A stretch of 64,000 nt of DNA, from NCBI RefSeq assembly GCF_026410285.1, contig NZ_JAPMLP010000012.1, forward strand, positions 1 to 64,000, read 5' to 3'. The position numbers and the translations under genes are program-made. The notes below the pieces were generated by a model. That model worked only from the letters and a program-made list of their open reading frames with translations. It was not told the DNA's origin and searched no databases. The stretch's first letter is position 1. Each line of letters opens with the position of its first letter. The DNA is from Sulfitobacter sp. F26169L. GTDB taxonomy: Bacteria; Pseudomonadota; Alphaproteobacteria; Rhodobacterales; Rhodobacteraceae. Shown in pieces: positions 1-64,000 of the stretch.

Positions 1-703
1 CCAGATCGAGCGCGGTTTCAAGCGGCACATCACCGGACTGACGCACAAGACGCTTGTTGAGACGGATGCTTTTGGGCGCAAATGCAGTGATCTGTCGGGC
101 GATCTCCCACGCCTTGTCCAGCAGATCATCGGGTTCGGCCACATGGGTCACAAGGCCCCAGTCTTTGGCCTGGTCGGCGTCCAGCACACAGCAGGTCAGT
201 GCCATTTCCATGGCTTTGGCGTGGCCGATCACGCGCGGCAGATACCACGCGCCCCCATCGCCCGACACCAGACCGACACGCAGGAAACTTTCCGCAAACG
301 AGGCACGGGTGGACGCGATGCGGATATCGCACATCGTCGCCAGATCCATGCCAGCGCCAATCGCGTGGCCGTTGACGGCGGCAATGGCAGGCACGTCCAG
401 TTGGTGAAACAGGCGCGGCAGTTGCTGGATATTGTTGCGATACCCTTCCTGCATTTCCAGCGGTGTGCCGGTAAACATCGGATGCGTGCCATCGCGCATT
501 TCCTTGACGTTGCCGCCAGCGCTGAACGATTTTCCCGCACCGGTCAGGATGATACAGCCCAGTGATGCATCGGCATTGGCCCCTGACAGAAAGTCGATCA
601 GGCCGGTAATGATATCATCCGACAGCGCATTGCGCGCATCGGGGCGGTTCAGGGTGACAAGGGCAATCGGCCCCTTGCGTTCGATCAGTACAGCATCGCT
701 CAT
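1..703 (-). CDS. Crotonase (enoyl-CoA hydratase/isomerase family), 3' end cut by window edge
   Basis: This acts on an acyl-CoA in the cytosol. The N-terminal 234 residues are visible; the C-terminus lies beyond base 1. The oxyanion-hole segments SAGGN (61-65) and IGAG (115-118) are clear. Both acid/base glutamates of classical hydratases are replaced: Asp120 where GGGCEL has Glu, and Phe140 where QPEI has Glu. Asp149 sits in the loop that carries the catalytic Asp of PaaG-type isomerases, so an isomerase-like reaction is more likely than plain hydration (inference). The start ATG overlaps the stop of the upstream ACAD by ATGA, so it is the fourth gene of the IclR operon. Confidence 0.88.
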   Translation of the reverse strand, partial: MSDAVLIERKGPIALVTLNRPDARNALSDDIITGLIDFLSGANADASLGCIILTGAGKSFSAGGNVKEMRDGTHPMFTGTPLEMQEGYRNNIQQLPRLFHQLDVPAIAAVNGHAIGAGMDLATMCDIRIASTRASFAESFLRVGLVSGDGGAWYLPRVIGHAKAMEMALTCCVLDADQAKDWGLVTHVAEPDDLLDKAWEIARQITAFAPKSIRLNKRLVRQSGDVPLETALDL

Positions 704-1635
704 GCGTGGTTTCCTTCTGTGTCTGCAATATAGGGCCAAAGGCCGTTTGGTGCGGCGCAGGCCGCGCGCCCAATGGCGATTTCGCAATCGGCCTGACGGC
801 CCCAAGTATCACGCCAGTGCCACAGCTTTTTGGTAAAGTGGTGCAGCGCGTGTTCTTCGGTAAATCCGATGGCCCCTGCCAGTTGGTGCGCGGTTGCCGC
901 GACTTTGGTTGCCGCAACCCCCGCCTGCGCCTTGGCAGACGCCCACAAAAGCACGCGGCTGTCGGCGGTTTCAAAAGCCTCCAGCGCGCTGGCAAGGGCG
1001 GCTTCGGTAATTGTCAGCTCGCTTGCCGCTTCGGCCAGTTGGTGCTGGATCGCTTGAAATTTCTTCAGCGGGCGGCCGAACTGGGTGCGGGTTTCGACAT
1101 GATCCACCATGATGTCGAGGGTGCGCGCCATTGCGCCAGTCATCGCCGCCGTGCTCAGCAGGGCACCCATGACAAGCGTGTCATCGTCATGGCCTGCATC
1201 GGTGTTTTCCAGAACGCACCAGGGCGCGTCAGCGATAGAGGTGAACGGTTTGCCCGTATCAGCGGCCAGTGTTTCACGCCCCGTTCTGATAGATTGCGTG
1301 CCCTGCATCAGCGGGGCAATGGCGGGGCTGCCGTGGGCAACGCTGACCTGCGCTGCATCCGCATGCGGATCAAGATGCGCCAACAGCAGCATTTCGACAA
1401 TCGGCACGGGTGCGCCGTGCCAGCCACAGCGCCACGCCACGCAGGCAGCATCGGCAAGCGTTCCGTCCAGACCGCCGTCCGCCTCGCTGGCGAGGACCCG
1501 CGTAAAGCCGCTTTCGATCATCTCGCCCATCAGGGTTTCGGGCAAATCCGCGCTGTTGCGCGCCATGGCATCCGCCAAACGCCGCTCAAGCAACGTATTG
1601 AGCGCGTCATCCAGCATTTTTGTTGTATCACTCAT
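700..1635 (-). CDS. Acyl-CoA dehydrogenase, short (small-subunit type)
   Basis: A FAD-dependent ACAD-fold protein of 311 aa, about 75 residues shorter than a usual ACAD. The C-terminal four-helix part is recognisable: TRTQFGRPLKKFQAIQH near residue 185 and the tail with H-W-R-D-T-W. The N-terminal half is shortened and the flavin-contact motif TEPxxGxD is missing. It overlaps its neighbours on both sides by ATGA, directly after a full-length ACAD. That matches the alpha2beta2 heteromeric ACADs of steroid and pimeloyl-CoA degradation, where one subunit is degenerate. The heteromer is inference; family membership is clear. Confidence 0.85.
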   Translation of the reverse strand: MSDTTKMLDDALNTLLERRLADAMARNSADLPETLMGEMIESGFTRVLASEADGGLDGTLADAACVAWRCGWHGAPVPIVEMLLLAHLDPHADAAQVSVAHGSPAIAPLMQGTQSIRTGRETLAADTGKPFTSIADAPWCVLENTDAGHDDDTLVMGALLSTAAMTGAMARTLDIMVDHVETRTQFGRPLKKFQAIQHQLAEAASELTITEAALASALEAFETADSRVLLWASAKAQAGVAATKVAATAHQLAGAIGFTEEHALHHFTKKLWHWRDTWGRQADCEIAIGRAACAAPNGLWPYIADTEGNHA

Positions 1636-2795
1636 CTCAGGCCCATTTCTCTGGCGATCATGCCTTTCAGGATTTCACGTGTACCGCCGCGCAGGCTGAA
1701 CGACGGGGCGCTCAGAATGGCGGTGGCAAGGGCGGCTTGTGCGGGGTTGCCATTGCCCGATGGCACCAGATCAAGCAATCTGCGCGCCACTTCGGGGATT
1801 TCCTGTTCCAGCGCGGTGCCGGTGTCTTTCATAATTGTGGCCATGCCGCCGATGTCCTGCCCCGTCGCCAGACGGCGGTTGATGCGCAGCGAAAGCTGGC
1901 GGATCGCGGACAGGCGGGCGGTCAGGCGACCGACCTCTGCCATGGCGAAGCGGTCCGCGCTGTCTGCGGCCATATCCGCCATGGTCGACAACAGTACAAA
2001 GGTGGACAGGATGCGGTCCGGCCCGCTGCGCTCGAACCCCAGTTCCTCGTTCACCAGCCGCCATCCGTCGCCCTCGGCGCCCAGCAGGAAATCATCAGGC
2101 ACAAACGCGCCGTCAAATGTCACCTCGTTCAGCTCTTCCTCACCGCGCAGATCGCGCAGGGGGCGGGTGGTGATTGCGGGCTGGTCCATTGGCACAACCA
2201 GTTGCGACAGCCCGTCATACCGCCCTTCGCCGCGCGGCGAGGTGCGGCACAGGGCGATAATGTAATCGGCGTGCTGGGCATTGGTGGTCCAGACCTTCTG
2301 GCCATACAGGGCAAAGCCGCCTTCGACCTTTTCGGCACGGGTGCGGATCGAGGACAGGTCCGATCCGCTGTCGGGTTCGCTCATCCCGATGCCGATGGTG
2401 CAGGTGCCTGCGGCGATCTTTGGCAGGATTTCATCCTTGGCGCGTTGTGATCCGTTGCGCAGGATTTGCGGCGCGCTCTGGCGGTCCGCGATCCAGTGCG
2501 ACCCCTGCGGCGCACCGGCGGCCAGCAGTTCTTCGCACACGACATAGCGTTCAAACGGACTGCGCTCGTGACCGCCGTATTGCTTTGGCATGGTCATCGC
2601 GATGTAGCCTTCTTCGGCACAGCGCAGCGAGAACGCGCGGTTCCACGTTGTCCACGTCTGACGACCGGGGACAAGCGTGCCGCTTTTGATTTCGGCTTGC
2701 ACAAATGCGCGCACCTCTGCGCGCAGGGCGGCCTCGTCGATGGTTCGGGATACGGGAACCGCATCGAATATCGGGAACAGGCGGGGGATGCTCAT
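1632..2795 (-). CDS. Acyl-CoA dehydrogenase (large-subunit type)
   Basis: A 387-aa ACAD that introduces an alpha,beta double bond into an acyl-CoA and passes electrons to ETF. The middle beta domain has GMSEPDSGSDLSSI and the next beta strand GQKVWTTNAQHAD, both typical of FAD-binding ACADs. The C-terminus LRGGTREILKGMIAREMG is the usual adenine-side FAD contact. It is the second gene of the IclR operon and overlaps the short ACAD downstream (ATGA), its probable partner. The ATG at 2795 gives a normal-length product. Substrate is unknown. Confidence 0.92.
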   Translation of the reverse strand: MSIPRLFPIFDAVPVSRTIDEAALRAEVRAFVQAEIKSGTLVPGRQTWTTWNRAFSLRCAEEGYIAMTMPKQYGGHERSPFERYVVCEELLAAGAPQGSHWIADRQSAPQILRNGSQRAKDEILPKIAAGTCTIGIGMSEPDSGSDLSSIRTRAEKVEGGFALYGQKVWTTNAQHADYIIALCRTSPRGEGRYDGLSQLVVPMDQPAITTRPLRDLRGEEELNEVTFDGAFVPDDFLLGAEGDGWRLVNEELGFERSGPDRILSTFVLLSTMADMAADSADRFAMAEVGRLTARLSAIRQLSLRINRRLATGQDIGGMATIMKDTGTALEQEIPEVARRLLDLVPSGNGNPAQAALATAILSAPSFSLRGGTREILKGMIAREMGLR

Positions 2796-2837
2796 GGGGT
2801 TGGGGGCCTCTTTCTGGGGTGTGTTCGGATCATGGTT

Positions 2838-3614
2838 TCAGCCGTGCAGCCGGTGCAGACCGGGCATGTGGGTGCGCATGTAATCGGGGCCGAAATGGCG
2901 CGCGATGGCATCATGGACCATGCGCGCACTGTCGGGCATCCGGTCCTGTACCCGAAACAGCGGACCCGCCACCGTGACCGAGTAGATAGACCCATCCATC
3001 ACCAGCGGCACAGATACACCGCCCAGATCACGGCTATAGGCGGATGCGCTGCAAAACCAGCCGCGTTTCAGACCGTCTGCGATGTTCTTTTCGACTTCAG
3101 GCACGCTCATCGGGGTGCCATCGCCGTAGCGAGTAAATGTTGCTTTTTTCAAGATGGCGGCGATGTGTTTTGCAGGCATCTGGCTCATCGTGGCCTGGCC
3201 CGACGCGGTCAGATGGATCGGCACCTGCTTGCCTGCGTCAGCGGTATAGCGGATCGCATGGGTGGACTGGATCACCGACAGCAACACCGCCTGCTGTCCG
3301 TTGGGCGCGGCAATCCAGACGGTTTCACCGCTTGCCTGCGCCAGATCCTCGATCAGGTTGGTGGCCTGTTCGGGCAAGGGATTGGCCATGGCGATTTCAT
3401 TGGCCAGCGCGAGCCAGCGCGGGGTCGGGTAGAATCCGGCGCGCGGCTTTGGCTCATACAAAAAGCCGCGCTGTACCAGTGTTGAAATCAGATTGAACGC
3501 GCTTGAACGCGGCAGGCCCAGATCGTGCGAAATTTCCGCCAGACTGGCAATGCGCTGGTTGCGTGCAAAATACTCCAGCAAATCCAGAACATTAGCGGCC
3601 TGTTTTACAATCAT
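2838..3614 (-). CDS. IclR-family transcriptional regulator
   Basis: A 258-aa one-component regulator. The N-terminal winged helix-turn-helix lies at about residues 5-65 (NVLDLLEYFARNQR, then LAEISHDLGLPRSSAFNLISTL), followed by a GAF-like effector domain to about residue 250 with IHLTASGQA, the usual IclR signature region. It is the first gene of the minus-strand operon with the two ACADs and crotonase, and is divergent from the CoA-transferase operon at 3742. It probably controls both sides through the inverted repeats in the 127-base gap. The effector is likely an organic acid or acyl-CoA (inference). Confidence 0.93.
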   Translation of the reverse strand: MIVKQAANVLDLLEYFARNQRIASLAEISHDLGLPRSSAFNLISTLVQRGFLYEPKPRAGFYPTPRWLALANEIAMANPLPEQATNLIEDLAQASGETVWIAAPNGQQAVLLSVIQSTHAIRYTADAGKQVPIHLTASGQATMSQMPAKHIAAILKKATFTRYGDGTPMSVPEVEKNIADGLKRGWFCSASAYSRDLGGVSVPLVMDGSIYSVTVAGPLFRVQDRMPDSARMVHDAIARHFGPDYMRTHMPGLHRLHG

Positions 3615-3660
3615 ATGGTCTGCCCCGCTTTTTCGCCGGCCTGTGGCGATACAATCTTCA

Positions 3661-3735
3661 CACTTGACTTATGAACTATTCCTGAAAGTATGTCCAGTAT
3701 GTTAGACTGAAAGTTCATATATATGGACATTGGAG
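3661..3735. promoter_or_regulatory. Divergent control region with nested inverted repeats, plus RBS of 3742 gene
   Basis: Between the divergent IclR gene and CoA-transferase are two inverted repeats. TATGAACT at 3670-3677 pairs with AGTTCATA at 3712-3719, and ATGTCCA at 3690-3696 pairs with TGGACAT at 3724-3730. A TTGACT at 3664-3669 resembles a -35 box. GGAG at 3732-3735 lies six bases before ATG 3742 and decides that start over the TTG at 3730. The arrangement suits IclR binding, which is inferred, not shown. Confidence 0.5.
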
Positions 3736-3741
3736 ATTGTT

Positions 3742-4962
3742 ATGGGACCGCTGGCCGGAATACGGATTATCGATGTTTCATCGGTACTCATGGGCCCCTA
3801 CGCGACCCAGATCCTTGGGGATTACGGGGCGGACATCATCAAGGTTGAATCGCTTGACGGTGATCTGGTGCGCCAGATCGGTCCGGCGCGAAATGCGGGA
3901 ATGGGTCCGGTGTTTCTGAATGCCAACCGTTCAAAACGCTCCATCACGCTGGATCTGAAAAAGCCCGAAGGACGGGAGGCGCTGTTGCGGCTGTGCGAAA
4001 CCGCCGATGCGCTGGTGTACAACGTGCGCCCTGCCGCCATGGCGCGGCTGGGTTTGTCCTATGAGGAGGTCGCGGCGGCGAATCCGCGCATCATCTATGC
4101 CGGATTGGTGGGGTACAGTCAGGACGGCCCTTATGCATCACGCCCCGCCTATGACGATCTGATTCAGGGCATGTCGACCATTCCCTATCTGTTTTCGCGC
4201 GTGAACGAAGGCGCGCCGCGATATGTGCCAACGGCCATGGCCGACCGCGTTGTCGGTCTGGTGGCGGTGAACGCGATCCTTGCTTCGATTATCGAGCGTG
4301 ACCGCAGCAACGAGGGCCAGAAGGTGGACATTCCGATGTTCGAAACGATGGTCAGCTTTGTGATGGGCGATCACATGGGCGGCCTCACCTACGACCCGCC
4401 GCTGGACGAAGGCGGATATGCGCGCCAGTTGTCCCCCGACAGGCGGCCCTACCAGACCAAAGACGGATACATCTGCGCGCTGGTGTACAACGATGGCCAC
4501 TGGCGGCGCTTTTTCGATGCGATTGGCAAGCCGGAGGTGTTTGAAACCGATCTGCGCTACCGCACCTTCGCGTCGCGGATGGCGCATATCAACGAGGTCT
4601 ACGGCGAACTATCCGACATCCTGCTGACCCGCACCACGGCGGAGTGGATGGAGCTGATGGAAAAAGCGGATGTGCCCGCGATGCCGATGTACGATTTCCA
4701 AGGGGTGATGAACGATCCGCACCTGCAGGCAACAGGATTTTTTCAGGCGGTCGAACATCCGACCGAGGGCAGCATAAAGCAGATGGCGGTTTCGGCGCAG
4801 TGGTCGCGCACCCCTGCCAAGCCCGAACGCCTTGCGCCCCAACAGGGCGAACATAGCGTCGAAATCCTGCGCGAAGCGGGATTTAGTGACGCGGAGATCG
4901 ACGGGCTGGAAGCCTGCGGTGCGGTTGGCACCGTCGCCGAAACCGCAGCCGCCCGCGTGTAG
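3742..4962 (+). CDS. Class III (CaiB/BaiF) CoA-transferase
   Basis: A 406-aa family III CoA-transferase that moves CoA between carboxylic acids through an aspartyl-CoA anhydride. N-terminal LAGIRIIDVSSVLMGPYATQ and LGDYGADIIKVES are the CoA-binding Rossmann signature. The catalytic Asp is at about 138 in RPAYDDLIQG. The Shine-Dalgarno sequence supports ATG 3742. It leads a plus-strand operon with an ACAD 33 bases downstream and an itaconate-type gene trio beyond, so the substrate is probably a short or branched dicarboxylic acid (inference). Confidence 0.92.
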   Translation: MGPLAGIRIIDVSSVLMGPYATQILGDYGADIIKVESLDGDLVRQIGPARNAGMGPVFLNANRSKRSITLDLKKPEGREALLRLCETADALVYNVRPAAMARLGLSYEEVAAANPRIIYAGLVGYSQDGPYASRPAYDDLIQGMSTIPYLFSRVNEGAPRYVPTAMADRVVGLVAVNAILASIIERDRSNEGQKVDIPMFETMVSFVMGDHMGGLTYDPPLDEGGYARQLSPDRRPYQTKDGYICALVYNDGHWRRFFDAIGKPEVFETDLRYRTFASRMAHINEVYGELSDILLTRTTAEWMELMEKADVPAMPMYDFQGVMNDPHLQATGFFQAVEHPTEGSIKQMAVSAQWSRTPAKPERLAPQQGEHSVEILREAGFSDAEIDGLEACGAVGTVAETAAARV

Positions 4963-4995
4963 CACCGGAACTTTGAGAGACAAGAAGGACGTCCG

Positions 4996-6162
4996 ATGGA
5001 TTTTGCATTAAGCGAGGAACAAGAAGCAATCTGCGCCGCAGTGGGCAGCATTTGCGAAGGGTTCGATGACGCGTACTGGGCCGAGCGGGACCGCGACGGC
5101 GTCTTTCCGCATGATTTTTACAAGGCAATGGCCGATGGTGGCTGGCTGGGCATTTGCACCGCAGAGGCGCAGGGCGGTTCAGGGCTGGGCATCACCGAAG
5201 CCGCGCTGATGATGCGCACCATTTCGGAATCCGGTGCAGGGATGACAGGGGCCTCGGCGGTACACATCAACATTTTCGGGCTCAACCCCGTGGCCGTTTT
5301 CGGCACAGATGAACAGCGCGAGAGGATGATCCGGCCCATGGCCGCGGGCCGTGAAAAGGCGTGTTTCGCCGTGACCGAGCCGAACACCGGCCTGAACACC
5401 ACGCAGCTAAAGCTTCAGGCGAAAAAGCAGGGCGACAAATATGTGGTGAACGGCCAGAAAGTGTGGATTTCCACCGCGCAGGAAGCCGATATGATCCTGC
5501 TGCTGGCGCGCACCACCCCGCTGGACGAGGTGAAAAAGGCGACCCACGGCCTCAGCCTGTTTTACACCCGCTTTGACCGTGACAAGATCCGCGTGCGCGA
5601 GATTGAAAAGATGGGCCGCAAGGCTGTCGATTCAAACGAGTTGTTCTTTGAAGATTTTGAAATACCCCAGGCCGACCTGATCGGTGAAGAGGGCAGGGGG
5701 TTTGAATACATCCTGCACGGCATGAACCCCGAACGCATCCTGATCGCCGCCGAGGGGATCGGGCTGGGGATGCTGGCGGTGAAACGCGCCGCGAAATACG
5801 CCAACGAACGGATCGTTTTCAACCGCCCCATCGGGCAGAACCAGGGCATCCAGCACCCGCTGGCCAAATGCTGGGCCGAGCTTGAGGCGGCGTGGATGAT
5901 GGTCCTAGCGGCGGCGTGGCAATACGATCAGGGTCTGCCGTGCGGTGCGGCGGCGAACGCCGCGAAATACCTCGCCGGAGAAGCGGGCTTTACCGCCTGT
6001 GAAACTGCCGTGATGACCCATGGCGGTTTCGGCTACGCCAAGGAATATCATGTCGAGCGCTACCTGCGCGAGGTGCTGATCCCGCGCATCGCTCCGATCA
6101 GCCCGCAGTTGTGCCTGTCCTACCTTGCAGAAAGAGTGCTGGGCCTGCCGAAATCCTACTGA
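4996..6162 (+). CDS. Acyl-CoA dehydrogenase
   Basis: A full-length (388 aa) ACAD. Visible are VTEPNTGLNTTQLK at about residue 130, the GQKVWISTAQEADM strand, INERIxFNRPIGQNQGIQH-type helix around 275, and THGGFGYAKEYHVERYLREV near the end. The C-terminus carries APISPQL where other ACADs have the Glu-containing YEGT segment. It is close in sequence to the ACAD at 55069, which also neighbours a class III CoA-transferase. Preceded by GAAGGA and read with the CoA-transferase upstream. Given the itaconate-like genes after it, a methylsuccinyl-CoA-like substrate is possible but unproven. Confidence 0.92.
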   Translation: MDFALSEEQEAICAAVGSICEGFDDAYWAERDRDGVFPHDFYKAMADGGWLGICTAEAQGGSGLGITEAALMMRTISESGAGMTGASAVHINIFGLNPVAVFGTDEQRERMIRPMAAGREKACFAVTEPNTGLNTTQLKLQAKKQGDKYVVNGQKVWISTAQEADMILLLARTTPLDEVKKATHGLSLFYTRFDRDKIRVREIEKMGRKAVDSNELFFEDFEIPQADLIGEEGRGFEYILHGMNPERILIAAEGIGLGMLAVKRAAKYANERIVFNRPIGQNQGIQHPLAKCWAELEAAWMMVLAAAWQYDQGLPCGAAANAAKYLAGEAGFTACETAVMTHGGFGYAKEYHVERYLREVLIPRIAPISPQLCLSYLAERVLGLPKSY

Positions 6163-6191
6163 GTGCTGATGCCCTTGGGAGGGGGCGATAC

Positions 6192-7478
6192 ATGAACATA
6201 TGCACGTCACCACACCCCCTTGCGGAGCTGACCCTGTCGCGCCATTTGCGCGCCGGTGACAGGGTTCTTGTTGCGCAAGGTGCTGGCGAGCCTGCGGCGC
6301 TGACACGCGCGTTGGTCGAGGCAGCAGCGGTGGTGGCGGATCTGACGGCCTGCATCGGCATGTTGACGCACGACGGATTGCGCAGCGCCAGTGGCCTTCG
6401 GTTTGAAAGCTATGGCGCGTTGGGCCATGCGGCGCGGCTGCAGCCGGGCGCGCTGATGACCCTGCCGATGCATTACTCCGATTACGTTGCCCATCTGTGT
6501 GATGGTCGCCTGCCCGTTGATGTGGTGTTGGTGAAACTGTCCCAAGCGGATGAAAACGGTGATCATCATCTTGGCATGGGTGATCTGCATCTGGTTGATG
6601 CCGCACGCCGCGCGCGGCTGGTGATCGCCGAGATCAACCCCCACACGCCGCGCACTTGTGGCACGATCTGGCCGCGTGACGTGGCGATTGATCATAAGGT
6701 ATATTCCGCCGCACCGTCAGACGCTTTGCCACACGCCGCCGCGCGTGCGGCCAAAGATGTGGAAGATGTCGAAGATAAAATCGCCCGTCATGTTGCGCAA
6801 TTGGTGCCGGACCGCGCTGTGCTGCAAATCGGTGTGGGGCGGTTGCCCGGTGCAATTGCACGGCATCTGCACGGGCACCGCGATCTGGGCATCCACAGCG
6901 GCGCGCTGACCGATGCGATTGTGACCCTGTTAGAGACTGGCGTAGTCACCAATGCAGCCAAAGAGATTGACGCAGGCGTTACCATAGGAGGGGCGGTAAT
7001 CGGCGGCGCGGCGCTGTGCGCACACATTGCTGCAAACCCGTCTGTTCACATCCGCCACACCTCTTACACCCATTCGTCCCTTCAGATTGCGCAGCTGTCG
7101 CGGTTTCATGCGATCAATTCGGCGATCGAGGTTGATCTGTTCGGCCAGATCAACACGCAGACCGCCGCAGGCCGCGAGGTTGGCGGCATCGGGGGTCAGG
7201 TGGATTTCACCCGTGGCGCGCATCTCTCGCGGTCGGGGCGCGCGATTGTCGCGCTGCCCTCCACCGCGCAAGGGGGCGCGAAACCACGCATCGTGCCGCA
7301 GGTGGAGACTGTTTCACTGGCGCGCACCGATGCCGATACGGTGGTGACGGAATGGGGCATCGCCGAACTGCGCGGGATATCTGCACGGTCGCGCGCCGAA
7401 CGCCTGATCGCCATCGCCGACCCAAGCCATCGCGACAGCCTGAACAAGGCATTGCACAAATGGGGGCAGAAACATTGA
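6192..7478 (+). CDS. Class I CoA-transferase (acetyl-CoA hydrolase/4-hydroxybutyrate CoA-transferase family; RipA-like)
   Basis: A 428-aa two-domain CoA-transferase. The catalytic glutamate lies in NSAIEVDLFGQINTQ and the downstream GIGGQVDFTRGA is the family signature. GGAGGG before ATG 6192 decides the start; the frame is open upstream but would overlap the ACAD. It is followed by a MaoC protein and a CitE-like lyase, the same three families and order as RipA-RipB-RipC (itaconate CoA-transferase, itaconyl-CoA hydratase, citramalyl-CoA lyase). The family is certain; itaconate, mesaconate or methylsuccinate as substrate is inference from order. Confidence 0.9.
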   Translation: MNICTSPHPLAELTLSRHLRAGDRVLVAQGAGEPAALTRALVEAAAVVADLTACIGMLTHDGLRSASGLRFESYGALGHAARLQPGALMTLPMHYSDYVAHLCDGRLPVDVVLVKLSQADENGDHHLGMGDLHLVDAARRARLVIAEINPHTPRTCGTIWPRDVAIDHKVYSAAPSDALPHAAARAAKDVEDVEDKIARHVAQLVPDRAVLQIGVGRLPGAIARHLHGHRDLGIHSGALTDAIVTLLETGVVTNAAKEIDAGVTIGGAVIGGAALCAHIAANPSVHIRHTSYTHSSLQIAQLSRFHAINSAIEVDLFGQINTQTAAGREVGGIGGQVDFTRGAHLSRSGRAIVALPSTAQGGAKPRIVPQVETVSLARTDADTVVTEWGIAELRGISARSRAERLIAIADPSHRDSLNKALHKWGQKH

Positions 7479-7557
7479 CGTTAGGTAAACCCACGGGAAT
7501 GATGGGCCGACCGGCGCGCGCGCGCCGCCAGCGGTCTGCACAGAAGGAGCAGGGCAA

Positions 7558-8013
7558 ATGACAGGTTTGTATCTGGATGAATTCACCGTTGGCCGCCATT
7601 TCCGGCACCCGCTGACACGCACCGTAAGCGAGGCGGACAATACCACGTTCAGCCTGATGACGATGAACCCGCAGCCCCTGCACATCGATGCGCATTTTGC
7701 CGAAAGCACCGAATGGGGCGAGCGGCTGTTCAACTCCATGATGACGCTGGCGATCATGGTCGGCCTCAGTGTGCAGGATACAACGCTGGGGACCACCGTC
7801 GGCAATCTGGGGATGAGTGATGTGCGTTTTCCCAAACCGGTGTTTCATGGCGACACCCTGCGCGCCGAAACCGTTGTGATCAGTGTGCGCGAAAGCAAAT
7901 CACGCGACGATGTCGGGATTGTCGAGTTTGAGCACACCTGCCTGAACCAGCGCGACGAAGTGGTGGCGATCTGCCGCCGCGCCGCGATGATGCGCAAGGG
8001 GCCGGTGGCATGA
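7558..8013 (+). CDS. MaoC-family hydratase (RipB-like)
   Basis: A 151-aa single hotdog-fold enoyl-CoA hydratase. The catalytic patch reads MNPQPLHID (36-44), a variant of the DxNPxH motif, followed by DVRFPKPVFHGDTL, the typical MaoC hydrophobic strand and loop. AAGGAG precedes ATG 7558. It overlaps the following lyase by ATGA, implying coupled translation and a shared pathway: hydration of an unsaturated dicarboxyl-CoA, then cleavage. An itaconyl- or mesaconyl-CoA hydratase role fits the neighbours but is inferred. Confidence 0.87.
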   Translation: MTGLYLDEFTVGRHFRHPLTRTVSEADNTTFSLMTMNPQPLHIDAHFAESTEWGERLFNSMMTLAIMVGLSVQDTTLGTTVGNLGMSDVRFPKPVFHGDTLRAETVVISVRESKSRDDVGIVEFEHTCLNQRDEVVAICRRAAMMRKGPVA

Positions 8014-8870
8014 TGCGCTCGCTTTTGTTTGTTCCCGGGGACAGTTTGCGCAAGTTCGGGCGCGCGCGCGAAGGTAATGCGGACGGGCTGATCCTTGATC
8101 TGGAAGATTCCGTCGCGCTGGCGCAAAAGGATGCGGCCTGTGCGGCCACCCGCCAGATGCTGGAAAGCGGGCGGGGCAAACAACGCCTGTTTGTGCGGGT
8201 GAATGCGTTTGAAACAGGGCGCACCCTGCGTGATCTGGCGGCGGTCATGCCGCTGCGCCCTGACGGCATTGTCCTTCCCAAATGCACCGGCGGCGCGGAT
8301 GTGGCGCAGCTGGCGCATTATCTGGATGCGTTTGAGGCGATGGACGAAAACACCGCCGCACCCGCCCAGATTATCGGCATCGCCACAGAAACCGCCGGGT
8401 CCATTCATGGGCTGACCACCTACGCCGGTGCCAGCGCGCGGTTGTGGGGGATCATGTGGGGTGCCGAAGATCTGATGGCATCGCTGGGCGCCACGGAAAA
8501 CAATGTCGATGGCGTGTTTACAGGGCCGTTCCAGATGGCGCGGAACATGTGCCTGACGGGGGCCGCTGCGGCGGGGATTGTCGCGATTGATACGGTCAGC
8601 ACCCGCATCCACGACCCCGACCACAGCACCGCCGAGGCCCGCGCCGCGCGCCGTGACGGGTTCGGGGCAAAGGCGGTTATCCACCCAAGCCACGTGGACA
8701 TCGTCAACACCGCCTTCACGCCCACACAGGCCGAGGCGGAATGGGCGCAAAAAGTGCTCGCCGCCTTTCAGGACAATCCTGATGCGGGAGTTGTCACAAT
8801 CGACGGCCGGATGATCGACAAGCCGCATGTGCGCGCGGCCGAGAAGATACTGGCAGCACTTGCGCAATGA
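8010..8870 (+). CDS. HpcH/CitE-family aldolase/lyase (citramalyl- or malyl-CoA lyase-like)
   Basis: A 286-aa TIM-barrel, Mg-dependent C-C lyase. N-terminal RSLLFVPGDSLRKF, then DGLILDLEDSVA (metal/CoA loop), ETAGSIHGL with the Mg-binding Glu, and LWGIMWGAEDLMASLG with the Mg-binding Asp are diagnostic. The C-terminal GFGAKAVIHPSHVDIVN is the usual CitE closing motif. It would split a beta-hydroxyacyl-CoA such as citramalyl-CoA into acetyl-CoA and pyruvate. Start overlaps the MaoC stop (ATGA; two ATG codons in tandem at 8010 and 8013). Confidence 0.92.
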   Translation: MMRSLLFVPGDSLRKFGRAREGNADGLILDLEDSVALAQKDAACAATRQMLESGRGKQRLFVRVNAFETGRTLRDLAAVMPLRPDGIVLPKCTGGADVAQLAHYLDAFEAMDENTAAPAQIIGIATETAGSIHGLTTYAGASARLWGIMWGAEDLMASLGATENNVDGVFTGPFQMARNMCLTGAAAAGIVAIDTVSTRIHDPDHSTAEARAARRDGFGAKAVIHPSHVDIVNTAFTPTQAEAEWAQKVLAAFQDNPDAGVVTIDGRMIDKPHVRAAEKILAALAQ

Positions 8871-8899
8871 AACCGGAACACAACCAAACGGGGGGCAGC

Positions 8900-9475
8900 A
8901 TGTCCGAGGCAACTGAACAAAACGGGTTTTCGCGGATGCTGGGCCATCTGGAAAATATCATGATGGTATTTTCAGGGCTCTCTATCGCCGCGATCATGCT
9001 GGTGGTCGTGTCGGATGTTGCGATGCGCTATATTTTTCAACAACCCCTTGGCTGGTCATACGATCTGATCGGGTCTTATTTGATGATTTGTGTGTTCTTT
9101 TTCGCGCTGTCCGATACGCTGCACAGCCATAGCCATATCGCGATTGACGTTTTCGCGCACAAACTGCCCCGCCGGTTTGAACATCTGTCCCTGACAATCG
9201 GGTATGCCGCGTCTACGGCGATTTTGCTGATGATCGCATGGCAGGGGTGGGATCGCTGTCAGGCTGCCTTTGCCGCCAACAACATGATTAGCACCACGGT
9301 GCCGTGGCCCACATGGCCTTCCTATTTCATGGTTGCGGTGGGGTCGGCAGTGTTGTCGCTGCGTTGCATCGTGCGCAGCATCGGGCACGGCGCATCGTTT
9401 GTGACAGGGCGTGACCTTGCCGATCTGCCGCCGCCACCCGTCACCTCATCCGATAACGCAGAGGCACAGCTATGA
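8900..9475 (+). CDS. TRAP transporter small permease (DctQ type)
   Basis: Membrane subunit of a tripartite ATP-independent periplasmic transporter. About four membrane helices are visible (roughly residues 25-45, 55-80, 95-115, 140-160), with the family motif DVAMRYIFQQPLGWSYDL. An ATG at 8867 overlaps the lyase stop, but GGGGGG before ATG 8900 is the better ribosome site; the 11-residue difference is unresolved. Its position after the CitE-like gene suggests import of that pathway's substrate, a C4-C5 dicarboxylate (inference). Confidence 0.88.
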   Translation: MSEATEQNGFSRMLGHLENIMMVFSGLSIAAIMLVVVSDVAMRYIFQQPLGWSYDLIGSYLMICVFFFALSDTLHSHSHIAIDVFAHKLPRRFEHLSLTIGYAASTAILLMIAWQGWDRCQAAFAANNMISTTVPWPTWPSYFMVAVGSAVLSLRCIVRSIGHGASFVTGRDLADLPPPPVTSSDNAEAQL

Positions 9476-10755
9476 CCGTCACTATTGTTCTGCTGATCCT
9501 CGCTTTCTTTCTGGTGGTCGGATTGCCGGTGGCGCTGGCCATGGCGATTTCCGGCTCGGTGGGGCTGTATATGCTGGGGGGGCTGCCGTTTCTGGAAGGG
9601 ATATTGCGCACCACCCCCCTATCGACCGCCGACAGTTACGAGATCATCACCATCCCGATGTTTATCCTGATGGCGGAGTTTGTGATCCTGTCCGGTGTGG
9701 CAAATGATCTGTTTCGCGCGGCGTCCATCTGGGTTGGCCGTTTGCGCGGCGGGCTGGCGATGGCAACCGCAATGGCGGGCGCGGGGTTCGGCGCGATATC
9801 GGGATCATCCACCGCTGCGGCGGCAACGCTGGCGGCGACATCCATGCCCGCGATGCTGAAAGAAGGTTATGATCCCAAAATGGCGGGCGGAGTGATTGCC
9901 ATTTCCGGCACACTGGCCATGCTTATCCCGCCCTCTATCGCGCTGATCCTTTATGGCATCATTGCCGATATCTCGATCGGTGATCTGCTAATTGCCGGCG
10001 TTGTTCCGGGCATCATTGTATCGCTGACAATCATCATCACTGTTGCTGTTGTTGTGCGTCTGGACAAAGACGCCGCACCCACAGGCCGTTCTTATACAAT
10101 GCGCGAAAAATTCGCCTCTCTCCAGCGGATCGGCCCTATGCTGGTGCTGTTTGTCGCGGTGACCGGATCGATCTATTCCGGCCTTGCCACCCCGACCGAA
10201 GCGGCGGGTCTGGGCGCGTTTGTGGCGATGCTGATCGCGATCTGGGAGCGCAAGCTGACGCGGGCGGGATTCTGGCAGGCGCTGCGCTCGACCGCGCACA
10301 CCAGTTGCATGATCCTGTTCATCATTCTGGGCGCGCATGTCTTCGGCTATTTCCTGACCCTGTCGCGGGTCACGAATGATCTGAGCGCGTGGATCGGAAC
10401 GCTGGAAATGGCGCCACTGCTGATCATGTGTTTCATCCTGCTGGGCTATGTCGTTCTGGGCTTTTTCATGGACCAGATTGCAATCCTGATCCTGACGGTT
10501 CCGGTGATGTTGCCGCTGATTGTGCAGCTGGGGTTCGATCCTGTCTGGTTCGGGGTGATCATCGTTGTCACCGCCGAGGTCGGGATGGTCACGCCGCCGA
10601 TGGGGATGAACGTCTTTGTCGTTGCCAGATACACCCGCAGACCACTGGCCGAACTGTTTCGCGGCGTCATGCCCCACGTCTGGGCGCATCTGATCATCAT
10701 TGCATTGATGACAGTGTTCCCCGCCCTGATCCTGTGGCTTCCCTCAACGATGTGA
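9472..10755 (+). CDS. TRAP transporter large permease (DctM type)
   Basis: A 427-aa integral membrane protein with 11-12 hydrophobic helices. It catalyses Na+-coupled uptake with the small permease. Family features include FGAISGSSTAAAATLAATSMPAML at about residues 105-130, IPPSIALILYGI near 150 and the late TPPMGMNVFV segment. The start overlaps the small permease stop by ATGA. Operon order is Q-M-P, the reverse of the commoner P-Q-M order seen in the second TRAP set of this window. Confidence 0.94.
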   Translation: MTVTIVLLILAFFLVVGLPVALAMAISGSVGLYMLGGLPFLEGILRTTPLSTADSYEIITIPMFILMAEFVILSGVANDLFRAASIWVGRLRGGLAMATAMAGAGFGAISGSSTAAAATLAATSMPAMLKEGYDPKMAGGVIAISGTLAMLIPPSIALILYGIIADISIGDLLIAGVVPGIIVSLTIIITVAVVVRLDKDAAPTGRSYTMREKFASLQRIGPMLVLFVAVTGSIYSGLATPTEAAGLGAFVAMLIAIWERKLTRAGFWQALRSTAHTSCMILFIILGAHVFGYFLTLSRVTNDLSAWIGTLEMAPLLIMCFILLGYVVLGFFMDQIAILILTVPVMLPLIVQLGFDPVWFGVIIVVTAEVGMVTPPMGMNVFVVARYTRRPLAELFRGVMPHVWAHLIIIALMTVFPALILWLPSTM

Positions 10756-10797
10756 GGCCGCGGGATTTAATACCAACCTGAAACCGGAGATAACAAA

Positions 10798-11838
10798 ATG
10801 AAGTATCATCTGAAATCTACCCTCCTCGCGAGCACATTTGCTGGTCTTGCCGCAATGACCCCTGCGGTGACATCCGCCGAAACCCTGCGCGTTGCAGACA
10901 GCTTTCCGGTAGGTCATTACGTTGCCGAAAACCTCACCAAGGTCTGGATGGAGCGCGTGACCGAGCTGACCAACGGCGAGATCGAGTTTGAATACTATCC
11001 CGCCCAACAGATGGGTAAATCAAAAGACCTGATGTCGCTGGCGCAGACAGGTGTTGTCGATATCGGCTATGCGCCTGTGTCCTATCTGGCGGACAAGCTG
11101 CCGCTGTCGGCGGTTGGTGAACTGCCCGAGGCATTTACCAAGGCCTGCGAAGGCACCAAAGCCTACTGGAGCATTGCCAAGCCGGGTGAAATCCTGGACC
11201 AGGCGGAACTGGCCCCGCTGGGGGTGCGGATGCTGATGGTGATGGTTCTGCCACCCTATCAGGTGATGCTGGCGAAAAAGGAAATCACCGGACTGGACAG
11301 TTTCAGCGGTTTGAAACTGCGCACCAGTGGCGGCACCAAGGAGATCGCGGTTGAACTGCTGGACGCGACGCCGATCTCGATCTCGGCCCCCGAAACACGT
11401 GATGCGCTGGCGCGTGGCACTATTGATGGCGTGTTGTTCCCCCACTCCAGCACCATCCCCTACGGCCTGCCACCAGAGTTGAGCTATGCTACGCAGGATC
11501 TCAACTTCGGCTCGTTCATTGTCAGCTATGTTGTCAGTGAAGACCGCTGGCAGCAGTTTTCCCCCGAGGTGCAGAACGCCATGACAACCGCAGCCGAAGA
11601 AGTGATCGGGTCGGGCTGTGCGATTGCCGAGGAACTGGACATGGTCGACAAACAGAAAATGGCCGAAGAAGGTGTGGAGTTTGTCTCGCTGCCCGATGAG
11701 GATGTGAAGGTGCTGGATGAAAAGCTTGCAAGCATCGGCAAACGCTGGGCTTCCGAGCTTGACGGCCGCGGCCTTGCCGGCACGGAAATCCTCAACGCTT
11801 TCCGTGACGCGCTGAAACAGCAGGTTGGCAGTAACTAG
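10798..11838 (+). CDS. TRAP transporter solute-binding protein (DctP type)
   Basis: A 346-aa periplasmic binding protein. It has a Sec signal peptide (MKYHLKSTLLASTFAGL, predicted cleavage after TSA near residue 27). The mature part has the DctP features GEIEFEYYPAQQMGKSKDL and a ligand-binding arginine in GLKLRTSGGTKE. It is the last gene before an intrinsic terminator at 11867-11885, and therefore closes the 3742 transcription unit. Ligand unknown; a dicarboxylate is expected from the family and the context. Confidence 0.93.
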   Translation: MKYHLKSTLLASTFAGLAAMTPAVTSAETLRVADSFPVGHYVAENLTKVWMERVTELTNGEIEFEYYPAQQMGKSKDLMSLAQTGVVDIGYAPVSYLADKLPLSAVGELPEAFTKACEGTKAYWSIAKPGEILDQAELAPLGVRMLMVMVLPPYQVMLAKKEITGLDSFSGLKLRTSGGTKEIAVELLDATPISISAPETRDALARGTIDGVLFPHSSTIPYGLPPELSYATQDLNFGSFIVSYVVSEDRWQQFSPEVQNAMTTAAEEVIGSGCAIAEELDMVDKQKMAEEGVEFVSLPDEDVKVLDEKLASIGKRWASELDGRGLAGTEILNAFRDALKQQVGSN

Positions 11839-11866
11839 GCGCAACCCTTTCACCATTTCACTCAGG

Positions 11867-11885
11867 CGCCCCGGTTGTCGGGGCG
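11867..11885 (+). terminator. Stem-loop terminator after the TRAP operon
   Basis: CGCCCCG at 11867-11873 pairs perfectly with CGGGGCG at 11879-11885 around the loop GTTGT, followed by TCTGTCTATC. The GC-rich seven-pair stem is strong but the downstream T tract is poor. It separates the TRAP binding protein from the MFS gene, which has no clear promoter of its own, so partial read-through is plausible. Confidence 0.6.
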
Positions 11886-11908
11886 TCTGTCTATCGGATG
11901 CATAAACC

Positions 11909-13240
11909 TTGCCAGAACAATCACAAAATCCGTCCTCGCTTGTCCGCTCTACCGCCATGATGGCGGGGGTGGTTGTGGCCACGGGTTTTCTGTTCAATTT
12001 CGTTGCGCGCGGTGTGATCGACACATTCATGGTTTTCATCCTGCCGCTGGAAACAGAGTTCGGCTGGACCCGGTCAATGCTGACGGGGGTTTATTCCGGC
12101 TATCTGATTGTTGCCGGTGTGATGTCGCCACTGGCGGGCAAACTGCTGGAGGACTGGGGGCCGCGCTGGGTGTACGGCGTGGGCCTGTCGATGCTGGCGG
12201 CGGGGATGTATGGCGCGTCCTATGCCTCGGCGCTGTGGCACATCTATCTGTTTCACGGGGTGTTCGGCGGCATTGCGGCTTCGTGCCTTGGCATTGTTCC
12301 GGCGGCGGCGCTGATCGGGCGCTGGTTCGATCACAAGCTGAGCCTTGCAATCGCGTTTGCCTATGCCGGTTTCGGATCGGGTATTCTGGTCATTGTGCCA
12401 CTGGTGCAAAGCATGATCGACATGGACGGCTGGCGCTATGCCTATCGCATGACGGGCATCGCGCTGGCGGTGATGTTGCCGCTGTTGCTGGTGCTGCCAT
12501 GGCGGCGGATCGCGCAGGGCGCGCCCGCGCTGATGGCCGCGCGCAACAGCCTGCCACCCGATGCGGTGGGATCGGTGTCACCCCACAGCACCCGCACCAA
12601 AAAGACCGGCTGGACAATCAGAACCGCCATGGGCACCGCCGAATTCTGGTTGCTGGTGCAGTGTTTCTTTTTCACCGCCTGTTCGACCTATAGCATCATT
12701 GTGCAAACGGTCAGTTTTCTGGTCGATAACGGCTATCCGCCGCTGGATGCGGCATTTGCATTCGGTGCATCGGGGATGTTGTCCATTCTGGGGGTGCTTG
12801 GCTCGGGGTGGTTGTCGATGCGCTTCGGCTTCCGCTTTACGGTCACGCTGTCGTTTGCGGCCACGCTGACAGGCATCGCCGCGCTGTTCTGGTTTTCCTA
12901 TGCGCCCCTGCCGCTGTTGGTGCTGGTCTACGTCATTTCCTTTGGCGTCAGTCAGGGTGCGCGCGGGCCAATCGTGTCGACCCTTGCCGCGCGTATTTTC
13001 GCACGCGGGTCGGTGGGTGCGATCTTTGGTGTGATTTTTATGTCGATGTCTTTCGGCTCGGCACTTGGTGCATGGATCGGCGGCTTTCTGCATGACCTGA
13101 CGGGCGATTACCGCGCCGCATTTGTATTTTCGGCCCTCAGCGTCATCGGGGCTGTTTCGCCGTTCTGGTATTCCGGCAGGCTCACCGATCCCGAACCACT
13201 GGATTACCCGCGCCCCACACACAAAGAGGAGATTGCATAA
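11909..13240 (+). CDS. MFS transporter (OFA/monocarboxylate-like)
   Basis: A 443-aa, 12-helix major facilitator. Two six-helix halves are separated by a basic loop at about 205-230. WTRSMLTGVYSGYLIVAGVM and the PxAGKLLEDWGPRWVYG loop resemble the oxalate/formate antiporter group that moves organic acids. The reading frame begins at a TTG at 11909; the first ATG is at 11957 within the first helix and would truncate it. Neither has a strong Shine-Dalgarno, so the start is uncertain. Its stop overlaps the next MaoC gene (TAATG). Confidence 0.88.
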   Translation: MPEQSQNPSSLVRSTAMMAGVVVATGFLFNFVARGVIDTFMVFILPLETEFGWTRSMLTGVYSGYLIVAGVMSPLAGKLLEDWGPRWVYGVGLSMLAAGMYGASYASALWHIYLFHGVFGGIAASCLGIVPAAALIGRWFDHKLSLAIAFAYAGFGSGILVIVPLVQSMIDMDGWRYAYRMTGIALAVMLPLLLVLPWRRIAQGAPALMAARNSLPPDAVGSVSPHSTRTKKTGWTIRTAMGTAEFWLLVQCFFFTACSTYSIIVQTVSFLVDNGYPPLDAAFAFGASGMLSILGVLGSGWLSMRFGFRFTVTLSFAATLTGIAALFWFSYAPLPLLVLVYVISFGVSQGARGPIVSTLAARIFARGSVGAIFGVIFMSMSFGSALGAWIGGFLHDLTGDYRAAFVFSALSVIGAVSPFWYSGRLTDPEPLDYPRPTHKEEIA

Positions 13241-13695
13241 TGAAACTTCTGGGAGAAGGCTTTTACTGGAATGATCTGTCCGTTGGCGACAGATTCAAAA
13301 CCTATGGCCGCACGATTTCGGAAACCGATATCATAAATTTTGTATCGGCTGTGGGGATGCTGGAATCGCTGTTTGTGGATGCGGAGTTTCGTGCCCGACA
13401 TTCAGCCATTGACGGGCGCCCCGCCCCTGCGGCGCTGGTCTATTCCATCGCCGAAGGTCTGACCCTGAACGCAACGGGGCAGGGCACGGGGCTGGCGTTT
13501 TTGCAGATGGAGTTGAATGTCGAGGGGCCGGTCCTGCAAGGGGACACCATTCACGTTGAAATCGAAGTGACCGAAGTGCGCGCCACCAGCAAAATGGGCC
13601 GCGGCCTTGTGCGCACCAGAAACAGCATCGTCAACCAGCGTGGCGAGACGGTGATCACCTACACGCCCCTGCGTCTGATGGCAGGGCGCGATTAA
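13240..13695 (+). CDS. MaoC-like hotdog protein
   Basis: A 151-aa single-hotdog protein of the MaoC superfamily: opening DLSVGDRFKTYGRTISETDIINFV is the usual MaoC start. The D-x-N-x-x-H catalytic motif is replaced by GMLESLFVDAEF (39-50), so hydratase activity is uncertain. A sister of the 7558 product with the same length. It is translationally coupled to the MFS gene by a one-base overlap and runs convergent to the racemase gene seven bases away. Confidence 0.82.
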   Translation: MKLLGEGFYWNDLSVGDRFKTYGRTISETDIINFVSAVGMLESLFVDAEFRARHSAIDGRPAPAALVYSIAEGLTLNATGQGTGLAFLQMELNVEGPVLQGDTIHVEIEVTEVRATSKMGRGLVRTRNSIVNQRGETVITYTPLRLMAGRD

Positions 13696-13702
13696 GGCGC
13701 GG

Positions 13703-14785
13703 TCATTCGTCCAGAAGTGGCCAGTCGCGCATATCGTCCCATGTGACCTCAACCGCATCGCCGCGCGCAGGGGCTACGTTGTTGGCAAAACGCGGGGCGG
13801 GGGCGGGGATTGGCCTGCTGCCCTCGCTAAAGGTGGCGCGCGCGCGGTTGTGCGCGTGCTGCGGTGCTTCGTGCAGGTCCAGAACAGGGGCAAAGCAGAT
13901 GTCGGTGCCCTCAAACAGGGCGCACCACTCGGCCTGTGTCCGCCGGGCAAAGATACCGGCAAATTCGGCGCGCCGCGCGATCCATTCGGATTTGTCGGTG
14001 CGGCCTTCGTAATAATCCTCCGGCAGCTCCAGCAGGCGCAGGAACAGTGCAAAAAATTGCGGTTCCAGCGGGGCGATGGTGATCCATTTGCCATCCGAAC
14101 AGGTGTAAACACCGTAATAGGGCGCGCCCCCGTCCAGCCTGTTGTGTTGGCGTGCCACGTCCCATTCGCCCGAGTGCATCTTGGTATAGAACATTGTCAT
14201 CAGCAGGGCGGCACCATCGCTGATTGCGGCGTCCACCACATCGCCTTTGCCGGTGCGCGCAGCGGCCAGCAAGCCGCCCAGCATACCCGCCACCAGAAAC
14301 ATCGACCCGCCGCCGTAATCACCCAGCAGGTTGAGCGGCGCAACAGGCGGGCGGTCAGCCTCGCCCGTGGACCACAGTGCGCCCGATAGCGCGATATAGT
14401 TGATGTCGTGTCCGGCTGCATGGGCCAGCGGCCCTGTCTGGCCCCAGCCTGTCATGCGGCCATAGACCAGTTTCGGGTTGATCGCGTGGCATTCATTGGG
14501 GCCAAGCGACAGCCGCTCCATCACGCCGGGGCGGAACCCTTCGATCAGCCCGTCAGCTTGCGCGATCAGGTGCAATGCTGCCGCGCGCCCTTCGTCCGAT
14601 TTCAGATCAAGCGCGATCCGGCGTCTGCCGCGCAACATCGGATCATCAGCCACATCGGCGTGCCCCGCACGCACAACCCGCACGATATCGGCCCCCATAT
14701 CCGCCAGCATCATTGCCGCGAACGGGCCGGGACCGATGCCGGCAAATTCCAGAATACGAAGTCCTGTCAGCGGGCCATTGCTCAT
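13703..14785 (-). CDS. Alpha-methylacyl-CoA racemase
   Basis: A 360-aa family III CoA-transferase-fold enzyme that epimerises the alpha-methyl carbon of 2-methylacyl-CoAs so that S-specific ACADs can act. The catalytic residues known from the Mycobacterium tuberculosis enzyme fall at the same numbers here: His126 in AAGHDINY, Asp156 in LLGDYGGG and Glu241 in APLEPQFF. N-terminal FAGIGPGPFAAMMLADMGAD is the racemase signature. Its start overlaps the MarR gene stop (ATGA). Its presence implies a substrate with alpha-methyl branches, such as an isoprenoid or sterol side chain. Confidence 0.93.
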   Translation of the reverse strand: MSNGPLTGLRILEFAGIGPGPFAAMMLADMGADIVRVVRAGHADVADDPMLRGRRRIALDLKSDEGRAAALHLIAQADGLIEGFRPGVMERLSLGPNECHAINPKLVYGRMTGWGQTGPLAHAAGHDINYIALSGALWSTGEADRPPVAPLNLLGDYGGGSMFLVAGMLGGLLAAARTGKGDVVDAAISDGAALLMTMFYTKMHSGEWDVARQHNRLDGGAPYYGVYTCSDGKWITIAPLEPQFFALFLRLLELPEDYYEGRTDKSEWIARRAEFAGIFARRTQAEWCALFEGTDICFAPVLDLHEAPQHAHNRARATFSEGSRPIPAPAPRFANNVAPARGDAVEVTWDDMRDWPLLDE

Positions 14786-15261
14786 CTGTTTTCTATCCCT
14801 TGTGGTGCGAAATCTATAGCTTCACCGGCCTCAAGGCCAGCTTGCAGGTTTTCGCGGATTTGAAACATGGTTTCGAACATCTTGTCGAGATCGGCAGGAT
14901 CAATGTCGCCGTAGGTGATCTTGTTCACCTCTTTTTCGCAGCGGCTCATGGCGCGCCCGATCGGCAGGGCCGCCTCTGTCAGCCTGACACGTTTTGCGCG
15001 TTTGTCGACGCTGTCGGTGGTGCGTGTCACCAACCCCTGCGCCTCCAGACGGTTGATTGTGCCACCCACCGCCACAGTACCGACCAGCAGGCGCTGCGCC
15101 AGTTCCGACTGGGTCAGGTTGTCTTCGATAAACAGCTGGGTCAGCAACCATGCCTGCGACATCGTAATGCCGTGCGATGCGATCATACGGTCAAACAATG
15201 TGCTGCGCATGCGCGACACATCGTTAAACGCAGACCGTCTGGCGTGCAGATCATGGTTCAT
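14782..15261 (-). CDS. MarR-family transcriptional regulator
   Basis: A 159-aa winged-helix regulator. Helix-turn-helix: LTQSELAQRLLVGTVAVGGTINRLEAQGL at about 48-77, then the wing with DKRAKRVRLTE. It lies inside the racemase/hydratase/dehydrogenase operon, so it probably controls that cluster in response to an acyl-CoA. It is paralogous to the MarR protein at 40344 (shared I-FExxxxxHGLTxxQAxxLxQLFxEDxLxQxELAxRxxVGTVxV pattern), suggesting the two clusters respond to related ligands or sites. Confidence 0.92.
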   Translation of the reverse strand: MNHDLHARRSAFNDVSRMRSTLFDRMIASHGITMSQAWLLTQLFIEDNLTQSELAQRLLVGTVAVGGTINRLEAQGLVTRTTDSVDKRAKRVRLTEAALPIGRAMSRCEKEVNKITYGDIDPADLDKMFETMFQIRENLQAGLEAGEAIDFAPQGIENR

Positions 15262-15272
15262 AACTTGGCCAT

Positions 15273-16139
15273 TCAGGAAATTTCCGCCCGTCCATTGTCA
15301 AGCACCGTCACATCGCGGTTAACCACACGGGCGCGGAACGATACAACGTCCCCGTCCCGCCACATCTGGGTGCGGATTGTCTCGCCGGGATAGACAGGGG
15401 CGGAAAACCGCAGCTTGAGCGATTTCAGGCGCGCGGCGTCATAGTCGCAGTAGCCTTTCAGCACCGCATGTCCCGCAACCCCCAACGTACACAGCCCGTG
15501 CAGGATCGGCGCGTCAAAGCCGACCTGTCTGGCAACAGCCGGATCGGCATGCAGCGGGTTGAAATCACCCGACAGGCGGTAAATCAGCGCCGCCTGCGGC
15601 AATGTGGGCAGATCGATCTCCATGTCAGGTGCGCGGTCGGGAATGGTGTGCGGTGCCGGCTGTGGCCCCGCTTCGCCGCCAAAGCCGCCGTTGCCACGGG
15701 CAAAACTGGTCGAGGTCAGCGTTGCGATCTTTTCACCGCTTGCCACGTCGATCAGGTCACGCTCCACATAGATCAGCGCGCCTTTGCCCTCGCCCTTGTC
15801 CAGCACGCGCGTAACGCGGCTGGTCGCTTTTACATGGCCCGATGCGGGCAGGGGGCGGAACAGCTCCATCCCCTGTTCGCCGTGCAGCACCTTTTGCCAC
15901 ACGATGCCGGTATCTTCGTTGCGCGCCCAGAAACCGGGCGCGGCAAGAACAACCGCCATGGTCGGCACAGCGGAAAACCCCTGTGCCTCTTCGAACACAA
16001 ACGGAAGCTGCGCGGCATCCAGTGGATCATGACCAAAGCCGAGGCCCAGAGCGTAGAGGATGGAATCCTTGTCGCTCCAGCTCTGCTCGATCTCCTCGAA
16101 AGGATAGTTTTTCAGGTGCTTTTCGAAATCCGATGTCAT
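15273..16139 (-). CDS. Double-hotdog MaoC enoyl-CoA hydratase (hydratase-2/MFE-2 type)
   Basis: A 288-aa protein with two hotdog repeats. The C-terminal one holds the hydratase-2 motif YRLSGDFNPLHADP with Asp192, Asn194 and His197, followed by GFDAPILHGLC. This is the architecture of the hydratase part of eukaryotic MFE-2 and of steroid-degradation ChsH-like and MaoC hydratases. It gives R-3-hydroxyacyl-CoA, which fits the MFE-2-like SDR encoded four bases upstream. Together they form the middle of a beta-oxidation round. Confidence 0.92.
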   Translation of the reverse strand: MTSDFEKHLKNYPFEEIEQSWSDKDSILYALGLGFGHDPLDAAQLPFVFEEAQGFSAVPTMAVVLAAPGFWARNEDTGIVWQKVLHGEQGMELFRPLPASGHVKATSRVTRVLDKGEGKGALIYVERDLIDVASGEKIATLTSTSFARGNGGFGGEAGPQPAPHTIPDRAPDMEIDLPTLPQAALIYRLSGDFNPLHADPAVARQVGFDAPILHGLCTLGVAGHAVLKGYCDYDAARLKSLKLRFSAPVYPGETIRTQMWRDGDVVSFRARVVNRDVTVLDNGRAEIS

Positions 16140-16143
16140 GGGC

Positions 16144-17073
16144 TTACACCGGATCCCAGCAGAACACGTCCGGCGAACGCTCCAGCTTGGTGAGAGAGCT
16201 TTCGAATGCGGGGAAGGCGTGTTCGATCAGTGTTTGCGGTGTCCAGCCTTCGGAACGCGCCATGGAACGGACGGGGCGGGGCTGGTTGAACAGCAGCACT
16301 TCGTTGGAACGGGCCACAAAAATCTGCCCGCTGATGTGCTGTGCCTCGTCCGAGGACAGCGCCACAACCAATGGCGCAATCTTGGCCGGTGTCATTTTCT
16401 GCATCCGCTCGACGCGCACCTTGTCCGCTTCGCTGTTGATCGGGATCGTGCCGATCAGGCGGCTCCATGCAAAGGGGCCGATCGCGTTCGAGGTTACGTT
16501 ATAGCGCGCCATGTCCAGCGCGATGGAACGTGACAGCGCCGCGATGCCCAGCTTGGCGGCGGAGTAGTTCGCCTGACCCAGATTGCCGATCAGACCCGAG
16601 GTGGATGTCATGTGGATCATCCGGCCCGATTTCTGCTCGCGGAAAACCTGCGCGGCGGCGCTTGAGATGTTGAACGCGCCTTTCAGGTGAACCGAGATAA
16701 CCGAATCCCAGTCTTCCTCTGTCATCTTGTGGAAGATCGCATCGCGCAGGATACCCGCGTTGTTTACCACAATATCAAGACGGCCAAAGGTATCGACGGC
16801 CTGCGCTACCATTTCATGCGCGGCCTTGTTGCTGGCAACGCTTTCGCCGTTTGCAACGGCTTTGCCGCCTGCCGCTTCGATCTCGCGCACAACTTCTGTG
16901 GCTGGGCCTGCATCCTGGCCTTCACCGCTGGCCGCGCCGCCCAGATCGTTCACAACGACGCTGGCACCTGCCGCTGCCAGTTGCAGCGCGATATCGCGGC
17001 CAAGACCACGGCCACCCCCTGTTACGATTGCGACTTTTCCGTCCAACAATTTTGCAGTCCCGTTATCCGACAT
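16144..17073 (-). CDS. SDR 3-hydroxyacyl-CoA dehydrogenase (MFE-2/17-beta-HSD4-like)
   Basis: A 309-aa NAD(P)-dependent short-chain dehydrogenase. The Rossmann motif TGGGRGLG (18-25), NNAG (104-107) and catalytic Ser157, Tyr170, Lys174 are present. The sequence resembles the dehydrogenase part of peroxisomal MFE-2, with a C-terminal extension ending in WTPQTLIEHAF. AGGA six bases before ATG 17073 decides the start; earlier in-frame starts lack a ribosome site. It is first gene of the minus-strand operon divergent from the ACAD at 17227. Confidence 0.91.
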   Translation of the reverse strand: MSDNGTAKLLDGKVAIVTGGGRGLGRDIALQLAAAGASVVVNDLGGAASGEGQDAGPATEVVREIEAAGGKAVANGESVASNKAAHEMVAQAVDTFGRLDIVVNNAGILRDAIFHKMTEEDWDSVISVHLKGAFNISSAAAQVFREQKSGRMIHMTSTSGLIGNLGQANYSAAKLGIAALSRSIALDMARYNVTSNAIGPFAWSRLIGTIPINSEADKVRVERMQKMTPAKIAPLVVALSSDEAQHISGQIFVARSNEVLLFNQPRPVRSMARSEGWTPQTLIEHAFPAFESSLTKLERSPDVFCWDPV

Positions 17074-17146
17074 GATCAATCCTTTGGTTTGGGCCTTGAA
17101 AGCAGGCGTTTGAGTCAGGTCTAGAATAAATCTGTACAAAAGTAAA

Positions 17147-17173
17147 CTAGTGTATTATACATTAGCGAAGTAA
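17147..17173. promoter_or_regulatory. Palindrome and GCGAAGTAA half-site in a divergent promoter
   Basis: In the 153-base gap between the SDR and ACAD operons, bases 17147-17165 form a near-perfect 19-bp palindrome with arms CTAnTGTAT and ATACAnTAG. Its centre holds a consensus TATAAT on the minus strand. It runs directly into GCGAAGTAA at 17165-17173, identical to half of the motif at 29239. Position suggests an operator controlling both operons, with one of the MarR proteins as candidate binder (inference). Confidence 0.55.
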
Positions 17174-17226
17174 TTGACATTCACCGCGCGGTAACGGGTT
17201 TTACCGCACCTTTGGGAGGCTATTTC

Positions 17227-18381
17227 ATGATTGAACGCACGCTATTCACGGATGAACACCACATGTTCCGCGATTCGGTTCGCAAGTTTGTCGAACAGAA
17301 TGTGACGCCCTATCATGCGCAGTGGGAAGAAGACGGAATGGTGAGCCGCGAAGTCTGGAAGCAGGCGGGCGAGCAGGGATTGCTGGGCTGCGATGTGCCC
17401 GAGGAATACGGCGGCGCGGGCGCGGATTTCCTGTTCAGCGTGATCGTGATGGAAGAGCTGGCGCGTGCCAATGCCTTTGGCCCCGGATTTTCGCTGCACT
17501 CAGATATCGTGATGCCGTATTTCATTCACTACGCCTCGGAAGATCTGAAAAAGAAATGGCTGCCAAAGATGACAGCGGGCGAGGCGATCGGCGCCATTGC
17601 CATGACAGAGCCTGCCGGTGGTTCGGATTTGCAGAACCTGAAAACTTCCGCCGTGCGGGACGGGGATGATTACATCATCAACGGGCAGAAGGTGTTCATC
17701 TCCAATGGTCAGATGGCCGATCTGGTGCTGGTGGCCTGCAAGACGGACAAGAACGCAGGCGCCAAGGGCATCAGCCTGATCCTCGTCGAGGCGGACCGCG
17801 AGGGCTTCGACAAGGGCAAGAACCTCGATAAACTGGGCTGGAAGGCGCAGGACACATCCGAGCTGTTCTTTGACAATGTGCGGGTTCCCGCCGGCAACCT
17901 GATCGGCGAGGTCGAGGGGCGCGGATTTTACCAGATGATGGAGCAGTTGCCGCAGGAACGTCTAATGCAGGCTGTGCGTGCTACATCCAACCTTGAGGCG
18001 GCGCTGGAATGGACAGTTGAATACGTGACCGAGCGCAAGGCGTTCGGCGGCACCATCGCCGATCTGCAACACACACGGTTCAAACTGGCGGATGTGAAAA
18101 CACAGGCGGTTATGCTGCGGGTGTTCACGGACCGCTGCATTGATCTGCACCTTCAGAAAAAGCTGGACGGGACCGATGCGGCGATGGTCAAGATGGTCAC
18201 CTCCGAAACGCTGGGCAAATGTCTGGATGACTGTCTGCAAATGTTCGGCGGCTACGGGTATATGACAGAATATGCGATTGCGCGGGCGTGGGTCGATGCG
18301 CGGATGACGCGGATCGCCGGTGGCGCCTGCGAGATCATGCGCGAAATCATCGGGCGCAGCATTGTGGGCCGCGGCAAGTGA
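17227..18381 (+). CDS. Acyl-CoA dehydrogenase (long-chain type)
   Basis: A 384-aa ACAD. FAD motif IAMTEPAGGSDLQNLKT at about 120-136, strand GQKVFISNGQMAD, and C-terminal RMTRIAGGACEIMREIIGRSIV, the pattern of long-chain ACADs where the catalytic base sits in the alpha-G helix rather than in a YEGT motif. The start ATG follows GGGAGG. It opens a plus-strand operon (ligase, HMGS-like/DUF35, thiolase, TRAP, crotonase) and is coupled to the ligase by a GTGA overlap. It is the first beta-oxidation step for the acid activated by that ligase. Confidence 0.93.
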   Translation: MIERTLFTDEHHMFRDSVRKFVEQNVTPYHAQWEEDGMVSREVWKQAGEQGLLGCDVPEEYGGAGADFLFSVIVMEELARANAFGPGFSLHSDIVMPYFIHYASEDLKKKWLPKMTAGEAIGAIAMTEPAGGSDLQNLKTSAVRDGDDYIINGQKVFISNGQMADLVLVACKTDKNAGAKGISLILVEADREGFDKGKNLDKLGWKAQDTSELFFDNVRVPAGNLIGEVEGRGFYQMMEQLPQERLMQAVRATSNLEAALEWTVEYVTERKAFGGTIADLQHTRFKLADVKTQAVMLRVFTDRCIDLHLQKKLDGTDAAMVKMVTSETLGKCLDDCLQMFGGYGYMTEYAIARAWVDARMTRIAGGACEIMREIIGRSIVGRGK

Positions 18382-19937
18382 TCCGGCTGGGGCGATTGAT
18401 CACACGGGCGGCGCGTCATTCCGGGCATTTGCCCGCGCTGACCTGTGGGGACACAACCCTGACATGGCGCGATGTTGAAAGCCGCGTCTGGCGGGTGGCC
18501 CGCGCGCTGCGCGACCACGGGGTCGGCACCGACGATCGTGTGGCCTTCCTCGGCGTAAACTCGCACCGCTATTTCGAGATGTATTACGCGCCGTCCCGCA
18601 TCGGTGCGATTTCGGTGCCGCTGAATTTCCGGCTGGCGCAGGCGGAGCTGGTTCAGACGCTGGAAGATTGCACACCGGTAATCCTGATGACAGACGCGCT
18701 GCACTACGAAACCGCATTGGCGTTGAAAGCGGCGGTGCCCTCGATCCGCCAACTGGTCTGGGCCGACAACTCGCCAGCGCCCGACGGGCTGCAAAGCTAT
18801 GACGACTGGGCGGCGGGCAGTGGCGATGTGGATGACGGCGCGGGGATTGACGCGCTCGGCTCGCGCAATGACGAAACGGCGATCATCTTTTATACCGGCG
18901 GCACCACAGGGCGCGGCAAGGGTGTTATGCTGAGCCATACAAACCTGTTTGTAAATTCCTCCGGTGCGGTGTCGGTGTACGGTTTCCAACCCCGTGAAAC
19001 ACAAATGCTGTCGGGACCGATGTTCCACCTCGGCTCGGGGTCGCGCGTGTTCAGCGCGGCCCTGCTGTGTTCGCATACAATCGTTGTGCCGAAATTCGAT
19101 GCGGTCGATGCGATGCAGGCGATTGAAAAGCACGCGATCGCGTCAATCCAGCTGGTGCCGACGATGCTGGCGATGCTGCTCAAGCATCCGCAATTCTCGC
19201 GCTTTGACCTGAGCAGTCTGCGTCTGGTGACATACGGTGCGGCAACCATGCCGCCCGAGCTGTTGCGCAGTGCATTGGCGACATTGCCGAAGGTGAAGTT
19301 TGTGCAGGCCTACGGCATGACCGAAGCCTCGCCCGTGGTCACGGTGCTGACCTCGGACCAGCACAGCCCGACCTCGACAAAGCTGGACACGGTCGGCACG
19401 CCGATGCCCTACGCCGAAGTGCGGATTGCGGACGAAAATGATGACGATGTCCCCACGGGCACCACGGGCCAGATTCTGGCACGCGGGCCAAACGTGATGA
19501 TAGGCTACTGGAACCAGCCCGAAACCACCGCCAACGCCCTGCGCGGCGGCTGGTATCACACAGGTGACGCCGGATTTCTGGACGAGGACGGGTTTTTGCA
19601 CATCGCAGGGCGCACCGCCGAGATGATCATCAGCGGTGGCGAAAACATCTACCCCGTCGAGATTGAAAAAGCGTTGTGCCAGCATCCCGCCGTGGCCGAG
19701 GCCGCCGTGATCGGCGTGCCCGATCCCCATTGGGGCGACACCGTACATGCCGTGGTGGTGACAAAGGCAGGCTGCAAGGTAACGCTGGAAGACCTGGTTG
19801 CGCACTGTCGCCCGTTGATTGCGGGGTACAAATGCCCGCGCGGTCTGACGGTGTGGCCCGATGCACTGCCGCTCACCAATGTGGGCAAGATGGACAAGAA
19901 AACGATGCGCGCCGCCGTTCTGGCCGCGCACCCCTGA
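18378..19937 (+). CDS. Acyl-CoA synthetase (AMP-forming, fatty acid-CoA ligase-like)
   Basis: A 519-aa ANL-superfamily ligase that activates a carboxylic acid to its CoA ester with ATP. The P-loop-like motif YTGGTTGRGKG is at 172-182; YGMTEASP, WYHTGDAGFLDEDGF and GENIYPVEIE follow in normal order. The C-terminal NVGKMDKK carries the catalytic lysine. Start chosen as GTG 18378, which overlaps the ACAD stop as GTGA and gives a standard N-terminus. Close paralogue of the ligase at 36286. Substrate unknown, expected to be branched or alicyclic. Confidence 0.93.
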   Translation: MIRLGRLITRAARHSGHLPALTCGDTTLTWRDVESRVWRVARALRDHGVGTDDRVAFLGVNSHRYFEMYYAPSRIGAISVPLNFRLAQAELVQTLEDCTPVILMTDALHYETALALKAAVPSIRQLVWADNSPAPDGLQSYDDWAAGSGDVDDGAGIDALGSRNDETAIIFYTGGTTGRGKGVMLSHTNLFVNSSGAVSVYGFQPRETQMLSGPMFHLGSGSRVFSAALLCSHTIVVPKFDAVDAMQAIEKHAIASIQLVPTMLAMLLKHPQFSRFDLSSLRLVTYGAATMPPELLRSALATLPKVKFVQAYGMTEASPVVTVLTSDQHSPTSTKLDTVGTPMPYAEVRIADENDDDVPTGTTGQILARGPNVMIGYWNQPETTANALRGGWYHTGDAGFLDEDGFLHIAGRTAEMIISGGENIYPVEIEKALCQHPAVAEAAVIGVPDPHWGDTVHAVVVTKAGCKVTLEDLVAHCRPLIAGYKCPRGLTVWPDALPLTNVGKMDKKTMRAAVLAAHP

Positions 19938-19972
19938 AACACGAACGACGACACAGAAAAGGATTGCCGAAC

Positions 19973-21421
19973 ATGGATACAGGATTGCTGGCATACGGAG
20001 CCTACCTGCCGGTCAGGCGGCTTGACCGCGCCGCAGTGGCGCAGACACACGCGTGGTTCAACCCCGGCCTGAAGGGGCTGGGCCGTGGCACACGCACAAT
20101 TGCGAACTGGGACGAAGATGCGGTGACAATGTCTGTTGCCGCTGCGCGCAACTGTCTGGAAGGGCAAGAGCGTGATGCACTGGGTGCGGTGTGGCTTGCC
20201 TCAACCAGCCTGCCGTTTCGCGACCGCCAGAATGCGGGCATTGTCGGGGACGCGCTATCGCTGAAATCCGACGCGATGACACTGGACGTTGCATCATCGC
20301 AGCGCGCAGGCACAACCGCGCTGATGGCGGCGCTGAAAGGCGGCGCGCAGGCGCTGGTGGTTGCCGCCGACCGGCGTGCAGCCAAGGCCGGCAGCCCGCA
20401 GGAGATGACATACGGTGACGGCGCCGCCGCGCTGTTGGTGGGTAAGGGCGATGTTGTTGCCCGCCTTGTCGGCAGCCACACCGAAGCGGTGGATTTTGTC
20501 GATCACTACCGTGGTGAAGACGGTGAGTTTGATTATGCGTGGGAAGAACGCTGGGTCCGTGACGAAGGCCACATGAAGATCACGCCCCGCGCGATCAAGG
20601 CCCTACTGGAAAGCACCGGCGTCGACGGCGCGAGCATTTCGCAATTCTGCTATCCGGCGGCGGCGCGCGGTGTTGCGGCCAAAGTGGCAAAAGCGGCTGG
20701 CCTGCCGGATGGTGCTGTGGCTGACAACCTGCAAGGCAACATCGGTGAAACCGGTGCAGCGCATCCGCTGCTGATGCTGGCGCTGGCGCTGGAAAGCGCA
20801 AAACCGGGGGATCGTATCCTGGTGGCGAGCTTTGGTCAGGGCTGTGATGCGCTGCTGTTCGAGGCAACCGACGCCATCACGAACCGCCCCGCCATCGGCA
20901 TTGCAAGCCAGATCGAAAAGGGCCGCACGGATGCGAACTATGCCCGTTTCATGACCCTGAACGGCATGATGACGGTCGAGCATGGCATCCGCGCCGAACT
21001 GGACAAGGCGACCGCGCTCAGCAACCACTGGCGCAGCAAGGACATGACCCAGCGCATGATGGGCGGCCACTGCGAGGCCTGCGGCACAAACCAGTTCCCC
21101 AAAAGCCGCATTTGCGTCAACCCCGAATGCGGGGCCGTGGACACACAACGCGACGAAGGGTTCTCGGACAAGATCGGCAAGCTCAACAGCTTTACCGCCG
21201 ACCGTCTGACCTATTCACCCGACCCGCCTGCCTATTACGGCATGGTACAATTCGACAGTGGGGGCCGCCTGATGTGCGACTTCACCGATATTGACGCCGA
21301 ACACCCGCCCGAAGTGGGCATGGCAATGCGCATGGTGTTCAGGGTCAAGGATTACGACACGAAGCGTGGTTTCAGACGGTATTTCTGGAAAGCCATGCCT
21401 GCCACTCAAGAGGAGATATAA
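19973..21421 (+). CDS. HMG-CoA-synthase-like thiolase-fold protein fused to DUF35 (Zn ribbon + OB fold)
   Basis: A 482-aa fusion. Residues 1-350 have the HMG-CoA synthase/KAS-III fold (YGAYLPVRRL, MTYGDGAAALLVG, GNIGETGAAHP, ASFGQGCDALLF). The catalytic Cys position is Gln110 (SSQRAG) and the catalytic His position appears to be Cys226 (FCYP), so condensing activity is doubtful. Residues 363-480 are a DUF35 unit: Zn ribbon with C367, C370, C381, C386, then an OB fold. The thiolase follows two bases downstream, reproducing the thiolase/DUF35/HMGS set of archaeal complexes and resembling DUF35-dependent side-chain aldolases and thiolases. Probably a CoA-binding scaffold for that thiolase (inference). 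Confidence 0.87.
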   Translation: MDTGLLAYGAYLPVRRLDRAAVAQTHAWFNPGLKGLGRGTRTIANWDEDAVTMSVAAARNCLEGQERDALGAVWLASTSLPFRDRQNAGIVGDALSLKSDAMTLDVASSQRAGTTALMAALKGGAQALVVAADRRAAKAGSPQEMTYGDGAAALLVGKGDVVARLVGSHTEAVDFVDHYRGEDGEFDYAWEERWVRDEGHMKITPRAIKALLESTGVDGASISQFCYPAAARGVAAKVAKAAGLPDGAVADNLQGNIGETGAAHPLLMLALALESAKPGDRILVASFGQGCDALLFEATDAITNRPAIGIASQIEKGRTDANYARFMTLNGMMTVEHGIRAELDKATALSNHWRSKDMTQRMMGGHCEACGTNQFPKSRICVNPECGAVDTQRDEGFSDKIGKLNSFTADRLTYSPDPPAYYGMVQFDSGGRLMCDFTDIDAEHPPEVGMAMRMVFRVKDYDTKRGFRRYFWKAMPATQEEI

Positions 21422-21423
21422 TC

Positions 21424-22629
21424 ATGGCTACAGGTATTCGCGACAAGGTTGCCATTCTTGGCATGGGCTGCTCCCGTTTCGGCGAGCGTTGGGATGACAG
21501 CGCTGATGATCTGATGGTCGAAGCGTTTGTCGAAGCGCTGGCAGATGCCGGCATCGACAAAAGCCAGATCGACGCCGCATGGTTCGGCACCGGCATCGAA
21601 GAGCAGCACGTTGGCAAATCCTCCGTGCCGCTGGCAATGGCGCTGCGGTTGCAGAACATCCCCGTGACACGCGTTGAAAACTACTGCGCCAGTGGCACAG
21701 AGGCGTTTCGCGGCGCGGTTTATGCGGTGGCGTCGGGCGCCTGCGATATCGCGCTGGCCCAAGGTGTCGAAAAGCTGAAAGACACAGGCTATGGCGGTTT
21801 GCCACAGCGTTCACGCGGCACTACAAACGATCTCTACTGGCCCAATGCCTCGGCTCCGGGATCGTTTGCGCAGCTGGCATCGGCCTACCGTGCCAAGCAC
21901 GATATCAACCCCGATGATCTGAAACGTGCCATGGCCCATATTTCGGTCAAGAGCCACGACAACGGGTCGCGCAACCCGAAGGCGCACCTGCAAAAGAAAA
22001 TCACCATGGATCAGGTGATCAACGCGCCAATCATCGCCGAGCCGCTGGGCCTGTTTGATTGTTGCGGTGTGTCGGACGGATCGGCAGCGGCCATCGTGAC
22101 CACGCCGGAAATTGCCAAGGCATTGGGTAAAAAAGACCTGATCACCGTGAAGGCACTGCAACTGGCGGTGTCCAGCGGCAGCGAGGCGGGGCACAATTCG
22201 TGGGACGGCAGCTATTTCCAGACCACACGTGCCGCAGCCGCACGGGCCTACAAGGAGGCCGACATCGACAAGCCGCGCGATCAGGTCAGCCTGTTCGAAG
22301 TGCATGACTGTTTCTCGGTGACCGAACTGGTGACCATGGAAGATCTGTTCATCTCGCCCGAAGGCGGCGCGATCAAGGATATCATGGACGGCTTTTACGA
22401 TGCCGATGGCAAGGTGCCCTGCCAGATTGACGGCGGCCTCAAATGCTTTGGCCACCCTATCGGCGCATCCGGTCTGCGCATGATCTACGAGATGTATCTG
22501 CAAATGCAGGGCCGCGCGGGAGAGCGGCAGCGGCAGGAGGATCCATCTATCGGGATGACCCACAATCTGGGCGGTTTCCCGCACCAGAACGTGTGTTCCA
22601 TCACCATCGTAGGGCGTGAAGGCGCCTGA
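21424..22629 (+). CDS. Thiolase (SCP-x-like acetyl-CoA acetyltransferase)
   Basis: A 401-aa thiolase of the SCP-x/lipid-transfer group. The nucleophile is Cys88 in VENYCASGTEA; the HDCF motif (294-297) and GHP (343-345) of SCP-x thiolases follow. It should cleave a 3-ketoacyl-CoA at the end of the beta-oxidation round, possibly releasing propionyl-CoA from alpha-methyl substrates. It is immediately downstream of the HMGS-like/DUF35 fusion, its likely partner. In some steroid pathways the corresponding protein is an aldolase lacking Cys; here the Cys is kept, so thiolysis is favoured. Confidence 0.92.
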   Translation: MATGIRDKVAILGMGCSRFGERWDDSADDLMVEAFVEALADAGIDKSQIDAAWFGTGIEEQHVGKSSVPLAMALRLQNIPVTRVENYCASGTEAFRGAVYAVASGACDIALAQGVEKLKDTGYGGLPQRSRGTTNDLYWPNASAPGSFAQLASAYRAKHDINPDDLKRAMAHISVKSHDNGSRNPKAHLQKKITMDQVINAPIIAEPLGLFDCCGVSDGSAAAIVTTPEIAKALGKKDLITVKALQLAVSSGSEAGHNSWDGSYFQTTRAAAARAYKEADIDKPRDQVSLFEVHDCFSVTELVTMEDLFISPEGGAIKDIMDGFYDADGKVPCQIDGGLKCFGHPIGASGLRMIYEMYLQMQGRAGERQRQEDPSIGMTHNLGGFPHQNVCSITIVGREGA

Positions 22630-22648
22630 CGGGCGCAAGATTAAAAAG

Positions 22649-22678
22649 GGCACAAGCCGCAATTCGATGGCTTGTGCC
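22649..22678. terminator. Strong stem-loop between thiolase and TRAP genes
   Basis: GGCACAAGCC at 22649-22658 pairs perfectly with GGCTTGTGCC at 22669-22678 around a 10-base loop. No T tract follows on the plus strand; on the minus strand the stem would be followed by CTTTTTAA. Both flanking genes are on plus, so it may be a partial terminator or mRNA-stability element separating enzyme and transporter expression. Confidence 0.45.
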
Positions 22679-22734
22679 GATGCCAAAGACCCGACCGGGG
22701 GGAGCCGGTAAAACCAAAAAGGGAGGAACCATCT

Positions 22735-23793
22735 ATGAAACACATGAAGAAAACCGCGCTGGCGGCTGTGCTGGCGACAGGGTTTGCCACGGCCGCTGTG
22801 GCAGAAACCGTCCTGATCTATACCGAAGGCGGCCCGAACCGTGGCACCCGTGCTGCCGCGCTGCAAGGGTTTGCAGACAACGTCAAAGAGATTTCCGACG
22901 GTGATCTGGCGATCGATATCCACTGGGGCGGTGCGCTGATGAAGCTGACCGCAACACTGGGCGGTGTGCGCGATGGCGCGGCCGATATGGGCACCGTCCT
23001 GTCGGCTTACGAGCCCAAACGCCTGATGGCTTTTGGCATCGGTGATCTGCCGCTGGCCTCCTCCGATCCATGGGTCGGTATGCGCGCGATGTATGAACTG
23101 ATGACCACAAATCAGGAAATGATCGACTCGTTTGCGGCGGAAAATGTTGTGTATATTTCCAACTACACCTCGACAGGCGTGAACCTGAACTGCACAGGCG
23201 ATCACCGGATCGAAACCATCGAAGACATCAAGGGCAAGAAAATCCGCGTTGGGGGCACCTATGCAAAGGTGCTGAACGATCTGGGCGCGAACACCATCAC
23301 CATGGGCTATAACGAGGTGTATCAGGCGCTGGATTCCGGTCTGGTCGATTGTGAAGCCGGCTATCTCTACACGCTTGAAGGATACAAGCTGTACGAAGTT
23401 CTCAACCACACGGCACTTGCCAACTGGGGCCAGCTGACCGGATTTGGCATCGCCATGAACAAGGATGTTTACGACGGTTTGTCCCAGGAGCAGCAGCAGG
23501 TTCTGGCAAAAGCCGGTGACCAGCTGGTGGATGATTTCGCGCGTGCGCAGATCGAACAGATGAGCGTGATCGTCGACGGTTTGCGCAGTGGTGACATTGG
23601 CCGCAAGGTCGAGGTTGTCGAGTTTCAGGACCGTGACAAGCTGCTTGAGGCATCCGCCAAATATCGCAACGAATGGGCGGGCGAAGTATCAAAGCTGGGC
23701 ATTGACGGTGACGGGCTGTGGTCTGCCTATACCGCTCTGATCGCCAAGTACGAGAACGAGCTGGAAACCAAAGGTTATCCATGGAACCGGTAA
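22735..23793 (+). CDS. TRAP transporter solute-binding protein (DctP type), second system
   Basis: A 352-aa periplasmic binding protein with a signal peptide (MKHMKKTALAAVLATG, predicted cleavage after AVA at residue 21). The ligand-binding arginine is in GKKIRVGGTYAKV at about residue 165. GGGAGG before ATG 22735 decides the start. First gene of a P-Q-M set that follows the thiolase; it probably captures the branched or cyclic acid that the ligase at 18378 activates (inference). Only distantly similar to the DctP at 10798. Confidence 0.93.
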   Translation: MKHMKKTALAAVLATGFATAAVAETVLIYTEGGPNRGTRAAALQGFADNVKEISDGDLAIDIHWGGALMKLTATLGGVRDGAADMGTVLSAYEPKRLMAFGIGDLPLASSDPWVGMRAMYELMTTNQEMIDSFAAENVVYISNYTSTGVNLNCTGDHRIETIEDIKGKKIRVGGTYAKVLNDLGANTITMGYNEVYQALDSGLVDCEAGYLYTLEGYKLYEVLNHTALANWGQLTGFGIAMNKDVYDGLSQEQQQVLAKAGDQLVDDFARAQIEQMSVIVDGLRSGDIGRKVEVVEFQDRDKLLEASAKYRNEWAGEVSKLGIDGDGLWSAYTALIAKYENELETKGYPWNR

Positions 23794-24335
23794 CGGATCT
23801 CAACGGCGCGGGCCCGCACGGGTCCGCGCCACCCCGCGGGTTTCTGGGGGTTTTGCACCGCATAGAGGGGGCGATGACGGCCCTTGCGGCGCTGGCGATT
23901 TTTGCGATGGCGGTTTACATCTGCTACGGCATCCTTGCGCGCAATGTGCTGAACATTTCGGTCAGTGATGAAACGGTTATCGTGGGCGAGCTGATGATCA
24001 TCGCGCTGGTGCTGCCACTGGCACGTGTGGCCGCAGAGCGCGGATTTATCGCGGTCGAGGTTTTGACACAGCGTTTTGCTGCGCGGTTCCATGTTGCGTT
24101 GCTGGTGCTGACTGTTGTGATCGGCCTGCTGGCCGCGCTGCCGATTGCCTATTCCGCCCTGCGCGCCTTTATCGGCGCATGGAGCAGCGGCAACTTTTAC
24201 TTCGGTATTCTCAACCTGCCGGAATGGCCGGGAAAGCTGGCGTTTCTGATCGGATATATCTTCTTTGTTCTGCGCCTGCTGATCCTTCTGGTAACCGAGG
24301 CGCGCACGCCGCATAATCCAGAGGAGGTGATCTGA
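23781..24335 (+). CDS. TRAP transporter small permease (DctQ type), second system
   Basis: A 184-aa membrane protein with four helices (about 38-58, 70-90, 105-128, 150-172). The motif YGILARNVLNISVSDETVIVGELM matches DctQ. ATG 23781 lies inside the end of the DctP gene (13-base overlap) and is preceded by AAAGG. The 27-residue N-terminal stretch before helix one is Gly/Pro rich and cytosolic. Stop overlaps the next gene as TGATG. Confidence 0.88.
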   Translation: MEPVTDLNGAGPHGSAPPRGFLGVLHRIEGAMTALAALAIFAMAVYICYGILARNVLNISVSDETVIVGELMIIALVLPLARVAAERGFIAVEVLTQRFAARFHVALLVLTVVIGLLAALPIAYSALRAFIGAWSSGNFYFGILNLPEWPGKLAFLIGYIFFVLRLLILLVTEARTPHNPEEVI

Positions 24336-25678
24336 TGGACCCCACATTAATCGGTGTCGTTGGTCTGGTCACTGTTCTGGTTTTGCTGGTGCTGCGTGTT
24401 CCCATCGGCTTTGTGCTGGCCAGTGTCGCCACTGCCTGTACATTTATTTATTATGCCTTCCGGTCGGGCCGCGGGTTTGACTTTGACCGGGGGCTGAACC
24501 CCACGCTGTCGCTGATCCAGAACAACGCGTTCGAGTTTCTGCACTCCTATTCGCTCAGCATGATCCCGATGTTTATCGCGGCGGGGCATCTGGCGTATCA
24601 TTCGCGGATTTCGACAGACATCTATTCCGCGATGCGGGTCTGGATTGTGCGGATGCCGGGCGGTCTGGCGATTGCATCGCTGTTCGGGTGCGGCGGCTTT
24701 GCTGCGATCACGGGGTCAAGCATGGCCTGTGCATCCTCCATGGGGCGCATCTGTATCCCCGAAATGCGGCGTCTGAATTATGATCCGCGCCTTGCCTCCT
24801 CGACGGTGGCGATGGGGGGAACACTCGGCGCGCTGATCCCGCCCAGTGTGCTGTTCATCATTTACGGTCTGTTTACCGAAACATCGGTGAGCAAACTGTT
24901 CCTTGCCGGTATCCTGCCCGGTTTGCTGACGCTGTTGGGCTTTATCATCACTGTTGTGGTCTGGGTCACGCTGCGGCCGGAGATTGCACCGCGCACGGGT
25001 GAGAAAAGCACCGTGCAGGAAAAGATCAAAGCGGCCGGTCTGGCATGGCCTGCACTGATGCTGATGTTCATCATCATCGGCGGCATCTACGGCGGATATC
25101 TGACCGCAACCGAAGCGGCGGCCCTGTCGCTGATGTTTGTTCTGGTGTTTGGCCTGCTGGCGCGCCGCCTGAACTGGCAGATGATCAAAACCGCCTTCAT
25201 CGAAACGGCAACCCAATCCGCCGCGCTGTTCTTTATCGCTGCGGGGGCCAAGATTTTTGTCTCCTTCATCTCGCTTACAGGTGTAACCCATTCGTTTGTC
25301 GATATGGTTGTCGCGGCGGATTTGCAGCCTTGGCAGATACTGGCGGTCATTACGCTGATGTATCTGGTGCTGGGCATGTTTCTTGATCCGCTGGGCACCA
25401 TGCTGCTGACACTGCCGTTTGTTGTGCCGCTGATCGAGGGCATGGGCATGGATCTGATCTGGTTCGGTGTGATCGTGGTCAAACTGCTGGAGATCGGTCT
25501 GGTGACACCGCCTATGGGGCTGAACGTATTCGTCATCGCCTCGGTCGGCGGGAAAGACAGCGATGCGGCCACTACCTTCAGAGGGGTGGCGCGTTTCCTG
25601 ATCCTTGATCTGGTGGTGCTGATCCTGCTGCTGGCCTTCCCGATCATCTCGCTGATCATCCCCAATTCGATGGGATAG
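24335..25678 (+). CDS. TRAP transporter large permease (DctM type), second system
   Basis: A 447-aa integral membrane protein with about 12 helices. GCGGFAAITGSSMACASSMGRICIPEM near residues 108-130, LIPPSVLFIIYGL near 165 and the late LVTPPMGLNVFVIA are DctM family features. It forms the Na+-coupled channel with the small permease encoded just before it. 75 bases separate it from the crotonase at 25753, which probably shares the transcript. Confidence 0.94.
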   Translation: MDPTLIGVVGLVTVLVLLVLRVPIGFVLASVATACTFIYYAFRSGRGFDFDRGLNPTLSLIQNNAFEFLHSYSLSMIPMFIAAGHLAYHSRISTDIYSAMRVWIVRMPGGLAIASLFGCGGFAAITGSSMACASSMGRICIPEMRRLNYDPRLASSTVAMGGTLGALIPPSVLFIIYGLFTETSVSKLFLAGILPGLLTLLGFIITVVVWVTLRPEIAPRTGEKSTVQEKIKAAGLAWPALMLMFIIIGGIYGGYLTATEAAALSLMFVLVFGLLARRLNWQMIKTAFIETATQSAALFFIAAGAKIFVSFISLTGVTHSFVDMVVAADLQPWQILAVITLMYLVLGMFLDPLGTMLLTLPFVVPLIEGMGMDLIWFGVIVVKLLEIGLVTPPMGLNVFVIASVGGKDSDAATTFRGVARFLILDLVVLILLLAFPIISLIIPNSMG

Positions 25679-25752
25679 CATTAAAACCGGTGTGGCCTGC
25701 CGCGGGCCTCACCACCCCTGCCCGAACCTGTGACACAAAAAGGACGCCGCGC

Positions 25753-26541
25753 ATGAGCGATTATGAAACCATCACATTCGATGTGAAAGACGGCATTGCC
25801 ACACTGGCTTTCAACCGCCCGAAATACCGCAATGCAATCAGCCTGCAAATGCGCGAGGAACTGCCCCCCGTCATTAAACGGGTCAGCACCGACAGCGATA
25901 TCCGCACCCTGATCATCACCGGCAATGGCGGCAGCTTTTGCGCGGGGGGCGACATCAAGGATATGGGCAGCGTCACCTCCGTCGACGTAGGCCGTAACCG
26001 GATGCGCGCGACCGGCACGTTACTGCAAGCGGTCGCCTCTATTGATAAACCGGTGATCGCAGCCGTTGATGGCCCCGCTTATGGCGCTGGCTTTGGCTGG
26101 GCGATGCTGGCGGATTTCGTCCTCGCCACGCCGCGCGCAGGGTTCTGCGCTTCCTTCGGAAAGCTTGGCCTCGCTCCCGATTTCGGCCTGCATTACACCC
26201 TGCCCCGCCTTGTCGGGCTTGCACGCGCCAAAGACCTCATTTTTTCCGCGCGCGAAGTCAAGGCGGACGAGGCACTGGAAATGGGCCTTGTCTATCGCGT
26301 GGTCGAGGCGGACAAGATTATGGACGTGGCGCAAGACATGGCGCAGGCTTTCTGCAACGCCTCACCCACCGCCATTGGCGTCAGCAAAATGCTGCTGGAT
26401 CAGACCTTCGGGATGGACATCCGCCAGATAGGCGAGGCCGAGGCCACCAATCAGGCGGTATGCTTTGTCTCCGATTACCACGCGGAAGCGGCCAAACGGT
26501 TCTTGAACAAAGAACCCTTCAAGTTCAAATGGCCGCTTTGA
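25753..26541 (+). CDS. Crotonase (enoyl-CoA isomerase-like)
   Basis: A 262-aa crotonase-fold enzyme, last gene of the 17227 operon. Oxyanion-hole segments FCAGGDIKDM (about 62-71) and AYGAGFG (108-114) are present. Both glutamates of classical enoyl-CoA hydratases are absent (Gly and Phe at those places), while an Asp in LAPDFGLHYTLPRLVG matches PaaG-type isomerases. The operon already has a separate MaoC hydratase, so a double-bond isomerase job for unsaturated side chains is likelier than hydration (inference). Start ATG 25753 is the first after GGACG. Confidence 0.87.
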   Translation: MSDYETITFDVKDGIATLAFNRPKYRNAISLQMREELPPVIKRVSTDSDIRTLIITGNGGSFCAGGDIKDMGSVTSVDVGRNRMRATGTLLQAVASIDKPVIAAVDGPAYGAGFGWAMLADFVLATPRAGFCASFGKLGLAPDFGLHYTLPRLVGLARAKDLIFSAREVKADEALEMGLVYRVVEADKIMDVAQDMAQAFCNASPTAIGVSKMLLDQTFGMDIRQIGEAEATNQAVCFVSDYHAEAAKRFLNKEPFKFKWPL

Positions 26542-26558
26542 AAATAGTGGACAGATAA

Positions 26559-26583
26559 GGCGGCAGGGTTAAGCCTTGCCGCC
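26559..26583. terminator. Stem-loop between convergent genes
   Basis: GGCGGCAGGG at 26559-26568 pairs with CCTTGCCGCC at 26574-26583 (nine Watson-Crick pairs and one G-T) around TTAAG. It lies between the convergent crotonase and AtuA-like genes and covers the AtuA stop codon. T tracts are weak on both sides; a bidirectional terminator is the natural reading. Confidence 0.5.
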
Positions 26584-28359
26584 GTGCAACAATGCACTCG
26601 GCACCTCAACGGGCATGGCCAGTATTTGCTGGCCATAGGTTTTTGCCAGCTTGTCCAGATGCAGCGAAGAGGTGCCGCCCCCATCCAGCGTTTCACGCAG
26701 CAGGAAATTGACCGCTCCCATGCCCGGCGCAGCAAAGCACGACACCTCACCTTTGGTGACATGGGCGAACCACGCGGCGACCTTCTCTGCCGTGACTTCG
26801 CGGCAGATCACATCGTAAAATTCGGGCTTGCGCGCCATGACACCCACATTGGCCGAATTGCCCTTGTCGCCGCTGCGCGCCACGGCGATGTCGATCAACT
26901 GGCAGGTGGTTGTCGGCCCCTCAAACGGCTCGGATTGCGGCGGGGGCGAAAGCGCGGGTGCGGGGGAATATGTCTGCTGTGGCGGGGTGAACCCCAGTGC
27001 TTGCCCGTCAACCGACACAACCGGCACCACGTCGGATTTGTCGAGCAGGAAGGCAAATTGCGCGACCACAGGCGTGGCTTTGGGGCGGCCCGCTTCGCCC
27101 ACTCCGCAGCGGCCTGTTGTCATTGACAGGGCCACGCCGGTGGTTTCTTTCGAGAATACTTCGATCGCGGCTTTGTCCTGATGGCGCACGTCGGTTTGTA
27201 CAACAACTTCGCGCGCTTGGGCGGCATGGGGTGATGCATTTGCCCCCCACAGGGTTTCCGCCCCGATGACATGAACAGCGGTACGGTCAAACCCGTCCAT
27301 CCCGCGCTCCCCCAGCAGGCGCGTGACCCGTTTCAGCAGTGCATCGCCATAGTGGCGCGCTTTTTCAACAGCCTCAAATCCGGTAACCAATGTCAGCGCC
27401 GTTGCGCGGTATCCATCGCGGTAGGTGGCCGATACCTTGAACGTGTCGGTCGGCGCGCGCCCTTTTACATCGGTTATCGTAACCTCGTCAGGGGCGGATT
27501 GATCCAGCACTGCCTGCGAGAAATCACAGATCACATCAGGCACGATGTAGGACTGTGTATCGCCGGTTTCGTACAATATCTGTTCCCCCACCGACAGGCG
27601 CGAGACGATGCCGCCGGTGCCCGCGGGCTTGGAGATGACAAAGCGCCCGTCCGCGAAACATTCCGCAATCGGGTAGCCCATGTTGTCCCACCCATCTGCG
27701 GAGTCCTGCCAATCGGTAACGTTGCCGCCCGTGGCCTGTGCGCCGCACTCCAGAATGTGCCCCGCCAGTGTACCGGCGGCAAGCTGGTCGTAGGCGTCAG
27801 CGCTCCAGCCGAATTCATGTATCAGGATGCCCAGCGTGACCGCACTGTCAACGCAGCGCCCCGTGATCACCACCTCGGCACCGCCATCCAGTGCCGCTGC
27901 GATGGGAAAGGCACCCAGATAGGCGTTTGCGCTGCTGAGCTCATCGGGCAGGGGCGCGCCTGAAAACATCTCGCGGATGTCGCGGCTGCGCAGATCGTCC
28001 ATCCGGCCCAGCAGGTCATCCCCCTCGACAATGCCGACCTTCAGCGCGATGCCCTGATCGGCGGCCACCTTGCGCAAGGCGTCAGCGCAGGCGGCGATGT
28101 TCACACCCCCCGCATTGACCACCACCTTGATGCCCTTTTCCTTGATCTGCGGCAAAAGCGGTTTCATCACCAGATGCACAAAATCGGCGGCATAGCCTTT
28201 GGTCGGGTCAGCGGCTTTGGCACGCACAAGGATAGACATGGTGACTTCTGCCAGATAGTCGAACACCAGATAATCGACGTTGCCTTTCTCCACCAACTGG
28301 CGGGGCGCTTGGGTGCTGTCGCCCCAGTATCCGGCGGCACCGCCAATGCGAACGCTCAT
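26569..28359 (-). CDS. Acyclic terpene utilisation AtuA-like protein (DUF1446 family)
   Basis: A 596-aa cytosolic protein of the AtuA family, needed for acyclic terpene (citronellol/geraniol) use in Pseudomonas but of unknown biochemical activity. N-terminal IGGAAGYWGDSTQAPRQLVE and VNAGGVNIAACADAL are family features; the last ~110 residues (IDIAVARSGDKGNSANVGVM) form the small C-terminal domain often found as a separate protein. Its start overlaps the upstream hydratase stop by ATGA. With the carboxylase and LiuC/AtuE-like hydratase nearby it marks an isoprenoid or leucine-like route. Confidence 0.9.
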   Translation of the reverse strand: MSVRIGGAAGYWGDSTQAPRQLVEKGNVDYLVFDYLAEVTMSILVRAKAADPTKGYAADFVHLVMKPLLPQIKEKGIKVVVNAGGVNIAACADALRKVAADQGIALKVGIVEGDDLLGRMDDLRSRDIREMFSGAPLPDELSSANAYLGAFPIAAALDGGAEVVITGRCVDSAVTLGILIHEFGWSADAYDQLAAGTLAGHILECGAQATGGNVTDWQDSADGWDNMGYPIAECFADGRFVISKPAGTGGIVSRLSVGEQILYETGDTQSYIVPDVICDFSQAVLDQSAPDEVTITDVKGRAPTDTFKVSATYRDGYRATALTLVTGFEAVEKARHYGDALLKRVTRLLGERGMDGFDRTAVHVIGAETLWGANASPHAAQAREVVVQTDVRHQDKAAIEVFSKETTGVALSMTTGRCGVGEAGRPKATPVVAQFAFLLDKSDVVPVVSVDGQALGFTPPQQTYSPAPALSPPPQSEPFEGPTTTCQLIDIAVARSGDKGNSANVGVMARKPEFYDVICREVTAEKVAAWFAHVTKGEVSCFAAPGMGAVNFLLRETLDGGGTSSLHLDKLAKTYGQQILAMPVEVPSALLHGGKA

Positions 28360-29186
28360 TGCGGTTCTCCTTCTTCTGCATCAACCCAGTTCGGCGCGCG
28401 CTTTTGCGCAAAGGCGGTTTGCCCCTCGCGCCCCTCCGGCCCACGGCTAAGCGCGGCAAAGCGGGTTGCGGCGAATGTAGCCAGTTCATCGTCGGGCATT
28501 GTGCCGACGGCCAGCAGGATTTCCTTGGTGGCGGCGCTGGCTTTTGGCGCGCAGGCCATGACCTGTGCGGCAACGTCCTCCAGCGTTTTGTCCAGATCGC
28601 GATCCTCGCAGAGGTACTGCGCGATACCGTAATCATATGCTTCCTGCCCGCCGAAACGGCTGGCCGTCAGGGCCAGTTGGCGCGCCCGTGCCAGACCGAC
28701 CCGTTTCACAACAAACGGTGCAATCTGTGCAGGGGCGATCCCCAGTCTGGTTTCCGGCATCCCCATGCGCGCGCCTTTGGTCACGATTGTGATGTCGGCC
28801 ATGCAGGCGTATCCCAACCCGCCGCCAAAGGCAGACCCCTCAACAGCGGCAATTGTGGTTTGCGGCAGGTTCTGAAACTTGAGAAACCCGCGCCCCGCGC
28901 GCGCGTTGCGCGCAAGGATCGGATCGCCGCCATCTTCAGGCGGGGTTTCCCCCATGGTGCGACGCTCCTTTATATCGCCACCGGCACAGAAATGCCCGCC
29001 CGCGCCGCGCAACACCACAAGGCGGATGGCATCCGTCTGCGCCAGCCAATCCAGCAGATCGGAGAATTCCGCCGCCATACGCGCATTGATGGCATTGCGG
29101 CTTTCGGGGCGGTTCAGCACCACATCCAGACGGCTGCCGCGTTGCGTCAGCATCAGTGTTTCACACGCGGGCAGGGAGAAGGGCAT
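28356..29186 (-). CDS. Enoyl-CoA hydratase of the methylglutaconyl/isohexenylglutaconyl-CoA hydratase type
   Basis: A 276-aa crotonase. The oxyanion segments FCAGGDIKER and AFGGGLGYACMAD are present. One catalytic glutamate is kept in MGMPETRLG and the following GIAPAQIAPFVVKRVG strongly resembles LiuC/AtuE hydratases, which hydrate the product of a biotin-dependent CoA carboxylase. It is translationally coupled to the AtuA-like gene and divergent from the CoA-transferase at 29269. A methylglutaconyl-CoA-like substrate is inferred from sequence pattern and the nearby carboxylase. Confidence 0.88.
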   Translation of the reverse strand: MPFSLPACETLMLTQRGSRLDVVLNRPESRNAINARMAAEFSDLLDWLAQTDAIRLVVLRGAGGHFCAGGDIKERRTMGETPPEDGGDPILARNARAGRGFLKFQNLPQTTIAAVEGSAFGGGLGYACMADITIVTKGARMGMPETRLGIAPAQIAPFVVKRVGLARARQLALTASRFGGQEAYDYGIAQYLCEDRDLDKTLEDVAAQVMACAPKASAATKEILLAVGTMPDDELATFAATRFAALSRGPEGREGQTAFAQKRAPNWVDAEEGEPQ

Positions 29187-29238
29187 GGGGGTTCCTCACT
29201 GAATTGGATTTACAGAAACCTATAAGTATCGTATTTAC

Positions 29239-29250
29239 TTCGCAAGCGAA
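29239..29250. promoter_or_regulatory. Candidate operator TTCGCAAGCGAA (site A)
   Basis: Arms TTCGC and GCGAA flank a two-base centre, embedded in TTACTTCGC and GCGAACATTTA, in the 82-base divergent gap between the hydratase (28356) and CoA-transferase (29269). On plus, TTTACA-17 bases-TATTTA is a possible promoter just upstream. The same core recurs at 34240 and 40260 and as a half-site at 17165. Confidence 0.55.
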
Positions 29251-29268
29251 CATTTATCGAGGCACACC

Positions 29269-30534
29269 ATGTCCAGCCCTGTTTCCGCCTTTCCCGCATA
29301 CGCCGGCCCCGCAGATGCCCAAGGCCCGCTGAGCGGATTGCGGGTGGTTGATTTCACCCATTTCATCGCGGGGCCGTTTTGTTCGATGTCGCTGGGCGAC
29401 ATGGGCGCAGAGGTGATCAAGGTCGAGGCACCCGAGGGTGAGGCGTTTCGCAAATACGGCGCTCCGCGCCCCGAGCTTGATAATCAGGGCGCGGCGTTCC
29501 TGTGGGCCAACCGGAACAAGAAAGGCGTCGCGCTTGATCTGAAATGCGCCGAAGGGGCGGCGGTGGCGCGCGATCTGGTGCGCACAGCCGATGTTGTGAT
29601 CGAGAATTTCTCGGCAGGGGTCATGGCGCGTTTTGGTCTGGGCGAAGAGTTGCTGCGCCGCGAACAGCCCGATCTGATCTATTGTGCCATCAGCGCATAT
29701 GGCCAGTCCGGCCCGTTTGCCGACCGGCTGGGGTTTGATCCGGTGGTGCAGGCCGAAAGCGGATTTATGTCGCTGAACGGCGATGCGGATCAGGCGGGCA
29801 TGCGCACGCAGCCCGTGATCATGGATATCGCAACCGGCATGATGGCGACCAACGCGATCCTTGCCGCACTGCTCAGCCGCGGGATCAGCGGGAAGGGCCA
29901 GCGGGTCGATATCTCGCTCTATGATACGGCGCTTACAATGCTGGGATGGGCACCGATGCAATACCTCGTCAGTGGAAATGCGCCGCAGCGGGCGGGAAAT
30001 GCCTCGGCCGATTCCGCACCGGGCGGGGTGTTTTACGCAAGCGATCTGCCGTTCTTTATATCTTCTCCCAGCAGCACGATTTTCCGCCGCATCGCACAGG
30101 CGGTGGGGCTGGACGATATGGCCGATGACGCCGACCTGCTGGACACCCCGAAACGTGTCGCGCGCCGCAAGGAAGTTGAAACCGCACTTCAGGAGAAGTT
30201 CAGCGCCCATCCGTGGGCCTATTGGGAGCCTGTCCTGAGGGCCAACAACGTTCCCGCAGGGCGGGTCCAAACACTGGCGGAGGCGCTTCATTCGGATGTT
30301 GCGCGTGCATCAGGTGTGATTTCACAAATCCCGCATCCCACGGCGGGGCATGTGCCCAACATCGCGCTGCCGCTGCGTTTTTCGGACACGCCGACAGTTG
30401 CGCCGGTTGCAGCCCCCGCCATTGGCGCCGACACCGAAGCGGTGCTGCTGACACTGGAAGGCTACGACGCCGCGCGGCTGGACGCGCTGCGGCGCGCGGG
30501 CGCGTTTGGCGCAGCGCAGGGCGATCCCGCCTGA
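29269..30534 (+). CDS. Class III (CaiB/BaiF) CoA-transferase
   Basis: A 421-aa family III CoA-transferase. After a 20-residue leader, LSGLRVVDFTHFIAGPFCSMSLGDMGAEVIKVE is the CoA-binding fold and Asp157 in GFDPVVQAESG is the catalytic aspartate. It is a single-gene unit, divergent from the AtuA-like operon and convergent with the carboxylase alpha gene ten bases away. It may give a second, ATP-free entry to the branched acid pathway or recycle CoA from an end product (inference). Confidence 0.92.
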   Translation: MSSPVSAFPAYAGPADAQGPLSGLRVVDFTHFIAGPFCSMSLGDMGAEVIKVEAPEGEAFRKYGAPRPELDNQGAAFLWANRNKKGVALDLKCAEGAAVARDLVRTADVVIENFSAGVMARFGLGEELLRREQPDLIYCAISAYGQSGPFADRLGFDPVVQAESGFMSLNGDADQAGMRTQPVIMDIATGMMATNAILAALLSRGISGKGQRVDISLYDTALTMLGWAPMQYLVSGNAPQRAGNASADSAPGGVFYASDLPFFISSPSSTIFRRIAQAVGLDDMADDADLLDTPKRVARRKEVETALQEKFSAHPWAYWEPVLRANNVPAGRVQTLAEALHSDVARASGVISQIPHPTAGHVPNIALPLRFSDTPTVAPVAAPAIGADTEAVLLTLEGYDAARLDALRRAGAFGAAQGDPA

Positions 30535-30544
30535 CAGGTGCGCG

Positions 30545-32539
30545 CTACGCCTGCGGCGTGATCTCGACCAGCAGCGCACCATCGGCCACCTGCGCGCCGG
30601 TTGTGGCGGCAATGCGCGCCACCTGTCCGGCAACCGCTGCGCGTACGTCATGCTGCATCTTCATCGCCTCGACCACCGCAAGGCGGGTGCCAACGGCCAC
30701 TTCCTGCCCTTCCTCTACGCACAGTTCGATCAGCACGCCATGCATGGGAGAGCGCACGATACCGTCCTGCCCCGACATGTCTGTGTCTTCCTCGCCGGGG
30801 ATATGACGCTCGAATGTGTGGATCGCACGGCCTGTGCCCAGCTGCCATGTGTTGGGCGCGGTTCGGGCGAACAGGATGTCGCGCTGGCGGGTGTCGATGC
30901 GCAGGCGGATCGCATCGCGGTCCTGCGCCAGCACGTCGATGTCGTGTGTCACCCCGCCCAGCGTGACGGCGTAGGCGGCGCTGGCCGTGGCGCGGATTGT
31001 GATCCGCTGTGTTTCCCCGTCCGAGGACAGATCAATGCTGTTGGCGAGCGTCCCTGTCGACCCCCAGTTCACCAGCTCTGCCGGAACATCAATGGCCAGA
31101 TCAACCGCCGCGCGGTGGTGCGCAAGGAAATCGAGCACGGCAGCAACGGCGAACAGATCGGTCCCCGCTTGCGCTTGTGCAAACCCGCTTTCGCCAAATT
31201 CATCGGCGATGAAGGCGGTTGTTGCCTCGCCCTGCGCAAATACGGGACGTTCAAGGATATCTATCAGGAAAGGCAGGTTCGACGCAGGGCCGAAGAACCG
31301 CGTCTTGCGCAGACTGGCGATCAGGGACAGGCGCGCGGCGTCCCGCGTCGGCGCCCACGCGATGACCTTGGCAACCATCGGATCATAAAACGGCGAGATA
31401 TCCTGCCCCGCAACCACGCCGGAATCGACACGGATGCCCTCGGCCGCGGGCACATGCCACGCCGCAATGCGCCCCGTGGCCGGTAGGAAATCATTGGCCG
31501 GATCCTCGGCGTATAGCCGCACTTCGATGGCGTGACCGTTCAGTGCAATATCATCCTGCGCCACTGCCAGCGGCTGCCCTGCGGCCACCTGAAACTGCAT
31601 CTCTACCAGATCAAGGCCGGTAACCATTTCCGTCACCGGATGTTCGACCTGCAAGCGCGTGTTCATTTCGAGGAAGTAAAAATTCTGCGCAGCATCCAGC
31701 AGGAATTCGACCGTACCCGCACCGCGATAGTTGATTGCACGTGCAGCTTCCACTGCGGCCGCACCCATGCGCGCGCGCAACTGCGGCGTCATCACGGGGC
31801 AGGGCGCTTCCTCCACCACTTTTTGATGCCGCCGCTGGACCGAGCAATCACGCTCTCCCAGATGGATGACGTTGCCGTGGGTGTCGGCAAAAACCTGCAC
31901 CTCTACGTGGCGCGGCGCAACGACAGCGCGTTCAAGGATCAGCGTGCCATCGCCAAATGCGTTCACCGCTTCGGAGCGGGCATTGCCAAGCGCGTCAGGC
32001 AGCGCCAATGCTTCATGCACCAGACGCATACCGCGCCCGCCGCCCCCGGCGGTGGCCTTGACCATTACCGGAAAGCCGATTTTCTGCGCGGCCGCGATCA
32101 GCGTTTCATCTGATTGATCAGCCTCCTGATAGCCCGGCACACAGGGCACGCCCGCCTCGATCATGCGGATTTTTGCAGCGGCCTTGTCACCCATCAGACG
32201 GATCGAGCGCGCATCAGGTCCGACAAAAACCAGCCCCGCAGCTTCGACAGCTTCGGCAAAGCCCGCGTTTTCCGACAGAAAGCCATAGCCGGGGTGGATC
32301 GCCTGCGCGCCGCTTTTCTGCGCGGCTTCGATGATCCTGTCGCCCAGCAGATAGGATTGCGCAGAGGGGCCGGCGCCGATGCATATCGCCTCGTCGGCCA
32401 GTTGCGTATGGGGCGCGCCGCGGTCCGCCTCCGAATAGACAGCAACGGTGCGCAAGCCTGATTTCTGCGCCGAACGGATGATCCGGCAGGCAATTTCGCC
32501 GCGATTGGCGATCAGTACTGTATCAAAATTCTGCATCAT
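30545..32539 (-). CDS. Acyl-CoA carboxylase alpha subunit (biotin carboxylase + BCCP)
   Basis: A 664-aa subunit of a biotin-dependent acyl-CoA carboxylase (methylcrotonyl-, geranyl- or propionyl-CoA type). Domains: biotin carboxylase N-terminus (VLIANRGEIACRI, 8-20), ATP-grasp (KATAGGGGRGM near 160; FLEMNTRLQVEHPVTE near 290), biotin-carboxylase C-terminus, linker, and BCCP with EAMKM, biotinyl Lys627. Tandem ATG codons at 32539 decide the start, after AGGGG. The beta subunit ends seven bases upstream. Context with AtuA- and LiuC-like proteins favours a beta-methyl enoyl-CoA substrate. Confidence 0.93.
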   Translation of the reverse strand: MMQNFDTVLIANRGEIACRIIRSAQKSGLRTVAVYSEADRGAPHTQLADEAICIGAGPSAQSYLLGDRIIEAAQKSGAQAIHPGYGFLSENAGFAEAVEAAGLVFVGPDARSIRLMGDKAAAKIRMIEAGVPCVPGYQEADQSDETLIAAAQKIGFPVMVKATAGGGGRGMRLVHEALALPDALGNARSEAVNAFGDGTLILERAVVAPRHVEVQVFADTHGNVIHLGERDCSVQRRHQKVVEEAPCPVMTPQLRARMGAAAVEAARAINYRGAGTVEFLLDAAQNFYFLEMNTRLQVEHPVTEMVTGLDLVEMQFQVAAGQPLAVAQDDIALNGHAIEVRLYAEDPANDFLPATGRIAAWHVPAAEGIRVDSGVVAGQDISPFYDPMVAKVIAWAPTRDAARLSLIASLRKTRFFGPASNLPFLIDILERPVFAQGEATTAFIADEFGESGFAQAQAGTDLFAVAAVLDFLAHHRAAVDLAIDVPAELVNWGSTGTLANSIDLSSDGETQRITIRATASAAYAVTLGGVTHDIDVLAQDRDAIRLRIDTRQRDILFARTAPNTWQLGTGRAIHTFERHIPGEEDTDMSGQDGIVRSPMHGVLIELCVEEGQEVAVGTRLAVVEAMKMQHDVRAAVAGQVARIAATTGAQVADGALLVEITPQA

Positions 32540-32546
32540 TATGCCC

Positions 32547-34169
32547 CTACATCCGCGCCACGCCAAAGCTGTTTGGCCGCAGGGTGCGATGTCGCGCCTC
32601 GCGGCAGGTTTGCAGGCAGAAGCCCAACACCTTGCGGCTATCGCGCGGATCAATCACCCCCATATCGAGCAGCCGCCCAGAGGTGTAAAACGCGGTCGAC
32701 TGGCTGTCGAAATGGGCAATCAGATCGGCGCTTTGTTGCGCCAGCTTTTCTTCGTCCACAGCGATACCCTTGCGCGCGGCAGAGGCGCGCGTGACCTGCT
32801 CCATCGTGATGGCCGCCTGCTCACCCCCCATCACGCCAGAGGATGAATTGGGCCAAGAAAACAGGAAGTCCGGCTCATAGCCGAACCCTGCCATGCCATA
32901 GTTGCCTGCACCAAAGCTTGCACCGATATGCATGGAAATTTTGGGCACCTTCACATTGGCCACGGCCTGAATCATCTTTGATCCGTGCTTGACCATGCCT
33001 GCCTGCTCGTGACGGGTGCCGACCATATAACCGGTGACGTTGTGCAGAAAAATCAGCGGTGTATCGGACTGGTCGCAAAGCTGCATAAATTGTGCGGCCT
33101 TGGTTGCGCCTTGTGTATCAATCGGGCCGTTGTTGCCGATGATCGCGCAGGCGTGGCCCATGATTGTTGCTTGCAGGCATACCACGGATGCGCCGTAGGC
33201 GGGTTTGAAATCGTCAAACTCCGACCCGTCGGTGATCCGCGCGACAACCTCGCGCACGTCATAGGGTTTGCGGTAATCCACAGGCACAACGCCGGTGATT
33301 TCCTGCGGGTCATAGACAGGGGGCGCATAGGCGCGCGCAGGGGGCGGGGTGCAATGGCGGTTCCAGTCAAGACGCGCGATGATCTGGCGCGCGGTGACAA
33401 TGGCGGCGGCATCATCATCAACCAGATATTCCACCAGCCCCGAGATCGTAGCGTGCATTTCGGCCCCTGCCAGTTGCTCGGGGTCGGCCTCTTCGCCGGT
33501 GGCCGCCTTGACCAGCGCCGCACCGCCAAGAGACGCGGCACCGCGCCCTTTCACGGCGATGACATAATCGCTTAGCCCCGGATAATAGGCACCACCCGCG
33601 GTTGACGGACCGTGCAGAACCGCAAATGTCGGGATGCCTTCGGCAGACAGGCGCGCCAACCTGCGGAACGTGCCGCCGCCGTTGGCCCAGCCTTCGACGT
33701 TGTAGGTGCGCAGGTTTGCACCTGCACTTTCGACCAGATGGATAAACGGCAGTTTGTGGCGCAATGACAGATCAAGACAGGCACGCAGTTTCTGGCTGGA
33801 GCGCGGGGTAGATGCGCCTGCGTTGATACCGCTATCGGTGACAAAAACCATCATCCGCACGCCGCTGATATAGCCGATGCCTGCAATCGCAGAGCCCCCC
33901 GGCACGGATGTTTCGGGATCGGCGTCCTCGACCAGATAATTGGCCATGTTGTACACTTCCAGCCACGGCATACCGGAATCAAGAAGCTGGCCCAGACGTT
34001 CGCGCGGGGTCAGCTGGCCGCGCTCCTCAAACCGTGCGCGCCGCTTTTCCGAAGCGGTGGCCGCGCGCAGATGCAGGGCCGACAGGGTGTGCAACAGCTC
34101 CGACATGTCGGCCTGTTTCGCGTCGAACTCCGCCGTGCCGCTTTCTATTCTTGAATGAAATCGTGCCAT
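32547..34169 (-). CDS. Acyl-CoA carboxylase beta subunit (carboxyltransferase)
   Basis: A 540-aa carboxyltransferase with N- and C-terminal crotonase-like halves. LRTYNVEGWANGGGTFRRLARLS, GPSTAGGAYYPGLSDYVI and later FGAGNYGMAGFGYEPDFLFSWPNSSSGVMGGEQAA match MCC/GCC beta subunits, which keep this ordering. GGAAGA precedes ATG 34169. It transfers carboxyl from biotin on the alpha subunit to the acyl-CoA gamma carbon or methyl group. The promoter region just upstream contains operator site B at 34240. Confidence 0.93.
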   Translation of the reverse strand: MARFHSRIESGTAEFDAKQADMSELLHTLSALHLRAATASEKRRARFEERGQLTPRERLGQLLDSGMPWLEVYNMANYLVEDADPETSVPGGSAIAGIGYISGVRMMVFVTDSGINAGASTPRSSQKLRACLDLSLRHKLPFIHLVESAGANLRTYNVEGWANGGGTFRRLARLSAEGIPTFAVLHGPSTAGGAYYPGLSDYVIAVKGRGAASLGGAALVKAATGEEADPEQLAGAEMHATISGLVEYLVDDDAAAIVTARQIIARLDWNRHCTPPPARAYAPPVYDPQEITGVVPVDYRKPYDVREVVARITDGSEFDDFKPAYGASVVCLQATIMGHACAIIGNNGPIDTQGATKAAQFMQLCDQSDTPLIFLHNVTGYMVGTRHEQAGMVKHGSKMIQAVANVKVPKISMHIGASFGAGNYGMAGFGYEPDFLFSWPNSSSGVMGGEQAAITMEQVTRASAARKGIAVDEEKLAQQSADLIAHFDSQSTAFYTSGRLLDMGVIDPRDSRKVLGFCLQTCREARHRTLRPNSFGVARM

Positions 34170-34239
34170 GATATTTCTTCCGGTTTTTCGCGTTACGGTG
34201 TCCGGCGGCCCAACGCGATAATAGATCAGTGCTTTACTA

Positions 34240-34251
34240 TTCGCTAGCGAA
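34240..34251. promoter_or_regulatory. Candidate operator TTCGCTAGCGAA (site B)
   Basis: A perfect 12-bp palindrome 71 bases before the carboxylase beta start, in the 157-base gap after the permease gene. Flanks TTTACTA and CTAAAAG extend the likeness to sites A, C and D. It indicates that the carboxylase genes have their own regulated promoter. Confidence 0.58.
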
Positions 34252-34326
34252 CTAAAAGAGCTATACTGCAAGCACCGCTATCAGAGCAAGGGAATGTTGC
34301 GCGGGGCGGGGCGAATGTTGGCGCGG

Positions 34327-35721
34327 CTAGGCCAAAACCAGCAGGGCGATATCCAGCAACCCCACCGCGCAGAGCGCAAACCCTATGTTCCATTTCAGCC
34401 CGATATCGGAAGCGGTGTGATTGATGCTTCGCCCCGAAAGACGCACCGGCGTGGCAAAGGGCGAAAACGAAATCACAACTGCCCATGTTGTCATAACCAT
34501 CAACGCAATTACCGTGGGTGCGATATCCATACCGGGCAGGCGTGCCAGCGTTTCGATCACCAGAATGGCCGAGACCAGCGGGTTCACAGCCAGCAACGCC
34601 AGTATGATAATTGCCCATGATCCGGCGATCAGCACCCCACCGGCACCCAGCCCCAGCCGCGCAATGTGTTCGCCCAGCCAGACCACATCGATCTGGGGCA
34701 ACAAGATCACCGCCAGAAAGCCGGACGCGCCGAAAATCGCAAGCTCGTTGCGCATGTCACGCAGGGCAGGGACGGTTTGGGTCTTTGCCCGCAACAGCGC
34801 GATCGTGATCGCACCGCGCGGGCCTGCGTGCAGGTTCTGCACCGCGACCCAGCCCAGCCCGATCACCGGAATACACAGGAACAACCCGCCGATCAGGGTG
34901 AGATCCAGCAGATAGGACAACGCCGCTGCCGACAGCGGCACCAGCAGCACCACCCCGAGCAATCCGCCAAACGGCCGCATCCACGGCTCGGACGGGGGCG
35001 CGGCAGCACCGCTGCGCTTGGGGCGCGGAAACGTCAACCGGTCCAGCGCCCAACCAAGTGTCAGATAGCAGACAAGCGCGGGAACACCCAATGGCAGCAA
35101 TTCGATCCAGCGCAACTCAAGCGAGCTGGACATGATGATTGCGATGGTGACCGAGGTAGGCGCCCAGAATGTCACCGCCGAAAACCCGCGCAGCATGGCC
35201 AGCGTCATCCGCTTTAGCCGGATATCGCGCACCCGCTGGTCGCTTGCGTTCGGCCCGTCCATGGCAGAGCCGTGGATCATCGTGCTCAGCAGGCTGATCG
35301 TGCCGAGGTTCATCAGCGCGCCCATCAGATGGCCACCCAGCGTCAGTGTAATATACCGCCGTCCGGGGCTTTGATTGACGATGATCCGCCCGCTGGTCTG
35401 CACCATTTCCGATGTGCGCGCCGCATCCCCCAGAAAGCTGAGCACAACGACAAAGCAGACAAAGAACGCACCGCGGTCAATCGCTTCGAACAGTAAATCC
35501 GGCGTGGTGCGCCCCATCAGCCAGAGCGCGCAAAACAGCCCCAGCGTGACCAACAACAGCCCTTGCGAAACCCTGATCATCTGCCGCCATTCCAGAACGA
35601 AAAACACAGCCAGAAACAGACCCGACAGAATGGTTGTGGCCTGTGCAAAACCCAGCAGATGCACAATGGTCATCACACTGGCCAGCAGCACGCTTAGCGA
35701 TGATATGCCTGCGCGGGTCAT
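34327..35721 (-). CDS. Multi-pass inner-membrane protein, possible ion-transporter-superfamily permease
   Basis: I do not recognise the family with confidence. It has 464 residues and about 11-12 strongly hydrophobic segments, an internal loop rich in Pro, Arg and Ala near residue 235-250, and the segment SFSPFATPVRLSGRSI near 420 that resembles the late Pro/Thr/Pro loop of DctM/ArsB-like carriers. No signal peptide or binding-protein partner is visible. It lies 46 bases downstream of the thioesterase in the ACAD/ligase operon, so organic-acid uptake or efflux for this pathway is the natural guess. Confidence 0.72.
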   Translation of the reverse strand: MTRAGISSLSVLLASVMTIVHLLGFAQATTILSGLFLAVFFVLEWRQMIRVSQGLLLVTLGLFCALWLMGRTTPDLLFEAIDRGAFFVCFVVVLSFLGDAARTSEMVQTSGRIIVNQSPGRRYITLTLGGHLMGALMNLGTISLLSTMIHGSAMDGPNASDQRVRDIRLKRMTLAMLRGFSAVTFWAPTSVTIAIIMSSSLELRWIELLPLGVPALVCYLTLGWALDRLTFPRPKRSGAAAPPSEPWMRPFGGLLGVVLLVPLSAAALSYLLDLTLIGGLFLCIPVIGLGWVAVQNLHAGPRGAITIALLRAKTQTVPALRDMRNELAIFGASGFLAVILLPQIDVVWLGEHIARLGLGAGGVLIAGSWAIIILALLAVNPLVSAILVIETLARLPGMDIAPTVIALMVMTTWAVVISFSPFATPVRLSGRSINHTASDIGLKWNIGFALCAVGLLDIALLVLA

Positions 35722-35767
35722 GGGCAGCTTTCGCCGCCGGCCCGCCCTGTTGTTGTGCTGTGCGGGA

Positions 35768-36154
35768 TCATTCCAGCTTCCTGGTCCGCTTGAATGCGCC
35801 GCTGGCGCTGGCGATCAACTGGTCGTTTTCGTCCACAACCCGTGCCTGCGCAAAATAGATCGAGCGACCCCCGCCTGTCATCTCGCCATAGGCGCGCAGC
35901 AGTTTGCCTTGCATCGCCTTCACAAAGTTGGCCGTGAGCGATACCGTCACGCTCATCGCGCGCGGGGCAGGGGGCGGTTGTGTGCTGCCCGCCGCACCGC
36001 AGGCAGAATCCAGCAGGGACATCAGAACACCGCCGTGCACAATCCCTTGGGAGTTCAGGTGATGCGGCTTCAGCTCAAGCTCGATATACGAGGTGCCCAC
36101 GTCCCAGTTGTTCAGGCTGTAGCCTACGTAGGCGTTGAAATCATTGCCGCTCAT
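35768..36154 (-). CDS. PaaI-family hotdog thioesterase
   Basis: A 128-aa hotdog thioesterase that hydrolyses acyl- or aryl-CoA. The family motif HLNSQGIVHGGVLMSLLDSACG has the conserved HGG and the acidic residue on the next helix. AGAAGG precedes ATG 36154. Placed between ligase and permease, it may release CoA from dead-end intermediates when the ligase overloads the pathway (inference). Confidence 0.9.
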   Translation of the reverse strand: MSGNDFNAYVGYSLNNWDVGTSYIELELKPHHLNSQGIVHGGVLMSLLDSACGAAGSTQPPPAPRAMSVTVSLTANFVKAMQGKLLRAYGEMTGGGRSIYFAQARVVDENDQLIASASGAFKRTRKLE

Positions 36155-36175
36155 GGCTGTACCTTCTGCTTTTTC

Positions 36176-36289
36176 TTACGCTGCGTGGCGCGCGGGGCCA
36201 CTGTATGTGGGGCGGCCGTATCCACCTGTCGCCCCGCAGGAATAGGGTTGCGCAGATGGGTTAGCAAGCGCATTGGCAGCGGCTGTCAT
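36176..36289 (-). CDS. Possible 37-aa small protein coupled to the ligase
   Basis: An ATG at 36289 overlaps the ligase stop as ATGA and opens a 37-codon frame ending TAA at 36176, before the thioesterase ribosome site. The peptide is rich in Ala, Gly, Pro and Tyr (MTAAANALANPSAQ, then GYGRPTYSGPARHAA) with one Cys. Roughly 60% of third positions are G or C, lower than I would expect of the neighbouring genes. The coupling geometry is real, but it may be chance in a 131-base gap. Confidence 0.3.
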   Translation of the reverse strand: MTAAANALANPSAQPYSCGATGGYGRPTYSGPARHAA

Positions 36290-37845
36290 TGTGGGTCTGT
36301 CTGTGCGCTGTGGGCCGCGCGCAGCTCGGTCTTGAGAATTTTATTCGCACCCGAAAGCGGCATCCAGTCAATGAAGCTGATGGATTTGGGGCATTTGTAA
36401 CCTGCAATGCGCGTGCGGCACTGCGCGATCAACTCTTCTGCGGTGACGCTCTGCCCGTCCATAAGAACAACCACTGCATGCACCGCCTCGCCCCACTGCG
36501 GATCAGGGATGCCGATCACGGCACAATCCTTTACCGCCGGATGGTCGGCAATGGCATTTTCAACCTCGCCGCAATAGACGTTTTCACCGCCGGAAATGAT
36601 CATATCCTTGATCCGGTCGACCAGAAACAGATAGCCGTCCGCGTCGAAATAGCCGCCGTCGCCGGTGTGATACCACCCGTCGACCAGGGCCTCGGCGGTC
36701 TTTTCGGGCATGTTCCAATAGCCTTGCATCACGTTGGGGCCGCGTACTGTGACCTCGCCGATCACACCGGTTGCACATTCACTGCCATCGGGTGCAGTGA
36801 TGCGCACATCGCAATGGGCCACGGGGCGCCCGACCGATGACAGCTTTTCCACAAGCGGATTGTCGGGATCATGGGCATCGGGGGTCAGAACGGAAATCAC
36901 CGGTCCGGTTTCGGTGGCACCATAGCCCTGATAAAACTGCACCCCCGGCAACGCGGCCATCACGCGGCGCAGCAACGCCAGTGACATCGGCGCCGCGCCA
37001 TAGGTAATGCGCTTCACCGAGCTTAGATCGAATTCGCCGAAATCGGGCGCGTTAAAGATCATATTCAACATGCTTGGCACCAGCATTGCATCGTTGATTT
37101 TCAACTCTTCAATCAGCCGCTGCGCCTCGCGCGGGTCGAACCGCTGCATCAGCACCGAATGGTTGTTGGACTGCGCAAGCGAATACACCCGCGCTCCTGC
37201 GGCCAGATGGAAAATCGGCGCGGATTTCAGAAAGCTCTGATCGCGCGGCATGTGATAGCTGGTAAGCGCGCCGGTTGAATTGGCGTGAAGGTTGGCATGG
37301 CTGAGCATGACCCCCTTGGAGCGCCCCGTTGTGCCGCCGGTGTAAAACAGCGCCGCCAGATCGTTGCCGCGTCTGTTCGAGCGCACATCGGGATCAGCTT
37401 GGGCCAGCAGGTCTTCGTAATCCAGAAAACCCTCGGGTGTCGGACCTTCGCCGATAAATACCAGATGTTTGCAAAACGCGCAGTGCGCCTTGATCTTTCG
37501 GGCCTGCGCCACATGCTCTTCGTCAACCAGCAGGACAGCGGGAGTGCAATCCTCCATACACTGGATCATCTCGGGGACGGCCCAGCGGTAATTTAGCGGC
37601 ACCATTACCGCATCGGCATAGAACGGACCGTAAAACGCCTCCATAAACCGTGCCGAATTCAGCGCGAGGATGCCGACCCTGTCACCTGCACCCACCCCCA
37701 GCGCGCGCAAGGCGCTGCCCTGTCTGCGCGCACGTTCTGCAAAATCGGCCCATGTCTGTGTGCGCCCCAGAAAGGTAACAGCTGGATCGTCGGGGTGGTT
37801 TCGTGCAACTTCCTCCAGAATGTCGGTCAGGCCTGCATCAGCCAT
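36286..37845 (-). CDS. Acyl-CoA synthetase (AMP-forming)
   Basis: A 519-aa ANL ligase, same length and motif layout as the one at 18378. YTGGTTGRSKG is at 168-178; YGATETGP, WYHTGDGGYFDADGYLFL, GENVYCGEVE and the C-terminal NKILK catalytic-lysine region follow. GGAGGGG before ATG 37845 decides the start, which overlaps the preceding ACAD gene by eight bases. It would activate the acid entering the paired ACADs encoded upstream in the same operon. Confidence 0.93.
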   Translation of the reverse strand: MADAGLTDILEEVARNHPDDPAVTFLGRTQTWADFAERARRQGSALRALGVGAGDRVGILALNSARFMEAFYGPFYADAVMVPLNYRWAVPEMIQCMEDCTPAVLLVDEEHVAQARKIKAHCAFCKHLVFIGEGPTPEGFLDYEDLLAQADPDVRSNRRGNDLAALFYTGGTTGRSKGVMLSHANLHANSTGALTSYHMPRDQSFLKSAPIFHLAAGARVYSLAQSNNHSVLMQRFDPREAQRLIEELKINDAMLVPSMLNMIFNAPDFGEFDLSSVKRITYGAAPMSLALLRRVMAALPGVQFYQGYGATETGPVISVLTPDAHDPDNPLVEKLSSVGRPVAHCDVRITAPDGSECATGVIGEVTVRGPNVMQGYWNMPEKTAEALVDGWYHTGDGGYFDADGYLFLVDRIKDMIISGGENVYCGEVENAIADHPAVKDCAVIGIPDPQWGEAVHAVVVLMDGQSVTAEELIAQCRTRIAGYKCPKSISFIDWMPLSGANKILKTELRAAHSAQTDPQ

Positions 37846-39007
37846 GATGCCCCTCCGTTTCGCCAAATGCGGCGGCGGCGGCGCGCGCCATATGGCCGCC
37901 ATAGCGCGCGATGTGGTGATCGGCATCGCCGAACGCAAAATCCGCAACAGCAACCCGTTTCACGAACTGCCCCAGCTGGAATTCTTCCGTAAGGCCGATG
38001 CCGCCGTGCATCTGCATCCCCTGCTGGCAAATCCGGCGCCCCTCTTCGGCGACGACAACTTTGGCCGCCGATACTGCCTGCTGGCGCGCGACGGTGTCGT
38101 CGCTGCCGGCCAGCGCACCTGCCTCGTACACCAGCGATTTCATATGTTCGTATTCCAGCACCATATCGGCCAGATGGTGTTGCAGCACCTGAAATTCGCC
38201 CAGTGTCTTGCCGAACTGGCGGCGGGTGCCGAGGTATTCCTTGGTGAGGCCGATCACTTTTTCCAGCGCACCAAGCGCCTCTGCGCAGATCGCGGCGGCG
38301 GCCAGATCGCTGACCGCTTCGATAATATCGTAACCGCCGCCCTGCGCACCCAACAGCGCGGTTGCGGGCAGCTTTACATCGTTGAAGGTAATATCGGCAG
38401 CGCCGCGCCCGTCAGTCAGCGCGTAGGCGGTGCGTTCCACCCCATCGGCATCCGCATCGACCAAATACAGCGACAGGCCCGATTGATCGTGGCGTTCCGT
38501 ATCGGGTGCGCGGGCCGAGACAATCAACAGGCCCGCATCATCGCCGCCGAACACAACCGATTTGGCGCCGTTCAGAACATATCCGTCGCCCTGCGCAGCG
38601 GCGCGGGTGTCAACATCTGCCAGATCATAGCGCGCATCCGGTTCACCAAACGCACAGGCCACTTTCAGCGCCCCTTCGGCGAGGGCGGGAAGGTATTGCG
38701 CCTGTTGCGCATCAGACCCCGCCAGCCGCAGCGCACCCGCGCCCGCCACCGCGGTGGACAGAAACGGCGCCTGCACCGCGTGTCGCCCGATCTGGATTGC
38801 GGCAACCATCACATCCGCCGATGATCCCGCCAGACCGCCGTGATCTTCGGGCACCGTCAGACCGATCAGGCCCGTTTCGGCGCAAGCCTGCCACAGTTTG
38901 TCGGCCTGTGCAGCCGTGCCGCCGCCCGCCGCTGTGTTATGGGCGGTGAACAGCTTTTCCAGACTGTCCGACAACATCCGCTGTTCGTCACTGTAACTGA
39001 AATCCAT
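37838..39007 (-). CDS. Acyl-CoA dehydrogenase (partner-subunit type)
   Basis: A 389-aa ACAD with a degenerate central motif: CAFGEPDARYDLADV stands where TEPxxGSD is expected, so FAD or substrate contacts differ. C-terminal TRRQFGKTLGEFQVLQHHLADM and MQMHGGIGLTEEFQLGQFVKR are kept. It lies 12 bases after a canonical ACAD, the arrangement of heterotetrameric ACADs such as PimC/PimD and steroid ChsE pairs. Same pairing as 1632/700 at the left end, suggesting two heteromeric enzymes in the window. Confidence 0.9.
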   Translation of the reverse strand: MDFSYSDEQRMLSDSLEKLFTAHNTAAGGGTAAQADKLWQACAETGLIGLTVPEDHGGLAGSSADVMVAAIQIGRHAVQAPFLSTAVAGAGALRLAGSDAQQAQYLPALAEGALKVACAFGEPDARYDLADVDTRAAAQGDGYVLNGAKSVVFGGDDAGLLIVSARAPDTERHDQSGLSLYLVDADADGVERTAYALTDGRGAADITFNDVKLPATALLGAQGGGYDIIEAVSDLAAAAICAEALGALEKVIGLTKEYLGTRRQFGKTLGEFQVLQHHLADMVLEYEHMKSLVYEAGALAGSDDTVARQQAVSAAKVVVAEEGRRICQQGMQMHGGIGLTEEFQLGQFVKRVAVADFAFGDADHHIARYGGHMARAAAAAFGETEGHHG

Positions 39008-39019
39008 GGTGTGTGTCCT

Positions 39020-40207
39020 TTACGATCCGAGCAGGGTTTTCGAGATGATGTTTTTCTGCACCTCGGTCGAGCCGCCATAAACGGTGGTTTTGCGCCGGTC
39101 AAAATAGGTGGGGGCGCGCGCGCGGACGTGTTGCGGGCCAACAGGTGTCCCGTTCCACGACGGTTCCATCGCATCCGACTGCCATGGCAATGCGTATGGG
39201 CCAACCGCCTCCATCTGCAATTCGACACTGCGCTGTTGCAACTGTGATCCCTTGATCTTGAGGATCGAGGGGAACATGCCGCTATCGCCGCCGGTGGTCA
39301 GCATCCGCAGGTTCGTCAACTCAAGCGCGCGGCGGTTGATCTCCAGCCGCGCAAGGCGCGCCTGAAACAGCGGATCCTCAATCAGCGGTTTGCCATTGCG
39401 CCGCTCTGTCAGGGCGATCTTGTGCAGCAGGGCCAGATCGGCCTTGATCATGCCGATGCCTGCAATGCCCGTGCGCTCGTTGCTCAGCAGGAACTTGGCG
39501 TAATCCCAGCCTTTATTCTCTTCGCCCACCAGATTTTCGACCGGAACGCGCACGTTCTCCAGAAACACCTCGTTCACGATGTGGCTGCCGTCCAGCGTGT
39601 GGATCGGGCGGACGCTGACACCGGGGGATTTCATATCGATCAGCAGGAATGAAATGCCGAGCTGCTTTTTGGCATCAGGATCGGTGCGCACAAGGCAAAA
39701 GATCAGGTCGGCGTATTGCGCATAGGAGGTCCAGATTTTCTGGCCGTTCACAACATATTCGTCCCCCTCACGCACCGCAGAGGTGCGCAGCGAGGCAAGA
39801 TCCGACCCCGCGCCCGGTTCGGAGAAGCCCTGACACCAGAAATCATCACTCGACAGGATGCGCGGCAGGTATTTCGCCTTCTGCGCGTCGGTGCCGTAAG
39901 TATAGATCACAGGCCCGACCAGCCGGATACCGAACGGCATCACACGCGGCGCGCCAACACCGGTAAGTTCTTCGTCAAAGATATTCAGTTGCACAGGTGT
40001 CCAGCCACAGCCGCCGTATTCCTTGGGCCAGTGCGGGGCGATCCATCCCTTTTTCGCCAGAATTTTCTGCCAGAGGATATAATCGTCCCGTTTAAAGCGG
40101 GTTTCGGTGCGGGCTTTCTCTGCCAGTTCCTGCGGAAACTCGGCGTCAAGAAAAGCGCGCACTTCGTTTCTGAAATCGATGTCTTCGCTGCTGTGGGTCA
40201 AATCCAT
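39020..40207 (-). CDS. Acyl-CoA dehydrogenase (catalytic-subunit type)
   Basis: A 395-aa ACAD. QGFSEPGAGSDLASLRT is the flavin motif; GQKIWTSYAQYADL, and near the C-terminus RKTTVYGGSTEVQKNIISKTLLG, are typical of the large subunit of paired ACADs. The start ATG 40207 is the first in frame after the operator-containing gap. First gene of the operon ACAD-ACAD-ligase-thioesterase-permease. A MarR gene lies 136 bases upstream on the same strand, with operator site C between them. Confidence 0.92.
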   Translation of the reverse strand: MDLTHSSEDIDFRNEVRAFLDAEFPQELAEKARTETRFKRDDYILWQKILAKKGWIAPHWPKEYGGCGWTPVQLNIFDEELTGVGAPRVMPFGIRLVGPVIYTYGTDAQKAKYLPRILSSDDFWCQGFSEPGAGSDLASLRTSAVREGDEYVVNGQKIWTSYAQYADLIFCLVRTDPDAKKQLGISFLLIDMKSPGVSVRPIHTLDGSHIVNEVFLENVRVPVENLVGEENKGWDYAKFLLSNERTGIAGIGMIKADLALLHKIALTERRNGKPLIEDPLFQARLARLEINRRALELTNLRMLTTGGDSGMFPSILKIKGSQLQQRSVELQMEAVGPYALPWQSDAMEPSWNGTPVGPQHVRARAPTYFDRRKTTVYGGSTEVQKNIISKTLLGS

Positions 40208-40259
40208 TGCGTATCCTTCACTCGGCCGGAACAGGCGGCGCCACGCGCCCGCCATTTAG

Positions 40260-40271
40260 TTCGTGTGCGAA
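40260..40271. promoter_or_regulatory. Candidate operator TTCGTGTGCGAA (site C)
   Basis: Arms TTCG and CGAA with a four-base centre, preceded by TTTAG (read on minus: CGAACTAAA), 53 bases before the ACAD start at 40207 and 73 bases after the MarR stop. It is the least symmetrical full copy of the shared motif. Its place between marR and the ACAD operon suggests repression of that operon by the neighbouring MarR protein. Confidence 0.5.
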
Positions 40272-40343
40272 CAGGTTACGCAAAGTTTCAGGATACACAA
40301 ACGGAAAATTCCATGTTCGGGGTCAGCGCATCACAAGTGCGTT

Positions 40344-40787
40344 TTACTTGGTCTGGCCCAGCTCCGCGGCAAGGTTCGATCTGACCTTGCGCAGCAGGTT
40401 CGACATCTGCACCACTTCGTCCTCACTCAGACCCGCTGTCGCGATATCGTTCAGGGTTGTGAACTCGCGGACCATATGGTCCAGCAATCCGGCTGCCGAC
40501 TCTGTCAGCCATACATTTTTGGCACGCCGGTCGCGGGTATCGGCACTGCGGCGGACCCATCCGCGTGTTTCCAACCTGTCCAGCAGGCCGCTGACCGTCA
40601 CCGTGCCCACGTTCATGCGCGCGGCAAGCTCCGTCTGGGACAGCCCGTCTTCGAGAAAAAGCTGGTTCAGTACATACGCCTGCGCATGGGTCAGCCCGTG
40701 CGGCCGCATCAGGTTTTCAAAAATTATGCCGCGAAACCGGGCGATGTCACTGAATAAAAAGCCGATTAACCGGTCCCGTTTTTCCAT
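40344..40787 (-). CDS. MarR-family transcriptional regulator
   Basis: A 147-aa winged-helix protein. LSQTELAARMNVGTVTVSGLLDRLETRGWV (about 46-75) is the recognition region and DTRDRRAKNVWLTE the wing. Paralogue of the MarR protein at 14782. It has its own 241-base upstream gap and sits before the ACAD operon, whose promoter carries site C. Start ATG 40787 is the natural MarR N-terminus, although its ribosome site is weak. Ligand probably an acyl-CoA of the pathway (inference). Confidence 0.91.
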   Translation of the reverse strand: MEKRDRLIGFLFSDIARFRGIIFENLMRPHGLTHAQAYVLNQLFLEDGLSQTELAARMNVGTVTVSGLLDRLETRGWVRRSADTRDRRAKNVWLTESAAGLLDHMVREFTTLNDIATAGLSEDEVVQMSNLLRKVRSNLAAELGQTK

Positions 40788-41028
40788 AGTGTTGCACTGT
40801 ACTCCTGAAGGCACGGTCACCAACCGCAAGCATCCGTATCTGTAACAACGTCCTGCAATAAAAGATACAAGAACAACAAAGGACAAAGCACCCCGCCTAG
40901 GTGGTGGTCCGCAATACATACTGAATGGCAAAAACCGGTGCAAGATCGTGCGACCGCGGAGGGGCGGCTATAATCTAACCTTTATTAACATAATCCTAGT
41001 TATGGACCCATAGCAATTGAATGGTTTT

Positions 41029-41664
41029 TTACGCTGCCGGCTCTTCTACTTCCAGACCCATCCCCCGCAGAAATAAGGTTTGCGCTTGCCGGATCAGGCG
41101 GTTCGCATCGAAAGCAGCGTCATTTTCAACCCCGAGAAAGAACTTCGCCTGTGCTTCGTAATCAGCATAATGCTGCGTTACCGCCCAGAGTTCCATCTGG
41201 AATACCATCGGATCAACCGGCTTTATCTTACCCATGCTGATCCAGCTTTCGATCACTTCACAGGCACGCGCGGTTGCGTCTTTTGACTGCTCCCAATGAC
41301 GCCGCAAAACGGGGGCACCGCGCGCCACCTCCTGCGAGAAAAACCGCGTTTCCATCGGGTGTTCGAGAGCATAGAGGATTTTGGTTTCGATATAGCGCGA
41401 GATCACCGCCTTGGGATCATCGCGCTGGTCAATGTCGAAAAACAGCGATTCCCATTTCGCCACAATTGACGTGACAATTTCTTCGTACAAATGTTCCTTG
41501 CTGGTGATGTAGTAAAACAGCGTCGGCTTTGACAGACCGGCTGCTTTTGCAATCGCTTGGGTGGATGTCCCCTGTAGGCCATTAAGGGAAAACTCCCTCA
41601 GCGCGGCGCGGAAGATTTTGGTCTGTACCTGTCTGCGCTTGTCCGATGTCAGGGGGGGCGTCAT
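41029..41664 (-). CDS. TetR-family regulator, RutR-like
   Basis: A 211-aa TetR repressor. N-terminal HTH TSTQAIAKAAGLSKPTLFYYITSKEHLY at about 33-60. The C-terminal domain matches E. coli RutR closely in pattern: GAPVLRRHW, MGKIKPVDP and WAVTQHYADY correspond to GAPLLMDEL, SGKLAPIDP and WASTQHYADF, the last being part of the pyrimidine-binding pocket. It ends a nine-gene minus-strand operon, overlaps the RidA gene by ATGA, and probably binds the TGACCGATCGGTCA palindrome at 48781. Effector likely a pyrimidine or similar heterocycle (inference). Confidence 0.9.
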   Translation of the reverse strand: MTPPLTSDKRRQVQTKIFRAALREFSLNGLQGTSTQAIAKAAGLSKPTLFYYITSKEHLYEEIVTSIVAKWESLFFDIDQRDDPKAVISRYIETKILYALEHPMETRFFSQEVARGAPVLRRHWEQSKDATARACEVIESWISMGKIKPVDPMVFQMELWAVTQHYADYEAQAKFFLGVENDAAFDANRLIRQAQTLFLRGMGLEVEEPAA

Positions 41665-42125
41665 GTAGTCTCCGGCAGATAGGCAGTGGCTTCGACTTCA
41701 ATCAAAATATCGGACGATGGCATCATGCCGCTGACCTCGACAACAGTTGAAACAGGCGCCACGTCAGGAAAAAACAGCCGCCGCACGCGGTTGAAGTTCG
41801 GAAAATCCGACAGGTTTTTGAAATACTGCACCAGCTTGAAAACATCGCCCATCTCGCCGCCCGCGTCTTCGATCATCGCTTTGATGCGGTCAAAGACAAA
41901 CCATGTCTGCGCTTTTAGCGGCCCCTCTTTGTAATCGCTCGAAAACTCGCCCGTTTCGCCCAAGGCAGCGCGCGCGTGATCGGGCAGATCGCCGTAACCG
42001 GTGATGATTTTGCCAGCCGCAGGATCAACGGCAATCACCCCGGACATGAATATAAAATCGCCACGGCGCTGCCATGCGGTATATTTCGCCAGCGGCTGCG
42101 CGCCTTTGCTGCTTGCTTGGGTCAT
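41661..42125 (-). CDS. RidA/YjgF-family protein
   Basis: A 154-aa RidA-superfamily protein, slightly longer than the usual 125-130. RidA proteins hydrolyse reactive enamines and imines to carbonyl plus ammonia; RutC acts in uracil breakdown. Visible: FIFMSGVIAVDPAAG near the N-terminus, VFKLVQYFKNLSDFPNFN, and the closing VSTVVEVSGMMPSSDILIEVEATA. The usual catalytic Arg motif reads APVSTVVEV without Arg, so deaminase activity is uncertain. Coupled by ATGA overlaps to both neighbours; an imine made by the flavin oxidase of this operon would be a logical substrate. Confidence 0.87.
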   Translation of the reverse strand: MTQASSKGAQPLAKYTAWQRRGDFIFMSGVIAVDPAAGKIITGYGDLPDHARAALGETGEFSSDYKEGPLKAQTWFVFDRIKAMIEDAGGEMGDVFKLVQYFKNLSDFPNFNRVRRLFFPDVAPVSTVVEVSGMMPSSDILIEVEATAYLPETT

Positions 42126-42715
42126 ATGCTTTTCATTCTTTTTTCCACATGGTCCAGAAACCGTGTTCCAGCGGCGCGGTCAACATGGTTCATATTATAC
42201 AACTGGCACCAGACATAGCGGCATTTGCGGCCGAACAACGGGCGCAAGCCGCGCTTGAAAAAGCTGCGCACCGGATCGCGGATCAGGAAAATCCACCACT
42301 TTGGCGATCCCGATGTCGTGACCACGGCGATCAGTTTCTTGTCCTGCATTTTGGCGATGGGCCGCTGGTTGTTGGCGGCAGCCACTTCAAATGTGATGCC
42401 GGGCAGCCAGACCCGCTCGAACCAGCCTTTCAGCATGGCAGGAAGGCCGTAATAATATGTGGGAAAGACAAACACCAAACCCTCGGCCCATTGCAGTTTC
42501 TCGACGTGATCGCGCACGGCGGCGATATTCTGTTCGGTATCGCTCAGGTAGGTGTTCCATTCTTCGGTGCTCAGCACAGGGTTGAACCCCATCCGGTAGA
42601 GATCAAGCGACTGAACGTCGTGCCCCTGCGCCTTGAGGGTTTCAACCGTGCGATTGAACAGGGCAAAGCCCAGACTTTCCGTACTGGGATGTGAAAAAAC
42701 CACAAGTATCCGCAT
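42122..42715 (-). CDS. NQO1/MdaB-like flavodoxin-fold NAD(P)H oxidoreductase
   Basis: A 197-aa flavodoxin-like oxidoreductase. ILVVFSHPSTESLGFALF (phosphate-binding start), VFVFPTYYYGLPAMLKGWFERVW and the glycine/serine segment VVTTSGSP match the NAD(P)H:quinone oxidoreductase family, which uses FAD or FMN. Coupled by ATGA to the RidA gene. Role within the operon unknown: possibly reduction of an intermediate, as flavin reductases serve RutA, or quinone protection. No RutA-like monooxygenase is present. Confidence 0.87.
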   Translation of the reverse strand: MRILVVFSHPSTESLGFALFNRTVETLKAQGHDVQSLDLYRMGFNPVLSTEEWNTYLSDTEQNIAAVRDHVEKLQWAEGLVFVFPTYYYGLPAMLKGWFERVWLPGITFEVAAANNQRPIAKMQDKKLIAVVTTSGSPKWWIFLIRDPVRSFFKRGLRPLFGRKCRYVWCQLYNMNHVDRAAGTRFLDHVEKRMKSI

Positions 42716-42742
42716 TTGCCCTGCTCCTTTCCTATCCTGCGC

Positions 42743-43738
42743 TTACTTGCGCAGATCCATACCAAGGCCCTGATTTACAAAGCTGTAATTCGCGACCAGA
42801 TCCAGATCGACCGATCCTTTATCAACAATCCCCGAATCCTCCATCGCCTTGAGGAACTTGGCGGTGCGCGCAGGGTCCATGGCGCCGATGCCCTTTTCCA
42901 GCGCAAGGCCGGAATCCACGATGCCGAGCGCTTTGAGGTATTCGACCTCCTTGGCGAGCTTTTCGTCGGTCATTTCAGGGTTGGCTTCCTTGATCAGATC
43001 AAAGGCGGGCTGGTTGTCACCGTACATGAAATTATACCAACCGATGATCGACGCCTCGACAAAGCGATTCACCAGATCGGGGTTTTCCTCGATCATCTGG
43101 GTGCGCGCCTCGATTGTGGTTGAATAGGTGTCCCAGCCGTAATCGGCCAGCAGGAAGATATCGGTTTCTACGCCTTCATTGGCGGCGTAGATCGGCTCGG
43201 CTGTGGCAAAGGCCTGCTGAACCGCTTTTTCGTCCACCAGAAACGGGCCGATATTGTAGGCATATGGCGCAAGGTTTTCATCCTTGAAGCCGTGGTTCAC
43301 CGTCATCCACTTCCAGAAGCTGAACTGGGCATCTTTCCCGATGTAGATTTTCGGCGCGTTGGCGACATCGGCAAAATCCTTGTACACCCCTTTGTGCGCC
43401 AGAATGGCCTGCGGGTCTTTCTGGAAGATCGACGCGACGACCGTGACCGGAATACCGTTGCGCACGCTGTCAAAGGCTTGCAGCATATTGCCGCCCATTA
43501 GAAAGTCGAGCTTGCCTGCGGGCAGCATGGGACGGTTGTTGACTTGTGGTCCGCCCATCTGGATGTCGACCTCAAGCCCGTATTTTTCATATGTTCCGTC
43601 GGCAACGGCCTGATAATACCCGCCGTGTCCCGCCTGGGCGAGCCAGTTGGTGCCGAATGTCACCTTGTCCTGTGCAAACGATACTGTCGCTGCAAATGTG
43701 GCAACGACACTGGCCGCTGCGATCCTGAATAGTTTCAT
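42743..43738 (-). CDS. ABC transporter substrate-binding protein (NMT1/THI5-like, NitT/TauT type)
   Basis: A 331-aa periplasmic protein with a signal peptide (MKLFRIAAASVVATFAATVS, cleavage after SFA near residue 22). The mature start VTFGTNWLAQAGHGGYYQAVADGTYEKYGLEVDI is typical of the NMT1/THI5-like fold that binds thiamine pyrimidines, riboflavin, taurine and similar small molecules. AAGGAG eight bases before ATG 43738 beats the GTG at 43747. It belongs with the permease and ATPase encoded upstream in the operon, though separated from them by two enzyme genes. Confidence 0.9.
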   Translation of the reverse strand: MKLFRIAAASVVATFAATVSFAQDKVTFGTNWLAQAGHGGYYQAVADGTYEKYGLEVDIQMGGPQVNNRPMLPAGKLDFLMGGNMLQAFDSVRNGIPVTVVASIFQKDPQAILAHKGVYKDFADVANAPKIYIGKDAQFSFWKWMTVNHGFKDENLAPYAYNIGPFLVDEKAVQQAFATAEPIYAANEGVETDIFLLADYGWDTYSTTIEARTQMIEENPDLVNRFVEASIIGWYNFMYGDNQPAFDLIKEANPEMTDEKLAKEVEYLKALGIVDSGLALEKGIGAMDPARTAKFLKAMEDSGIVDKGSVDLDLVANYSFVNQGLGMDLRK

Positions 43739-43767
43739 GTCTCTCACTCCTTGTTGGTGTTCTCTTG

Positions 43768-45147
43768 TTACCTTTGACGCGCCATATCAGCCGTCCAGCC
43801 CCGTGTTTTTCCGGGGTTCATCAGGCCGTAGGGGTCGGCCTGTTTTTTGAAATCGATTTGTGATGTGTCGATTTCCTTCATGCCACCGTCTTCGATGGTG
43901 ATGACGTGCGGGTCGTAGATGGTGCAACCGTCCGCCTCGATCTCGGCGATTGCCTTGTAGATGTCATCGCGCTTTTGCTGGCGGATGATGGGCAGGGCAA
44001 ACACCTGCACCTCGCCGTGCATCCGCGCAATCTCGTGGTGCCAGAACATCTGGTCGCCGTAGCGTTCCATCTGTTTGGCCACTACCGATGGGTCAATCGG
44101 CTGCGGATAGGCAACCTGCAAATAGGTCCAGTCGGGATCGGCCTTCAGCGCCATCAGGGTTGTGTGGTTCCACCCGCATTCAAACGCGGGCGGCAGGCCG
44201 GCGTCGTGGATTTCCTCCAGTGTCATGGCAAACGGTACACGGCCCTTGCGCCGCTCGACCTCGGCGGTAAAGCGTTCCATATCATCCGGCGCGACCATGG
44301 CAAAAACCGCATCGCGATCATCGGGAAACAGCTCTCCGAACTTGGCGTAATACTGCGAGAACCGCCGCTCGACCACGGTCAGCAGATAGCAATCAAGACC
44401 CGCATCCAGCATATCAAGGCTGAATTGCAGCGCGTCGATATAGCCGTCAAACAGCGCGGCGGTGTGTATCCAGTCGGTCAGCTTGGTCAGTGCAACCTCG
44501 AGTTCCAGAATGATGCCGTTGGTGCCATAGGCGTGCTGGACCTTCTGGATGTCCGGCCCTTCGAGGGTGATGATCTGCGGCTCTTCCTCAATGGTCAGCA
44601 CCTTGACCATACGCACATTGCCATCATCGCGCAGCACGCCGTGGCGCAGCGATCCGATACCGCCCGATCCGCCCGACAGGAACCCGCCGATGGTCGCGAT
44701 TTTGCGGGTGGAGGGGTACATCAGCAACTGCTGGCCGGTTTCGGCGCAGGCATCGTCCAGGCGGGCGATGCGTGCACCCGCTTGCGTACGCGCCCAGCCT
44801 TCGCCGATCTCGATGATCTTGTTCAGGCCGGTAATGTCCAGCACGACGCCGCCTTCCATCGGCACACACTGGCCATAGTTGCCTGTACCCCCACCGCGGA
44901 TCGTGACGGGAATGGCATGGCGTGCGATGGCTGCGGCCACGCGCACGACCTCGTCCTGCGTGCGCGGGGTCACGATCACATCGGCGCGCTTGTCCGCAAG
45001 CTGCTCTTTCAGAAGGGGGCTGTACCAGTAATAATCCAGCGACCGCGCCTTGATCACGCCCGCGTCGGTGCTGGTGCGGATACCTTCGATATCAGCCAGA
45101 AACCCTGACAGATCGTGCTGCGATTCCGTTTTAGTCTCTACGCTCAT
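43768..45147 (-). CDS. FAD-linked oxidase (VAO/PCMH fold)
   Basis: A 459-aa flavoprotein. The PCMH FAD-binding domain covers about 50-225: IVTPRTQDEVVRV, PVTIRGGGTGNYGQ (80-93, the pyrophosphate loop) and IGGFLSGGSGGIGSLRHG. The C-terminal half is the substrate domain and ends GLMNPGKTRGW. No signal peptide or BBE-type Cys is evident. VAO-family members oxidise alcohols, 2-hydroxy acids or amines. With RidA downstream, amine-to-imine oxidation is an attractive guess, not shown. Overlaps the amidohydrolase gene by ATGA. Confidence 0.89.
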   Translation of the reverse strand: MSVETKTESQHDLSGFLADIEGIRTSTDAGVIKARSLDYYWYSPLLKEQLADKRADVIVTPRTQDEVVRVAAAIARHAIPVTIRGGGTGNYGQCVPMEGGVVLDITGLNKIIEIGEGWARTQAGARIARLDDACAETGQQLLMYPSTRKIATIGGFLSGGSGGIGSLRHGVLRDDGNVRMVKVLTIEEEPQIITLEGPDIQKVQHAYGTNGIILELEVALTKLTDWIHTAALFDGYIDALQFSLDMLDAGLDCYLLTVVERRFSQYYAKFGELFPDDRDAVFAMVAPDDMERFTAEVERRKGRVPFAMTLEEIHDAGLPPAFECGWNHTTLMALKADPDWTYLQVAYPQPIDPSVVAKQMERYGDQMFWHHEIARMHGEVQVFALPIIRQQKRDDIYKAIAEIEADGCTIYDPHVITIEDGGMKEIDTSQIDFKKQADPYGLMNPGKTRGWTADMARQR

Positions 45148-46310
45148 GCCAAGATTTCTCCATTTCGGTATATGTGCCTGACGGCTGAAGGGCGGGAAAT
45201 CGCATCGTGCAGATCGCTTGCCTGCACTGCGATGAAATTTGCAGGCGCGCCAACGGTAAGCGGTGTGACCGCCGCACCGTCACACCAGCGCGCAGCCCCT
45301 TGCGTGATCGCATCGATCCACGCGGCGGGTTCAAGCTGCGCCAGATGCACACCGCCGCGATAGACATCAAACAGATCGTAATCGCCGTAGGGAAAGAACA
45401 CATCACACACGTTGTCAGAGGCAATTATCACATCGACCCCCGCCAGCGCTGCCTCTTTCATCGGGGCAATGCCGCGCAGGCGCGGGGTGCGATCCGGCGC
45501 GTTGTCCTGTAAATAGCTGTTGGTGGTGGGCAGCACCACAAGCCCGACCTGCGCCGCCGCGGCACGTTCCAGAACGGCCTTCACCTCATCCTGCGGACGG
45601 ACGGACAGGGAACAGGCGTGACCACATAAAACCGAAGGCCCGTCGCGGCGCTGTGCGGCCTGATCCACGATCAGATCAAACCCTTGCGCCTCACTCTCCA
45701 GCCCTTCGTCAACGTGGAAATCAAGCGGCAGGTCGTGGGCATCCGACAGGGCGAACACATCCGCAACCTTGTCTGCCAACCCGTCATTGCGATAGATGAA
45801 CGCGCCGAAAACACCGCCGGTTTTGCGCACGTGGGCGGCAATCTGTTCGCCCGATTCAGCCAGCAGATCAATCGGAGACAGCGAGGCCAGTTGCAGATCG
45901 ACGCGGCCGCGCCATTCGCGCGCAAGATCATCCATCACCCCCCACGCCACGGGCACTTCAGCGGTGTTCCAATCAACATGCGTGCGCATCGCGGCAACGC
46001 CGTGGCGATACGCCTTTTCCATGGCCAGACTTGCGCGGGCATACAGATCATCGGCGGTCCAGTTGGATTTATCCGCCTGCATCCGCTCTATCGCGTCAAA
46101 CAGGGATACCGCACCGGCACCTGTGCGCCGGGTTGTGAATGTTTTGTCCAGATGCACATGCGCATCGGCCATCAGCGGCAGGATCAGGGTGGCGGCGGGG
46201 GCGGCAGACGGGGTGAGCGCGGCAATCTTTCCGCCCGAAAGGCGCAGATCAACCACATCATCCGCCCCCCCCAGTCGAACACCTGTCAGCTGTGCATCAG
46301 GTCCCATCAT
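45144..46310 (-). CDS. Cytosine-deaminase-like amidohydrolase
   Basis: A 388-aa metal-dependent hydrolase. The metal site begins DAHVHLDKT (49-57, His51 and His53), then MRTHVDWN, LDFHVDEG with the next His and catalytic Glu, LCGHACSL and IASDNVCD with the metal Asp. This HxHxDK, H, H-E, D layout is that of cytosine/isoguanine/creatinine deaminases. GGGAAAG precedes tandem ATG codons at 46310, and the start overlaps the permease stop. It probably deaminates or opens a heterocyclic ring imported by the operon's ABC system. Confidence 0.9.
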   Translation of the reverse strand: MMGPDAQLTGVRLGGADDVVDLRLSGGKIAALTPSAAPAATLILPLMADAHVHLDKTFTTRRTGAGAVSLFDAIERMQADKSNWTADDLYARASLAMEKAYRHGVAAMRTHVDWNTAEVPVAWGVMDDLAREWRGRVDLQLASLSPIDLLAESGEQIAAHVRKTGGVFGAFIYRNDGLADKVADVFALSDAHDLPLDFHVDEGLESEAQGFDLIVDQAAQRRDGPSVLCGHACSLSVRPQDEVKAVLERAAAAQVGLVVLPTTNSYLQDNAPDRTPRLRGIAPMKEAALAGVDVIIASDNVCDVFFPYGDYDLFDVYRGGVHLAQLEPAAWIDAITQGAARWCDGAAVTPLTVGAPANFIAVQASDLHDAISRPSAVRHIYRNGEILA

Positions 46311-47161
46311 CTTTCCCGCTTGATCTCGCTCTCGTGCCATTTGCCGAGGACAAGTTTGGACAGAAACGACGTGGCAAGGAAAATGGCGATGCCCAGCAGC
46401 GATACAAGCAGCAGTGCCGCAAACATCTTCGGTATTTCGTTGCGAAAGCTTGATTCCAGAATACGCGATGCAAGGCCGGTGTTCTGCCCCGCGCTGCCTG
46501 CCACAAATTCGGCTACAACCGCACCGATCAGCGCCAGCCCACCGGCAATCTTCAGCGCCGCCATAAAATAGGGCAGCGCGCTTGGCACCAGCAAAAAGCG
46601 CAGGCGCTGCCACGGGGTGGCGTGGTAGAGGCTAAACATATCACGCAAATTGTGATCCGCACTGCGGATGCCGATAACGGTGTTTGACAGGATCGGAAAG
46701 AACGCCACAATCCACGCGCAAATCAGCAGCGCGGAAAACGTGCTGTCCACATAGATCAGGATCAGCGGCGCAATCGCGACAATCGGCGTCACCTGAAGAA
46801 TGACCGCAAAGGGAAACAGGCTCATCTCGACGGTGCGCGACAGGGCAAACAACATGCCCAGCAACACGCCGCCGATCATCGCCAGTGCCAGGGACATCAG
46901 CGTCAGCTTTACCGTGAACCACGCCGAACCGAGCAGCGACGGCCCCTCGACCCAGAGGGTTTTGAGGATCAGACTGGGCGCGGGAATAAGATAGTGGGGC
47001 ACTTCGTTATACCACACCAGAAACTCCCACAGCAGCACCGCAATCACCAAAGCGCCGAGCGGCATAATCACCTGCATCCGCTTGTCGCGCCGCTCGCGTT
47101 GAAGCTGTGACGCGTTCATCATCACGGGCGTGTCTTCGTCGTGGATTTCAATGGTCGACAT
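46307..47161 (-). CDS. ABC transporter permease (NitT/TauT type)
   Basis: A 284-aa inner-membrane permease with six helices. The EAA loop reads AVTPWQRLRFLLVPSALPYFMAALKIAGG-like, here ATPWQRLRFLLVPSALPYF near residue 190, the site that contacts the ATPase. The start lies inside the ATPase gene (14-base overlap). Partner of the 47148 ATPase and the 42743 binding protein. Confidence 0.93.
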   Translation of the reverse strand: MSTIEIHDEDTPVMMNASQLQRERRDKRMQVIMPLGALVIAVLLWEFLVWYNEVPHYLIPAPSLILKTLWVEGPSLLGSAWFTVKLTLMSLALAMIGGVLLGMLFALSRTVEMSLFPFAVILQVTPIVAIAPLILIYVDSTFSALLICAWIVAFFPILSNTVIGIRSADHNLRDMFSLYHATPWQRLRFLLVPSALPYFMAALKIAGGLALIGAVVAEFVAGSAGQNTGLASRILESSFRNEIPKMFAALLLVSLLGIAIFLATSFLSKLVLGKWHESEIKRER

Positions 47162-47936
47162 TGGTCATCGTCCTCTCTAGCGCTTGGGTGACGGTGCGTG
47201 CGTGTTCGCCGAATTCGGCAGATGTGCGGTATTCATCCGTACGCCCCACGGCGCGCGGCAGCTCGATCTCTTCGATCACGCGGCCCGGCCTTGCGCCCAT
47301 CAGCACAACGCGGCTGGACATATAGACCGATTCAAAAACACTGTGGGTCACGAATATGACCGTAAGGTTGTTTTCTTCCCACAGGCGCAGCACATCATTG
47401 TTCAGCTTGAAGCGGGTGATTTCATCCAATGCCGCAAACGGCTCGTCCAGCAGCAGCAGCTTGGGGTTTGTCACCAGCGCGCGCGCAATCGACACCCGCA
47501 TTTTCATCCCGCCCGACAATTCGCGCGGATAGGATTTATGAAACTTTGACAATCCCACCTGCGCCAATACTTCGGTGATCCGCGGAGTTGCATCCCTGCG
47601 CGACACGCCCTGCAAGCGCAGCGGCAGAAACACATTGTCGAAAACATTGGCCCACGGCATCAGCGTGGCATCCTGAAACACATAGCCGATATCGCCGGTT
47701 TCACCGCCCTGCCCTGCGGGATGGCCGTTTACGTCAATTTCGCCCGCCGAGACAGACAGCAAACCCGCAATCATCTTCAGCGCTGTTGATTTCCCGCACC
47801 CCGACGGGCCGAGGAAGGACACAAACTCACCCTCGGAGATTGTCAGCGACATGTCCTTGATCGCCACGGTGCCATTGCCAAAAATCTTGTGGACATTGCG
47901 AACGTCTATCAATGCGTCTACGGGCTGCGCTGCCAT
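47148..47936 (-). CDS. ABC transporter ATP-binding protein (NitT/TauT type)
   Basis: A 262-aa ABC ATPase. Walker A GPSGCGKST (43-51), Q-loop YVFQDATLMPW, signature LSGGM (140-144) followed by KMRVSIARAL, Walker B LLLLDEP (160-166) and H-loop FVTHSVFE. These match SsuB/TauB/ThiZ-like ATPases. It is the second gene of the operon, five bases after the creatininase-family gene, and energises uptake with the overlapping permease. Confidence 0.95.
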   Translation of the reverse strand: MAAQPVDALIDVRNVHKIFGNGTVAIKDMSLTISEGEFVSFLGPSGCGKSTALKMIAGLLSVSAGEIDVNGHPAGQGGETGDIGYVFQDATLMPWANVFDNVFLPLRLQGVSRRDATPRITEVLAQVGLSKFHKSYPRELSGGMKMRVSIARALVTNPKLLLLDEPFAALDEITRFKLNNDVLRLWEENNLTVIFVTHSVFESVYMSSRVVLMGARPGRVIEEIELPRAVGRTDEYRTSAEFGEHARTVTQALERTMTNVDH

Positions 47937-47940
47937 TTAT

Positions 47941-48741
47941 CTACCACTCCGGTTCGTTGTTAAGCCACGCAGGGTCAGCGCGATCAATTTCTGCAAACAC
48001 TTCGACCAGCCGGTCGGTCACATAGTCCAGCGTTTCACGGCCCTTTTGTGCGGTTGCGATGCTGGCGTCACCGCAGGCTCCTGCCGGATGCAGATCCTGT
48101 GCCTGCCAGCCGAGCTTGGCCCCGCCGCCGATGCGGATATGTGAAAAATCACGGATCAGCGTATCTGTCAGCGGGCGGAAATTGCGCGCCTTTTCCATTT
48201 TCACCAGATCAGGTGCCATTGCCAGCATGATAGAGGTTTCCAAATCACCGGCGTGAATACCGACTGTCTGTTCATCTTCGGAATACAGCCCGTCCGGCAG
48301 GCCAAAGCCGAACCAGTTCACCGAAAAGGCGAGCATGTTGTGCCGGATACGCAATTCGCGCACCACCATATCCATTGTGCTGATCTGGCCGCCGTGACTG
48401 TTGAGCAGCACAATCTTGCGCACCCCGCTGCGCGCCACAGATGCGCCTATTTCGGTCCAGACCCGTGCAAGCGTTTCCCCGCTGAGCGTCAGCGTACCGG
48501 GATAACGGGAATGTTCGTCACTTTTACCGACCGGCTGCGTGGGCAAAAACAAGACCGGCGAATCTTCGGGCAGCTTTTCGGCCAGCAGCTTGGTCAGGCC
48601 ATCCGCCACTGCCGCATCAACACACAGAGGCAAATGCGGCCCGTGTTGTTCAATTGCGCCAACCGGTAACACCGCAATGATCCGGTCATGATCAAGCTGC
48701 GCAAATTCCTCACTCGTGTAGTTCGCCCAAAAATGTTCCAT
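47941..48741 (-). CDS. Creatininase-family amidohydrolase
   Basis: A 266-aa metal-dependent amidase, first gene of the RutR-type operon. Metal ligands by comparison with creatininase: Glu31 and His33 in GAIEQHGPHLP, Asp42, His116 in NSHGGQ, and Glu168 in HAGDLETS. The family opens cyclic amides (creatinine, formamidopyrimidine derivatives) and includes cofactor-maturation hydrolases. GAAGG sits five bases before ATG 48741. Acting with the amidohydrolase at 45144 it points to ring opening of a small N-heterocycle. Confidence 0.92.
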   Translation of the reverse strand: MEHFWANYTSEEFAQLDHDRIIAVLPVGAIEQHGPHLPLCVDAAVADGLTKLLAEKLPEDSPVLFLPTQPVGKSDEHSRYPGTLTLSGETLARVWTEIGASVARSGVRKIVLLNSHGGQISTMDMVVRELRIRHNMLAFSVNWFGFGLPDGLYSEDEQTVGIHAGDLETSIMLAMAPDLVKMEKARNFRPLTDTLIRDFSHIRIGGGAKLGWQAQDLHPAGACGDASIATAQKGRETLDYVTDRLVEVFAEIDRADPAWLNNEPEW

Positions 48742-48780
48742 GACTGCCTTCGTTAGTTAATTCGTTATCTTTACCCAAGC

Positions 48781-48795
48781 TGACCGATCGGTCAA
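48781..48795. promoter_or_regulatory. RutR-box-like operator overlapping a -35 element
   Basis: TGACCGATCGGTCA at 48781-48794 is a perfect 14-bp palindrome. Read on minus it is TTGACCGATCGGTCA, close to the E. coli RutR consensus TTGACCAnnTGGTCAA. TTGACC itself can serve as a -35 box, with AAAGAT 17 bases downstream as a weak -10, 40 bases before the creatininase start. Binding here would block the promoter of the operon that ends in the rutR-like gene. Confidence 0.72.
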
Positions 48796-48839
48796 ACCAT
48801 TTACGCGCGTCTGCTGCCTCTTCAGGGCAACGGAATTTT

Positions 48840-51209
48840 TCAGTAATCCAGCGTGCGCCCGGGGGTGAGGCCGTTCACGGCAGCAACAATCGACGCGGCA
48901 TCGATGCCGAAATGACTGTACAGGTCCTGAATGGTGCCGGTTTGGCCGAAATGTTCGACCCCCAAGGGAATGGTCCGGTGCCCCCGGACAGAGCCGAGCC
49001 ACGACAGCGTGGCCGGATGCCCGTCAATCACCGTCAGAATACTACACTCGCGCGGGAGGTCTTTTAGCAGGGTTTCGATATGTGATTGCGCATTTTCGTT
49101 ACCACCGGCACGCGCACGGCGCGCGGCAGTCCAGCCCGCATTAAGGCGGTCCGCTGATGTAACGGCCAGAACCCCCACATCACGGCGACTGCCCGCGATA
49201 CGCCCTGCCGCGGCGATAGCTTCGGGGGCAACAACGCCTTGATATGCAATCACGATCTCGCAGTTCGGGCCGGGTTTGCGCAGCCAATACGCACCATCGA
49301 TTGCACCGCGCCTGAAATCATCGTCCACCCGTTTTCCCGGCTGGGAAATCGGATTTGTCGACAGGCGCAGATAAACCGATCCGCCGGTTTCCTCGCGCAG
49401 CCACGTCCGCTCGTCCGGGTCGTTGCTGCCGTCGCGTTGCAGGTAATCGAATGCCCATTCCATAATCACGGCCAACTCATCCGCGAAAGCAGGTTCGAAC
49501 GCGGCCAGCCCGTCCTGGGACATGCCGATCAGGGGGGCGGCTATGGACTGGTGCGCGCCGCCTTCGGGCGCCAGCGTCACACCGGACGGGGTGCCGACAA
49601 TCATAAAGCGCGCGTCCTGATAACACGCGTAATTCAGCGCATCCAGACCGCGCGACACAAACGGATCATAGACCGTGCCAATAGGGATCAGCCGTTTGCC
49701 GAACAGCGAATGTGACAGCCCCGCCGCCGCCAGCAGCAAAAACAGGTTCATCTCGGCGATGCCCAGTTCGATGTGCTGGCCTTCGGGGGTAAACTCCCAT
49801 TTCGCGGTCGAGGGGATGTTTTCGGCCTTGAACGTGTCTTCCTGCGTTTCGCGCGCAAACAGTTTACGCCGGTTCACCCACGGCCCCAGATTGGTGGTGC
49901 CTGTCACATCGGGCGAGGTGGTCACAATCCGCGCGGCAAGCGTGCTGTCCCCTTTGGACAGATCATCAAGGATTTTGCCAAACGCCATCTGGGTCGAAAG
50001 CTCGCGATCGGTCGAGATTTCAATCGCGGGGACTACCAGCTTGTCATCATCGAAACGGCGCGCACCATCGGCAAAGAACACCACGTTGTCCAGAAACTGC
50101 CGCAGCGCGTCAGGGTCATCAACGGTTGCGAACCTGTCCCATTCCTGCCCCTCGGGAACGCCCATGTGGGTTTGCCAATCGGCCATCTGGGTTTTGTTCA
50201 TCAGGCCGCCGTGGTTGTCCTTGTGCCCTGCAATCGGCGTGCCCCAGCCCTTGATCGTGTAGGCCAGAAAGCAGACCGGCCTGTCGTGATCAATGGCGGC
50301 AAAAGTCTCGGCCATGGTTTCCACACAGTTGCCGCCAAGGTTCTCCATCAACTCTGCCAGTTCGTCGTCGTCACGCTTTTCAATCAGGGCCGTTACATCG
50401 CCCTGATCCCCCAGCGCATCCATCAGCCGTTTGCGCCAGACAGCGCCGCCCATAAACGTCAGCGCGGAATACAACTGGTTGGGGCAGTTATCGATCCACG
50501 CGCGCAGCTTTTCCCCCCCGGGTTCGGCAAAGGCTGCCCGTTGCAATGCACCGTATTTGATGCGCACCACGTCCCATCCGAAGGCGTCAAAAATCTGCTC
50601 GACCCGTTTGAACAGCCCTTCGCGCACCACCCCGTCCAGCGATTGGCGGTTGTAATCGATGATCCACCAGCAGTTGCGCAACCCGTTTTTCCAGCCTTCC
50701 TGCAAGGCTTCATAGATGTTGCCCTCGTCCAGTTCGGCATCCCCGACCAGCGCCACCATGCGGCCCATCTTGCGCCCGCTGTCCCATGATTTTGCCTCGA
50801 TGTAGTCCTGCACGATCGACGCAAACGACGTAACCGCCACACCCAGCCCGACCGAGCCGGTCGAGAAATCGACATCGTCGATATCCTTGGTGCGCGACGG
50901 ATAGCTTTGCACACCGCCGAACCCGCGAAAGTTCTCCATTTTTTCGCGGGTCTGGTTGCCCATCAGATATTGCATCGCATGAAAGACGGGCGAAGCATGG
51001 GGTTTGACCGCCACACGGTCTTCGGGCCGCAATGTCTGGAAATAGAGCGCTGTCATAATCGACACCATAGATGCCGAGGACGCCTGATGCCCGCCCACCT
51101 TGATCCCGTCCTCTTTGGGGCGGATGTGGTTTGCATTATGGATCATCCAGTGTGACAGCCAAAGCAGGCGCTGTTCGATAGTTTTCAGGGGCGTATGTGC
51201 TGACGGCAT
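48840..51209 (-). CDS. Homodimeric E1 / transketolase-like 2-oxoacid dehydrogenase (AceE-like)
   Basis: A 789-aa thiamine-diphosphate enzyme of the single-chain E1 type; E. coli AceE has 887. The TPP/Mg motif GDAELDEGN begins at 156 with IIDYNRQSLDG at 183-193; KVGGHQASSASMVSIMTALYF and FTPEGQHIELGIAEMNLFLLLAA follow the AceE/transketolase pattern. The N-terminal E2-docking stretch of AceE is largely lacking and no E2 or E3 gene is nearby, so it may borrow chromosomal partners or act as a decarboxylase or ketolase. Divergent from an Lrp/AsnC regulator, suggesting amino-acid-derived 2-oxoacids. Confidence 0.88.
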   Translation of the reverse strand: MPSAHTPLKTIEQRLLWLSHWMIHNANHIRPKEDGIKVGGHQASSASMVSIMTALYFQTLRPEDRVAVKPHASPVFHAMQYLMGNQTREKMENFRGFGGVQSYPSRTKDIDDVDFSTGSVGLGVAVTSFASIVQDYIEAKSWDSGRKMGRMVALVGDAELDEGNIYEALQEGWKNGLRNCWWIIDYNRQSLDGVVREGLFKRVEQIFDAFGWDVVRIKYGALQRAAFAEPGGEKLRAWIDNCPNQLYSALTFMGGAVWRKRLMDALGDQGDVTALIEKRDDDELAELMENLGGNCVETMAETFAAIDHDRPVCFLAYTIKGWGTPIAGHKDNHGGLMNKTQMADWQTHMGVPEGQEWDRFATVDDPDALRQFLDNVVFFADGARRFDDDKLVVPAIEISTDRELSTQMAFGKILDDLSKGDSTLAARIVTTSPDVTGTTNLGPWVNRRKLFARETQEDTFKAENIPSTAKWEFTPEGQHIELGIAEMNLFLLLAAAGLSHSLFGKRLIPIGTVYDPFVSRGLDALNYACYQDARFMIVGTPSGVTLAPEGGAHQSIAAPLIGMSQDGLAAFEPAFADELAVIMEWAFDYLQRDGSNDPDERTWLREETGGSVYLRLSTNPISQPGKRVDDDFRRGAIDGAYWLRKPGPNCEIVIAYQGVVAPEAIAAAGRIAGSRRDVGVLAVTSADRLNAGWTAARRARAGGNENAQSHIETLLKDLPRECSILTVIDGHPATLSWLGSVRGHRTIPLGVEHFGQTGTIQDLYSHFGIDAASIVAAVNGLTPGRTLDY

Positions 51210-51335
51210 GGCGGATTATCCTGCAAAAACATGTTTCATCGTGCTATATCACCACTCATCCTAGTGTGTCCTTGCAAGATCAATCAATGACTGGCAGCAT
51301 TTTAGCGACTATCACCCTGAAACAGGATAAATCTA

Positions 51336-51803
51336 GTGAATCGCCCCAAGATTGATCAATTCGACATTCAACTCTTGCAGCAACTGCGCAAGGACGGGCG
51401 GATGTCGATCAATGATCTGTCCCGCGCCGTGGGGCTGAGCGCGACACCGGTTTCACGCCGTCTGAAACACCTCGAAGAGTCGGGTATCATCAGGGGATAT
51501 TGCGCCCTGATTGACGAGGTGGCGCTGGGGTACAGCATATCGGTGTTTGTATCGGTCCAGTTGGACAAACAGGTCGATGCCGCATTGGAAACATTTGAAT
51601 CTGCTGTTCAGGAATTTCCCGAAGTGGTGGATTGCTGGCTGATGACCGGCAACCGCGATTATATGTTGCGTGTCGCCACCGCAGATCTGCAGGAATTCGA
51701 GCAGTTTCTGGTTGGTCGTCTGACGAAGGTGAAGGGTGTGGCCTCTATTGAGTCCTCCATTCCGCTCAGGCGCATCAAATCCGACATCGCGCGCACCGTC
51801 TGA
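51336..51803 (+). CDS. Lrp/AsnC-family transcriptional regulator
   Basis: A 155-aa feast/famine regulator. HTH: DGRMSINDLSRAVGLSATPVSRRLKHLEESGII at about 20-52; the RAM ligand domain follows with VDCWLMTGNRDYMLRVATAD. The start is GTG 51336 with AGGA ten bases upstream. Divergent from the AceE-like gene over a 126-base gap, it most likely activates that gene in response to an amino acid, as BkdR and similar regulators do (inference). Confidence 0.93.
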   Translation: MNRPKIDQFDIQLLQQLRKDGRMSINDLSRAVGLSATPVSRRLKHLEESGIIRGYCALIDEVALGYSISVFVSVQLDKQVDAALETFESAVQEFPEVVDCWLMTGNRDYMLRVATADLQEFEQFLVGRLTKVKGVASIESSIPLRRIKSDIARTV

Positions 51804-51892
51804 ACCGCCAACCACAAAAGCGGAACCTTGCGCGCCGGATGCTGGTTGATCCTTTGAAACGCTTTCAGCAACCGGATTTCCAGAGGGTCGCC

Positions 51893-52705
51893 ATGACAGA
51901 CATCACGCCAGACAGCCCGAGCGATGCGCGCAACAAAAGTGAAGGCGCGGGGAAAACTGCCGCGCTTTACCGAATGGCGATGCCGGGGCATCTTTGCCCG
52001 TTTGGGCTGAAATCAAAATCGCTGCTTGAGCGTAAAGGGTACAAGGTAGATGACAACCTGTTGGAAACCCGGGATCAGGTAGATGCATTCATGCAAGCGC
52101 ATAATGTCGACACCACGCCAACCACCTACATCGATGGCGAGATGGTCGGCGGGTACACAGACCTGAAAGCGCATTTCGGCTATCGCGTTCTGGGTGAGGA
52201 CGACACAACCTACCGCCCTGTTATCGCGATTTTCGGCTGCACCTCGCTGATGGCACTGGCCGTTATCCTTAACCTTTATCAAGGATTTCCTATCGCCACC
52301 TGGCTGATGTGGTTCTTTGCGATGTCGATGGTCGCGCTGGCGATCCAGAAGTTGCAGGATGTCGAAAGCTTTGTGAACGGTTTTCTGGGCTATGATCTGT
52401 TGGCGCGGCGATATGTGCCCTATGGCTATGCCTATCCCTATGCCGAACTTTATGCAGGTGTCGGCATGATGGCGTTGATCGGGTCAGGCAGCGCGCTGAT
52501 CTGGCTGGTTGCGCCTGTGGGGATATTTATCGGAACAATCGGCGCTGTCAGCGTGATCAAAGCGGTTTACATCGACAAACGCGAACTGACCTGCGCCTGT
52601 GTCGGCGGAGATTCCAAAGTGCCGCTCGGCTTTATCTCGCTCAGCGAAAACCTGATTATGCTGGCCATGGGGTTCTGGATGTTGGGCCGATACATTGCGG
52701 GCTAA
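51893..52705 (+). CDS. Glutaredoxin-MauE/DoxX-like membrane fusion protein
   Basis: A 270-aa protein. Residues 1-100 form a monothiol glutaredoxin-like domain: HLCPFGLKSKSLLERKGY (Cys35) and TTPTTYIDGEMVGGY with the cis-Pro loop. Residues 108-270 have four to five membrane helices and the MauE-type segment LTCACVGGDSKVPLGFISLSEN (Cys234, Cys236). Such proteins pass reducing equivalents across or along the membrane. GAGGG precedes ATG 51893. The co-transcribed 52746 protein gives no clue to the client; no methylamine dehydrogenase gene is nearby. Confidence 0.87.
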   Translation: MTDITPDSPSDARNKSEGAGKTAALYRMAMPGHLCPFGLKSKSLLERKGYKVDDNLLETRDQVDAFMQAHNVDTTPTTYIDGEMVGGYTDLKAHFGYRVLGEDDTTYRPVIAIFGCTSLMALAVILNLYQGFPIATWLMWFFAMSMVALAIQKLQDVESFVNGFLGYDLLARRYVPYGYAYPYAELYAGVGMMALIGSGSALIWLVAPVGIFIGTIGAVSVIKAVYIDKRELTCACVGGDSKVPLGFISLSENLIMLAMGFWMLGRYIAG

Positions 52706-52745
52706 GGCATGTGAAAGAGAACAGATCAGTGAGGTGAAAGACAAG

Positions 52746-53075
52746 ATGACCATCAGCTTTCCGCGCCCGCGCGACGATGAACCTTTCGCTTGGGGCCTGT
52801 CCGGCAGCCAGCCCGTCGAAATCTGGGAGCGGTTCTCCCCCGCCTATGAGGCTCAGCTGGAGCGCCTGGTGATCGCGCTCAAATCGCTCGGCTTCTCTCC
52901 CGCAGTTGGCGGGGCGGGGTCGGAAGACGGGGAATACGTCAGGGCTGAACACACCTCAACAAGTCGCATTACATTTTTCTACCATCTGGAAGATCCTGCC
53001 GATGCAAAATTCATCGACACGCTGGACGATGTCGCATTGCGGCATTGGATAACGCGCGAAACCGCCGGAATGTAG
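52746..53075 (+). CDS. Uncharacterised small protein (109 aa)
   Basis: Not recognised. Soluble, acidic, with a compact mixed composition: FAWGLSGSQPVEIWERFSPAYEAQLERLVIALKSLGF suggests an amphipathic helix at about 15-50, followed by a beta-rich part (ITFFYHLEDPADAKFIDTLDD). No signal peptide or Cys. It begins 40 bases after the glutaredoxin-MauE gene in the same direction and ends before a small stem-loop at 53090. Confidence 0.7.
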   Translation: MTISFPRPRDDEPFAWGLSGSQPVEIWERFSPAYEAQLERLVIALKSLGFSPAVGGAGSEDGEYVRAEHTSTSRITFFYHLEDPADAKFIDTLDDVALRHWITRETAGM

Positions 53076-53089
53076 ATGCAGCATCCGAA

Positions 53090-53102
53090 CCCGTTGCACG
53101 GG
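53090..53102 (+). terminator. Small stem-loop between convergent genes
   Basis: CCCGT at 53090-53094 and ACGGG at 53098-53102 form a five-pair stem with a three-base loop, followed by CTTTG. Weak, but placed 14 bases after the 52746 stop and before a convergent gene, so it may end the glutaredoxin-MauE transcript. Confidence 0.35.
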
Positions 53103-53129
53103 CTTTGAATGAAACATTGTGATCCGCTG

Positions 53130-53972
53130 CTACCAGTGCGCTGTTGCCTGCATCGCGACGGGGCCACCGGATCGGGCGGTCCACAGTTTCATTTCCTCTC
53201 CTTCACGGGTGGCGTTGACAGAGAAATCCGCATCGTCAAACAGCGGTGACAGGCTGCGGAACGCAAAGGTTTGCGGCGCTGCGCCGTGTTGATCGGCGGC
53301 GGTCTGACACAGCAGGGTTGCCTGCATCGGGCCGTGTACGATCAATCCAGGGTATCCCTCAACCTGCGTGGCATAGGGTTTGTCATAGTGGATGCGGTGG
53401 CCATTGAATGTCATCGCGGAGTAGCGAAACAGCAGAGGCGCATCCGGTGTGATCATGCGGCTGTAAGTACCTGCGGGTGCGGGTGTCTGGGGTGTTTGGG
53501 CGGCAGAGGCATCGGCGGAGGGAGCATCACGGTACACGATATCCTGCCGCTCGCTTACCGCGGCGCGGCCATCGCTGGTGATCTCATGTTCAACCGTGAC
53601 AAAACACAGCGGCCCCGTGCGGCCCTGTTTCAGCACCACGTCCGTGATCGTGGAATGACGCTGTACCAAATCGCCGACGCGGATATCACCATGGAAACGG
53701 AACGCACCGCCCGCCCACATCCGGCGCGGCAGCGGTACGGGCGGCAAAAACCCGCCCCGCGCGGGGTGACCATCGGGGCCAAGCTCGCTTGCGGTCGTGA
53801 TGGGGGCCGTCAGGCAGAAGTGGATCAGCAGCGGCGCGACATCACCTGCGGCCGGGGCGCCCTCACGGTCAAAAGTCGCGTTGAACTGGCGGGCCAGTGT
53901 GGGCGAAAGTGTTTCCTCGTCTGTCTGGGTGTTGCCAATCCACTGGCGCAGGTGGTCGATATCAACGTCCAT
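53130..53972 (-). CDS. MaoC/HTD2-type hydratase (mesaconyl-C4-CoA hydratase-like)
   Basis: A 280-aa protein with an N-terminal degenerate and C-terminal active hotdog domain. LLFRYSAMTFNGHRIHYDKPYA (Asn190, His192, His195, Asp197) is the signature of the HTD2/mesaconyl-C4-CoA hydratase group, followed by GYPGLIVHGPMQATLL. It is the third gene of a minus-strand ACAD/CoA-transferase/hydratase unit, the same three functions as in 3742-8013. Substrate probably an unsaturated short dicarboxyl- or branched-CoA (inference). Confidence 0.9.
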   Translation of the reverse strand: MDVDIDHLRQWIGNTQTDEETLSPTLARQFNATFDREGAPAAGDVAPLLIHFCLTAPITTASELGPDGHPARGGFLPPVPLPRRMWAGGAFRFHGDIRVGDLVQRHSTITDVVLKQGRTGPLCFVTVEHEITSDGRAAVSERQDIVYRDAPSADASAAQTPQTPAPAGTYSRMITPDAPLLFRYSAMTFNGHRIHYDKPYATQVEGYPGLIVHGPMQATLLCQTAADQHGAAPQTFAFRSLSPLFDDADFSVNATREGEEMKLWTARSGGPVAMQATAHW

Positions 53973-53974
53973 AG

Positions 53975-55069
53975 TTACCCCTCCAACGGGTTCAAGGCAG
54001 GCACCGCGCCATAGCTGCGGGTTTCATCCGCAAAGATCGCGGCAGGGGCGGGAAAGGATACAGGGCCATTGGGGCTGTCCACAGTGATGCGGCGCAGATG
54101 GGCGTGGCCCGACAACCCCGCCATATCGTTGACCGAGGCCAGCGCGATGTTTGCATCGGCAAGCAGCGCAATCGCCTCTGCCGCGTCATAGGTGGCAAAG
54201 GCGGCGGCAACGATGGCGTCTGTCTGATCGCGGTTTTTCACCCGCGCCACATTGGTGGCAAAGCGCGGATCGCTGGCCAGCGCGGCATCGTTCAGGAAAT
54301 CATTGCACAGCTTCACCCATTCGCGATCACTCTGGATCGAGATCAGGACAGGCGCGCCCGATTTTGGCTGGAACACACCATAGGGCGCAATTGAGGGGTG
54401 CGCGAGGCCCACGCGTTTGGGCGTATTGCCGCCCTCGTGGTTCAGCAGCGGCACTGTCAGCCAGTCGGCCATGACGTCAAACATCGACACCGATATCTGC
54501 GCGCCCTGCCCCGTGATGCCACGTCTGATCAACGCTTCCAGAATCGCGGCATGTGCGGTGGCGCCGGTGGCGATATCCACAATAGATACGCCTACGCGCG
54601 CCGGTTCTGACGGGCCGCCGGTGATCGAACATAAACCGCTCTCTGCCTGAATCAGCAAATCATAAGCCTTGCGCCCGGCCAGCGGGCCGTCTTCGCCGTA
54701 GCCCGAGATGGAACAGGTAATCAGGCGCGGAAAATCCGCGCGCAGCCGTGCGGGATCAAACCCGAGCCGCGCCAGTGATCCCGGTTTCAGGTTCTGGATC
54801 AGCACATCGGCATCCGCCAGCAGACCAGCCAGCGCCGCCTTGCCTTCGCCGGATACCAGATCAAGCGTGACGCTTTCCTTGCCACGGTTAAGCCAGACAA
54901 AATAGCTCGACTGGCCAGCGGCGACATCGTCATACCCGCGTGCAAAATCGCCCTCGGGGCGTTCGATCTTGACCACATGTGCGCCCGCATCCGCCAGCCG
55001 CGATGACGCAAACGGTGCGGCAACGGCCTGTTCGATCGCGACAACCTTCAAACCCTCAAGCGGCAGCAT
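53975..55069 (-). CDS. Class III (CaiB/BaiF) CoA-transferase
   Basis: A 364-aa family III CoA-transferase. LEGLKVVAIEQAVAAPFASSRLADAGAHVVKIERPEGDFARGYD is the CoA-binding N-terminus; catalytic Asp137 is in RKAYDLLIQAESG. Start overlaps the ACAD stop by one base (TGATG) and its stop lies two bases before the hydratase start. Related in pattern to transferases for succinate, mesaconate or citramalate. No racemase-type His at the AMACR position, so a transferase is favoured. Confidence 0.92.
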   Translation of the reverse strand: MLPLEGLKVVAIEQAVAAPFASSRLADAGAHVVKIERPEGDFARGYDDVAAGQSSYFVWLNRGKESVTLDLVSGEGKAALAGLLADADVLIQNLKPGSLARLGFDPARLRADFPRLITCSISGYGEDGPLAGRKAYDLLIQAESGLCSITGGPSEPARVGVSIVDIATGATAHAAILEALIRRGITGQGAQISVSMFDVMADWLTVPLLNHEGGNTPKRVGLAHPSIAPYGVFQPKSGAPVLISIQSDREWVKLCNDFLNDAALASDPRFATNVARVKNRDQTDAIVAAAFATYDAAEAIALLADANIALASVNDMAGLSGHAHLRRITVDSPNGPVSFPAPAAIFADETRSYGAVPALNPLEG

Positions 55070-56229
55070 CAGAACGACCTCGGCATACCAAGGATGTGTT
55101 CGGACACATAAGACAGGATCAGATTGGTCGAGATCGGGGCCACCTGATACAGACGCGTTTCGCGGAACTTGCGTTCAACATCGTATTCATTGGCAAACCC
55201 GAAACCGCCGTGGAACTGGATACAGGCATTTGCCGCTTCCCAACTGGCTTTGGCGGCGAGGTATTTCGCCATATTCGCTTCGGCACCGCAGGGCTTGCCC
55301 GCATCATAAAGCGCGCAAGCCTTGTAGCGCATCAGGTTGGCTGCTTCGACCTCGATGAACGCTTCGGCGATGGGGAACTGCACCCCCTGATTTTGTCCGA
55401 TGGGGCGGCCGAACACTTCACGCTCGCTGACGTATTTTGTCACCCTGTCGGTGAACCAGTAACCATCCCCGATACATTCAGCCGCAATCAACGCGCGTTC
55501 CGCGTTCAGCCCCGTCAGAATGTATTTGAACCCCTGCCCCTCTTCGCCGATCAGGTTTTCTTCGGGGATTTCGAGGTTGTCAAAAAACAGCTCGTTGGTT
55601 TCGTGGTTGACCATGTTGGGTATCGGCTTCACTTCCATCCCGCTTTTCATCGCCTCTTTGATATCCACAAGGAAGATCGACAAACCTTCGGATTTCTTTT
55701 TCACATCGGCCAGCGGTGTGGTGCGTGCCAGCAGGATCATCAGATCGGAATGTTGCACACGGCTGATCCAGACCTTCTGGCCGTTGATGACGTATTTATC
55801 ACCCTTCTTGATCGCGGTGGTTTTGATTTTCGTCGTATCAGTGCCTGTTGTAGGCTCTGTTACGCCCATGGATTGCAGCCGCAATTCGCCACTGGCCAGC
55901 TTTGGCAAAATCCGCTGGCGCTGCTCCTCTGATCCGTGGCGGACCAACGTGTTCATATTGTACATCTGCCCGTGACACGCACCCGAGTTGCCGCCCGCGC
56001 GGTTGATCTCTTCCATGATCACACTCGCCTCGATCAGCCCCAGATCGGAGCCGCCGTATTGTTCGGGGATCAGCGCGCCCATCCAACCCTCACGGGTCAG
56101 CGCCTCGACGAATGCTTCGGGATAGACGCGGTCGGCATCCACCTTGCGGTGATATTCGTCGGGGAACTGGGCGCACAGGGCGCGCACGCCATCGCGAATG
56201 TCTTGGTAATCATCGGAAAGGAAATTCAT
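55069..56229 (-). CDS. Acyl-CoA dehydrogenase
   Basis: A 386-aa ACAD close to the one at 4996 (shared patterns: TEPTTGTDTTKIKT, NGQKVWISRVQHSDLMILLARTTPL, FGRPIGQNQGVQFP, HGGFGFANEYDVERKFRE). The C-terminus reads APISTNLILSYVSEHILGMPRSF, again without the YEGT glutamate. Start chosen at ATG 56229; earlier in-frame codons have no better ribosome site. It opens the ACAD/CoA-transferase/hydratase unit, a second copy of the module at 3742-8013. Confidence 0.92.
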   Translation of the reverse strand: MNFLSDDYQDIRDGVRALCAQFPDEYHRKVDADRVYPEAFVEALTREGWMGALIPEQYGGSDLGLIEASVIMEEINRAGGNSGACHGQMYNMNTLVRHGSEEQRQRILPKLASGELRLQSMGVTEPTTGTDTTKIKTTAIKKGDKYVINGQKVWISRVQHSDLMILLARTTPLADVKKKSEGLSIFLVDIKEAMKSGMEVKPIPNMVNHETNELFFDNLEIPEENLIGEEGQGFKYILTGLNAERALIAAECIGDGYWFTDRVTKYVSEREVFGRPIGQNQGVQFPIAEAFIEVEAANLMRYKACALYDAGKPCGAEANMAKYLAAKASWEAANACIQFHGGFGFANEYDVERKFRETRLYQVAPISTNLILSYVSEHILGMPRSF

Positions 56230-56318
56230 GGCACGGCTCGCATTCGGGCTGTTGAGGTTGCGCACAGAGCTACCCCGTGGCGGTGCATTGCGCAAATACA
56301 TGTTTCGCGCAGGCACAT

Positions 56319-56972
56319 TCAGGCAGGGCGGAACACACGTACCGACATCGGCTGTGCGAGGGTCCAGCCACCGTCAACAGGGCGCGCATGATCCTCGAAC
56401 GACTGGCGCAGCGCGTCCCGTTGCGCAGCGATTTCGGGCGCGCGCGCTGGATCGACCGATATAAGCACATCGCAGAAGCGGTCAAAGCCGGCGTATCTGT
56501 CTGCGCGCGCGTAATCATAGGCCGTGATCTGAACCAGCGCGGTTGTGCGGTCCATCGCTTCCTGCGCGGCGGCGCGGATAACGGTTTCGTCATCCACCAC
56601 GGCAATCACCTGCGATAGCGCGCCTGTGGCTTGCGGCTCTATCACCACCAACAACGCCCCGGGGCGCAGCACGCGCGCGGCTTCGCGCAGGGCCGCATCC
56701 ATCGCCCCGACGGGAACATGGTGCAGGGCATTCACACAGATCGCCGCATCAAAGCTGTTGTCGGGATAGGGCATTTTCTGCGCAGGAGCGGCATCAATCG
56801 GCAGGCCTGTATCTGTTGCCACCGGATCAATCCCGCGCCACTGCGCGCCTGCCTGCGTCAGCGGCCCGTGCAGCGCCCCTTTGCCGCAGCCGATATCCAG
56901 CAGCGCCTTGCCCTCCAGCGGCGAAAGCTCGGCCATGATGACCTGTAGCGCGTTTCGGGTTGGTTCCGGCAT
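56319..56972 (-). CDS. Class I SAM-dependent methyltransferase
   Basis: A 217-aa methyltransferase of the UbiE/Methyltransf_11 type. Motif I LLDIGCGKGALHGPL (about 24-38) binds SAM; PYPDNSFDAAICVNALHHV is motif II/post I and EAARVLRPGALLVVIEP motif III. Substrate unknown. It lies between the ACAD unit (90 bases downstream) and the LysR gene (27 bases upstream), same strand as both, so it may be co-transcribed with LysR. Confidence 0.9.
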   Translation of the reverse strand: MPEPTRNALQVIMAELSPLEGKALLDIGCGKGALHGPLTQAGAQWRGIDPVATDTGLPIDAAPAQKMPYPDNSFDAAICVNALHHVPVGAMDAALREAARVLRPGALLVVIEPQATGALSQVIAVVDDETVIRAAAQEAMDRTTALVQITAYDYARADRYAGFDRFCDVLISVDPARAPEIAAQRDALRQSFEDHARPVDGGWTLAQPMSVRVFRPA

Positions 56973-56999
56973 TTGCGAACTCCTGTTACGGTCCGGTGT

Positions 57000-57875
57000 T
57001 TACAGCCTGCGCATCACGTCGAAAATACCGCTTGTTATGGCGCAATCCTCTGCGCGCTTGACCCAGAGCAACACAATATCCGCTGCCGCCTGCGGTGTGT
57101 CAATCGGCACCGTCACCAGCGGCTGGCCATCATAGCTGTATCCGGCCGGCGGGTTGGAATAACTGATGCCCACCCCTGCCCCGTGCGCCGCAAGCGAGCG
57201 CATCATTTCCAGCGAAGCCGTGGTATGGGCCACCGTCGGGCTGATGTTAAGACGGTCGAACAACGTGCGGATATACCCCTGTGAAAGCTCCTCTGCTGAC
57301 AGGATCAGGGGCTGGTCGGTCAACTGGTGCAGCCCGACCGCCGGCAGCGCCGCAAGGGGGTTGTCCGCCGCCACGAAAGCCACGGGCGCAACCTGTTTGA
57401 TCTGTTGTCGGGCAAAGCGGTCATCAAATCCGATGTCATAGGAAATCGCCAGATCGATCCGCCCTTCCACCAGATCACCGGACAGGGCGGAAAACCGCCC
57501 CTCGACGCCTTGAAAGTCGGTGTCGGGAAAACGGGCGCGCGTTGCCGCCAGCACCTTGGGCAGATACCACGGCGCGATGTCCTCGAAACAGCCCAGCACA
57601 AACGGGCGCGCCAGATTTGCCGACTCCTCAATTGCGCGCGCATCCCGCAACAGGGCGCGGATTTGCGCCACAATGCGGTAACCGAACGGCGTGAGATCTA
57701 TTGCGCTGCCTTTGCCGCGATTGAAGATCAGACGGCCCAGCCGCGCCTCTGCCCGCGTGATCGCAACAGAAAGCGAAGGCTGCGAGACATGCAGCGCCAG
57801 CGCCGCCCTGGTCAGGCTTTTGGCATCTGCAACGGCAAGGATATACTGATACTGGCGCAGGGAAAGGTATAACAT
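57000..57875 (-). CDS. LysR-family transcriptional regulator
   Basis: A 291-aa LysR protein. N-terminal HTH: LSLRQYQYILAVADAKSLTRAALALHVSQPSLSVAITRAEARLG (residues 4-47), then a periplasmic-binding-protein-like effector domain. ATG 57875 gives the standard LysR N-terminus; an upstream ATG at 57902 adds nine residues but lies within the 18-bp palindrome that is probably its operator. Divergent from the dioxygenase gene at 57958, which it likely controls. Confidence 0.91.
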   Translation of the reverse strand: MLYLSLRQYQYILAVADAKSLTRAALALHVSQPSLSVAITRAEARLGRLIFNRGKGSAIDLTPFGYRIVAQIRALLRDARAIEESANLARPFVLGCFEDIAPWYLPKVLAATRARFPDTDFQGVEGRFSALSGDLVEGRIDLAISYDIGFDDRFARQQIKQVAPVAFVAADNPLAALPAVGLHQLTDQPLILSAEELSQGYIRTLFDRLNISPTVAHTTASLEMMRSLAAHGAGVGISYSNPPAGYSYDGQPLVTVPIDTPQAAADIVLLWVKRAEDCAITSGIFDVMRRL

Positions 57876-57887
57876 CAGACTAACTAT

Positions 57888-57905
57888 ATAATGAATATTC
57901 ATTAT
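57888..57905. promoter_or_regulatory. 18-bp perfect palindrome in the LysR/dioxygenase gap
   Basis: Arms ATAATGAAT and ATTCATTAT meet without spacer. It includes the T-n11-A type spacing used by LysR proteins. A consensus TATAAT lies at 57913-57918 on plus, 40 bases before the dioxygenase start, so the palindrome sits in the -35 region of that promoter. GGGAGAG before ATG 57958 is its ribosome site. Confidence 0.65.
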
Positions 57906-57957
57906 TGGTAACTATAATTCATTTTGCATAAGCTGCCCTCGAAATGGGAGAGAGTTT

Positions 57958-58764
57958 ATGCACGCACTGGTAACACAAGACGATATCGATACATTCCAGC
58001 GGGATGGTGTTGTTCTGATCAAGGGATTGTTCAAATCCCACGTAGATACAATCCGCGCCGGGATCGAACGCAACATGACCGAGCCTGGACCATACGCCGC
58101 CGAAAACCTCAAAGAGGGCGAAGGCGGGCGGTTCTTTGACGACTATTGCAACTGGACCCGTATTTCCGAATTCGAAGACGTGATCCGCAATTCACCCGCC
58201 GCCGAAGTGGCCGCCGATCTGATGGGATCTGACCGCGTGCAGGTGTTTCACGATCATGTTCTGGTAAAAGAGCCGGGCACATCAAAGGCCACGCCATGGC
58301 ATCAGGACGGGCCGTACTACTTTGTCGATGGTATTCAGAATGTCAGCTTCTGGTCACCGATGGACCCGGTGAAGGGCAACAGCCTGCGCTGTGTGGCCGG
58401 AAGCCATGCATGGGAAAAGCCGGTGCTGCCCACCCGCTGGCTGGCCGAGACCAGCTTTTACCCCGATGAAGATGCCTACATGCCCGTGCCCGACCCTGAT
58501 GCGGAAGGCATGGACATCAAGGAGTGGGAAATGGAGCCGGGCGATGCGGTGGCGTTCAACTATGGCACGCTGCACGGCGCGCGCGGCAACACCACCACAT
58601 CGCGCAGGCGCGCGTTTTCGCTGCGGTTGCTGGGCGATGATGCCCGCTACGTCGAGCGCCCCGGCCCCACATCACCGCCCTTTCCGGGCCATGCCATGAA
58701 GCCGGGCCAGACCCTGCGCGAAGACTGGTTTCCGACAATCTTCGATCGCAAGAAACCCGCCTGA
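57958..58764 (+). CDS. Phytanoyl-CoA dioxygenase (PhyH)-family Fe(II)/2-oxoglutarate oxygenase
   Basis: A 268-aa jelly-roll dioxygenase. The iron triad is visible: His115 and Asp117 in TPWHQDGPYYF, and distal His206 in GTLHGARGN; an arginine in SRRRAFSLR would bind 2-oxoglutarate. Family members hydroxylate phytanoyl-CoA, ectoine, phosphonates or other small molecules. No CoA-specific feature stands out, so the substrate is open. Divergent LysR control suggests induction by that substrate. Confidence 0.92.
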   Translation: MHALVTQDDIDTFQRDGVVLIKGLFKSHVDTIRAGIERNMTEPGPYAAENLKEGEGGRFFDDYCNWTRISEFEDVIRNSPAAEVAADLMGSDRVQVFHDHVLVKEPGTSKATPWHQDGPYYFVDGIQNVSFWSPMDPVKGNSLRCVAGSHAWEKPVLPTRWLAETSFYPDEDAYMPVPDPDAEGMDIKEWEMEPGDAVAFNYGTLHGARGNTTTSRRRAFSLRLLGDDARYVERPGPTSPPFPGHAMKPGQTLREDWFPTIFDRKKPA

Positions 58765-58856
58765 GCCATCATTGGCGCGCGGGGTGGCCACTCTGCCCTG
58801 CGCATCACGGTTGCAATTCATCGGCCCTTCTTGAAGCGGTGCGCGTAACCGCCTAG

Positions 58857-59624
58857 ATGAAAGGGATGAATACGCCCCTCCCCTCCCGACAAATTGTCCT
58901 GCGCGGTGCCCATAACGTCCGTGATCTGGGCGGCTATCTGACTGCGCAAGGCACACCCGTGCCGATGCGGCGCTTTTTGCGCGGCGATTGCCTGCACCGC
59001 CTTGACGATGGCGAGCCCGAGCGCCTGCATTTCGAAGGATTGCGCATGGTGGTCGATTTGCGCACCGCGCGAGAGGTCCGCGATGCCCCCAGCCGCCTGG
59101 CGCGCCAGCGTGGTGTCGAGTGGGTGAACCTGCCGCTGTTTGATGCCCTGTCCCCCGCTGCACTGGCCGAGGTCGAGGTGCCCGAGGGCCATCCGCTGCT
59201 GGCGATGTATATCACCGCAATCGAAACGCGCGGCGCCGCGATCCGGACAATCCTCAGCCGGATTTCTACAGTGCGCGACGGGGCCGTTCTGTTCAACTGT
59301 ACCGCAGGCAAAGACCGCACCGGCATTATCGCCGCACTGTTGCTGGGTCTTGCAGGCGTATCACACACGGATATCATTTCAGATTACGCGCTGACCGAGC
59401 AGTTCATCCCGGAACTGGTCAGCGAATTCCTCAGCCGTTCCCGCGCGAATGGTGGCGATGTAGAGGCTTACGCTGCCCTGCTGGAAAGCCCCGCCAGCGC
59501 CATGGCCGGAATGATGGAGCATCTGGATGCGCAATACGGATCTGTAATGGGGTATCTCGATCATATCGAGATACCGACCGATGTGCTGTCACGCTTGCAG
59601 GTCCGCTTGGGCGTTACGGGCTAA
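58857..59624 (+). CDS. Tyrosine-protein-phosphatase-family protein
   Basis: A 255-aa phosphatase of the Y_phosphatase3 group. The CX5R loop is FNCTAGKDRTG with Cys148 and Arg154; NVRDLGGY and RGDCLHRL near the N-terminus are the usual opening elements. These bacterial enzymes act on phosphotyrosine, lipids or unknown phosphoesters. Start ATG 58857 or 58866 (both in frame). Follows the dioxygenase by 92 bases on the same strand and ends three bases from a convergent gene. Confidence 0.9.
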   Translation: MKGMNTPLPSRQIVLRGAHNVRDLGGYLTAQGTPVPMRRFLRGDCLHRLDDGEPERLHFEGLRMVVDLRTAREVRDAPSRLARQRGVEWVNLPLFDALSPAALAEVEVPEGHPLLAMYITAIETRGAAIRTILSRISTVRDGAVLFNCTAGKDRTGIIAALLLGLAGVSHTDIISDYALTEQFIPELVSEFLSRSRANGGDVEAYAALLESPASAMAGMMEHLDAQYGSVMGYLDHIEIPTDVLSRLQVRLGVTG

Positions 59625-59627
59625 CCG

Positions 59628-60452
59628 CTAGACAATGACGCGGTGTTCACGCTGGCCGCGTGCCTGCGTCGGGATGGCAAATGTCTTGCCCTCGTCCGGC
59701 CCGTCCAGCCCCGTCGCTGCCGAAGTGATGAAAAGCACGCTTAGGTCCGCGCCGCCGAATGCCGGACAGCTTGCCTGTTTCGCCGCCACGCTGACCGCGC
59801 CCATAAACTGCCCGTCAGGACCATAGCGCGCAACGCGCGCCGCCCCCCATTGCGCAACCCACAGGCAACCATCGGTATCGACAACCGCACCGTCAGGGTT
59901 CAGCCCTTCGGCCTTGGTATCAATGAAAACCTGCCCGGCACCCTTTGGCCAGCCTTCACCATCCAGCTCCACCCGCATAATCTGGCGGGTGAACGTATCG
60001 GTGTAATGGGCAAAGCGTTTGTCGGGCGTAAAGCAGATGGCGTTTGCCACGGTCAGTCCCGAGAACAATGTCTCGACGGTGCCGCGATAATAGCGATGGA
60101 TCGCACCTGCAAATTTTTCATGGTCTTTCCCCATCGACCCGATCCAGAATCCGCCAAACGGATCGGCGCGCCCGTCATTAGACCGCGTCACGGGGTTATT
60201 TGCTTCCAGTGGCGCGATGTGTTTCTGCGCACCCGTTTCCAGATGATAGGTGAACAACCGGGTTTCGGATGCGATCAACAGATGATCATGGTCGATCCAT
60301 CCGGCAGCAGACACGCATTCATCAAACTGGCGCACGGCGCCTTCGCCGTGCAAGCGTCTACCCAAGACATCAAACCAGAAAAGGGATTGGCGTTCGGGAT
60401 GCCAAAGCGGACCTTCACCAAGCTGGCATTGCGTGTGGTCGAAAACGCTCAT
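59628..60452 (-). CDS. SMP-30/gluconolactonase-family lactonase
   Basis: A 274-aa six-bladed beta-propeller lactonase. Metal site residues: Glu13 in LGEGPLWHP, the Asn of SNDGRADPFGGFWIGSM and the Asp/Asn of LNPDGAVVD. It hydrolyses aldonolactones. The start overlaps the kinase-like gene upstream by ATGA; lactonase plus 2-keto-3-deoxy-sugar-acid kinase are successive-pathway enzymes of De Ley-Doudoroff sugar oxidation. The dehydratase and aldolase are not in the window. Confidence 0.92.
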   Translation of the reverse strand: MSVFDHTQCQLGEGPLWHPERQSLFWFDVLGRRLHGEGAVRQFDECVSAAGWIDHDHLLIASETRLFTYHLETGAQKHIAPLEANNPVTRSNDGRADPFGGFWIGSMGKDHEKFAGAIHRYYRGTVETLFSGLTVANAICFTPDKRFAHYTDTFTRQIMRVELDGEGWPKGAGQVFIDTKAEGLNPDGAVVDTDGCLWVAQWGAARVARYGPDGQFMGAVSVAAKQASCPAFGGADLSVLFITSAATGLDGPDEGKTFAIPTQARGQREHRVIV

Positions 60453-61306
60453 GCGCCCGAGTCCCTCAGGGCGGTAAATGCGGCCTGTAGCCCACGCGCT
60501 GTCACTTCATCGACATCACATCGCGCCGCGCGAACCCCCTGCCCTTCCAGTGCAGCAGCGTAATGCCCCATCAGTGCGCCCGACCCGATCAAAGCCAGGT
60601 TCTGGCCCAGCCAATACGGGCGGGCTGCGGCCAGCTCCATTCCGATCATCATGCCGGACAGTCGCGCGCGGGCTACACCGGCGGGCTGGTCCGCCAACAC
60701 CGATCCTGCGTGCAGGGAAAACAACGCACCCGCCACCCGCTCGGGGCGCGACATCGCATCTGACACGGCAACATCAAATGCATCCCCGTCCCAATCCTGC
60801 CCTGCAAGGATTGTGCGCAAGCTCGACTGCTCCGACAGCAGGGAGAGGATCTCACCGCTCATAAATGTTTGAAAACTGACCACTTCGCCCGCGCTGATAT
60901 GCACCCATTTGCTATGACGGTCCGGGAGACACAACACACCGTCCCAATCGGGATGCGCGTCAATGAAACCTGCAACAGGCAAGGTGCGGGTGTACAACAG
61001 ATCGGCAGGGTGCTGGCGCGACAGACCGGGCAGATGATACAGCGCGATACGCAGATCACCGCCGTGAACCCGTACAGCGCGCGCCGCATCAAGCGGGGGC
61101 GCAGGCACAGCGACGTGATTTTCACGGTCGGCCCCACAAACCAACACAGGCACAACCGCGCCCGTTTTCAAATACGGTTCGATCATCGAGAGCAAGGCCG
61201 GTTCAAACGGGTCCGATGCCGCTGCCTCCAACGCGGTCGTCTGCCCATCCCCATGCACCCAAATGCGCAAGAATTGCGCCCCGCAACTTACACCGATCCA
61301 CATCAT
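60449..61306 (-). CDS. 2-dehydro-3-deoxygalactonokinase family protein (DgoK-like), divergent
   Basis: A 285-aa protein of the DgoK family (ASKHA kinase fold), which phosphorylates 2-keto-3-deoxygalactonate. LCLPDRHSKWVHISAGEVVSFQTFMSGEILSLLSE is the characteristic block, normally LPGTHSKWV. The N-terminal phosphate loop, usually DWGTTxxR, is altered to SCGAQFLRIWV and the aspartate is missing, and the upstream GEETQ region is not evident. It may be weak or regulatory. It is coupled to the lactonase gene. Confidence 0.82.
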   Translation of the reverse strand: MMWIGVSCGAQFLRIWVHGDGQTTALEAAASDPFEPALLSMIEPYLKTGAVVPVLVCGADRENHVAVPAPPLDAARAVRVHGGDLRIALYHLPGLSRQHPADLLYTRTLPVAGFIDAHPDWDGVLCLPDRHSKWVHISAGEVVSFQTFMSGEILSLLSEQSSLRTILAGQDWDGDAFDVAVSDAMSRPERVAGALFSLHAGSVLADQPAGVARARLSGMMIGMELAAARPYWLGQNLALIGSGALMGHYAAALEGQGVRAARCDVDEVTARGLQAAFTALRDSGA

Positions 61307-61665
61307 ATATTACCCGTCCGGCAGGCATCGACCCCGCCCAAGTTTACCATCATTTTCACAGCTTGGACCGATGCAGCGGGCAAACGCAACACCCCAAGAG
61401 CGCACCTTGTGGTTACCCTTTCTTAACCAAATCCCACCCTACTGGCAGCGTGACCGGCCCAAGGCGGCGCACGCCCGTCATACTTATAACAGGCCTTTGT
61501 GAGATTAGTCATTGCATTTGGAGCGTTTCGTGACCTAATAGACGGACTAAGAGGGGTTACACCCTCCAAGAGGCAGACCGCTGTGCGATGACCGGGAAGA
61601 AAATTCGGCACAACAGCGTTTAGGTGAAACCGATCAGGGAGGCGCAGTACATCATCCAGACCCCA

Positions 61666-61743
61666 TAAAACAAAAGGCCCGAATGGTTGCAGCCATCCGA
61701 GCCCTGTCCGTCAATGTCGCTTTGACACTGTCCGTTTTGCTTG
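61666..61743 (-). ncRNA. Candidate counter-transcribed RNA with intrinsic terminator
   Basis: On minus, 61703-61676 folds into an 11-pair stem with a six-base loop, followed by TTTTGTTTTAT. The two positions that are A-C mismatches in the plus-strand RNA become G-U wobbles in the minus-strand RNA, so the fold belongs to a minus transcript. A possible promoter lies upstream on minus: TTGCGG (61778-61773), 17 bases, TACTGT (61755-61750). The RNA of about 78 bases would be antisense to the leader of the replication gene, as in plasmid copy-control RNAs. The 5' end is an estimate. Confidence 0.5.
61676..61703 (-). terminator. Intrinsic terminator, minus strand
   Basis: Stem 61676-61686 with 61693-61703, loop 61687-61692. 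Read on minus it has nine Watson-Crick pairs and two G-U pairs and is followed directly by four T, G, four T. No annotated minus-strand gene lies between it and the plus-strand initiator gene, so it must end an unannotated transcript. Confidence 0.75.
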
Positions 61744-61796
61744 TTTCTGACAGTACCACTGCGCCCGAATCGCCGCAAGCCCTGCCTGCGGTGCAT

Positions 61797-61800
61797 GGAG
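61797..61800 (+). promoter_or_regulatory. Shine-Dalgarno GGAG deciding the initiator start
   Basis: GGAG lies five bases before ATG 61806. The frame is open 41 codons further upstream to an ATG at 61683, but that start sits inside the minus-strand terminator hairpin and has no ribosome site. Confidence 0.7.
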
Positions 61801-61805
61801 CTTTT

Positions 61806-62708
61806 ATGTCTAAAATTTTTGACTGCGACCCGAATCGTGGCTTTGTTGCCTTTCCGGTTGCCCTGTTTGATCTTGATTTATCTCCCGCCGCCTTTCGCAC
61901 GTTGGCCGAACTGTGCCGCATGGCGAATGCATCGGGGCAATGCTGGCCCTCGCTGGCGCAGCTCGGCCGCCGCCTTGGCCGGTCGCGTGCATCCATTTCG
62001 GGATACATCTCCGAATTGCGCGCCGCTGGCCTGCTGACGACAGAAGAACAGAAGATGGCGAACGGTTATAACTACCGCCTACGCTATACCGTCACGTTTT
62101 GGAAAGAATGGCGCGCCGGATTGGGGAAAGATCAAAAAGCGGCTACACCGGCCCCTGTCAAAAAACCTGAACGCAGGGTTCAGCCAATTGAACGCCCGTT
62201 AAAAACTAAAAATCATATCCATAAAAAACAACACGAGTCTGTGGGATATTCGGATTTGATTTCGGGATGGAAGACCACCGTGGGCAATGCGCCATACCCC
62301 GAATTCACGCAGTGGCCCGATGATGGCCTGTTGTCAGCAACCGATGCAGCGATTGCCGGCGCTATTGAGCCGGCACCGATTATATCCGCGGATATCGAGG
62401 CGGGGTTTGGCGCGCTTTATGAAAAGCTGGGCTTGGGGCCGGTTCCGGAAACCTTGATGCGTGACCTTGCCCCGCAGATTCCATCGCAGGCAGCCTTGAC
62501 TGTGATCCTGGAGAAGCTTGAGGAGGCATGGCAGCCGCACTGGAAAAAACAACCGACACTTCATCAAATCAACAGGCTGATCAGTACCCTGCCCCCGATT
62601 TGCAACGCCGAAACCGAACAAAAACTCCTGAAATCCTATCTGCGGCGGTGGAAACTCCACCTGCGGAGCTTGCCCTCAGTGGCGATACGCTCCAAGGTCG
62701 CGGCATAG
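61806..62708 (+). CDS. Helix-turn-helix plasmid replication initiator
   Basis: A 300-aa protein that likely binds the origin to start replication. Residues 16-80 form a winged HTH of the HTH_36 type (LSPAAFRTLAELCRMANASG, WPSLAQLGRRLGRSRASISGYISELRAAGLL), as in many plasmid initiators. A basic, Pro/Lys-rich linker spans 105-145; the C-terminal 150 residues are helical and unrecognised. The next gene, 23 bases downstream, encodes ParA, a typical rep-par module. The leader may be controlled by an antisense RNA. A 14-bp palindrome lies inside the coding region at 62382. Assignment as initiator is strong from context, less so from sequence alone. Confidence 0.83.
   Translation: MSKIFDCDPNRGFVAFPVALFDLDLSPAAFRTLAELCRMANASGQCWPSLAQLGRRLGRSRASISGYISELRAAGLLTTEEQKMANGYNYRLRYTVTFWKEWRAGLGKDQKAATPAPVKKPERRVQPIERPLKTKNHIHKKQHESVGYSDLISGWKTTVGNAPYPEFTQWPDDGLLSATDAAIAGAIEPAPIISADIEAGFGALYEKLGLGPVPETLMRDLAPQIPSQAALTVILEKLEEAWQPHWKKQPTLHQINRLISTLPPICNAETEQKLLKSYLRRWKLHLRSLPSVAIRSKVAA
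62382..62395. repeat. Palindrome ATATCCGCGGATAT, copy 1 (inside the initiator gene)
   Basis: A perfect 14-bp palindrome within codons for the C-terminal part of the initiator. An identical copy lies 329 bases further on, just before parA. No other copy was noticed in the window; CCGCGG occurs elsewhere but without the ATAT arms. Candidate ParA operator or ParB centromere site. Confidence 0.75.
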
Positions 62709-62710
62709 CA

Positions 62711-62724
62711 ATATCCGCGGATAT
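62711..62724. repeat. Palindrome ATATCCGCGGATAT, copy 2 (in front of parA)
   Basis: Second perfect copy, filling most of the 23-base gap between the initiator stop and the ParA start. The position fits an operator bound by the N-terminal HTH of a type Ia ParA or a parS-like site. Confidence 0.75.
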
Positions 62725-62731
62725 AAAGATA

Positions 62732-64000
62732 ATGGCATACGGGCAATTCGAACAATTCATACGCAATATGGGGCGTGTGATGACGCAAGTGAACACCAAG
62801 CTCCAGCGTGATCTGACCATGCGGGGGCGCGTGTCGCGGCGGTTTTCCCAGACCGAAGTGGCGGAATTCCTTGGCGTGGATGCAACCTATCTTGCGCGTA
62901 TTGCCAAGGATGAACCACACTACCCCGAGGGAGAGCGCACAGGCCGCGAGCGCAGCTTTTCGCCCTCCGAGATCATCACAATTCGTGGCATTCTGGCCAG
63001 CCGTCCCGGCGCGCGGCGTGATCATCTGTATTGGCGGCAGGCGGGTGACCCGATAAAGGTGGTTACCTTTGGCGCGCAAAAAGGCGGCACAGGCAAATCG
63101 CTGACCGCCGCACATTTTGCGCAATATCTTTCGCTGTTTTACGGCCTGCGTGTCGGGATCATTGACGCTGACCCGCAGGCCACGGCAAGCCTGTATTTCG
63201 CAGATGCCGACCTGCCGTTGTTTGCGCCCGACACCCCGACACTGGCAGAGTTTATGGGCGTCGATGATCCGGGCGCATCGGAACTGACACACCGCAGTAT
63301 GGAGGAGCTGAACGCGATCTGGCGCCCGACGCCGTGGCCGGGGGTGCGCCTGATCCCCGGTGGGGCGAACATCCAGAATGGTGACATCAGCCTGTTCTTT
63401 CTGTCACAGCGCAGCGGCGTGCCGGTTTACCGTGTCTTGCGCGATGCGATTGCGGCGTGGGATGCGGCCTATGCGCCCGCAACCGCCATGGGAGATCTGC
63501 GCGATGCAGAAGGCGCGTTTGACCCCGACCGGTTTAATGCCGCGCTGAATGAGACGCTGGATGTAATTGTCATTGACCAGCAGCCATCGCTGACCTTGAT
63601 GCAGCTCAACGGGTTGATCGCTGCCGACAGTGTGGTGATTCCGCAGACGATGAAGGGTTTCGATCTGGCAACGCTTGCGACTTATATCGGCAATATCGGT
63701 GAATATCTTGAATTCATCATGGGGTTCGAGGCCGATCTGGAGATCGGCAATGGCGATCACGTGGTTTTGCCGACGATTGTGCAAGAGCAGAACAATCAGG
63801 ATACCGACCAGATACTGGATCTCTACCGCCGCTCCCCGCGCGAGATCAGTCAGGTCTGGTACAACCGCTCTGACGCGATTGCCAACGCGGCGGAGGAATA
63901 CAAAAGCATCTACGAATATCTGCCGCCGCGCACCCGCCGCACATCGGCCAAGGCGTTTATGACCAATGCAAATGCGGTCAACGACAGCCTTGTTGCACGG
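62732..64000 (+). CDS. parA: ParA-family plasmid partition ATPase, 3' end beyond the window
   Basis: 423 codons are visible and the frame is still open at the window end. An N-terminal extension carries an HTH (FSQTEVAEFLGVDATYLARI, 38-57), as in P1-type (Ia) ParA proteins that repress their own operon. The deviant Walker A is QKGGTGKS (116-123), Walker A' has Asp145/Asp147 in IIDADPQAT, and Walker B is VIVIDQQPS with Asp282. It segregates the replicon together with a ParB that should be encoded just downstream. ATG 62732 follows the second palindrome; its ribosome site is weak, so coupling to the initiator is possible. Confidence 0.94.
   Translation, partial: MAYGQFEQFIRNMGRVMTQVNTKLQRDLTMRGRVSRRFSQTEVAEFLGVDATYLARIAKDEPHYPEGERTGRERSFSPSEIITIRGILASRPGARRDHLYWRQAGDPIKVVTFGAQKGGTGKSLTAAHFAQYLSLFYGLRVGIIDADPQATASLYFADADLPLFAPDTPTLAEFMGVDDPGASELTHRSMEELNAIWRPTPWPGVRLIPGGANIQNGDISLFFLSQRSGVPVYRVLRDAIAAWDAAYAPATAMGDLRDAEGAFDPDRFNAALNETLDVIVIDQQPSLTLMQLNGLIAADSVVIPQTMKGFDLATLATYIGNIGEYLEFIMGFEADLEIGNGDHVVLPTIVQEQNNQDTDQILDLYRRSPREISQVWYNRSDAIANAAEEYKSIYEYLPPRTRRTSAKAFMTNANAVNDSLVAR

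Follow-up and report, generated by a model that had tools for sequence, protein, structure and literature searches.

A conserved gene cluster in Sulfitobacter predicted to import and catabolise pterin- or folate-type pteridines

Results

A nine-gene run behind a palindrome

The window analysed here is a whole stretch of 64,000 nucleotides from Sulfitobacter sp. F26169L (NZ_JAPMLP010000012.1). Nine genes lie on its minus strand, from 48741 down to 41029, and all nine open reading frames were recovered with Pfam-type profiles, together with the domains that an earlier sequence-only reading had named. The run opens with a creatininase-family hydrolase (Crn, P0001, 47941..48741; PF02633, 1.3e-75), followed by the ATPase (P0002, 47148..47936; ABC_tran PF00005, 5.7e-36) and the permease (P0003, 46307..47161; BPD_transp_1 PF00528, 8e-22) of an ABC importer, an amidohydrolase that is a probable pterin deaminase (P0004, 45144..46310; Amidohydro_3/_1) and an FAD-dependent VAO-fold oxygenase or oxidase (P0005, 43768..45147; FAD_binding_4). 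It continues with an NMT1/THI5-like periplasmic binding protein (P0006, 42743..43747, starting at GTG 43747 or ATG 43738; PF09084, 3e-22), a flavodoxin-fold NAD(P)H oxidoreductase (P0007, 42122..42715; Flavodoxin_2 PF02525, 6.7e-35), a Rid-family protein that lacks the catalytic arginine (P0008, 41661..42125; Ribonuc_L-PSP PF01042, 5e-17) and a RutR-like TetR regulator (P0009, 41029..41664; TetR_N and TetR_C_3, 2.1e-30).

The earlier statement that most genes are joined by overlapping stop and start codons holds for five of the eight junctions (-14, -1, -4, -4 and -4), but not for the other three, which are spaced by 4, 20 and 27 bases; the value at the permease/amidohydrolase junction hinges on the start codon picked for P0004 (46310 or 46307). 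If begun at GTG 46613, the P0004 reading frame would extend into the permease gene. The run had also been drawn to end at 48795, which is in fact the edge of a palindrome, TTGACCGATCGGTCA (48781..48795, minus strand), that stops 39 bases short of the creatininase start at 48741 and that we predict to be a RutR-like operator.

A possible tenth member, an AceE-like thiamine-diphosphate enzyme (48840..51209, minus strand; aceE model, 179.4 bits vs a cut-off of 859.9), lies 98 bases upstream of the creatininase gene on the same strand. On the other side, at 37838-40943, a MarR-type regulator sits beside two acyl-CoA dehydrogenases whose similarity to the pimeloyl-CoA dehydrogenase pair stays below cut-off. 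A riboswitch was rejected, as no Rfam model matched at gathering score between 40300 and 52000, and scans for promoters (9 promoter-like sites vs 5.3 in shuffles) and terminators (14 vs 11.2) were uninformative.

The gene set is conserved and patchily distributed

A scan of genome contigs with the amidohydrolase returned 45 loci. All nine genes were found in identical order and strand in three of them (L031, L033 and L034), seven of the nine in L032, and all nine again in a Variovorax genome (L120, G241), rearranged and with the deaminase and Rid genes on the opposite strand. The recurrence of the full set, collinear in three loci and rearranged in L120, places the arrangement beyond chance. 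We then defined as type-1 a set of 19 loci, picked by amidohydrolase or flavoprotein similarity, as opposed to 45 others (these two lists contain neither L035 nor L150 and none of the short loci L001-L030 and L076-L118). Among these 19, several of which are clipped by contig or stretch ends, the amidohydrolase was present in 19, the FAD protein in 18, the ATPase in 16, the permease in 15, the creatininase and the regulator in 14 each, the binding protein and the oxidoreductase in 13 each and the Rid protein in 12. As in the window, the AceE-like gene adjoins the cluster in 7 of the 19 (L032, L034, L036 and L126-L129, 67-83% identity; three AceE matches at 23-26% were excluded from the count), with a divergent orientation in L127.

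Within the family of the window genome, the amidohydrolase matched 63 of 198 genomes at 1e-40 but reached at least 46% identity in only eight of the 198, its own genome counted, and the single congeneric genome listed had no match. This patchy distribution fits a mobile catabolic cluster. FAD proteins 60-80% identical to P0005 occur on nine plasmid records; a Pseudosulfitobacter plasmid copy adjoins an integrase and repABC, and an Alloyangia plasmid record carries all nine functions. In the literature searched, mostly without subscription journals, we found neither the cluster as a whole nor its regulator described, and no paper that combines RutR, creatininase, cytosine deaminase and RidA.

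Related clusters of other composition were also seen. In sister clusters of Rhodobacterales, Rhizobium and Phreatobacter (L130, L131, L074, L153 and L041-L045), the amidohydrolase, named cytosine deaminase by NCBI, lies with a 6V42-type flavoprotein and an oxidoreductase, and in most also with an importer and a creatininase. A third group, from marine Rhodobacterales (L050-L068 and L132), combines creatininase, amidohydrolase and flavoprotein, in many cases with a TauD-type dioxygenase, a DUF2165 protein and an SBP_bac_5 binding protein. Enterobacterial clusters (L150 and L151, Klebsiella pneumoniae and Pantoea) hold a Rid protein of the P0008 type (55-63%), an importer, a flavoprotein and a creatininase, and this Rid type is found in 11 records of the plasmid collection.

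The amidohydrolase is probably a pterin deaminase

P0004 shares the superfamily fold and the metal ligands with E. coli CodA; its metal-ligand and catalytic residues H53, H55, H201, E204, H233 and D301 align to CodA and are invariant in 19 sequences. P0004 differs from CodA in that the D314 and W319 columns hold an Asn (N302) and a Phe (F307), which are likewise invariant in the 19; with the metal ligands kept, this argues that P0004 is not a plain cytosine deaminase. It also scored under all NCBIfam cytosine deaminase cut-offs (304.4/403, 106.5/483 and 89.1/438 bits), and cytosine deamination was rejected as its activity. The sister groups reached the cut-off of NF005759 ('cytosine deaminase'), which P0004 and the Variovorax protein did not.

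Among the matches listed for pterin, folate and lumazine degradation, a single source on pterin deaminase genes was relevant (PMC9513972). It describes the cloning of a 399-residue deaminase from Variovorax sp. F1 that acts on pteroic acid as well as on folic acid (for the latter, Km 0.28 mM, kcat 10.1 per s), with a downstream endoribonuclease gene that served for primer design. We searched the 5' primer given in that text, with up to two mismatches, in 61 Variovorax genomes, and obtained 45 matches in 32 of them, only five of which (G223, G241, G200, G230 and G203) were at this gene, at the start codon of an amidohydrolase of the L037 type. In G230 (L119), where the primer had one mismatch, the protein starts with MKLEAVR and has 399 residues, and its gene overlaps, at the stop codon, a Rid ('endoribonuclease') gene. 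For the 3' gene primer as printed, the nearest site was in L118 (four mismatches), and the printed endoribonuclease primer had no match in eight Variovorax loci (at least seven mismatches). Primer, length and neighbour together suggest that this Variovorax gene is the F1-type pterin deaminase gene.

P0004 is 43-45% identical to most Variovorax proteins of the primer-matched type. The amidohydrolase tree (61 rows) did not place the window clade (11 rows, support 99/99) and a Variovorax-Rhodoferax clade (6 rows, 99/92) as sisters, but a single clade uniting window and Variovorax proteins was not rejected (p-AU 0.297; this test omitted L075, L041, L043, L044, L052 and L124, and the group tested did not include L056 and L071, the amidohydrolases of which lie with the others). 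From this sequence kinship, P0004 is probably a pterin deaminase (EC 3.5.4.11). The folate degradation route of Variovorax sp. F1 (PMC9513972) resembles the present system in its amidohydrolase family and in the Rid gene that immediately follows the deaminase gene, and the same nine genes occur in Variovorax L120; it differs in that the accessible part of that source describes only a deaminase and a carboxypeptidase G, whereas the window deaminase lies within a transporter/flavoprotein cluster. Variovorax genomes often hold a second, distant amidohydrolase, which in L123 (G258) is part of a separate importer/creatininase/flavoprotein cluster that also has a RutR-like regulator. The atrazine plasmid pADP-1 of Pseudomonas sp. 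ADP (L149) carries, close to its cyanuric acid genes atzD/atzE, a 36% identical amidohydrolase accompanied by an ABC importer of its own.

The flavoprotein is related to a folate flavin oxygenase

The closest solved relative of P0005 in both sequence and fold is 6V42 (444 residues, 40% identical), a full-length match that stands above other VAO-fold proteins. 6V42/6V43 is a flavin oxygenase involved in folate catabolism, and an activity of that kind is predicted for P0005; no paper on 6V42/6V43 was found in the literature searched. 6V42 itself belongs to a sister flavoprotein group with the Phreatobacter and Rhizobium clusters, whereas the flavoproteins of the window and the Variovorax clusters form one clade (100/99, tree of 50 rows).

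The regulator keeps the RutR pocket and a RutR-like operator

P0009 scored below the cut-offs of the RutR NCBIfam equivalogs (136.1/368 and 105.1/230 bits). According to PMC10891134, RutR contacts uracil directly or by water through W77, W167, Q171, Y97 (the water-mediated contact) and, from the partner subunit, Q179. All five are kept in P0009, where W71, Y91, W160, Q164 and Q172 align to W77, Y97, W167, Q171 and Q179; in seven relatives of P0009 the first Trp is kept in 7/7, the second Trp and the Tyr in 6/7 and each Gln in 5/7.

The palindrome TTGACCGATCGGTCA is the sole TGACCNNNNGGTCA in the window, against 0.07 expected. Its core ACCRANYGGT, which was defined only after the sites had been seen, occurs within 300 bases upstream of Crn in 5 of 15 type-1 loci (shuffle mean 0.08), or 4 of 14 without the window (0.05), the remaining ten of the 15 lacking the exact core, and in none of 22 other clusters. 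What we take to be the RutR consensus core, ACCANNTGGT, was present in three of the 14 relatives (0.04 in shuffles) and in none of the 22 other clusters, and Variovorax L120 and L122 have TTGACCGATTGG upstream of the creatininase gene. Genome-wide, TTGACCNNNNGGTCA marks no regulon (6 sites vs 5 for the reversed control). In L126 it is the AceE-like gene, not the creatininase gene, that has the exact operator core upstream, suggesting that the AceE-like gene belongs to the operon in some species. With pocket and predicted operator both kept, the link to RutR is stronger than the sequence-only reading could state.

The system thus shares the regulator fold, the uracil pocket residues and the operator half-site with E. 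coli RutR/rut, but the rut operon has other enzymes and the window genome no RutA above cut-off: its one RutA match scored 21.5 bits vs 498.3. A Rut-type route was therefore rejected, in keeping with the sequence-only reading.

Creatininase, Rid protein and peptidases

P0001 meets the Pfam creatininase model and stays below the NCBIfam cut-offs for creatininase (101.3/235 bits) and MftE (126/172 bits). PMC9478397 describes a creatininase-family enzyme, BrbF, which cuts the formamide of a GTP-derived aminopyrimidinone. BrbF, which we liken to P0001 by annotation, differs in being biosynthetic and in acting on a riboflavin precursor. By this analogy, P0001 could hydrolyse either a ring amide, opening the ring, or a formamide.

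P0008 has 3lyb as a structural relative (2.3e-55). When the arginine column was set by alignment to 2dyy and 6izh, Ser126 fell at the position equivalent to TdcF Arg105, and a serine is present in 8/8 relatives. According to PMC4433059, about 10% of RidA proteins have serine at this position, and the Rid4-Rid7 groups, which are without the arginine, appear not to hydrolyse imines. RidA-type imine hydrolysis by P0008 was rejected on these grounds, and with it the RidA-assisted imine release that had been proposed for the operon.

No carboxypeptidase G-type peptidase was found at 1e-50 among ten of the 12 M20 proteins of the genome; L138 and L144, whose N-termini look DapE- and PepT-like, were omitted from the scoring. 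This result tips the balance slightly to free pterins or fragments of folate as substrates. The M20 gene adjoining L031 is closest to YxeP.

Discussion

We favour the reading, to which we give a probability of about 0.75, that the predicted operon imports and catabolises pterin- or folate-type pteridines, a substrate class that is then probably known and not new. Gene set, conservation, kinship of P0004 and P0005 to pterin and folate enzymes, pocket and operator were computed, and from them we infer the substrate, the inducer and all steps after deamination. The ABC importer would take up a pterin, which may be folate, a fragment such as 6-carboxypterin or free pterin, and P0004 would strip its 2-amino group, so that the isocytosine edge of the pterin becomes a uracil edge and the product is a lumazine. 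Because deamination would create this uracil edge, a lumazine is the obvious candidate inducer: the RutR-like repressor P0009 would bind the deaminated product via its kept uracil pocket and leave the palindrome before the creatininase gene, allowing expression of the operon. P0005 may then oxygenate or oxidise the deaminated ring or its side chain, P0001 may hydrolyse a cyclic or formamide-type amide, and P0007 and P0008 may deal with reduced or reactive intermediates; this order, from flavoprotein to creatininase to oxidoreductase and Rid protein, is a guess.

The sequence-only reading is upheld in outline, for uptake of the substrate, its deamination, its oxidation by a flavin enzyme and the involvement of a creatininase-family hydrolase. 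Its substrate, an unknown N-heterocycle, is not supported: enzymes akin to the amidohydrolase and to the flavoprotein have already been linked to pterin/folate catabolism, which comes close to the outcome that the sequence-only reading had named as its own refutation, orthologues of the amidohydrolase and creatininase pair in a characterised pathway. Its full route, in which a small cyclic amide or amine is sensed by a RutR-type pyrimidine regulator, oxidised by a flavin enzyme to an imine and hydrolysed with the help of RidA, agrees with the domain content and with a pocket that suits uracil itself; we regard it as very improbable, given the serine in place of the imine-hydrolysis arginine and the specific kinship to the pterin deaminase and the folate flavin oxygenase. 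Less remote, yet still unlikely, is that only the ancestors of the operon acted on folate and that it now serves a different pyrimidine, fused or substituted, for which a purine, isoxanthopterin, a modified cytosine or a fragment of riboflavin (lumichrome, for instance) would be candidates. The moderate identity of P0004 to the Variovorax proteins, its own clade of 11 rows and the lack of a carboxypeptidase G-type match among the M20 proteins scored would suit such a shift, as do the several sister groups whose different regulators and transporters make substrate shifts likely; against it, the flavoprotein clade unites the window with the Variovorax clusters, the gene set is the same as in Variovorax and active-site residues are held in common.

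The authors of PMC9513972 call folate and pterin breakdown beyond the deaminated stage elusive. On the pteridine reading, the predicted operon would be a full candidate gene set for this later breakdown in marine and soil bacteria, pointing to enzymes for assay and to a regulator that would read lumazine via a uracil pocket. We offer more tentatively, at somewhat under even odds, the wider proposal that this widespread and partly plasmid-borne operon may encode complete catabolism of the pteridine ring, through deamination, flavin oxygenation and creatininase-type ring opening, and may be switched on by the first RutR-family regulator to sense a lumazine in place of uracil; a Rid protein from a group that has no known activity would serve later steps, joined in some members by an AceE-like thiamine-diphosphate enzyme.
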